Both the position numbers and the translations under genes were made by a program. This document shows positions 1 to 35,819 of a DNA stretch of 35,819 nt, one piece after another. Source of the DNA: Gammaproteobacteria bacterium. Lineage in GTDB: Bacteria > Pseudomonadota > Gammaproteobacteria > UBA6429 > Thiohalophilaceae. The stretch spans positions 1 through 35,819 of the forward strand of contig JAOULO010000034.1 in the NCBI GenBank assembly GCA_029881995.1, written 5' to 3'. How positions within the stretch are numbered: position 1 is the stretch's first letter; every line of letters begins with the position of its first letter. The notes under the pieces are model-generated. The model saw nothing but the letters and a program-made list of their open reading frames with translations, had not been told where the DNA came from and did not search any database.

Positions 1-1181
1 AACTGCAGACAGGAATCGTCGCCGAAGATGCTAACCAGTGCTGGCATGTGCCATACGTGGATACCACCAGAAGCTACTGGGATAACGCCAGGCATTGAAC
101 CCCAGTCCTGATCGAAGAAGATACCACGTGAACGATCTTCTGGAATGAAGCTATCACGCATTGTGTCGATCCAGCCCAGAGTTGCGTCACGGTCGCCTTC
201 CAGCTTACCAACAACAGTACCTGAGTGAAGGTGGTCACCACCAGACAGACGCAGACATTTAGTCAGTACGCGGAAGTGGATACCGTGGTGTGGGTTACGA
301 TCAAGTACAGCATGCATAGCACGGTGAATGTGCAGCAGCATACCTTTCTCTTGACACCACTGAGCCAGCTGAGTGTTTGCAGAGAAACCGCCAGTCAGGA
401 AGTCATGCATGATGATTGGAGCGCCGATTTCGTGTGCGTATTCAGCACGCTTCATCATTTCATCAGCAGTAGGAGCTGTAACGTTCAGGTAGTGACCTTT
501 ACGCTCGCCAGTTTCGGCTTCAGCTTTGTGGATGGCTTCCATAACGAAGTCAAAACGGTGCTTCCAGCGCATGAATGGCTGTGAGTTAACGTTTTCATCA
601 TCTTTAGTGAAGTCAAGACCGCCGCGCAGACCTTCGTAGCAAGCACGACCGTAGTTTTTAGCAGACAGACCCAGTTTAGGCTTAATAGTGCAACCCAGCA
701 GAGGACGGCCATATTTGTTCAGCAGGTCACGTTCAACCTGGATACCCTGAGGTGGTCCATTACATGACATAACGTAAGCGATTGGGAAGCGGATATCTTC
801 CAGACGCAGAGCACGCAGGGCTTTAAAGCCGAATACGTTACCAACCAGTGAAGTCAGAACGTTTACAACAGAACCTTCTTCGAACAGATCCAGTGGGTAA
901 GCAATGAAAGCGTAGAAACAGGTGTCATCACCAGGTACGTCTTCGATTGCATAGGCACGACCTTTGTAGTGATCCAGGTCAGTCAGCAGGTCAGTCCATA
1001 CTGTAGTCCAGGTACCAGTTGAAGATTCAGCGGCAACAGCAGCTGCAACTTCTTCACGAGGTACACCAGGCTGTGGTGTTACTTTAAAGCATGCCAGGAT
1101 ATCTGTATCCAGCGGAGTATATTCCGGCATCCAGTACGTTTCGCGGTATTCTTTTACACCCGCATCGTATTTCTTAGCCAT
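1..1181 (-). CDS. cbbL: RuBisCO form IA large subunit, 3' end outside window
   Basis: Catalyses CO2 fixation on ribulose-1,5-bisphosphate in the Calvin cycle, in the cytoplasm. The minus-strand frame opens with ATG at 1181 and runs to the left edge, giving 393 residues of a protein usually about 470 long, so roughly the last 80 are missing. The N-terminus begins [17 protein letters not shown]. The active-site stretch [17 protein letters not shown] carries the lysine that is carbamylated, and [20 protein letters not shown] and [10 protein letters not shown] are all present. An AAGGAGG ribosome site (1195-1189) lies 7 bases before the ATG. Wording such as [13 protein letters not shown] recalls the purple sulfur bacterial (IAq-like) branch rather than the carboxysomal one, but this is from memory. 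Codons are strongly biased to GGT, CGT, GTT and CTG, as expected for a very highly expressed gene. cbbS should follow beyond the left edge. Confidence 0.97.
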
Positions 1182-1224
1182 TGATTGGCCTCCTTCGGTT
1201 TAGTCCAAACGGTTAATAATTCTT

Positions 1225-1285
1225 TACCTGGTAGCCAGGTAGGCCCTGTTTAATCTTTCTCGGGCCACCCGGTACACTACCCGGG
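1225..1285 (-). promoter_or_regulatory. Structured 5' leader of cbbL with two hairpins
   Basis: Within the predicted untranslated leader there are two inverted repeats. One at 1225-1241 has 7-bp arms (TACCTGG/CCAGGTA) and a 3-base loop, about 30 bases upstream of the ribosome site. The other at 1268-1285 has CCCGG/CCGGG arms and an 8-base loop. They could stabilise the mRNA or affect translation. Neither has a U-run, so they are not simple terminators. The rest of the 1196-1534 gap shows an additional GGGCCT-gaa-AGGCCC repeat at 1360-1374 and no gene. Confidence 0.4.
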
Positions 1286-1293
1286 AGCTGAGA

Positions 1294-1321
1294 AGTATAG
1301 GGCCGCGAACCATAAAGTAAA
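1294..1321 (-). promoter_or_regulatory. Predicted sigma70 promoter of cbbL
   Basis: On the minus strand a -35 element TTTACT (1321-1316) is followed, after 16 bases, by a -10 element TATACT (1299-1294). Transcription would start near 1287 and give a leader of about 105 bases. A LysR-type near-palindrome lies just upstream, centred close to -65 from this start. The elements match the consensus 4/6 and 5/6 by eye; no start site has been measured. Confidence 0.55.
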
Positions 1322-1343
1322 TTCAATAATTATGATAAAAAGC

Positions 1344-1359
1344 ATAAATAATTACTTAT
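1344..1359. promoter_or_regulatory. Candidate CbbR operator upstream of cbbL
   Basis: The 16-mer ATAAATAATTACTTAT is a palindrome with 7 of 8 pairs matching. It lies about 23 bp upstream of the predicted cbbL -35 element, centred near -65 from the predicted transcription start. That is the usual place of a LysR-family recognition site. A sister copy sits directly in front of the CbbR-like gene (17137-17152); the two share the 11-mer TAATTACTTAT. Function is inferred from position and sharing. Confidence 0.6.
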
Positions 1360-1534
1360 GGGCCTGAAAGGCCCGTATGACGCGGCCTGGCGCGATATAA
1401 CACATTAAAAGTAGGTTAAAAGGCCCATTATTTCATGGGAATACCTGATAAAATCGATGAAATTTCTTCAGCAAACTTGGTATATTTTTGCCTGTGAAGC
1501 GGTTTATATAAATAGGAGTCTTTTTGTAAAGTCG

Positions 1535-2020
1535 ATGTCAGAAAAGAGTTTGAACATTGTTGAGGCCAGTATTGAGCAGCTTGTCGAAATCGCTGAGCTG
1601 GTAAGACAGTCAATCACCATCCTGTGTGAGCCGGATCATGGGGGGCAGCCACATAATATCGAAAACTGGCTGACAGACCGAACGGAAGATAAATTGCGGG
1701 AAATCATGGCCAGTCCTGACGCGGTTACCGATGTCGCCATGCTTGATGGAGAAGTTGCTGGGGTTAGTCATATCACTCATCAGGGGATGCTGGTGCTGTG
1801 TTATATCCATCCAGACCATATTGGGCAGGGCCTGGGCAGACAACTCCTACGTACGGCTGAAGGCAGAGCGCGCTCAAATGGAGTCGAAGAAATCAGGCTA
1901 ATCAGTACTACTACTGCGCTGGAGTTTTACCGAACCCATGGCTATCGGCAATATGCAGATCATATATTGCAATTTGGTATGCCCGGATACCCCATGTCTA
2001 AGAAGATCTGTTCTGAATAG
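1535..2020 (+). CDS. GNAT family N-acetyltransferase
   Basis: Predicted to transfer an acetyl group from acetyl-CoA to an unknown amine. About 161 residues from the start MSEKSLNIVEA. The acetyl-CoA pyrophosphate loop is visible as HPDHIGQGLGRQLL (about residues 93-106), preceded by the strand MLVLCYI. The C-terminal ALEFYRTHGYR (Y-x-x-x-G-Y/F) element is typical of the family. An in-frame ATG at 1457 would add 26 residues that do not look like GNAT sequence. No start has a strong ribosome site: AGGAG at about 1514 is rather far from 1535, so the start is uncertain. The stop is two bases from the start of the next gene, so the two are probably one operon. Substrate unknown. Confidence 0.8.
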   Translation: MSEKSLNIVEASIEQLVEIAELVRQSITILCEPDHGGQPHNIENWLTDRTEDKLREIMASPDAVTDVAMLDGEVAGVSHITHQGMLVLCYIHPDHIGQGLGRQLLRTAEGRARSNGVEEIRLISTTTALEFYRTHGYRQYADHILQFGMPGYPMSKKICSE

Positions 2021-2022
2021 TC

Positions 2023-2550
2023 ATGGACAGCTTGTTGACAATCTATGACAGCGAACAGGCCAGGGGGCTAAATAGTGATCTGGCTGACTTTCTGTTGAGT
2101 TTGCCTGAAGAGCAGTTCAGCAAACGCAGCCACTATTTTCACGGACGATATGAAAATCTCTATATTGATCAGTCAGTTCACCCAGGCCTTCAAGCCATCA
2201 TTGAGCTGGGGCTGACAAAAGCGGCAGAAATTTTAAATCAACCGAAGAAAAGTTTGCGGGTCGGGTTCTGGTTAAACATCATGAATAAAGGTGATGTGAC
2301 CACCCTGCATAGTCATGATGATGACGATGAATTGTTATCTGCCGTGTATTACGTATTGGTTCCTGAAAGCTCAGGTTTATTTCGATTGCATGAGCAGAAC
2401 AAAGTGCAGGAAATAGCACCGGTAGAGGGTCGATTTATGTTTTTTGATCCGGTTTTACCTCACGAAGTGACCGAACATCGGTCCAGAGAACCCAGGGTAT
2501 CGATAGGCATGAATATTGGCCCTGCTGACCCTGAAGGGATTGAAAACTAG
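2023..2550 (+). CDS. 2OG-Fe(II) oxygenase-like protein (putative)
   Basis: 175 residues. The stretch LHSHDDDDELLSAVYYV (95-111) resembles the iron-binding H-x-D/E strand of the small 2-oxoglutarate/Fe(II) oxygenases annotated as the TIGR02466 type, whose usual wording is H-x-H-x-x-x-x-L-S-G-V-Y-Y-V. A distal histidine is offered by LPHEV (H147), and R158 in REPRVSIGMNI is placed to bind the 2-oxoglutarate carboxylate. So an H96/H98, D99/D100, H147, R158 site is plausible. It follows the acetyltransferase gene by two bases and ends convergent to nosL. Substrate unknown. The assignment rests on motif reading, so the family is likely but the activity is inferred. Confidence 0.7.
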   Translation: MDSLLTIYDSEQARGLNSDLADFLLSLPEEQFSKRSHYFHGRYENLYIDQSVHPGLQAIIELGLTKAAEILNQPKKSLRVGFWLNIMNKGDVTTLHSHDDDDELLSAVYYVLVPESSGLFRLHEQNKVQEIAPVEGRFMFFDPVLPHEVTEHRSREPRVSIGMNIGPADPEGIEN

Positions 2551-2606
2551 CAGGAATAAAAAATAATGTAACTGAAGTTGTTAAGTGCGGTGTGATTACA
2601 AACTTG

Positions 2607-3128
2607 CTAGTTGTTATGAAGTGAGTTCTTTAGTTGTAGTTTTGATAATACTTCAAAATTAATTTCTGAATAAGTAAATAATTTCCCTCCATATTTTTTC
2701 ATAAAGTCTTTTGCGCTACTCTCTTCCTTGAAACTGGCAAGTGTGGGGCCCATTGCACCCGTTAATTGGGTGCTTGTTACATAAAACGCTTTTTTTGCAT
2801 TGATGTAATGTTTTTCATCTGGATTTTTCCATTCGCTGTGTGCACCCATGTTATGTACATAGGCAACACGTAAAATAGCTGGTGTATCAGGTTGCAATAG
2901 CCAACTAAATGCATCTACCGTTGAGCAAAACCTTAAGGGTTGTTCTTGATGATGAATAAAGGCCTGTGCTTTTGGGCCGGGAAATCCAGTAACGTCCATG
3001 CCACACACATGACATATCTCGCCACCAGATAGGGCGATGGGCTTGATGTCTATTGTATTTGCCTGCTTGTTACATGAGATTAAGCAGAAAAGCACAACGA
3101 TATATAGTAGTGAGGTTACTTTTTTCAT
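2607..3128 (-). CDS. nosL: NosL, copper chaperone lipoprotein of the nos cluster
   Basis: Outer-membrane or periplasmic lipoprotein that delivers Cu(I) for assembly of the nitrous oxide reductase CuZ site. 173 residues from MKKVTSLLYIVVLFCLISC, a signal peptide ending in a lipobox (LISC, Cys19). The family's metal-binding core GEICHVCGMDVTGFPGPKAQ is present with its C-x-x-C-G-M element. The start at 3128 is one base after the nosY stop (TGAGATG), so the two are translationally coupled. A longer frame from 3164 would destroy the signal peptide. Last gene of nosRZDFYL; no clear terminator was seen between 2551 and 2606. Confidence 0.93.
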   Translation of the reverse strand: MKKVTSLLYIVVLFCLISCNKQANTIDIKPIALSGGEICHVCGMDVTGFPGPKAQAFIHHQEQPLRFCSTVDAFSWLLQPDTPAILRVAYVHNMGAHSEWKNPDEKHYINAKKAFYVTSTQLTGAMGPTLASFKEESSAKDFMKKYGGKLFTYSEINFEVLSKLQLKNSLHNN

Positions 3129-3129
3129 C

Positions 3130-3963
3130 TCAGACTCGTCGTGTATTAAATCGCCACACAGCAATGGAGAGTGGGGTAATGATCCAGATTAGCAGGATGA
3201 AACTGAGAATATAGGGGTTAAACAGGGCACCGGAGTCACTCAGATGGGCAAGGCCAGTATATTGTCGTGCAGCTTCAAAACCGGCCAGGTTTATCAGGCG
3301 AAAGACATCGGTTGGATTAAGCAGCAACAGGTAAGGTAACCAGTCACCGCCACTTGCCCCTTTGGTGAGCACTAACTGACCTAACATAAGCAGGTCAAAG
3401 ATTAGGACAAACCAGAACCAGAGTAGTAGAGATACACCTGCTGCACGGGATTTTTCCACGACTATGACACTGGTGACATAGGCCATGGCGATGAATACCC
3501 ATCCCAGTAAGGTTGCGGTGAGTATGAACAGACCAAAGGCACGCCACAGGTTAAAGTCGAACAATTCGCCTGTCATGATAGCGATTAACAGTGCAGCAAT
3601 ACCAAAACCTATGCAGGTAGAGGCAGCCATAATTCCGGCATGTCCCATGAACTTACCAATTAGTAATTCATGACGTTGTAAGGGATATGTGAGCAGTAGT
3701 AGTAAAGTTCCCTGTTCATCTTCTCCAACGATAGAATCATAAGCAAGCAGCAGGGCAATGAGAGGAATTAAAAAGATAGCCAAACTAGCGAGGCTGATAA
3801 TCGTGGTGGAGAGAGAGGTAAAACCCACTATGCCAGAGGCAGAAGCACCAAAATAGGCCAGGCCCAGGGCAAGCAGGGCAAAGCAGATACTGATGGCCAT
3901 GACCCAGCGATTGCGCATGCCATCGCGAAATTCTTTTTCAGCGACAATCAAAATGGTATTCAT
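3130..3963 (-). CDS. nosY: NosY, ABC transporter permease for NosZ maturation
   Basis: Inner-membrane permease that works with the ATPase NosF and periplasmic NosD to supply sulfur for CuZ maturation. 277 residues, about six hydrophobic helices. The N-terminus has the ABC-2 type layout: a short amphipathic start (MNTILIVAEKEFRDGMRNRW), then helices, then the cytosolic EDEQGTLLLLLTYPLQRHELL segment. The start overlaps the nosF stop by four bases (ATGA), so expression is coupled. Full length for the family, no defects. Confidence 0.94.
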   Translation of the reverse strand: MNTILIVAEKEFRDGMRNRWVMAISICFALLALGLAYFGASASGIVGFTSLSTTIISLASLAIFLIPLIALLLAYDSIVGEDEQGTLLLLLTYPLQRHELLIGKFMGHAGIMAASTCIGFGIAALLIAIMTGELFDFNLWRAFGLFILTATLLGWVFIAMAYVTSVIVVEKSRAAGVSLLLWFWFVLIFDLLMLGQLVLTKGASGGDWLPYLLLLNPTDVFRLINLAGFEAARQYTGLAHLSDSGALFNPYILSFILLIWIITPLSIAVWRFNTRRV

Positions 3964-4871
3964 GATGGGATCCGGTTGTAATAGTTGTAAATGCTTTCGA
4001 GGGTTGGACTAATCACGTCGATATCGCTGACACTGGGATCAGCCGTGAGGATACGCATGATGTCCATCTTACGCTCCAGAGGGGCAAAGAGTTCCAGACG
4101 TTTACCATTAAGGTGCTGGAAATCGACATCGAGGCCGGTAAGTTGTTGTTGCCAGTCAGTATCTGGCCATTCGCCACGGACATGTAAAGTTAAAGGTAGT
4201 TTGGTCGCCTTGCGTAGTTCATCCAGTGAGCCACAGGCGAGTAGTTGACCTTTACCAAGAATGGCCGCTCGATCGATATGTTTTTCAATGCCGGGTAGAA
4301 CATGAGATGAAATCAGAATGGTCGTACCCTGCATGCGCAATTCAGCAAGGTTGGTATAAAAATCCGAAGTGGCAACAGGATCAAGACCGGCAGTGGGCTC
4401 ATCAAGTAATAGTAATCGAGGTTTTCCCAACAGTGCCTGGGCCAGTCCCAGTCGTTGGCGCATTCCCTTTGAATATGTCTTAACTCTACGGTCAGCGGCA
4501 TAGGCCAGCCCCAGTTGCTCCAGTAGTCGGTCGGTTTCCTTAAGGGAGGCCTTTTTTAGTTTGCAGAAATATTCCAGTACTTCACGGCCGGTAAGCTGAC
4601 TGTAAAAGCTAACATTTTCAGGCAGATATCCTAACTGTTTTCTTAAATTGTTTGCCTGTGGTCCAAGTGGTGATTCATTAAATAGTTTGATATCACCCTG
4701 GCTGGCTTCGATAATGCCAAGAATTAATTTCATACTGGTGGTCTTGCCAGCACCGTTATGACCCAGCAGACCAAGTATTTCACCTTCGTAGAGATCAATG
4801 CTGATATCATCCAGGGCCTTAAAATCATCATACAGTTTACTGACCTGTTGTATTTCTATGACTTTATTCAT
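3960..4871 (-). CDS. nosF: NosF, ABC transporter ATPase for NosZ maturation
   Basis: Cytoplasmic ATPase of the NosDFY complex. 303 residues. Walker A GHNGAGKT at 37-44, signature SKGMRQ at 134-139, Walker B LLLLDEP at 153-159 with the catalytic Glu, and H-loop SSH at 188-190. All are intact. The C-terminal third (about 215-303) is the extra domain typical of ABC-2 type ATPases. The start overlaps the nosD stop by four bases and the stop overlaps the nosY start by four. Confidence 0.95.
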   Translation of the reverse strand: MNKVIEIQQVSKLYDDFKALDDISIDLYEGEILGLLGHNGAGKTTSMKLILGIIEASQGDIKLFNESPLGPQANNLRKQLGYLPENVSFYSQLTGREVLEYFCKLKKASLKETDRLLEQLGLAYAADRRVKTYSKGMRQRLGLAQALLGKPRLLLLDEPTAGLDPVATSDFYTNLAELRMQGTTILISSHVLPGIEKHIDRAAILGKGQLLACGSLDELRKATKLPLTLHVRGEWPDTDWQQQLTGLDVDFQHLNGKRLELFAPLERKMDIMRILTADPSVSDIDVISPTLESIYNYYNRIPS

Positions 4872-6172
4872 GAATCCGTCCTCAGCATCTGTGGTGAGAG
4901 CATCAGGGGGGCACTGTCACGAACACCCTGTGGTTTTAAAACAGGAAACTGTGTTTGTACCCAGCGCAGGGTTTGTACTGCAGGGCTATTCATCAACATA
5001 CGGGCGATAGGAAATTTCCATAATAGTTTGTCTACGGCATCATTGGGTTCGTAATCCTTATCGCCAATTCCATCGGCGTTAAGATCCCAGCCAAGGTAAT
5101 CACTCCAGAAATTACCCTGACCTTCTTTTGACCAGTCCTGAGGGCGATTGGAGACATACTTAACCTGCACGCGGTTACGAGCAAAGGCATTGCCATAAAT
5201 TTTATTGTCTTCAGAACCTGCTGTCAGGTGGATACCAATATCACAGTTGGCAAACAGGTTGCTCTTAATCTCATTGTATTGTGAGTTGTAAATAAATATG
5301 GCTTTGCCTTCTGCTCCAAGGATGCGGGCTCCTCCAGTGACAAAAGCTCCACCTTCTCTGACATTGTTAATACGATTATTACTAATATCACTATAGGTTA
5401 TAAAATTGAGCAATATGCCATAATTTCGATCCTGCTCTGAGCTGTTGTTCTGTACAGTAAGTCGAGTGGATTGCATGAGTGCATATCCTGTTCTCGTGTT
5501 CCGAGTTTTGTTATTAATAACCTTGTTAGAGTGGGAATACATGTAATGTACACCATACCTTAAATCATACATGGTATTGGCATCGATAATATTATTATTA
5601 CTGCTTTCGATATATACACCATCCCGCGTCTGCCAGATTTCATTGCCCTTGATGGTAGCTTTTTTGACCAACGACAAGTGGATGCCATTACCTCGATCCT
5701 GAGAACGTCGATCAGGTGTACCATGAACCTTATTGTTCAAGATTTTAGAGCCGGAGGTGCGCCATAGATAAATCCCGAAGGTATTGCCATCAAACTGATT
5801 ATTTTCAATAAGTATATTGATGGCCGATTTCTCAACGAAGATCCCGGCATTCATTTTTGTCAGGTTATGGCCGGAGTTTTTGATGGTCAGTCCTCGAATA
5901 ATGACATTAGGGGCAGTGACTCGGATAACATCATTCTTGAATTGACCATCAAGTATTGCACCCTGCTCGCCTTGAAGAATAAGTGATTTGTTTATCTGTA
6001 ATTGACCAGCGTATAGGCCGGGTGAAAAAATAATTTTGTCACCGTTCTTGGCGGCATTGATAATTTGTTGTGGCTTACTTTTGCTTGCAGTGAGGCGATA
6101 CTCCACTGCTGTTAATGAAGTAGAATAGCAGCCAAGTAAGCTAATAAAGAATAGTTTTCTGGAATATTTCAT
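4868..6172 (-). CDS. nosD: NosD, periplasmic copper-binding beta-helix protein
   Basis: Periplasmic protein that docks on NosFY and receives or passes material for CuZ assembly. 434 residues. The first 22 (MKYSRKLFFISLLGCYSTSL) form a signal peptide. From about 60 to 330 there are repeated turns of the N-x-I-x-x-N-x type (for example IENNQFDGNTFGIYLWRTS, IKGNEIWQTRDGVYIESS), which is the right-handed parallel beta-helix of the CASH/NosD family. The C-terminal RPQDWSKEGQGNFWSDYLGW is a NosD hallmark. Lies 48 bases after the nosZ stop and overlaps nosF by four bases. Confidence 0.95.
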   Translation of the reverse strand: MKYSRKLFFISLLGCYSTSLTAVEYRLTASKSKPQQIINAAKNGDKIIFSPGLYAGQLQINKSLILQGEQGAILDGQFKNDVIRVTAPNVIIRGLTIKNSGHNLTKMNAGIFVEKSAINILIENNQFDGNTFGIYLWRTSGSKILNNKVHGTPDRRSQDRGNGIHLSLVKKATIKGNEIWQTRDGVYIESSNNNIIDANTMYDLRYGVHYMYSHSNKVINNKTRNTRTGYALMQSTRLTVQNNSSEQDRNYGILLNFITYSDISNNRINNVREGGAFVTGGARILGAEGKAIFIYNSQYNEIKSNLFANCDIGIHLTAGSEDNKIYGNAFARNRVQVKYVSNRPQDWSKEGQGNFWSDYLGWDLNADGIGDKDYEPNDAVDKLLWKFPIARMLMNSPAVQTLRWVQTQFPVLKPQGVRDSAPLMLSPQMLRTDS

Positions 6173-6220
6173 TGTTTATAAGTAAACAGGGGTGACAAGC
6201 ACCCCTGCTTTATTACGAGA

Positions 6221-6694
6221 TTATCGTGTTACCAGCATACGTCCGCGCATTTCCATATGCAATGCATGGCAGAACCAGTTACAGTAATACCAGTGAACCC
6301 CTGGCTTGTTGGCCTTAAAGGTAATTGAGGCTGTTTGCTGTGGCCCAATCTCCATACTGACACCATGATCCACCATACAGAAGCCATGTGTGACGTCCTC
6401 GATCCTGTCCAGGTTGGTTACGATAACGGTTACTGTATCACCCTTTTTGACAGTAAATTCATTCATGCCAAAGTTGGGTGCAACAGAAGTCATATAGACA
6501 TAAACCCTTTTTCCCTTACGGATCACCTTGTTGTCTTTCTCAAGGTTAACACCATGTTGTTTTGCCATTCTTGAGGTTTTGCTAAAGAAGGGGTCATTAC
6601 GTTTCCATATTTTTAATGGTTTCATCTTGCTGCGGTGAACAATCATGCAGTCATGGGGTTCTGCATAGGTTGGACCATCATGCACCAACTTCAT
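6221..6694 (-). CDS. nosZ: NosZ C-terminal part (CuA domain), separated by a frameshift
   Basis: 157 residues from the first ATG, but the same frame continues upstream to about 6730 with the NosZ sequence [19 protein letters not shown], so this is the tail of one split gene rather than a separate protein. It carries the complete electron-entry CuA site: H103, C138, W140, C142, H146 and M149 in [16 protein letters not shown]. It also holds the last CuZ histidine (H14, in TYAEPHD). On its own it would lack a Tat signal and could not reach the periplasm. ATG 6694 has no clear ribosome site, so independent translation is unlikely. If the frameshift is a sequencing error, joining it to 6715-8082 gives a normal clade I NosZ. 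Confidence 0.93.
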
Positions 6695-6714
6695 TTTATC
6701 ACCAGAGATATCGA

Positions 6715-8082
6715 TTAGCTGATCATTTTGGCGTGCAGCGGGCCGACATTAAGGAAACGGTCTTTGGAGAATTTACATAGTGCTACCAGCCACTTACCAT
6801 CAGCATCACGGGTTTCACCCATGGAGGTATGGTTATGCCCAGGTTGGTAATGTACATCGAGTTTTTGTTTGATGTAGTTAGTCTTTTTACCTTTATAAGC
6901 CTTTATAGCATCTTCAACATTCCATTTTACAATCTGACTATCAATAAATAGTGTTGTATAGGCATTACCACGACCATCAAAAGCAGTATGCAGTGGACCC
7001 AGTCCCAGTTCGGGTTCACCAACAACAGTATCGCGAGGCTCCTTCAGTTTGCCTGCAAACCAGTCATCAAGTTTCTTGGTTGAGATAATGGTGACGGTGG
7101 GAGAGAGCTTACCGTTAGCGACGAAGTACTTTCCATCAGGTGAAGTATTCAGACCATGAGGGCTTTTTGGTACGGGGATATACAAGGTTAGTTTAGAGTT
7201 CTTGCGACCGTCTAACACTGGAACTTTGGATTTGCCAATTGTCTTGTATTGCTTGTTCTTGATAGCCTTTTCGATTTCAGGAATGTTGAAAACAACGGCC
7301 CAGTCACGCTCGCCACCCAGACTTTCAGAAATATTCAGTGCATTTTCACCGTTATAGCAGGTAGCACAGGCATATTTACCTTGATAGTCTGCATCCACGT
7401 TATCAAGATTTCCATCGACAATGATTTGCCAGGCAACCGTCATTTTGTCCGCATCGACGGCATTGAACATAGTCTGGTATGCCGCGTTGTTAGTCATATT
7501 TTGACCATTATTCGGCGCAGGAATACGATGTTCACCATTACAGAATACATATTTTGTGCGGGGAACCTTTTGTACACGCAGACCATGAATGGCTGACACA
7601 TTAGGAATGCTGATCATTTTGTCAACTTTCATGATATCACAGCGAATACGAGCGACGCGGGTATTGGCCTTATCGTTGATAAAGACATATTTACCATCAT
7701 ATCGACCGTCTTTCATACTCATGTGGGGATGATGGGCATCACCATTCATGTAAGGGCCACCGCCCCCTTTCATGATCTGTTTACTTTCGTCAGTGAGGCC
7801 CCAGCCGGTTGCACTATCGACATTAAAGACTGGGATACGCATTAATTCACGCATAGATGGCAGACCAAGGATGCGTACTTCACCGGAGTGACCACCACTC
7901 CAGAATCCGTAGTATTCGTCCAGTTCACCAAGTCCAACTGTGCCATCCGCTGCTTTGGCCTGTGGTACCAGTCCCAGCATACCTGAACCGATTCCTGCTC
8001 CAGTGGCCCCAGCTACGGCTGTGGCACCCAGGAATTCTCGTCGGGTGAGACCGTTCTTTTCCTCTTCTTTTTTGTTACTCAT
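6715..8082 (-). CDS. nosZ: NosZ N-terminal part (Tat signal and propeller), frameshifted
   Basis: Nitrous oxide reductase reduces N2O to N2 in the periplasm. 455 residues starting at MSNKKEEEK, with GGAGG (about 8093-8089) just upstream; the ATG at 8094 overlaps that ribosome site and is less likely. The Tat signal is [10 protein letters not shown], about residues 12-21, which marks clade I. The seven-bladed propeller carries CuZ ligands H117 and H118 (DAHHPHMS), H166 (IHGL), H309 (SPHGL), H365 (PLHTAF) and one in GHNH (416-418). The frame ends too early with GPLHAKMIS-stop, where the family reads [14 protein letters not shown]. That is explained by one missing base near 6730. The rest of the protein follows downstream in the -1 frame. 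Confidence 0.95.
6724..6733 (-). other. nosZ: Frameshift point in nosZ
   Basis: Reading the minus strand, the family would need GCC-GAA-AAT-GAT-CAG; the window has GCCAAAATGATCAG, one base short. The upstream frame then runs into TAA at 6717-6715, while the other frame (CAA AAT GAT CAG CTA ATC) continues without a stop to the nosZ end. The missing base falls beside a run of four A, a place where a sequencing or assembly error is easy. The site is not a canonical X-XXY-YYZ slippery heptamer. Confidence 0.85.
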
Positions 8083-8094
8083 GGTAACCTCCAT

Positions 8095-8161
8095 TGTGTT
8101 TGTGGTATTAAACGAAGCGTTATTTAAGACTTACTCTTTAAGTCATTCCTCCCAACACCGA
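8095..8161 (-). promoter_or_regulatory. nosR-nosZ spacer with an inverted repeat
   Basis: The 67-base gap between nosR and nosZ contains an inverted repeat GACTTA-N5-TAAGTC at 8128-8144. It may be a weak hairpin that separates nosR from nosZ expression, or a regulator site for a second promoter. nosZ often has its own promoter in other denitrifiers. No FNR-type box is visible here. Confidence 0.25.
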
Positions 8162-10291
8162 CTACTCTGTTGTTTTAGAATTCTTGCCTGTGGCTCGGTC
8201 GTGTTTTTTTCGACGATCAACAAGCGGTGGGCATTTGTATTCATCCCAATAAGTCACCTGACAATCCATACAATAATGACATTCATTAATCTGTATCTCG
8301 CCGCGATCATTGATGGCCTGAATTTCACATTCTTTTGCGCATGTTTGGCATGGGTTACCACACTCTTTGCGGCGACGTAACCAGTTAACTAGACTTAGTT
8401 TAGCTGGTACTGCAAGTGCAGCACCTAATGGGCAAATATATTTGCAATAAAATTTACAATTAAAAATTGAAATGAAAATTAAAAGCAAGGCGTATAGAAC
8501 AAATACAAGCTCTCTATCAAAGCGTAAAGTAATTGCAGTTTTAAAAGGTTCAATCTCAGCATACCGTTCTGCTGATGATAATGATTCAAGAGAAATACCA
8601 AACAGCACCATGAGAATTAAATATTTAATACCCCAGAGGCGATCATGCAAAAATTGTGGGACGTTTAACTGGACTACTTTATAGTGCATAGCAACCTGGT
8701 TAACGAGCTTCTGAATTGCCCCAAATGGGCAAAGCCAGCCACAGTAAACGCCACGTCCCCATAACAGTAATGTGCCGGCGACAAACACCCATAAAATAAA
8801 CATTGCTGGATCGATTAAAAAAGTATTCCAGCTAAACTCTTGCATGACGGAGCCGGTAAAGGTGAAGACATTGACAATGGAAAGTTGTCCGAGCATATAC
8901 CAGCCAATAAAAAATACGGTATAGATTAAGAAGCCAGTTCTTAGTCGGGATAATAGTTTTGGTCTTTTTGCCAGAATATCTTCCATGGCCATAATTATGG
9001 TAACGGTAATAAGGCCGAGACTTAATATAATTATCTGGAATATTCGGTCACGCCAGACAGCTCGCCAGATAGGTTCATCGAGGTCATCCTCAACAAGCAT
9101 TTGAGTAGACTGTTCTACATAAGCTTCAGGTATGGCATATCTTCCGGTAAAGCTTGAGAAGACACTGTCTAGTGGGCCGGTCTGTCTTTTCACTAGTAAT
9201 TCAATTTCCCAATCTAAGCCCGGGTCAAATTGATGATTTGGTCTAATTACAAAGATGGCCATCTCAGAAAGCTTTGGCATATTCTTGGCATAGGTATCAC
9301 TTAAACGAGTGTAATCGAGGTCACGGAATGAGATTTCCCGATTCGCCTGTCGAATATGGATTCGATCAAAAATACCGCCACGGACATAACCGGAGCCTTT
9401 GAATGAATATATGCCATTAGCCATCATGGCGATGGCATGTTCACCAGGCTTAAGATCTACCATCAAACTGCTGTACTGATCATCTCCTAATAGATTGCGT
9501 CCAATAGTTGGGGCATTTAGATAGGCATAATAGAGGTCAATGAATGTCTTCATTCCCTGGCCAGGCTCTGCCTGGTCGACTTTTTCGGCCTCTGTTCTAA
9601 CAAAGGCATTATCTACCTGCTTTCTGGTCAGATGGAGTCGACGAACAGCACCACTATCAGTTAATTCTTTCCAGTCGGATTTACTAAAAAGTTCAGTGCG
9701 TACTCTTGCTGGGGCACGTCTCGCCTTGCGTGTATTGGGTATGATTTTCTTACTAATAGCCACTTCTCTGGCAGAACGGAGGATGGCTTGATTCATTACC
9801 ATGACAGTTACGGTGGCACCGGTAATGGCATCGACATTGACAAAACCTTCTTGACCCCCAGCGCCAACTTTTATCCTGGCATCTACACGGTTACCGATAT
9901 ACTGATTTACAAATTCATCAAGTGTAGATTCAGGAATGCCAACCAGTAATATTGGCTCATGATGTTCAATAATCCGTATACCTTTGATAATGCCTTTCGT
10001 ATCAATACCAACCAACATATTGATAGGCCGACCAGAATAGGCTGGGATAGGTGCGATTTGATTTGTCAGAAATAGATAACCAATTATTTTTCGACCTTCG
10101 TATACCTTTGAGCTTTCTGGTTTGCCTTCAAAGGATGAAATCTTGCTTGCTTCTGGAAAAATGGACTTCCATGGAAGTTCCTGTGGAGAGTTATTTTCGG
10201 CTTGTGCGGGAGTAATTATATTTACTAAGGTGATGAATAAAGAGATATAGGCTGCTTTATTGAATCTCCGTACAATATTAATACATACCAT
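8162..10291 (-). CDS. nosR: NosR, flavin and iron-sulfur membrane protein for N2O reduction
   Basis: Inner-membrane electron donor to NosZ and needed for nosZ expression. 709 residues. Signal peptide about 1-31; periplasmic FMN-binding domain about 60-170 with the flavinylation motif TGAT (T160); five or so membrane helices between about 415 and 630. It has two C-x-x-x-C-P motifs (C517/C521 in YCGWLCP and C616/C620 in YCKYICP) and a C-terminal pair of ferredoxin-type clusters (C644, C648, C651, C655 and C671, C674, C677, C687). The C-x-x-x-C-x-x-C spacing of the first group is slightly unusual. No flavin transferase gene (apbE/nosX) lies in the window. First gene of the nos cluster; weak GGAA ribosome site before ATG 10291. 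Confidence 0.96.
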   Translation of the reverse strand: MVCINIVRRFNKAAYISLFITLVNIITPAQAENNSPQELPWKSIFPEASKISSFEGKPESSKVYEGRKIIGYLFLTNQIAPIPAYSGRPINMLVGIDTKGIIKGIRIIEHHEPILLVGIPESTLDEFVNQYIGNRVDARIKVGAGGQEGFVNVDAITGATVTVMVMNQAILRSAREVAISKKIIPNTRKARRAPARVRTELFSKSDWKELTDSGAVRRLHLTRKQVDNAFVRTEAEKVDQAEPGQGMKTFIDLYYAYLNAPTIGRNLLGDDQYSSLMVDLKPGEHAIAMMANGIYSFKGSGYVRGGIFDRIHIRQANREISFRDLDYTRLSDTYAKNMPKLSEMAIFVIRPNHQFDPGLDWEIELLVKRQTGPLDSVFSSFTGRYAIPEAYVEQSTQMLVEDDLDEPIWRAVWRDRIFQIIILSLGLITVTIIMAMEDILAKRPKLLSRLRTGFLIYTVFFIGWYMLGQLSIVNVFTFTGSVMQEFSWNTFLIDPAMFILWVFVAGTLLLWGRGVYCGWLCPFGAIQKLVNQVAMHYKVVQLNVPQFLHDRLWGIKYLILMVLFGISLESLSSAERYAEIEPFKTAITLRFDRELVFVLYALLLIFISIFNCKFYCKYICPLGAALAVPAKLSLVNWLRRRKECGNPCQTCAKECEIQAINDRGEIQINECHYCMDCQVTYWDEYKCPPLVDRRKKHDRATGKNSKTTE

Positions 10292-10591
10292 TTGTGTTTT
10301 TTCCAGGACACTTTTTTCTATGAAATTTAAGTATATATAAAATATTTAAAATGACCTGTTTGTAGAGATATTATAAATAATATTTTTTGTTAGTCTTATT
10401 AAAGTTAAGTCAAAATGTCTGAGTGTGATTAGCCCTAATTTTGATAAGATAGATTCAGTTAGTAAGCAAGTATTTACTAGATGTGGGTGAAGGCTAGCCT
10501 CTATAGCTTTGTGAGTTTCGATAGACAGAATTTTTTATGAAGGCAGGAAGGTGTATCTATTTAGTTATATCGAAGGAGCTCATGAGCCTGG
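10292..10591 (-). promoter_or_regulatory. AT-rich region upstream of nosR
   Basis: A 300-base non-coding, AT-rich stretch that must hold the nosR promoter. On the minus strand there is a TTGAC half-site (10413-10409) and a TATAAT at roughly 10376-10371. Another half-site (ATCAA in the nosR orientation) lies at 10445-10441. None forms a complete FNR/Dnr box (TTGAT-N4-ATCAA). No gene is seen. Confidence 0.3.
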
Positions 10592-11026
10592 CTAAATACC
10601 AAATTCTCCATGCCAGTCCCCCAATTTATAATCCAGCTTAAGCCAGGCAGGTCGAAATTTCTGTGCAGCATTTGTTTTGTATTCATGTGAGACAGGGTGT
10701 TGTTTAGCAAACTCAACTGGATCACAGGATTCTGCCTCGACTGGTCTGAGCAATATTTCCAGTTTGTCGGTGACCTTATGTTTGGTATGATTTGTTTGTT
10801 CATGAAATAAAACCCGCTTTTGAACGACACAGGAAAAATAAATCTGCATTTCAACAATAATGGCCTGAGTCCTTTTCTTAAATTCACTGTCCGCCCTGCC
10901 AGTCCAGCTAATGAGTAGTGGTTTATCGGCATAATTGATTGTTTTGGTATGTTTATAAGGGTGCAGCCACTGTTCAATAATGTGTAGTGGGTTTCTAATC
11001 GCAAAATAGCTGTTATGTATGTTCAT
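10592..11026 (-). CDS. Hypothetical protein, conserved-looking
   Basis: 144 residues from MNIHNSYFAIRNPLHII. I do not recognise the family with certainty. The composition is that of a soluble cytosolic protein: no signal peptide or membrane helix, many charged residues, and a tidy C-terminus RPAWLKLDYKLGDWHGEFGI. The predicted element DKPLLISWTGRADSEFKKRTQAIIVEMQIYFSC reads like a strand-rich core. A frame extended through GTG 11029 or TTG 11047 is possible. An overlapping frame (10561-11004) looks like noise. Divergent from the membrane-protein gene at 11096, with a shared 69-base promoter gap. No function proposed. Confidence 0.6.
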   Translation of the reverse strand: MNIHNSYFAIRNPLHIIEQWLHPYKHTKTINYADKPLLISWTGRADSEFKKRTQAIIVEMQIYFSCVVQKRVLFHEQTNHTKHKVTDKLEILLRPVEAESCDPVEFAKQHPVSHEYKTNAAQKFRPAWLKLDYKLGDWHGEFGI

Positions 11027-11095
11027 CACGGTTCCCAGGCGATACAATTAAAAGTATAGTCAATTTTGTAGTACTGGTATAAGGGATTGAAATTA

Positions 11096-11704
11096 ATGGA
11101 TAAAAGTCTTCCAAAACTCCTCCTGCTGATTTATGTGCTGGTTTTTTCTGTCTGTGCAATATCACCCTATGACAGGGCGGTCTGGTGGGCGGAAAATATT
11201 CCTGTGCTGATTATTGTAGGACTGCTGGTTTATACCCGGCGACATTACCAGTTTACCAATACCAGTTATATCCTGATGTCGTTTTTTCTGATACTGCATA
11301 CCATTGGTGGACATTATACCTTTGAGCGGGTTCCGTTTGATTGGGTATCAAACCTGTTTGGTTTTGAGCGTAATCACTATGATCGTATGGCGCACTTTAG
11401 CGTTGGATTTTATGCCTATCCAATCGCAGAACTATTACTTCTGAAAAATCTTGTTCGCTCTAGAGTTGTGTTGTATCTGTTCCCATTATTTTCCATAGTT
11501 ACCGTAGCGGGTATTTATGAAGTGATTGAATGGTGGTATGCCATTTCTGCAGATGAGGCGGCAGGTATTGCCGTACTGGGTTCACAGGGGGATATCTGGG
11601 ACGCACAAAAGGATATTCTTGCTGATACGCTTGGTGCCTTGACGGTGATGGCAATCTTCATGAGAGTTTATAAACTACAGCTTCAGGCCATTAGTACCCG
11701 CTAG
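11096..11704 (+). CDS. DUF2238 (YjdF-like) membrane protein
   Basis: 202 residues with about six membrane helices. The conserved signature is clear: GGHYTFERVPFDWVSNLFG, then NHYDRMAHFSVGFYAYP, EVIEWWYAISADEA and GSQGDIWDAQKDILADTLGA. These are the family's conserved acidic and His residues, and could bind a metal or substrate in the membrane. Function of the family is unknown. The ribosome site AAGGGA (11081-11086) favours ATG 11096 over TTG 11087. Followed after 27 bases by rlmA on the same strand. Confidence 0.85.
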   Translation: MDKSLPKLLLLIYVLVFSVCAISPYDRAVWWAENIPVLIIVGLLVYTRRHYQFTNTSYILMSFFLILHTIGGHYTFERVPFDWVSNLFGFERNHYDRMAHFSVGFYAYPIAELLLLKNLVRSRVVLYLFPLFSIVTVAGIYEVIEWWYAISADEAAGIAVLGSQGDIWDAQKDILADTLGALTVMAIFMRVYKLQLQAISTR

Positions 11705-11731
11705 TAAGTCTGTGTAAATGATTACCGAATA

Positions 11732-12595
11732 ATGAAGCTTGTCCCGGCCACTAATCTAAGCTGCCCTCTCGATGGCCTGCCATTAAAACAGTCTGATAGG
11801 CAATATCAGTGTAGTACTGGTCATAGTTTTGATGTTGCCAGACAGGGCTATCTTAATCTTCTACCTGTGCAGCACAAGGCGTCAAAAAATCCAGGTGATA
11901 GTAAAGAAATGGTGGCGTCTAGAACCGAGTTTCTTAATCTTGGTTTTTATACTCCGGTCGCAGAAAAATTAAATGAACTGGTGGCTATGATACTTGATGC
12001 TGAAGATAGTGCGAGCATCTGTATTCTCGATGCAGGATGTGGTGATGGATATTATCTTGACCATCTTCAAAAACGGTTGCTTGAGAATAATGGTGAAAGG
12101 GAACTCTCCTGTATCGGTCTTGATATATCCAAATATGCTATTCAGGCGGCAACCCGCCGAAACAGAAACACAAGTTGGTTGGTCGCCTCCAATAAAGAGA
12201 TTCCTGTTTTACCAGAGAGCGTGGATATTATTATATGTATGTTTGGATTTCCTGTGTATCACAGTTTTCAACGTGTTCTTAAACAGAATGGAAAGATTAT
12301 CCAGTTTGATACCGGACCAGAGCATTTGCTTGAATTGAGAAAACAACTTTATCCGGAAGTGAGGGAAGCAAAGCCCTTTACGTTATCAGATACTGATAAG
12401 AACAGTTTTGTTATCGAGCAAGAAGGCAGTATGAAGTTCGACATAGAACTTGAGTCAAATGAGCAAATTATGCATTTGCTGGGGATGACACCTCATTTCT
12501 ACCGGGCGCCTCGCAATGGTATCGAGCGTGTTATGAAACTAAATACTATCGTTGACAAAGTTGATGTGGAGTATCGCCTTATTAAGGCTTTATAA
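11732..12595 (+). CDS. rlmA: RlmA-like 23S rRNA (guanine-N1) methyltransferase
   Basis: Predicted to use S-adenosylmethionine to methylate N1 of a guanine in the 23S rRNA hairpin 35 region (G745 in E. coli). 287 residues. An N-terminal zinc-binding domain shows C-x-x-D-x-x-P-L then YQCSTGHSFD (about 11-36), followed by the family motif RQGYLNLLPVQHKASKNPGDSKEMVASRTEFL. The SAM site is ILDAGCGDGYYLDHL (about 101-115), and C-terminal TPHFYRAP is typical of RlmA. One caution: some paralogues (RlmA-II/TlrB) modify G748. Ends convergent to the CBS genes, with a hairpin between them. Confidence 0.88.
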   Translation: MKLVPATNLSCPLDGLPLKQSDRQYQCSTGHSFDVARQGYLNLLPVQHKASKNPGDSKEMVASRTEFLNLGFYTPVAEKLNELVAMILDAEDSASICILDAGCGDGYYLDHLQKRLLENNGERELSCIGLDISKYAIQAATRRNRNTSWLVASNKEIPVLPESVDIIICMFGFPVYHSFQRVLKQNGKIIQFDTGPEHLLELRKQLYPEVREAKPFTLSDTDKNSFVIEQEGSMKFDIELESNEQIMHLLGMTPHFYRAPRNGIERVMKLNTIVDKVDVEYRLIKAL

Positions 12596-12625
12596 AACTA
12601 TGCAGGGAGATCAAACCCTGCATAG
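12594..12625 (-). terminator. Hairpin between rlmA and the CBS genes
   Basis: A 10-bp perfect stem (12598-12607 with 12616-12625, CTATGCAGGG/CCCTGCATAG) with an 8-base loop. On the minus strand it is followed by TTTTA, so it reads as an intrinsic terminator for the CBS genes. In the plus direction there is no U-run, though the stem may still act for rlmA. Confidence 0.65.
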
Positions 12626-12633
12626 CATATCGT

Positions 12634-13056
12634 TCAGTGGGCTGGAGCTGCAGATGCCTCCAGGACAGTGCTTGCCAGATCATGGGAACGATGGGCCAGA
12701 TCATCAACAGATACAATGCCAGCCAGTTTGTCATCTTTATCTAAAACAGCAATCCGGTGGATTTGATGACTGGCCATTAGATAAGCCACTTCGGTTAATT
12801 CCTGATCGTTAAAGCAGGTCGCGACATTCTTTGTCATTACATCGGCCACAGTGGTCATAACGGTATTTCGGCCTGTCGCAGTGACTTTACAGCAGATATC
12901 TCGATCAGTAATCATCCCAATAACTTTGTTGTCTTCCATATCCAGTACCGGTAAAACACCGACATGTTCATCATGCATTAGTCTGGCTGCTTCCCTGACA
13001 GAGGTATTCGGACGGACAAAAAAAACGTTCCGCTTCATAATGTCACAAATATTCAT
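12634..13056 (-). CDS. CBS-domain pair protein (first of tandem pair)
   Basis: 140 residues, made of two CBS modules with nothing else: about 1-62 (MNICDIMKRNVFFVRP... GVLPVLDMEDNKVIGMITDRD) and about 70-130 (DVMTKNVATCFNDQ... HRIAVLDKDDKLAGIVSVDDLA). Such stand-alone pairs bind adenosine nucleotides and act as energy or redox sensors on partner proteins; the partner is not visible here. GAGGAGATAGA precedes the ATG. It aligns along its whole length with the next gene, including the leader AGGAGATAGA and the C-terminal DDLA-x-x-SH-x-L-A-x-x-V-L-E-A, so the two arose by duplication. Confidence 0.9.
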   Translation of the reverse strand: MNICDIMKRNVFFVRPNTSVREAARLMHDEHVGVLPVLDMEDNKVIGMITDRDICCKVTATGRNTVMTTVADVMTKNVATCFNDQELTEVAYLMASHQIHRIAVLDKDDKLAGIVSVDDLAHRSHDLASTVLEASAAPAH

Positions 13057-13081
13057 GTTCTATCTCCTCAAGGTTATATTT

Positions 13082-13495
13082 TTAATGAATGGCTTCTGCT
13101 GCTTCCAGTACAATACCAGCCAGCTTGTGTGAACCCCGAGCCAGATCATCAATGGAAAACAGGCCCGTTATTCTGTTGTCATGGTCAACAACGGCAAGTC
13201 GACGGATATGGTGCTGTTGCATCACTTTTGCTGCATCGGCAATATCATCATCTTCATAACAGGTCGCTACGTCTCTTTTCATGATGTTGCTGATAGGTAT
13301 TGATGATGGATCACTACCGTTTGCAACGACAAAGCAGACAAGGTCTCTATCAGTGACAATACCAACCAGTTTTTCATCATTTAGCACAGGTAGAGAACCA
13401 ATATTCATATCACGCATTTTTTTTGACGCCTGTCGGGTGTTGTGCTGCGGGGTGATAGATTCGACCTGTTTGCTCATTAATTCAAATACTCTCAT
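13082..13495 (-). CDS. CBS-domain pair protein (second of tandem pair)
   Basis: 137 residues, again two CBS modules (about 1-62 and 68-130) with the motifs GSLPVLNDEKLVGIVTDRDLVC and HIRRLAVVDHDNRITGLFSIDDLA. It precedes the sister gene by 25 bases in the same operon. Ribosome site AGGAGATAG. Paralogue of 12634-13056; the N-terminal module differs most. Ligand presumably AMP/ATP or NADH-type, by family; target unknown. Confidence 0.9.
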   Translation of the reverse strand: MRVFELMSKQVESITPQHNTRQASKKMRDMNIGSLPVLNDEKLVGIVTDRDLVCFVVANGSDPSSIPISNIMKRDVATCYEDDDIADAAKVMQQHHIRRLAVVDHDNRITGLFSIDDLARGSHKLAGIVLEAAEAIH

Positions 13496-13600
13496 GGTCT
13501 ATCTCCTAATAAACAGTTAAATAGCCGCTCTTCACCTGTAATAAAAACGGGGACTTGCCAGCCATGCCGGAATACCAGATGATAATGAATCCTAGGAAAT

Positions 13601-13623
13601 CAGGGTCAGATGGGCTGACCCTG
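13601..13623 (-). terminator. Possible terminator after the UbiE-like gene
   Basis: Nine-bp stem CAGGGTCAG/CTGACCCTG with a 5-base loop, downstream of the minus-strand methyltransferase stop at 13709. It is followed only by ATTTCC on that strand, so it is a weak intrinsic terminator at best. The surrounding 13496-13708 gap has no gene and must also hold the promoter of the CBS operon. Confidence 0.4.
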
Positions 13624-13708
13624 TTAATTGCAGATGACAATCTATCAGACTTGTTTGTAAGCTGCCTTGATCCGAATCAAGCGCCAGTAAGTAGCTGACA
13701 GGACCAGA

Positions 13709-14485
13709 CTAGTTTTTATCAAGTGGTAACATGGCCTTATGAAAGCCAACGGTTCCACCCAGCATGCCAGTACCGTGTACATCCTCAAAGCCAATCTCAC
13801 GCAATAGTTTGCTGAGTTCTTCCACAGAGTAGAATGCCTTCAGTGCATCGATAAAATAAGTCTTACAACTTAGCGAGGCATTGTTACTGCCAAACAACCA
13901 GGCAGTAAAGCCAACACTGGCACGCAGGTAGAGGTAGTAGGCCTGCTCTATGAGTTTATTGGCAGGACGTAACATGTCGCAGTGATAGAAATGGCCGCCA
14001 GGTTTGAGAACCCGCTTGATTTCTTCGAAGACTTCGACCACCCGCAAATGACGAGAGGCATACTGCAAGGTGACCACATCGAAGTGGTTATCTGGAAAAG
14101 GAAGCTCATGAACATCATGGATTGTACTGTTGATATTAAATCCAAGTTTACGAGCACGTTCACCGCCGACCCGTTGCATGGCACTGCTGCGATCTACGGC
14201 ATACATCTCCAGATCAGGCTGTTTGGAGAGTAGGTCGATACCAATGACATTGGTACCGGCACAGACATCCAGTGCCTTTTGACCACTTTGTAGTTCAATA
14301 CAGTCAATAAATTTTTTACGAAGACCATTGATTGTCCAGAGAGCGGCAACATTATTGGCCCGATCATAGTACTGTGCCACATCGGCAAACACATCCTTCA
14401 GGTCATGGCTCCAGATTCGATTGAACTGGTTCTCACGCAAGTTCTCCTGAATGACGAACTCGGTAGCATAGCGATCAGTGTTCAT
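13709..14485 (-). CDS. SAM-dependent methyltransferase, UbiE/COQ5-like
   Basis: 258 residues from MNTDRYATEF, with AGGGGA as ribosome site; a longer frame from 14545 is unlikely. Class I Rossmann methyltransferase: motif I ALDVCAGTNVIGIDLL (about 70-85), acidic post-motif MYAVDRSS, then ELPFPDNHFDVVTLQYASRHL and EEIKRVLKPGGHFYHCDMLRP. The architecture and the AQYYDRANNVAALW N-terminus recall UbiE (quinone C-methylation), but family hallmarks are blurred, so a different small-molecule substrate is possible. The C-terminal end MLGGTVGFHKAML resembles UbiE tails. Divergent from the gene at 14775. Confidence 0.75.
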   Translation of the reverse strand: MNTDRYATEFVIQENLRENQFNRIWSHDLKDVFADVAQYYDRANNVAALWTINGLRKKFIDCIELQSGQKALDVCAGTNVIGIDLLSKQPDLEMYAVDRSSAMQRVGGERARKLGFNINSTIHDVHELPFPDNHFDVVTLQYASRHLRVVEVFEEIKRVLKPGGHFYHCDMLRPANKLIEQAYYLYLRASVGFTAWLFGSNNASLSCKTYFIDALKAFYSVEELSKLLREIGFEDVHGTGMLGGTVGFHKAMLPLDKN

Positions 14486-14774
14486 ATTTGATTCCCCTGT
14501 ATTAATTAAAAGTACATGTTTGAAACTGATTAGGGAAAATTCCAAAGGCCTGAATTAATCCTGTCGATTTATCCAACTGTTGGCATTGATCTATATCAGA
14601 AGTTAGTAATATAGTTGCAATTGCCTGAGTACGAGACCAGCTCGTACCAATACCCCATTTGAATATTGCATAAATAGTACGGAAGTAATGTCTACTGGCC
14701 TGACATTTGCACTGATCTTTCCTATCCAAAACGGTGTAAAATGGGAAGTGTCAAAAATGACGGGAGAGCATCCG

Positions 14775-15356
14775 ATGGCAGGAAATATGGTATTTGCTGT
14801 CAGTGAAGACAGTGTAAATTTTGATAATGGTTGGCAAACATCTGCCCCCATCGTAAGCAATGCCTTGCCGATAGCCCTGCTCTGGCTACAGCAAACCCTG
14901 CGCCAGGGAAACTGGCAAAATGATGCAATACTCCAGTCCAGTAAATCCCTGTTACGTCTACGCCGTTCCATCCTGCAACAATCCCTGCGTGCCAAGCGTC
15001 CCACAGCACCTTCTTTTGACATCAATGATTCGGTTGAACTATTTAATCAGTTCAGGTTATCCATTGTGCGTGGAGGTAGTGGGGATTTGTTTGATTTTAG
15101 TGCACCGGGTGAAGAAATGCTTGCCTTACCGGGACATTACCTTTTATATATAAAATCAGCAAATACCAAACAGGATATGGCCTTTGGTTTTAAATTCACT
15201 CGAGATAAAGGCAATTACTTTTTTGATCCAAATGCGGGTTTGTTTCGCTATACCAGAGTAGAGGATCTGTTGTTAAGTCTGACTTATCTCAATACCACCA
15301 TGTATTATGATTTTCTCGGTGGCCAGTACTGGTTCAGGCAGGTGATTCCTGGTTAG
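14775..15356 (+). CDS. Hypothetical, possible inactive YopT-like papain-fold protein
   Basis: 193 residues from MAGNMVFAVSEDS; GGGAGAG at 14762-14768 favours this start over ATG 14688 or 14757. The C-terminal GNYFFDPNAGLFRY (about residues 150-163) and the preceding PGHYLLYIKSANTKQDMAFGFKF look like the C58/YopT peptidase core, usually G-H-A-x-x-x and F-F-D-P-N-x-G. The expected catalytic His reads as Met/Ala (DMAFGF) and the expected Cys helix reads SNALPIALLWL with no Cys. Only the Asp is kept. It would therefore be a pseudo-enzyme, if the relationship is real. No signal peptide. Ends four bases into the stop of the convergent AI-2E gene. Confidence 0.5.
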   Translation: MAGNMVFAVSEDSVNFDNGWQTSAPIVSNALPIALLWLQQTLRQGNWQNDAILQSSKSLLRLRRSILQQSLRAKRPTAPSFDINDSVELFNQFRLSIVRGGSGDLFDFSAPGEEMLALPGHYLLYIKSANTKQDMAFGFKFTRDKGNYFFDPNAGLFRYTRVEDLLLSLTYLNTTMYYDFLGGQYWFRQVIPG

Positions 15357-16453
15357 GCTTTCTGAGTATCGCGCTTGATTGGTACAGCATACATCATATC
15401 TTCACTTGTACCACGGTTGAGACCATTTACCAGACCTTTTAAAATTATCTTGGATGTGGCCAATACAGGAATGGCCACCAGCATTCCGATAAACCCAAAG
15501 AAATAACCAAACACCACAACACCGAGTAACACCAGCATGGGATGTAGATCTACGGTGCTGGCAATCAGGCTGGGTATCACAAATATGTTATCAATTAACT
15601 GTGCCGTTAATACCACCGCAGCAATACTAACCAGTAACCAGATATCCGGTGTACTTGAGCCTAACGCGACCAACATCGGCGGCAGCATGGACAGGAGGGG
15701 ACCTACATAGGGAATCAGGTTCAGGAAACCAGCCAGCACACCAAACAGCACTGCAGTATCCAGACCTATTAAATAAAAGCCAGTGACTGTGACCATGGCA
15801 ATAATGGCTGACTGCATAAATACACTGCGAATGTAGTTCTGGAGTTTTTTCGCTACACGGAAATAGATCAACCAGCCCAGTTCATAGGCCTTGTTAGGCA
15901 ACCAGCTCATGGCGGTGTTGCGCATCTTGCGATAATCACGCAATAAAAAGAAAGTGATGAGAGGAATAAAGACCAGAGCAAAAACCGATTGCACCATAAT
16001 ACCCGCAGATGAGACCACAGCATCGGTACTCTGTGATTTAAGGTCGGTCAGCCAGCGTTCGCCAAGCCGGGTGTCAACCTGCATCCCCATGGCATTGATC
16101 AGAGAAGCACCGAGTCCATCAAGAATTTTTGCTACCTGTGTAGCGATAGTCGGCAGGCGAGTTTGCAACCATTCCCATTGATCCAGCATCAGGGGAATAC
16201 CGATCACCAGACACACAACCCCGATGGCAACAACGGCCATTAATACAATGATGATGGATGAGATGGCATTCAGGCCACTGCGCATCAGACGGTTTTTCAG
16301 AGGGTCAAGAATACTAAAGAGGATGAATGCAATAATCAGGGGAATTAGCACCGGTTTTAAAAGCAGAACCAGTACAGTCAGCATCAGGATAATTCCAACA
16401 TAAATGATCAGAGCCCGTCCTATCGGATGGTTGAAGATCGTTCTCAGGATCAT
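15353..16453 (-). CDS. AI-2E family transporter
   Basis: Integral membrane protein of the AI-2E/PerM/TqsA superfamily. 366 residues with about eight helices, starting ALIIYVGIILMLTVLVLL. The conserved central signature is visible as YVGPLLSMLPPMLVAL (GLNLIPYVGPLLS), and PMLVLLGVVVFGYFFGFIGMLVAIPVLA near the end. Family members export autoinducer-2 or exchange Na+/H+, and many have unknown substrates, so the name should not be read as function. The ATG overlaps the stop of the cyclic-nucleotide-binding gene by four bases, so the pair is translated together. Confidence 0.9.
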   Translation of the reverse strand: MILRTIFNHPIGRALIIYVGIILMLTVLVLLLKPVLIPLIIAFILFSILDPLKNRLMRSGLNAISSIIIVLMAVVAIGVVCLVIGIPLMLDQWEWLQTRLPTIATQVAKILDGLGASLINAMGMQVDTRLGERWLTDLKSQSTDAVVSSAGIMVQSVFALVFIPLITFFLLRDYRKMRNTAMSWLPNKAYELGWLIYFRVAKKLQNYIRSVFMQSAIIAMVTVTGFYLIGLDTAVLFGVLAGFLNLIPYVGPLLSMLPPMLVALGSSTPDIWLLVSIAAVVLTAQLIDNIFVIPSLIASTVDLHPMLVLLGVVVFGYFFGFIGMLVAIPVLATSKIILKGLVNGLNRGTSEDMMYAVPIKRDTQKA

Positions 16454-16956
16454 ATATGGCTCTCATGGCCAGCTTGTACCAGGGCCTTGTTGGCCTGAAG
16501 CAGGCGTTGTGCCAGGACATAGGCCAGGTTAGCGCCCAGTTTGCCGGCAAAATAGGGCGAGCGGGCCAGCCACTCATCCAGTTCCGGGCGTAGAAAAAAG
16601 ATCAGTTCGGTTTCTTCAACGGCTATGGCATCAGCGGTACGGGGTACATCCAGCACCAGGGCGATCTCACCAAAGAAATCGCCATCACTCAATTCGGCCA
16701 GCAATACACCAGCAGAGCGTATCTCCACTTTGCCATTGATAATGACGGCCGCACCGGCACCCGCGTCACCATTATTAAATATAAATTCACCAGCCTTGAA
16801 GTGGCGAGGGGGCATATCTCGAACAAGTTGCAGGATTTCACGCTTGGGGATATCACGGAACAGGGGGGTGGCAGACCAGAGTTCTGTGACATGCTCTGTT
16901 AAAGGGTTACCTTTGCGGAACAGATTACTCCAGAGGGAGGATGCGCGCTTACTCAT
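16450..16956 (-). CDS. Cyclic-nucleotide-binding domain protein without DNA-binding domain
   Basis: 168 residues. One Crp-type effector domain (about 25-130), with the phosphate-binding cassette FFGEIALVLDVPRTADAIA (94-112: G-E...R-T-A), which fits cAMP or cGMP binding. No helix-turn-helix follows; the C-terminus (about 130-168) is a short helix. It probably acts as a binding or docking module for the coupled AI-2E family permease, since the genes overlap by four bases. Ligand and effect unknown. Confidence 0.88.
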   Translation of the reverse strand: MSKRASSLWSNLFRKGNPLTEHVTELWSATPLFRDIPKREILQLVRDMPPRHFKAGEFIFNNGDAGAGAAVIINGKVEIRSAGVLLAELSDGDFFGEIALVLDVPRTADAIAVEETELIFFLRPELDEWLARSPYFAGKLGANLAYVLAQRLLQANKALVQAGHESHI

Positions 16957-17126
16957 TTAGAATTTTACCCCTGCAATGCCATTATCAATGATATGTCTTT
17001 GATTTGCTTGAATCTGTAATCATCATCGTCTGGGCCTGGGCAATTCTTTAATAGAGTCTGATCATTTGGCTCTCATTTTGGGAATTAAATTAAGGGAGCC
17101 AGTACATCAGGAAAACTGAATTAATT

Positions 17127-17161
17127 CTTGGAAACCATAGGTAATTACTTATAATAAAACC
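17127..17161 (+). promoter_or_regulatory. Promoter of the CbbR-like gene, leaderless prediction
   Basis: A -35 TTGGAA (17128-17133), a 16-base spacer and a perfect -10 TATAAT (17150-17155) place the start of transcription at or next to the ATG at 17162. No Shine-Dalgarno sequence precedes that ATG. A leaderless mRNA is the simplest reading. The candidate operator 17137-17152 lies inside the promoter. Confidence 0.5.
17137..17152. promoter_or_regulatory. Candidate CbbR operator in its own promoter
   Basis: The 16-mer ATAGGTAATTACTTAT is a palindrome in 7 of 8 pairs and matches the element upstream of cbbL (1344-1359) except at two positions. It falls between the -35 and -10 elements of this gene, so binding would block transcription. 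This is consistent with LysR-type negative autoregulation. Confidence 0.6.
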
Positions 17162-18070
17162 ATGAATGTAACCTTCCGACAGCTCAAAGTTTTTGAATCA
17201 GTTGCCAGGCACCTGAGTTTTACCCAGGCCGCCCAGGAACTGCACCTCAGCCAGCCAGCAGTATCCATGCAAATCAAGCAGTTGGAAGAGAGTGCGGGTC
17301 TACCCCTGTTTGAGCAGTTGGGAAAAAAGGTCTATCTCACCGAGGCCGGGAAAGAGATGTATCACTATTGCCGGACTATCGCCGCCCAACTGGAAGAGGC
17401 CGAGGATGTGCTCGAGCAGCTAAAGGGGGTTCAGCGCGGCCATCTGGATATTGGAGTTGCCAGTACCGCCAATTATTTTGCCACCCGCCTGCTGGCGGCC
17501 TTTGCCAAGCAGCACGAGGGAGTGAGCTTTAGCCTGGATGTGACCAATCGAGAGTCACTGCTCCGGCAACTGGATCAGAATGAAAAGGATCTGGTCATCA
17601 TGGGCAGGCCACCGGTGACCTTACCCCTGGAGCTGGAGGCCTTTATGGAGAATCCTCTGGTGGTGATTGCACCGCCCGATCATCCCATGGTGGGCAAAAA
17701 GGTCAGTCTGAAACAGTTACAGGAAGAGAGCTTTGTGGTGCGCGAAGCGGCCTCGGGTACCAGGATCGCTATGGAACGCTTCTTCAGCCAGCATGGCGTC
17801 AGCCTACAGACCGGTATGGAAATGACCAGTAATGAAGCCATCAAACAGGCCGTGGAAGCGGGTCTTGGTCTGGGTATCGTGTCCATCCATACACTGACCC
17901 TGGAACTGGAAGTGGGCCGCCTGGCCATCCTGGAGGTGGAAAATTTTCCGATCCTACGGCACTGGTATGTGGTGAATCGTAAGGGTAAGCGCCTTTCACC
18001 TATTGCCGAATCATTCCGTAATTTTGTCTTTAGTGAGGCGGAAACCATATTGGCCCAGTCAGGTGCATAG
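17162..18070 (+). CDS. cbbR: CbbR/RbcR-like LysR family transcriptional regulator
   Basis: 302 residues. N-terminal winged helix-turn-helix, about 1-60, in MNVTFRQLKVFESVARHLSF and AAQELHLSQPAVSMQIKQLEE. The linker helix runs about 62-90. The effector domain (about 90-295) contains VASTANYFATRLLAAF, VTNRESLLRQLDQNEKDLVIMGRPP, TGMEMTSNEAIKQAVEAGLGLGIVS and FPILRHWYVVNRKGKRLSP. This wording is typical of RuBisCO regulators (CbbR), which activate cbb genes in response to metabolites such as phosphoenolpyruvate or NADPH. The gene is unusual in lying about 16 kb from cbbL rather than divergent to it. A copy of the operator upstream of cbbL supports the assignment. Confidence 0.88.
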   Translation: MNVTFRQLKVFESVARHLSFTQAAQELHLSQPAVSMQIKQLEESAGLPLFEQLGKKVYLTEAGKEMYHYCRTIAAQLEEAEDVLEQLKGVQRGHLDIGVASTANYFATRLLAAFAKQHEGVSFSLDVTNRESLLRQLDQNEKDLVIMGRPPVTLPLELEAFMENPLVVIAPPDHPMVGKKVSLKQLQEESFVVREAASGTRIAMERFFSQHGVSLQTGMEMTSNEAIKQAVEAGLGLGIVSIHTLTLELEVGRLAILEVENFPILRHWYVVNRKGKRLSPIAESFRNFVFSEAETILAQSGA

Positions 18071-18087
18071 CGGTGTTGCCTAAAACC

Positions 18088-18109
18088 CATATACTAATAT
18101 ATGTATATG
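18088..18109. repeat. AT-rich inverted repeat downstream of cbbR
   Basis: Seven-bp arms CATATAC and GTATATG with an 8-base loop (TAATATAT). It lies 18 bases after the cbbR stop and about 140 bases ahead of the copper island's first gene. A shorter, similarly built repeat (CATAC-N6-GTATG, 33225-33240) lies upstream of the other metal operon. It could be an operator or a weak terminator. Confidence 0.35.
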
Positions 18110-18165
18110 ATAAAAAAGTGATGAACTTAGTATAAAGTTTAAGGTCATAAGACCCGATTAAGAAT

Positions 18166-18179
18166 TGTCATTAATGACA
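18166..18179. promoter_or_regulatory. Perfect palindrome upstream of the copper island
   Basis: TGTCATTAATGACA is an uninterrupted 14-bp palindrome 52 bases before the first gene's ATG at 18231. Its position suits an operator for a dimeric regulator. It has the same words as half of the CusR box (TGACA, TGTCA) but in a different arrangement, so the regulator is not identified. Confidence 0.5.
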
Positions 18180-18230
18180 TTTGAGTCCAGAATGGACAAA
18201 ACTGTAACTCTGTTAGAAACAAAAGACTGC

Positions 18231-18584
18231 ATGATGAGAAAAGTCTCTCAAAACAATTTGCTGACATGGGTACTGGCCTTCGCGGTCATGTTTGCCCCTG
18301 TGCAGATTGCAGTCTCAGCAATTGATATGCTGGATCATAATGAGACACAGAGCCAGCATTGTCAGATGGAAAAAAATCACCAGGCCCAGCAGGATGCCTC
18401 TGACCAGGCAGATTGCTGCCAGAATGGTTTTGATTGTGCCAAATGTTTTACGGTGCATGCCATGATGCATGAACCGCAGGGCATGGCTCATTCTCCACAT
18501 CATACTTTTAATCAAGTCTATCGATTTTCTGACCACGGTATTGCTGGTCAGGATCAGTTTCGACCTCCTCGATCTTTCTCCTGA
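18231..18584 (+). CDS. Small Cys/His/Met-rich secreted protein of the Cus island
   Basis: 117 residues from MMRKVSQNNLLTWVL; the first 30 are a signal peptide (FAVMFAPVQIAVSA). The mature part holds clustered metal ligands: HCQMEKNH, DCCQNGFDCAKC, HAMMH and MAHSPHH. It resembles the small CopL/CzcI-type proteins that sit before metal efflux genes, but I cannot assign a family. The C-terminus is FRPPRSFS; an R-x-P-P motif recurs in two other small proteins here (27270-27572 and 32699-33103). The start is uncertain: upstream ATGs (18165, 18192) would place a non-signal extension, and no strong ribosome site marks any of them. Confidence 0.65.
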   Translation: MMRKVSQNNLLTWVLAFAVMFAPVQIAVSAIDMLDHNETQSQHCQMEKNHQAQQDASDQADCCQNGFDCAKCFTVHAMMHEPQGMAHSPHHTFNQVYRFSDHGIAGQDQFRPPRSFS

Positions 18585-18692
18585 CACGTTTTAATACGTG
18601 TATTATCTGACATTCGTGTAAAGCGAATGCCTGTTGTATATTTGATTTAACCATCAAGACAATTATCTGCTGTGCGGAGCAGGAGAAGGAAA

Positions 18693-20564
18693 ATGAAGAT
18701 CAGGAATCCCCTATTTTATTTATTGATCGTTGTTGTCATCACACTAAGTGCATGTAGTGATGACAAGAACGCGGCTAAACAGTCAACGGCGAATACCGAA
18801 TCCGCCCTGGAACACGCCGAGAAGCATACGGATCCCAAGTACGTATGCCCGATGCATCCTCAGATCGTACGAGACAAACCGGGCAGCTGTCCGATATGCG
18901 GTATGACTCTGGTGCAAAAAGAAGCGGAACAGAGTAGTGATGCTTCTGGTGAAGCAAAGATTCTCTATTACCGACATCCTCATAAACCCGAGATTACCTC
19001 TGATAAACCCATGAAAGATGAAATGGGCATGGACTATGTGCCTATCTATGATGATGGTGGTGGTTCTGCGGTAAAGATCTCTCCTGCGGTGGAAAACAAC
19101 ATGGGTGTCCGCACCGCCTATGTAGAACGCAGCAAACTATGGCGCAAGATCGATACCGTGGGTTATGTGGATTTTGATGAAAACAAAATCTCACACATTC
19201 ACATTCGTTCCAACGGTTGGATAGAGAAACTGGTAGTACAGTCCGAAGGAGAGCGTGTTAAAAAAGGACAGTTGCTGTTTGAATTGTATTCACCTGAACT
19301 GGTAAATGCTCAGGATGATTATATCCAGGCACTTCGTAGTGGTAGCCCGTTTTTATTGAATGCCTCACGTGAACGCCTTGAGGCACTTGGTATCTCTAAA
19401 AAACAGATAGCAACAATCAAAAAGCGCCGCAAGACCAGTCAGTATGTACAGGTCTATGCACCACAGGATGGGATTGTTGCCAAGCTTAAGGTACGTGAAG
19501 GCATGTATATCACGCCCAATATGGAAGTGATGAGTCTGGCTGACCTGTCTTCCATCTGGATCCTGGCCGAGGTATTTGAAAGTCAGGCCAACTGGGTCAA
19601 GGCGGGACAGACTGCTGATGTCAAACTGTCGTATGTGCCAGGTCGGGAATGGGAAGGTAAGGTGGAATATATCTATCCAAGCCTGAACCAGCAGACCCGT
19701 ACCCTTAAAGTCAGACTGGTGTTTGATAATCCTGATGAAGTCCTTAAACCGAATATGTTTGCCAATGTTTCAATCTATGGTGGGGCTAAAAAAGAAGTAC
19801 TGATTATTCCACGTGAAGCTCTGATACGGGCCGGCCGGGAAGAGCGTGTCATTCTCTCTGTGGGTAAAGGTCGGTTTAAGCCACGGCAAGTAGTGGTGGG
19901 TATTGAGTCCGGTGACTGGATTGAAATTCGAAATGGACTGATGGAAGGTGACAAAGTGGTTACCTCAGGTCAGTTCCTGATCGATTCGGAAGCCAGTCTC
20001 AAGGCCAGCCTGAAACGGATGCAGTCGCCTACTGCAACAGAACCCAAGCCAAAAGCAAAAGCGGTGGATCATAGTCAACACCAGATGGGTGGTGATGAAG
20101 CCATGCAGGCCAAGGTTCCTGCTCAAGAACAAATGAAAGATGAAAAAGCCATGCAGTCGAAGGATCATAGCCAGCAACAGATGATAGAGAACAAAGGTAT
20201 GCAGGGTATGGATCATAGTCAACAGCAGATGGAAAGTCGTAAGCAAATGAAAGCGGTGGATACCAATCAGGATAAAATGGAACCTGCTCCAACCCCCATC
20301 GACATCGATCAACATGAACAACAGGCAATGGAAAAAAGACTGAGTGGTTCAGGTACGATTCGAGAAATCTTAGCCAGTGAAGGCAAGGTCAAGCTATCAC
20401 ACGGCCCCATCCCTGAACTGAAATGGCCGGAGATGACCATGTTCTTCCGTGTCAATCCTGCGGTGAGCCTGGACAGCTTTAAGCCCGAAGATAAGGTTGA
20501 GTTTGATCTACAAAGAAGTGACACGGGCTATGTTATCAGGGCCATGCGTAAGCTAACAAAATAA
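18693..20564 (+). CDS. cusB: CusB-type RND adaptor fused to a CusF domain
   Basis: Periplasmic adaptor of a Cu(I)/Ag(I) efflux pump. 623 residues from MKIRNPLFYLL with AGGAGAAGG upstream; lipobox LSAC (C21). A heavy-metal-binding motif follows (YVCPMHPQ...GSCPICGM, about 49-75), then a second degenerate copy (YYRHPHKPEITSDKPMKDEMGMDYVPIY, about 90-118). The adaptor core runs about 125-450 and includes the lipoyl-like hairpin (SNGWIEKLVVQSEGERVKKGQ). A 48-bp repeat codes for a Met/His/Gln-rich linker (457-530). The end (about 555-620) is a CusF domain with all Cu(I) ligands: H, W, M, M in LSHGPIPELKWPEMTM. In E. coli CusB and CusF are separate. Ten bases before cusA. Confidence 0.95.
   Translation: MKIRNPLFYLLIVVVITLSACSDDKNAAKQSTANTESALEHAEKHTDPKYVCPMHPQIVRDKPGSCPICGMTLVQKEAEQSSDASGEAKILYYRHPHKPEITSDKPMKDEMGMDYVPIYDDGGGSAVKISPAVENNMGVRTAYVERSKLWRKIDTVGYVDFDENKISHIHIRSNGWIEKLVVQSEGERVKKGQLLFELYSPELVNAQDDYIQALRSGSPFLLNASRERLEALGISKKQIATIKKRRKTSQYVQVYAPQDGIVAKLKVREGMYITPNMEVMSLADLSSIWILAEVFESQANWVKAGQTADVKLSYVPGREWEGKVEYIYPSLNQQTRTLKVRLVFDNPDEVLKPNMFANVSIYGGAKKEVLIIPREALIRAGREERVILSVGKGRFKPRQVVVGIESGDWIEIRNGLMEGDKVVTSGQFLIDSEASLKASLKRMQSPTATEPKPKAKAVDHSQHQMGGDEAMQAKVPAQEQMKDEKAMQSKDHSQQQMIENKGMQGMDHSQQQMESRKQMKAVDTNQDKMEPAPTPIDIDQHEQQAMEKRLSGSGTIREILASEGKVKLSHGPIPELKWPEMTMFFRVNPAVSLDSFKPEDKVEFDLQRSDTGYVIRAMRKLTK
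20061..20282 (+). repeat. 48-bp tandem repeat coding the Met/His linker of CusB
   Basis: Four full 48-bp units and one partial unit in frame, at 20061-20108, 20109-20156, 20157-20204, 20205-20252 and 20253-20282. Each full unit codes for 16 residues of the form x-x-D-H-S-Q-Q-Q-M-x-x-x-K-x-M-Q; the second unit has lost the DHS. Methionine at positions 9 and 15 is kept. The arrangement gives regularly spaced Met and His, suitable for weak Cu(I) handling. Confidence 0.85.
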
Positions 20565-20574
20565 GGAGACGATC

Positions 20575-23500
20575 ATGATCGCAGGTATTATCGACTGGTC
20601 GCTCAAAAACCGTTTCCTGGTTTTGTTGCTGACCGCTATCTTAATCGGCTGGGGTTTGTATGCGGTTAAAAACACTCCGTTGGATGCCATTCCTGATCTG
20701 TCTGATGTACAGGTCATAATTAAAACCACTTATCCTGGACAGGCACCACGGGTTGTCGAGGATCAGGTCACTTATCCTTTAACAACCGCCATGTTATCCG
20801 TACCTGGTGCGGTGACGGTGAGGGGCTATTCCTTCTTTAATGATTCCTATGTCTATATCATTTTTAAAGACGGTACCGATCCCTACTGGGCACGTTCACG
20901 AGTGCTTGAGTATTTAAGCCAGGTCGCGACTCGATTACCACCCGAGGCGAGACCTGCACTGGGTCCCGATGCCACCGGTGTGGGTTGGGTGTATGAATAT
21001 GCCCTGGTGGATCGCAGTAACAAACTGGATCTTTCACAACTGCGTAGCCTGCAGGACTGGTTCCTGAAGTATGAGCTGCAAACAGTGACCGGTGTTTCAG
21101 AAGTTGCGACTGTTGGCGGCATGGTCAAACAATATCAGGTGGTACTCAACCCGGATCGTATGCGTGCCTATGGTCTGCCATTGCATACGGTTCGTATGGC
21201 CATCCGTAATGCCAATCAGGAAGTCGGTGGTTCGGTGATCGAAATGGCCGAAGCCGAATACATGGTACGAGCGACTGGTTATATCGATGAGTTGGAAGAT
21301 CTGCGTCGAATACCATTGGGTGTAAACAAACAGGGTACACCGATCCTGTTAAAAGATGTTGCCGAGGTGCGTCTTGGTCCACAGATGCGTCGCGGGATTG
21401 CCGAGCTGGATGGTGAAGGTGAAGTGGTCGGTGGCATTATTGTGATGCGTTTTGGTGAGAATGCGCTTAAAACCATCAAGGGGGTAAAGGAGAAACTGGC
21501 CGAACTCAAGAACGGTCTGCCAGAAGGGGTGGATATCGTTACCACTTATGACCGCTCTGATTTGATCAATCGTGCAGTTAATAACCTCAATATGAAACTC
21601 ATCGAAGAGTTTATCGTGGTGGCCCTGGTCTGCGCGGTGTTCCTGTTCCATCTGCGCTCGGCCCTTGTGGTAATCATCAGTCTGCCCATTGGTATTCTTA
21701 CTGCGTTTATTATTATGTACAGCCAGGGTATTAATGCCAACATTATGTCATTGGGGGGGATTGCCATTGCCATCGGCGCCATGGTGGATGCGGCCATTGT
21801 GATGATCGAGAATGTACATAAACATATTGAACAAGAACCCCTTACCGATGAGAATCGCTGGCGAATTATACGTGAGGCCACCATGGAAGTGGGGCCACCA
21901 CTGTTTTTCTCACTGTTAATTATTACGCTGTCATTCCTGCCGGTATTTACCCTGGAGGCCCAGGAGGGGCGCCTGTTTGCTCCGCTGGCTTATACCAAGA
22001 CCTATGCCATGGCGGCCGCGGCGGGATTGTCGATTACACTGGTGCCAGTCTTGATGGGGTATTTCATCCGTGGGCATATCACTCCGGAACATAAGAACCC
22101 AATCAATCGCATGTTGATCAAAGGCTATACCCCGTTTATCCATTACGTACTGGAAAAACCCAAAAAGGTGTTATTGATTGCACTTGGACTTGTCGTAATG
22201 GGTATCTGGCCCATGAGCCAGATTGGTTCCGAATTTATGCCGGACCTTGATGAAGGGGACCTGATGTATATGCCAACCACCTTCCCCGGTGTGTCGGTGG
22301 GTAAGGCACAGGAGCTTTTACAACAGACCGATAAGCTGATTAAAACCATTCCCGAAGTCAAACGGGTATTCGGTAAGGTTGGTCGTGCCGATACTGCAAC
22401 AGATCCGGCACCGCTGACCATGATTGAAACTACCATTCAGTTCAAACCTAAATCTGAATGGCGTGAGGGCATGACCATTGAGAAGATCAAGCAGGAGCTT
22501 AACCAGTTGATCAAGTTCCCCGGTCTGACCAATGCCTGGGTTATGCCTATTAAGACCCGTATCGATATGCTGGCCACGGGTATTAAAACCCCGGTTGGTA
22601 TCAAGGTGGCCGGTGCGGATCTGAATATCATTCAGGATATTGGCAAGCGTATTGAAGATGTGGTGCGTAAGGTGCCGGGTACCGTGTCGGCCTATTCAGA
22701 GCGTGTCGCAGGTGGCAGGTATATCACGATAGATGTTAACCGAGTTGCAGCATCACGCTTTGGTTTGAATATTAGTGATGTACATGATGTGGTTCGTACC
22801 GCGGTAGGTGGTATGCAGGTAGCACAAAGTGTTGAAGGCCTGGAACGTTATCCCATTAATGTGCGTTACCCTCGTGAAGTTCGTGACTCATTGGAACGAC
22901 TCAAGCACCTGCCCATAGTGACAAGTAAGGGAGCACGTATACCATTATCCGAAGTTGCCGATGTGCGAGCCGAAATGGGACCGGCCATGATCAAAAGTGA
23001 AAACGCACGTCCTAATGGATGGACCTTTGTGGATATCGAAGGACGAGACCTGGGTTCCTATGTGGAAGAAGCACAACGTGTGGTCAGTGAACAGGTGGAA
23101 CTACCACCCGGTTATTCCATCTCATGGTCCGGGCAGTATGAATATATGGTACGCGCAAAGGAACGCCTGAGTGTGGTAGTGCCATTAACGTTGGTGATTA
23201 TTGTACTGCTTTTATATCTCAACTTCCGAAACATTATCGAAGTCCTGATTATCATGGGAACACTTCCTCTTGCACTGGTGGGTAGCTACTGGCTGCTTTA
23301 TCTGCTGGGTTACAACATGTCGGTAGCCGTTGGTGTTGGCTTTATAGCACTTGCCGGTGTGGCGGTAGAGATAGGTGTGGTAATGCTGGTTTATCTCAAC
23401 CAGGCATACCAGAAGCATATAGTTGAACATGGCAAGGTACACACACCAACCATTGAAGAACTTCGCACAGCGGTGATCGAAGGCGCATTAATGCGAGTTC

Positions 23501-23721
23501 GTCCTATCATGATGACCGTGGCGGCAATTATCGCCGGCCTGTTACCGATTATGCTCGGCGGGGGTACGGGTTCAGAAGTCATGCGTCGTATCGCTGCGCC
23601 CATGGTAGGTGGCATGGTTAGCGCAACCCTCCTAACCCTGGTAGTGATCCCAGCAGTGTTCTTTATCTGGAAACAACGCCACCTGGAAAAAGGTGAAGTC
23701 TATAAGGATGATGCAAGATGA
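20575..23721 (+). CDS. cusA: CusA-type Cu(I)/Ag(I) RND efflux pump
   Basis: Inner-membrane proton-driven pump that takes Cu(I)/Ag(I) from the periplasm. 1048 residues, 12 helices. The helix-4 motif GGIAIAIGAMVDAAIVMIEN is that of the copper/silver (HME4) subfamily. The three substrate methionines are in place: DLMYMPTT (M573-equivalent), APLTMIETT (M623) and IDMLATGIK (M672). Starts GGAGACGATCATG after cusB; the stop overlaps the cytochrome start by four bases. No CusC-type outer-membrane factor gene is nearby. Full length, no defect. Confidence 0.97.
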   Translation: MIAGIIDWSLKNRFLVLLLTAILIGWGLYAVKNTPLDAIPDLSDVQVIIKTTYPGQAPRVVEDQVTYPLTTAMLSVPGAVTVRGYSFFNDSYVYIIFKDGTDPYWARSRVLEYLSQVATRLPPEARPALGPDATGVGWVYEYALVDRSNKLDLSQLRSLQDWFLKYELQTVTGVSEVATVGGMVKQYQVVLNPDRMRAYGLPLHTVRMAIRNANQEVGGSVIEMAEAEYMVRATGYIDELEDLRRIPLGVNKQGTPILLKDVAEVRLGPQMRRGIAELDGEGEVVGGIIVMRFGENALKTIKGVKEKLAELKNGLPEGVDIVTTYDRSDLINRAVNNLNMKLIEEFIVVALVCAVFLFHLRSALVVIISLPIGILTAFIIMYSQGINANIMSLGGIAIAIGAMVDAAIVMIENVHKHIEQEPLTDENRWRIIREATMEVGPPLFFSLLIITLSFLPVFTLEAQEGRLFAPLAYTKTYAMAAAAGLSITLVPVLMGYFIRGHITPEHKNPINRMLIKGYTPFIHYVLEKPKKVLLIALGLVVMGIWPMSQIGSEFMPDLDEGDLMYMPTTFPGVSVGKAQELLQQTDKLIKTIPEVKRVFGKVGRADTATDPAPLTMIETTIQFKPKSEWREGMTIEKIKQELNQLIKFPGLTNAWVMPIKTRIDMLATGIKTPVGIKVAGADLNIIQDIGKRIEDVVRKVPGTVSAYSERVAGGRYITIDVNRVAASRFGLNISDVHDVVRTAVGGMQVAQSVEGLERYPINVRYPREVRDSLERLKHLPIVTSKGARIPLSEVADVRAEMGPAMIKSENARPNGWTFVDIEGRDLGSYVEEAQRVVSEQVELPPGYSISWSGQYEYMVRAKERLSVVVPLTLVIIVLLLYLNFRNIIEVLIIMGTLPLALVGSYWLLYLLGYNMSVAVGVGFIALAGVAVEIGVVMLVYLNQAYQKHIVEHGKVHTPTIEELRTAVIEGALMRVRPIMMTVAAIIAGLLPIMLGGGTGSEVMRRIAAPMVGGMVSATLLTLVVIPAVFFIWKQRHLEKGEVYKDDAR

Positions 23722-24158
23722 AAAAAATGCAGTCATTCTATTTAGCTATAGTCTTTGCTGGACTAAGTTTGCCGGTTGTGGCCAAAGAGGCTGTACCGCG
23801 TGATTTTGATTTTCTACAAATGAAGCGTGGTGGTGCGCTGTTTCAGAAGCACTGCGCCGTCTGCCATGGTAAAAATGCCGAAGGTGCTCCTAACTGGCAA
23901 AAGCGGGACAAGGACGGTAAGTTTCCAGCACCTGCCCTGAATGGTAGCGCCCATGCATGGCATCATCCTACAAAGGTGCTAATTGATGTTATCCAGAACG
24001 GTACCCAACGAATTGGTGGCAACATGCCACCATGGAAAGACAAACTCACCGAGTCACAGATAAGAGATATTATCGCCTGGTTTCAAAGCAAATGGTCTGA
24101 CGAGATCTATGCAGCCTGGCATCGCATGGAAAAGGAGGCAAAGAGTAATTCGCATTAA
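23718..24158 (+). CDS. Monohaem cytochrome c coupled to cusA
   Basis: 146 residues. Signal peptide to about residue 22 (VVAKEA); CAVCH haem-binding motif at C46, C49 and H50; M103 in GGNMPPWKDKLTESQIRDIIAWFQSKW is the likely axial ligand. This is a class I cytochrome c fold. Its ATG overlaps the cusA stop (ATGA), so it is translated with the pump. Role unknown: it could accept electrons from periplasmic Cu(I) oxidation, or simply be a terminal oxidase feeder. Confidence 0.92.
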   Translation: MKKMQSFYLAIVFAGLSLPVVAKEAVPRDFDFLQMKRGGALFQKHCAVCHGKNAEGAPNWQKRDKDGKFPAPALNGSAHAWHHPTKVLIDVIQNGTQRIGGNMPPWKDKLTESQIRDIIAWFQSKWSDEIYAAWHRMEKEAKSNSH

Positions 24159-24185
24159 GTTATGGAAATATGTTGTACCTTTATT

Positions 24186-24989
24186 TTACGTGTTCTGAAA
24201 TTTCTTAATTATTAGAGATACCACTGGCAATATACCAAACATGATAACCACCGTAGCACCTGTAGGTAGGTCCGATGTATAGGATAGCCATAGGCCACCC
24301 AGAGTAGCGAAGAAACCAAGTATCCAGCCGATGATGAGCCTGCTTGCTAATGTATTACTGAGGAGTGTGGCACTAAATGCCGGGATAATGAGGCAAGCAA
24401 AAACAAGTAATATACCGGCAATATTCACTGCCAGGGTGATTACAATGGCAAAGGACACAAAAAATAAAACCTCCCAAAGAAAACCGGGTGTTGATTGTTT
24501 GCTATTAAATGACAGGGCAATAAATTGCTTACGATAGATCCAGTGTAAAATAGTCAGCAGCAGGTAAATAATGGCCACAAACCCAATTTCATCCCAGCTG
24601 GCAAACAGAATCTTACCGTTAAATAGAGATTTAAGCTCCTCCATGCCCTGTGCTGTCTGGCTTAGAATCATAATAGACAGCGCGGTGGTAACAATATAGC
24701 TGCAACCTATGATCACCTCTCGAGTGGTTTTACCCTTTATACGTCTCAGGCTAGCGAAGGCAAAAGCAGCGATGAGGGTGGCGGCAAAGGCATAAAGCTG
24801 GGCTGTCAGGCCATGAGCTTCTTCACCAAGCAAAAAGGCAATACTCATTCCCAGCGCGGCGATCTGTGCCAGGGCCAGATCGATAAAAATAATACCCCGC
24901 GCCAGTACATGCAGGCCTAGATAAGTGTGACTGATCAGCATTAGGGTGCTCATGGCCAGAGCGGGTAAGAGAATAGTCCATGCATCCAT
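24186..24989 (-). CDS. Zinc/manganese ABC transporter permease (ZnuB-like)
   Basis: Inner-membrane permease of the ABC-3 metal family. 267 residues, about eight helices (MDAWTILLPALAMSTLMLISHTYLGLHVLARGIIFIDLALAQ, with the family's IFIDLALAQ-x-x-x-LG motif). The start shares the A of TAATG with the stop of the substrate-binding gene. Metal (Zn, Mn or Fe) cannot be read from sequence. No ATPase gene (znuC) is linked, so an ATPase from elsewhere is needed. Confidence 0.9.
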   Translation of the reverse strand: MDAWTILLPALAMSTLMLISHTYLGLHVLARGIIFIDLALAQIAALGMSIAFLLGEEAHGLTAQLYAFAATLIAAFAFASLRRIKGKTTREVIIGCSYIVTTALSIMILSQTAQGMEELKSLFNGKILFASWDEIGFVAIIYLLLTILHWIYRKQFIALSFNSKQSTPGFLWEVLFFVSFAIVITLAVNIAGILLVFACLIIPAFSATLLSNTLASRLIIGWILGFFATLGGLWLSYTSDLPTGATVVIMFGILPVVSLIIKKFQNT

Positions 24990-25903
24990 TATTGGCTGTC
25001 CTTATTATTGAGTTCCTTGACGATGGCATCAAATAGGTCGAAATAATATTTTATATGTTCTTTTGCACCAACTGACTGGGGTAACACGGCGATGCGGATA
25101 CCTGTTTTATCCTTCAGGTATTTTACAGAACGCTGTTCATAATAGGGTTCCATGATCAAAAGTATTATCTTTTTCTGTTTGATGTTTCTAATGAGTTTGC
25201 CTAGCGATGATGCGCTGGGTGAAATACCTGGCTTGGGTTCCACTTCGTCGACAATTTTAAATCCAAAGGCATGGGCCAGATAGATAAATGATGTGTGGTA
25301 GGCGATGACAGGCTGGTTCTTTAAATAGCTAAGTTCACTTAGCCATTGCTGATACTTCTTTTCCAATCCAGCTTTGAACGTTTTCAGATTGGATTGATAG
25401 TCATTGATATTGGCAGGGTCGAGCTGTGCAAGCCTTTGGCTGATGGCCGTGGCGATCTTGATCCCATTGCGTGGATCTAACCAGTAATGAGGGTTCCCAC
25501 TAGCATGGACGTCTCCCATGGCGCGGCTGACAGGCACATTATGTTTACCCAGTAAGTCTATTGTTTGTGATAGATCCAGAAAACCAGATTGCCCAGCCTG
25601 GATTTTAGAGTTGCGTGCAGATTGTAACAAAGAAGGTAGCCAGCCAGCTTCCAGTTCGGCACCAATGACTAAAAGCAAATCAGCGCGATTGACTCTTCTT
25701 ATCATACTGGGTTTGGCCACGGCAAAGTGCGGGTCACGTGTTCCCGGAGTAAGGCTGTTCACATCAATGTGTTTACCACCAATGGCCTTTGCAATGGCTG
25801 CCAGATCCTGTGTCGTAGTTTCGACCTTTAGCTGGGCATGGCTTGTGCTATTGAATGCCATGCCCAGCAATAGACTAACGAGAATAATATGAATTATTTT
25901 CAT
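24989..25903 (-). CDS. Zinc/manganese ABC transporter substrate-binding protein (ZnuA-like)
   Basis: Periplasmic metal-binding protein, 304 residues. Signal peptide to about residue 23 (MKIIHIILVSLLLGMAFN...SHA). Metal histidines expected for the A-1 cluster are visible: DPHFAVAKPS (about 57-66), NPHYWLDPRNG (about 137-147) and AYHTSFIYLAH. A fourth ligand could be in IMEPYYEQR. There is no His-rich loop. Ten bases downstream of the porin gene, and overlapping the permease by one base. Confidence 0.9.
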   Translation of the reverse strand: MKIIHIILVSLLLGMAFNSTSHAQLKVETTTQDLAAIAKAIGGKHIDVNSLTPGTRDPHFAVAKPSMIRRVNRADLLLVIGAELEAGWLPSLLQSARNSKIQAGQSGFLDLSQTIDLLGKHNVPVSRAMGDVHASGNPHYWLDPRNGIKIATAISQRLAQLDPANINDYQSNLKTFKAGLEKKYQQWLSELSYLKNQPVIAYHTSFIYLAHAFGFKIVDEVEPKPGISPSASSLGKLIRNIKQKKIILLIMEPYYEQRSVKYLKDKTGIRIAVLPQSVGAKEHIKYYFDLFDAIVKELNNKDSQ

Positions 25904-25912
25904 GCCTGAGCC

Positions 25913-27187
25913 CTAAAAGGTGTGTGCCATATGGCTACCGAGACTGAATTCAACCTGTAACCAAAGTGATTGGGCGGTATCTTCTTTGAAGTGCTCAGCC
26001 TTATCACGGTTATACTGAAGTCGAATTTTGCTGTATTCACTAGGATACCAGGTAATATTGGGTGAGATACGACTACGGTTATCACGCAGGGGATCGGTGC
26101 TAGTGTCACCACTTGCTGAGGCTGTTTCATAACGCAGGCCAAGCACCCAACCGGGTGTAAAGCCCCAGGTGATTTGACTGAACATACCTTTATCACGTAG
26201 GGTTTCATGGTTGGCTTGCCAGGGGTCTGCTGCCTCATATTCACGTTGTAAATATTCTGTGTGCCAGGCGACAAAAGGAAAGCCCCTGGCCCCCGTTCCC
26301 TGCCATTTTAAATAGAGATCGGCACCGTAAATTTGAGTCTCAGTGGTATACCCCGATGCGTTTGGCCCCCTTAAACCTGAAAGGCCCAGGTTCATACTGA
26401 GATTGTCCGATAGATCAAAGCCATTTAACCAGCGTGCCGAATACAATAAATCTCCAGACCCCCTGGCCTCACGTGCTATCAGGGTGTGGCCACCCACTTC
26501 TTCACCTTCGGCTGACAAAAAGCTGCTGACAGTTTCTCCTTTGGCATTTTGCATTCCGAGGTAAAATTCAGAATACCAATTTGTTGGCATGAGCCAGGCG
26601 AGGCGTACGCCCTGACTGCGCAGGCCATCTCCACCAAACAGTCGTGACAGGATTACAGGCTGATCAGCAAAGCTCCATGTGTGTGGGTGCTGTACATTGC
26701 GACGGCCAAATTCAGTGTAATACTGTCCACCTTTAAGCTGTAGCCCACCGGGCATCGCACGGGTCAGAAAAAAGGCTTCTTCCAGTTCTACCACGGTTTC
26801 CCCTTCAGCATCGATCAGCATAATGATATTGGCTTGTGCATCAAACATGGGGTCTACCGTACCACTCAGTGAGAGTTCTACGTTCTGTACAGTAAAACCG
26901 TTTTTGTTTGGGTCGTGGCCACCACCTTGCAGCTTGGCCAGTTCCTTATTATCGGCATTTGAGGCCCCAGCAGAGAACAGGCCTGATAAACCAATTTGCA
27001 GTGAACTGCTATTGGTGTTGGTTGTTGTTTGTTGACGTTTTTCCAGTTGTGAAATACGACGTTCATAGTCGCGCAGTTTCTGCTCGATAGGTGTCTGCTT
27101 GTCAGCAGCATGGAGTGAGCTTGATATCATCAGCAAAATACCGTTTAACAAAACAGCAGCTAATAGCGGTTGTTGACGTTGAGACAT
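25913..27187 (-). CDS. Putative outer-membrane porin linked to zinc uptake
   Basis: 424 residues from MSQRQQPLL (AGGAAT six bases ahead favours this over ATG 27193). Signal peptide to about residue 28 (SSSLHA), followed by a coiled-coil segment DYERRISQLEKRQQ (about 40-55). The rest is alternating hydrophobic strands with the C-terminal SLWLQVEFSLGSHMAHTF (a barrel-type aromatic end), so a trimeric beta-barrel channel is likely. It begins the operon with the ZnuA- and ZnuB-like genes, which suggests passage of zinc or a zinc complex, although metal specificity is inferred from context only. Resembles the putative porins of the phosphate-selective O/P fold. Confidence 0.78.
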   Translation of the reverse strand: MSQRQQPLLAAVLLNGILLMISSSLHAADKQTPIEQKLRDYERRISQLEKRQQTTTNTNSSSLQIGLSGLFSAGASNADNKELAKLQGGGHDPNKNGFTVQNVELSLSGTVDPMFDAQANIIMLIDAEGETVVELEEAFFLTRAMPGGLQLKGGQYYTEFGRRNVQHPHTWSFADQPVILSRLFGGDGLRSQGVRLAWLMPTNWYSEFYLGMQNAKGETVSSFLSAEGEEVGGHTLIAREARGSGDLLYSARWLNGFDLSDNLSMNLGLSGLRGPNASGYTTETQIYGADLYLKWQGTGARGFPFVAWHTEYLQREYEAADPWQANHETLRDKGMFSQITWGFTPGWVLGLRYETASASGDTSTDPLRDNRSRISPNITWYPSEYSKIRLQYNRDKAEHFKEDTAQSLWLQVEFSLGSHMAHTF

Positions 27188-27269
27188 TGTCATTCCTCAT
27201 AAGATTACAATTGCAATTAAGCTTCTAACCCAAGCCGGGTCAAAAGATGTCAGGTGTTATGGCTTGAAA

Positions 27270-27572
27270 TCAATATAAGGGGGGCGCGCGTGCACGTTGC
27301 GTTTGATGCTTGTAAGGAGAAATGAATCGGATAGCTGTGGATATTGAGAGTGCTATCAGAATGAAAAGCGGTAAAAGAGAAACACTGGAATCAACATCAG
27401 TGGCCGGTGTATGAGTCAGGCGACAAACCTGGCATTCTTCATGGGCCTCATTATCACCAGCAAAGGCGATTTCATGTTGTGTCACATGCCAGGTGGTAAA
27501 CAGCAGGCCTACTACAAGCAAGATACTTGTTAGTCTGTATTGTAGTGACTGTGTTTTAAAAATGGACAACAT
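27270..27572 (-). CDS. Small DUF2946-like membrane protein with RAPP C-terminus
   Basis: 100 residues from MLSIFKTQ; AGGAACC precedes this ATG. A first hydrophobic stretch SILLVVGLLFTTWHV (about 12-27), a periplasmic part with potential ligands (H-x-x-x-H-E, C-x-x-C in HEECQVCRLTH) and a second helix LLPLFILIALSISTAIRF. Ends RARAPPLY, a feature shared with two other small proteins of this metal island. No known reaction. It is separated from the CzcA operon by a strong terminator (27646-27676), so it has its own promoter. Confidence 0.65.
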   Translation of the reverse strand: MLSIFKTQSLQYRLTSILLVVGLLFTTWHVTQHEIAFAGDNEAHEECQVCRLTHTPATDVDSSVSLLPLFILIALSISTAIRFISPYKHQTQRARAPPLY

Positions 27573-27645
27573 GGTTCCTGGCGGTATTCGTTCAATATCT
27601 ATATATAACACCTGATTTCTGGTGCTGACAAGGGCGATTCAGGAA

Positions 27646-27676
27646 TAAAAAAGGGCCGGGTATGGTTGCCCGGCCC
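27646..27676 (-). terminator. Strong intrinsic terminator of the CzcA operon
   Basis: Perfect 8-bp stem GGGCCGGG/CCCGGCCC (27653-27660 and 27669-27676) with an 8-base loop, followed on the minus strand by six Ts. Ends the adaptor-pump-lipoprotein operon. Confidence 0.9.
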
Positions 27677-27701
27677 AGAATAGAGATATAAATAACTTAT
27701 A

Positions 27702-31315
<3,614 letters not shown>

Positions 31316-32581
31316 CTAGTGATCGTGGCTGGCGCCGGATTTTTCGATATCGGCCTTGAGCAGATAACTGTTTTCGGTGACATACTCTGTACCGGGTTCA
31401 ATACCGGACAACACTTCTACCCAATCACTGTTACTGCGTCCCAGCTCCAGCATGCGGACTTCATAGGTATCATTCACTTTTGCATATACCACCTGAAAAT
31501 CCCGAAAGCTTTGAATGGCAGACTGGCGAACAGCCAGTGGTATGGTTTCTTCGATTACCGTGACACGACCACGCACATATTGTCCGGGACGTAGTTTTCC
31601 AGATTTATTATTCAGGGTTGCACGAACCCGTACTGACTGACTGGCATGAGAGGTCAAAGGTGAGACCCAGTCGATTTTGCCGGATTGCAGCGCTTTGCCT
31701 TCCAGGGTTTCCACTACAACAGACTGGCCGGTTTTGATTTCATCGAGATAACTGGCGAATACATCCAGTTCTACCCAGACATCGGACAGGTCGGCAATAA
31801 CAAACAGAGGTTCATTACCGGAGGCTTCACCAATCTGGATATCCCGCTTGATAATGACACCACTGATTGGTGCCTTGAGTTTGTAACCATGCAGACTGGT
31901 GTTACTTTCGATGGTGGCGAGGATATCGCCTTTTTTAACCTGTTCACCCAGTTCTCGGTGGACGTTTTTTACCACACCGGTAAAACGTGGGCTGACGCGG
32001 GATAGCCTGTTTGGGTTGGCCTGGATTCGACCGGTCAGGGTACGAGTCTGTGTTAGTTGAATGGGGCCAACAGGAGCCGTCTTCAATCGCATCTCAGTCG
32101 CGATCTGTAGTGGTATCTCGGTGCGACCTTCGTAGTTATCGTACTTCCACTGGTACGGCCGGCCTTTGTAGTTTGCATTCACTACTACCTGGAAGGAGTG
32201 TGGTTCATAGATAGTTGTATCACCGCGCAGGAAATCATTCTGTGGAGAAAACTGGATGTGATCGGTTTTATCACCGAGTCGTTTGAGTTGAATGTTCAGC
32301 TTAAGAGAGCCTGGTGAAATCAGTTTATTATTATCATAGGCATAGATCCGAAACTCTGGTGGTAGGCCAGTCTCATAGATCGTAATTTCCAGACTAAAAT
32401 CTTCCTGACTTAATAAACGACCTCCAAGGGGACCTTTTACCACGGTTTCATATTCATTATTTTCATGGTTAGTGGTCTGCTTATTGGGCGATGAGGCCAG
32501 TATCCAGCCAAGTAACAATGCAGTTATTACAGCAATGGTGGCGATCGTCTTTTGGTCGGTATTTTTTAATTGAGCTAACAT
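31316..32581 (-). CDS. RND efflux adaptor (CzcB/CusB-like)
   Basis: Periplasmic adaptor to the CzcA-type pump. 421 residues from MLAQLKNTDQ, with GGGAGAAATCC as ribosome site; an upstream ATG at 32614 lacks one. One N-terminal helix (TIATIAVITALLLGWILA) anchors it. A beta-rich insertion is seen at about 45-150 (EFRIYAYDNNKLISPGSLK, PYQWKYDNYEGRTEI). The lipoyl-type hairpin lies in FTGVVKNVHRELGEQVKKGD and APISGVIIKRDIQIGEASGN. The C-terminus ends KSGASHDH, a His-tail often seen in metal adaptors. It has none of the heavy-metal-binding or CusF additions of the CusB protein at 18693. Confidence 0.93.
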   Translation of the reverse strand: MLAQLKNTDQKTIATIAVITALLLGWILASSPNKQTTNHENNEYETVVKGPLGGRLLSQEDFSLEITIYETGLPPEFRIYAYDNNKLISPGSLKLNIQLKRLGDKTDHIQFSPQNDFLRGDTTIYEPHSFQVVVNANYKGRPYQWKYDNYEGRTEIPLQIATEMRLKTAPVGPIQLTQTRTLTGRIQANPNRLSRVSPRFTGVVKNVHRELGEQVKKGDILATIESNTSLHGYKLKAPISGVIIKRDIQIGEASGNEPLFVIADLSDVWVELDVFASYLDEIKTGQSVVVETLEGKALQSGKIDWVSPLTSHASQSVRVRATLNNKSGKLRPGQYVRGRVTVIEETIPLAVRQSAIQSFRDFQVVYAKVNDTYEVRMLELGRSNSDWVEVLSGIEPGTEYVTENSYLLKADIEKSGASHDH

Positions 32582-32698
32582 GGATTTCTCCCACAAATCG
32601 ATGGAATAATTCATCGATTAAAAACAAAATAAATATTTTAAGTGTGTTTTGTTTGAACTACCGTCAAAACGAAACGTGTTCGTATTAGAACTGGTTGA

Positions 32699-33103
32699 TC
32701 AAATAGTGTGGTGAGATAGGGGTGGGGCGCGAAGCTGGCGGCTCAGGTAAAAATAATGTTGCCAGTTGCCATGGATGGTCTTACTGGCTCGGAAAAATAA
32801 ACGGTATTGAATAACAGGTAAAATAAGCAGAATGCTAAATAACAGCCCAAGCTCGATATTTACCTGGCTGAATTTTTTGCTCATGCCCTGTGGGCTAGCC
32901 TCAAATATCTGGGTGTTTTCATCGTGATGGGATGAGTCAGGGCTGGTATGCAGATCAATATCATGCTGGTGCACACCTGTGTTGAGATCTGCATGGTGAT
33001 GGATGTGATAATGGATAGTCTGGAACCCGCTTAACAGCACAGCAACAATCAGCAGGAGACTGATGGTGCTATTCGATTTTATTTTGTGCCGTAATTTGTC
33101 CAT
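32699..33103 (-). CDS. Small His-rich membrane protein upstream of the Czc operon
   Basis: 134 residues. Two hydrophobic helices (ISLLLIVAVLLSGFQTIHY and ELGLLFSILLILPVIQYRLFF). The loop between them is unusually His-rich: HYHIHHHADLNTGVHQHDIDLHTSPDSSHHDE (described by position 31-62). Ends RAPPLSHHTI; the RAPP element recurs at 27270-27572 and in altered form at 18231-18584. It lies 118 bases upstream of the adaptor gene on the same strand and may buffer or sense periplasmic zinc. No enzyme motif. Confidence 0.7.
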   Translation of the reverse strand: MDKLRHKIKSNSTISLLLIVAVLLSGFQTIHYHIHHHADLNTGVHQHDIDLHTSPDSSHHDENTQIFEASPQGMSKKFSQVNIELGLLFSILLILPVIQYRLFFRASKTIHGNWQHYFYLSRQLRAPPLSHHTI

Positions 33104-33340
33104 GCGTCCTGAGACCCGGTATAGATGGGACAGTTCCCCCCAAATGATTAAATATTACTCAATTCCGTAGAAAAATAACAGAAATTAGGATTAGGCTCAA
33201 TATGCCAGAACCTGGTTTGGATGTCATACATATAAGTATGTGAAGTATAAAAAAATGCATAGCCTGAGGTATTTACTGACCAATCCGCCTATAATTAACC
33301 CCTTCTGAGATTTAGATGATGACGATTCTGGAGGTTTTCC
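33104..33340. promoter_or_regulatory. Divergent promoter region between Czc island and DUF302 gene
   Basis: Non-coding stretch between two divergent genes. It contains the inverted repeat CATAC-N6-GTATG (33225-33240), a TATAAT at 33290-33295 that could be the -10 of the DUF302 gene, and GGAGG eight bases before ATG 33341. No -35 of good quality is visible. The repeat could be an operator for the metal operon. Confidence 0.35.
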
Positions 33341-33730
33341 ATGTACGGTTTTACAACCACTTTCAAAGGCAGCTATGACGATGCCGTTACCCGTGTTACT
33401 GAAGAATTATCCAAAGAAGGTTTTGGTGTGCTAACAGAGATCGATGTTAAAGCGGTCATGAAAAAGAAACTGGACCTGGACAAGCGCCCTTATAAAATTC
33501 TTGGTGCCTGTAACCCGGTACTGGCCAATCAGGCCCTGACAGCTGAACCTGATATCGGCTTGTTACTGCCCTGTAATGTGGTAGTGCGTGAAGAAGAAGA
33601 TGGAACGATAACAGTTGCCTTTATGGATCCTGCTGCTGTGCTGGATCTGGTTCAACAACCTGGTATCCATGACCTGGCCGGTGAAGTGAAGGCCAAGCTA
33701 GAGAGAGTGCGAGATGGTTTAAATGCATAA
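33341..33730 (+). CDS. DUF302 domain protein
   Basis: 129 residues covering a single DUF302 domain. The core wording is typical: YGFTTTFKGSYDDAVTRVTEELSKEGFGVLTEIDVKAVMKKKLDLDKRPYKILGACNP, then LLLPCNVVVREEEDGTITVAFMDPAAVLDLV. The family is a small fold with no known reaction, often near metal or sulfur genes. Cys56 and Cys78 are the conserved-type cysteines. No signal peptide, so cytosolic. GGAGG ribosome site, and a strong bidirectional terminator follows. Confidence 0.9.
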   Translation: MYGFTTTFKGSYDDAVTRVTEELSKEGFGVLTEIDVKAVMKKKLDLDKRPYKILGACNPVLANQALTAEPDIGLLLPCNVVVREEEDGTITVAFMDPAAVLDLVQQPGIHDLAGEVKAKLERVRDGLNA

Positions 33731-33763
33731 TCTCTAAGTCAGAGAATATAGCTTTTTCAATAT

Positions 33764-33789
33764 AAAACCCGGTTATTCAGCCGGGTTTT
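33764..33789. terminator. Bidirectional intrinsic terminator
   Basis: Perfect 9-bp stem AAAACCCGG/CCGGGTTTT (33764-33772 and 33781-33789) with an 8-base loop. T-runs occur on both strands, so it ends both the DUF302 gene and the convergent chemotaxis gene. Confidence 0.9.
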
Positions 33790-33793
33790 ATGT

Positions 33794-35422
33794 TTACACC
33801 TTGAAATAACTTAACTGCTTACTCAGCTCCTGAGCCAACTGTGTAAGCTCCTGGCTGGAAGAAGTGGTTTCTTTGATGGTGTTGGTGACTTCTTCGGCGG
33901 CGCGATTGATGTTCTCCACGTTACGATTGATTTCCGTTGCTACAGCTGTTTGTTCTTCAGTGGCAGTGGATATCTGGGTGTTCATGTCATTAATGGTAGA
34001 GATAAGAGTGGTTATTGCGCGTAAGGTGTTCTCGGCAGCCTCTGCCTGGGCGACACTTTCTTTTGATAATTCCTGGCTGGTATTCATGGCTTCGACGGAT
34101 CGTTCAGTTCCCGCCTGAAGACGTTCAATCATAACCCGTATTTCATCGGTGCTGGATTGTGTTCGGGTGGCCAGTGTACGTACTTCATCTGCTACAACTG
34201 CAAAGCCCCTGCCCTGTTCACCAGCACGAGCCGCCTCAATTGCCGCATTAAGCGCCAGCAGGTTGGTCTGTTCGGCAATATCATTAATGACATCAATGAC
34301 AGTTCCAATATTGACGGCTTCGGTCTGTAATTCAGCAATGATGGTGGCCGTCTGATCCACTTCAGATGAAAGACGGTCGATCATACCACGAGTATTGCTG
34401 ACCACTTGCATCCCAGAGTTGACATCATTATTGGCCTGTTGGGCAGACTCGGCGGCCTGCAGGGCATTCCTGGCCACTTCTTCGATGGTAGCACTCATTT
34501 GCGTAACAGATGTTGCAACCTGCTCAGTGTTATGTTGTTGATTAAATACCGTCTGGTTGGCATCACTGGCCATGGTATTCATCTTACTTGCAGATTGATT
34601 CACAGCATCAGTGGTGGAATGGACCTTTCCAATTGTGTTTCGTATTTTTTCGATAAAAGTATTAAAGTGGTGAGACAGATCAGCAATTTCATCATGCCCT
34701 TTGACGGGCAAGGAAACAGTGAGATCACCTTCTTCCTGCGCAATACGGCGAAGCTGCTCTGCCGCATTGGCAATAGGTTTGCTTACCATGAAGAGGCTTC
34801 CAAAACCGATCAGAATGGCAACAATCAAGGCCAGCACCGTAACGGTAGTTAAAGTCCCATAAACAAGATTTATTGTGGCCTGAATGTTTTTAGTCTCACC
34901 TTCTACGGTTCCATCACCAAGCTCTTCAACTTTGTCTAGCACATCTTCCAACTCAAGAATAATCTTTTCAAAGGATTCATATTTTTCATTGAATTCTTCC
35001 TGGCTGATATTGCCTGCCTTTAATTCTCTTTTTGCCGCAAGAATATTTGTTTCATTCTGATGATAGGATTTAAGTAATTGTTCGAGCTTAGTTAGATATT
35101 CCTCCGGAATCAGTCCGGAGTTGTGCATTGATTTTAATGCCTCTTCGGTAAATTCCTTTGCCTCAGCCAGTTCTTTTCTGAACTCGTCTGATTCAATCTT
35201 GTTATTGGATAGAACGATCTCCATTACTTCCAATGCCTGCCGTTGAATACCAATAGTTGCTTCCATCGAACCATCAGCCGCTTGCCAGGCCTCATTGGTC
35301 ACAAACTGAAGTGCATTATTCAAACGCCATGCACCTACAAATCCGGCCCCACTCGCGATGAGGATAAGTATGGTCAGAACAGAAATGCCAATGGTTAATT
35401 TTCTGTTGATGCTTAACTTCAT
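33794..35422 (-). CDS. Methyl-accepting chemotaxis protein
   Basis: Membrane chemoreceptor, 542 residues. First helix about 9-32, periplasmic four-helix-bundle-type sensor domain about 33-187, second helix about 188-212, HAMP about 213-266, and signalling domain about 270-540. The hairpin tip is intact: [27 protein letters not shown], which binds CheA/CheW. No C-terminal NWETF-type pentapeptide. Ligand unknown. No other chemotaxis gene lies in the window. Confidence 0.95.
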
Positions 35423-35641
35423 GATTTTACTATATACTTACTAAACTAGCGGCAATAAAAGATTTCCAGGTATAATAATTAGCGAATGATGACTGAATAT
35501 CTTTATTTAAGAAGGTAACAGTAATTTAACGGCGTATTGTTATTGTTGTTAAGAACTGCTTGTGAGCTATTGGTGATGATGGATTTGGGTATTTGATAGG
35601 AAAAGTCTGTTTTCAATTTGTAACATTTTATTGTGTTAGCA

Positions 35642-35819
35642 TTATTTCTTGTAGATCGTAGATAAAATATCCCGATACTCGCGGATTTGTTTGACGTAGG
35701 TAATTGCTTCACCACCCCGGGCATACCCATGTTTCAGTTTTCTGTGATAACGCCATTGAGATAATAACGGAATTACTTCTTCCAGTTCGACCCACAGATA
35801 AGGGTTCTTATCCATTTCA
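35642..35819 (-). CDS. Lytic murein transglycosylase MltF-like, 3' end only
   Basis: Only the last 58 codons are in the window; the rest lies beyond the right edge. The sequence reads MDKNPYLWVELEEVIPLL, then KLKHGYARGGEAITYVKQIREYRDIL and ends IYKK. The GYARGGEAITYV element with the following R-x-Y-x-D-I-L is typical of the C-terminal tail of membrane-bound lytic transglycosylases (MltF type), which cut peptidoglycan between MurNAc and GlcNAc. The identification is from a short piece. It ends at TAA 35644-35642; the 219-base gap to the chemoreceptor gene contains no evident gene. Confidence 0.75.
   Translation of the reverse strand, partial: EMDKNPYLWVELEEVIPLLSQWRYHRKLKHGYARGGEAITYVKQIREYRDILSTIYKK

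Follow-up and report, generated by a model that had tools for sequence, protein, structure and literature searches.

The TAT-dependent nitrous-oxide reductase NosZ, which removes the greenhouse gas N2O and is represented by the NCBIfam family TIGR04244 and by solved structures such as 5i5i, 3sbp and 9f8x, is the closest described system to the gene examined here. Both pieces of this gene match the same solved chains, but the gene is split by one base, and under standard rules its two frames do not join into a single protein. Denitrification genes that carry point lesions yet are otherwise still recognisable have been described in the draft genome of Bacillus bataviensis, where nirK and qnorB are disrupted (PMC3475470); its authors expect the nirK stop to be a sequencing artefact, whereas the qnorB lesions are left as either mutations or sequencing errors; that case differs from ours in the genes and the phylum, and there a phenotype could be compared. 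Non-functional nosZ sequence also occurs in Pseudogulbenkiania NH8B, whose nosZ-like pseudogenes are described in PMC5017806 as 183-bp fragments beside full-length nosZ, whereas the present assembly showed no second copy. On a more general level, published work states that incomplete denitrification stopping at N2O can stem from nosZ mutations (PMC9270275) and that indels in Nanopore assemblies often lead to frameshift errors in gene calling (PMC9262707), although the present draft is not necessarily a Nanopore one. Among the matches listed in literature searches on nosZ frameshifts, nosZ pseudogenes and indels in MAGs, no title reports this case.

A nosZ gene in two frames

The window, i.e., the whole stretch of 35,819 nucleotides that was analysed, is one entire contig (C79) of a draft genome of 3,527,679 bases in 132 contigs, 97.34% complete and 4.16% contaminated; this draft may be a metagenome bin, hence the term strain is uncertain here. 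The nos genes lie on the minus strand in the order nosR (10291-8162), nosZ (8082-6221, in two frames), nosD, nosF, nosY and nosL, and the nosZ gene is of the TAT type (clade I). The features are as follows.

8162-10291, minus strand: nosR, full length (NF046105, 1056.7 bits, cut-off 1000, profile 8-680 of 680)
6715-8082, minus strand: nosZ upstream piece, comprising the region of the TAT signal and the greater part of the beta-propeller, ending at the premature TAA 6717-6715
6726-6732, minus strand: site of the one-base shortfall in nosZ, GCC AAAA
6221-6748, minus strand: nosZ downstream piece, in a different frame, first ATG at 6694, with PF13473 and PF00116 matches
4868-6172, minus strand: nosD, full length (TIGR04247, 484.4 bits, cut-off 300, profile 2-376 of 377)
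3960-4871, minus strand: nosF, ABC ATPase (PF00005, 1-137 of 137), named by cluster position
3130-3963, minus strand: nosY, ABC-2 permease (PF12679, 2-281 of 283), named by cluster position
2607-3164, minus strand: nosL, full length (PF05573, 1-130 of 131)

The original prediction that the other nos genes are complete was borne out, as nosR and nosD score above their NCBIfam cut-offs across almost the whole model and the Pfam models of nosL, nosY and nosF are matched almost end to end. Among the 25 families listed in an NCBIfam search with the nosF frame, none was above its cut-off and none was NosF. Elsewhere on the same contig, two large genes resembling metal-efflux RND pumps were noticed by eye at 20575-23721 and 28121-31306 of the window, each adjoined by adaptor-like genes.

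The upstream nosZ frame begins at ATG 8094 or at ATG 8082, the latter preceded by GGAGG, and terminates at the TAA noted above, the frame being lost at 6726-6732; the downstream frame extends without interruption from 6748 to the stop codon at 6223-6221 and corresponds to the C-terminal ~170 residues of NosZ. When aligned to an intact NosZ from the same family (L002, 621 aa), the upstream piece covered residues 3-453 with 80.7% identity and the downstream piece residues 449-619 with 78.9% identity, in two frames of one strand. With TIGR04244, the upstream piece matched profile positions 2-459 of 627 (729.8 bits, E 2.8e-219) and the downstream piece positions 472-626 (273.3 bits, E 4.4e-81); because both pieces match this family, the split match is not due to chance. 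The upstream piece alone passes the curated cut-off of 625 bits, and it carries a TAT signal at its residues 16-48 (TIGR01409, 22.4 bits, cut-off 16.7). Thus, a single continuous frame for full-length NosZ was not found, and the split noted earlier was confirmed by two frames that cover the profile and the intact protein in succession. The interval 6724-8082, originally given as the feature, is essentially the upstream half, and the downstream half at 6748-6221 also belongs to it.

Compared with its relatives, the window lacks one base at 6726-6732, in agreement with the single-base cause proposed for the split. The codon at this site encodes Glu in 23, Gln in 6 and Asp in 2 of the 31 records matched by our motif pattern, which was narrow and missed 70 of 101 records, so that the counts describe these 31 matches only; a missing G, as had been suggested, is therefore the natural reading. 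When the assembly was searched with the upstream piece, no second nosZ copy was found. The same query detected distant NosZ proteins in other genomes (open frames of 771-825 aa); therefore, a distant second copy would probably have shown.

The downstream piece contains the rest of the interrupted propeller repeat with an AEPHD motif, the His of which is the seventh CuZ ligand, followed by the CuA cupredoxin domain. By alignment to solved chains, the CuA motif lies in the downstream frame, consistent with the earlier claim that this frame holds the CuA ligands, and six CuZ-type histidines lie upstream. The CuZ histidines and the CuA ligands are accordingly not found within one polypeptide, and because the AEPHD and CuA motifs are both downstream, the product of the upstream frame alone should form neither copper site. 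The break does not fall at a domain border but inside a propeller repeat, with positions 1-46 of the 71 of PF18764 in the upstream piece; the downstream piece starts within this repeat and has no signal peptide.

Conservation of nosZ and other frameshifts in the draft

Besides the window's own, 99 loci were examined, two of which (L094 and L096) end before the site; the remaining 97 represent 96 distinct proteins, those of L015 and L020 being identical. None of these 97 is split, and all are read in one frame without a stop. A nosZ match was obtained in 19 of the 58 genomes searched, the window's own included, and the gene is unsplit in both same-genus genomes, G001 and G002. Identities of the upstream and downstream pieces, respectively, were 80.6% and 78.9% for G014, 78.2% and 81.9% for G001, 75.4% and 77.8% for G002, 75.3% and 73.1% for G029, 75.4% and 77.8% for G025, and 69.5% and 68.2% for G020. 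The two pieces are about equally conserved, and no further decay or relaxed constraint was observed; therefore, the lesion is either absent from the cell or very young. Among viral sequences, 18 pattern matches included no relative, and among plasmids, 144 matching records included none with at least 80% identity and are not informative.

A comparative screen of the draft with relatives' stretches reported nosZ as the only split, but its power was low, with a best match of at least 45% identity for 51 of 432 queries, and a hexamer-based junction detector was used instead, with thresholds that varied between runs. The detector recovered 124 of 200 simulated one-base deletions in frames of at least 1050 bases, shorter genes being less well covered. 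In 85 stretches totalling 1,492,543 bases (1.49 Mb) of the 3.53 Mb draft, it flagged 47 junctions, among which nosZ and a paralogue of EF-G were the only clear breaks within one gene when judged by eye, without family searches. The remaining junctions appeared by eye to be neighbouring genes, antisense or short segments, the exceptions being L212, L193 and L197. The L212 junction resembles an IS3-type orfA/orfB pair; on the minus strand of L197 (18073-17998), the coding signal of a heptosyltransferase-like frame begins ahead of the first ATG, GTG or TTG, indicating either an atypical start codon or a further minor error. In-frame stops inside genes were flagged 30 times in the same 1.49 Mb, with no clear broken gene by eye. 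Breaks are few in this draft, and indels are not widespread in the assembly.

The EF-G paralogue (L120, 12192-14356 on contig C14 of the same genome, G000) is one base short, with the break at about 13447-13457, and its close homologues in G001, G002, G003 and G020 are each in one frame with 81-88% identity. It is the only gene in the assembly read as EF-G; other TIGR00484 matches reach at most 213 bits and, by score and length, are presumably other translation GTPases. The assembly yielded no canonical EF-G, no rpsG and no EF-Tu, and in G002 and G014, too, EF-Tu is present in pieces only. In relatives, canonical-type EF-G adjoins an S7-like frame, confirmed as rpsG in G002 and G014; given this position and the absence of rpsG and EF-Tu as well, the canonical EF-G copy is probably just missing from the assembly. 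The split EF-G had been considered as proof of assembly error, and this argument was dropped, as the operon of the canonical copy was not found in the assembly. Ten sampled short contigs of the draft read entirely N.

In 400 kb of the relative G020 (3 contigs), this detector marked 37 junctions, about three of which are probable breaks by eye; frameshifts are therefore not peculiar to the present draft. These lie near 15590 on the plus strand of L165 and, counted along the minus strand, near 8200 in L166 and near 9030 in L167, in frames that by eye resemble glutathione reductase, an ABC permease and an oxidoreductase, respectively.

Origin of the missing base

We consider that the chances are slightly better than even that the split in nosZ is a sequencing or assembly error. 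A TAT-type nosZ within a nosRZDFYL cluster would then have been assembled one base short at 6726-6732, the base would be missing from the assembly and not from the cell, and the organism would make a normal NosZ. In favour of an error, nosZ shows no decay, none of the 97 other loci is split, and the nos neighbours match their models almost end to end; in addition, the same draft contains another gene put out of frame by one base, an EF-G paralogue that is intact in four relatives, and the draft is fragmented, with rpsG, EF-Tu and canonical EF-G not found. The lack of clear in-frame stops also points to error, since real mutation should yield those too. Each of the two breaks is a loss of a single base, a pattern slightly more in keeping with error than with mutation; two events, however, are too few to separate the two and are weak evidence. 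Against an error, the site contains no long homopolymer, frameshifts are rare, with two clear ones in 1.49 Mb, and the breaks in G020 show that such events occur elsewhere and may be real. Furthermore, both affected genes, encoding a facultative enzyme and an EF-G paralogue, could be dispensable, as a real mutation requires, and neither of the breaks in the sampled draft lies in a gene known to be essential.

A genuine loss of one base in the very recent past, which would inactivate nosZ and abolish N2O reduction, is a serious possibility, somewhat short of an even chance. The upstream product would then keep the TAT signal and lack the last part of the propeller and the CuA domain, and the downstream frame would lack an export signal. 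The assembled sequence itself shows the deletion, and the rarity of frameshifts in the sampled draft means that error is not the default explanation. N2O reduction is often dispensable. Loss of the gene would also be in line with the published statement that nosZ mutations can leave denitrification ending at N2O (PMC9270275). However, such a deletion must be very recent, as nosZ and its neighbours show no further decay, it is shared by none of the 97 other loci, and the EF-G paralogue in the same draft bears the same type of lesion. On balance, we lean towards an error over a very young deletion.

It is highly improbable that recoding through a -1 slip in translation or transcription, or a fresh start of translation at ATG 6694, yields a working or two-piece NosZ, even though the downstream frame is still conserved and this ATG lies 20 bases past the stop. 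The zero frame reads GCC AAA ATG ATC, with no slippery heptamer and an A-run of only four, and by the pairing rules for -1 frameshifting a slip here would pair the tRNAs badly. The fold predicted for the RNA from 6735 to 6640, a segment that contains the site, is not clearly exceptional, with an MFE of -23.0 versus a shuffle mean of -18.15 (z -1.58) and 14 of 200 shuffles equal or better, and the shift is conserved in none of the 97 other spanning loci. A two-piece NosZ is further disfavoured by a break inside the PF18764 repeat, away from any domain border, and by a downstream piece without a signal peptide. These results support the original ranking of recoding as the least likely option. 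Reassembly of the propeller with a CuA piece translated on its own, or a frameshift event of an undescribed kind that preserves enzyme function, is more improbable still.

Nitrous oxide metabolism

The suggestion that a mutation here makes the organism an N2O emitter was not supported. In the 97.34%-complete assembly, nirS (cytochrome cd1 nitrite reductase) was not found, no nirK (copper nitrite reductase) match was above cut-off (best 60.2 bits versus 296.3), and the qNor-type PF22085 domain was not found, while napA is present in the genome. The absences of the nitrite and NO reductase genes searched are provisional because the assembly is incomplete.

The split is an ordinary one-base frameshift, whether by error or by recent loss. 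The matter is chiefly one of annotation, in that a gene count would label the organism as nosZ-broken from one base of a draft. If the deletion proves real, an N2O sink would have been removed and N2O consumption would end, the loss being caught soon after the event in a cluster that is otherwise complete.
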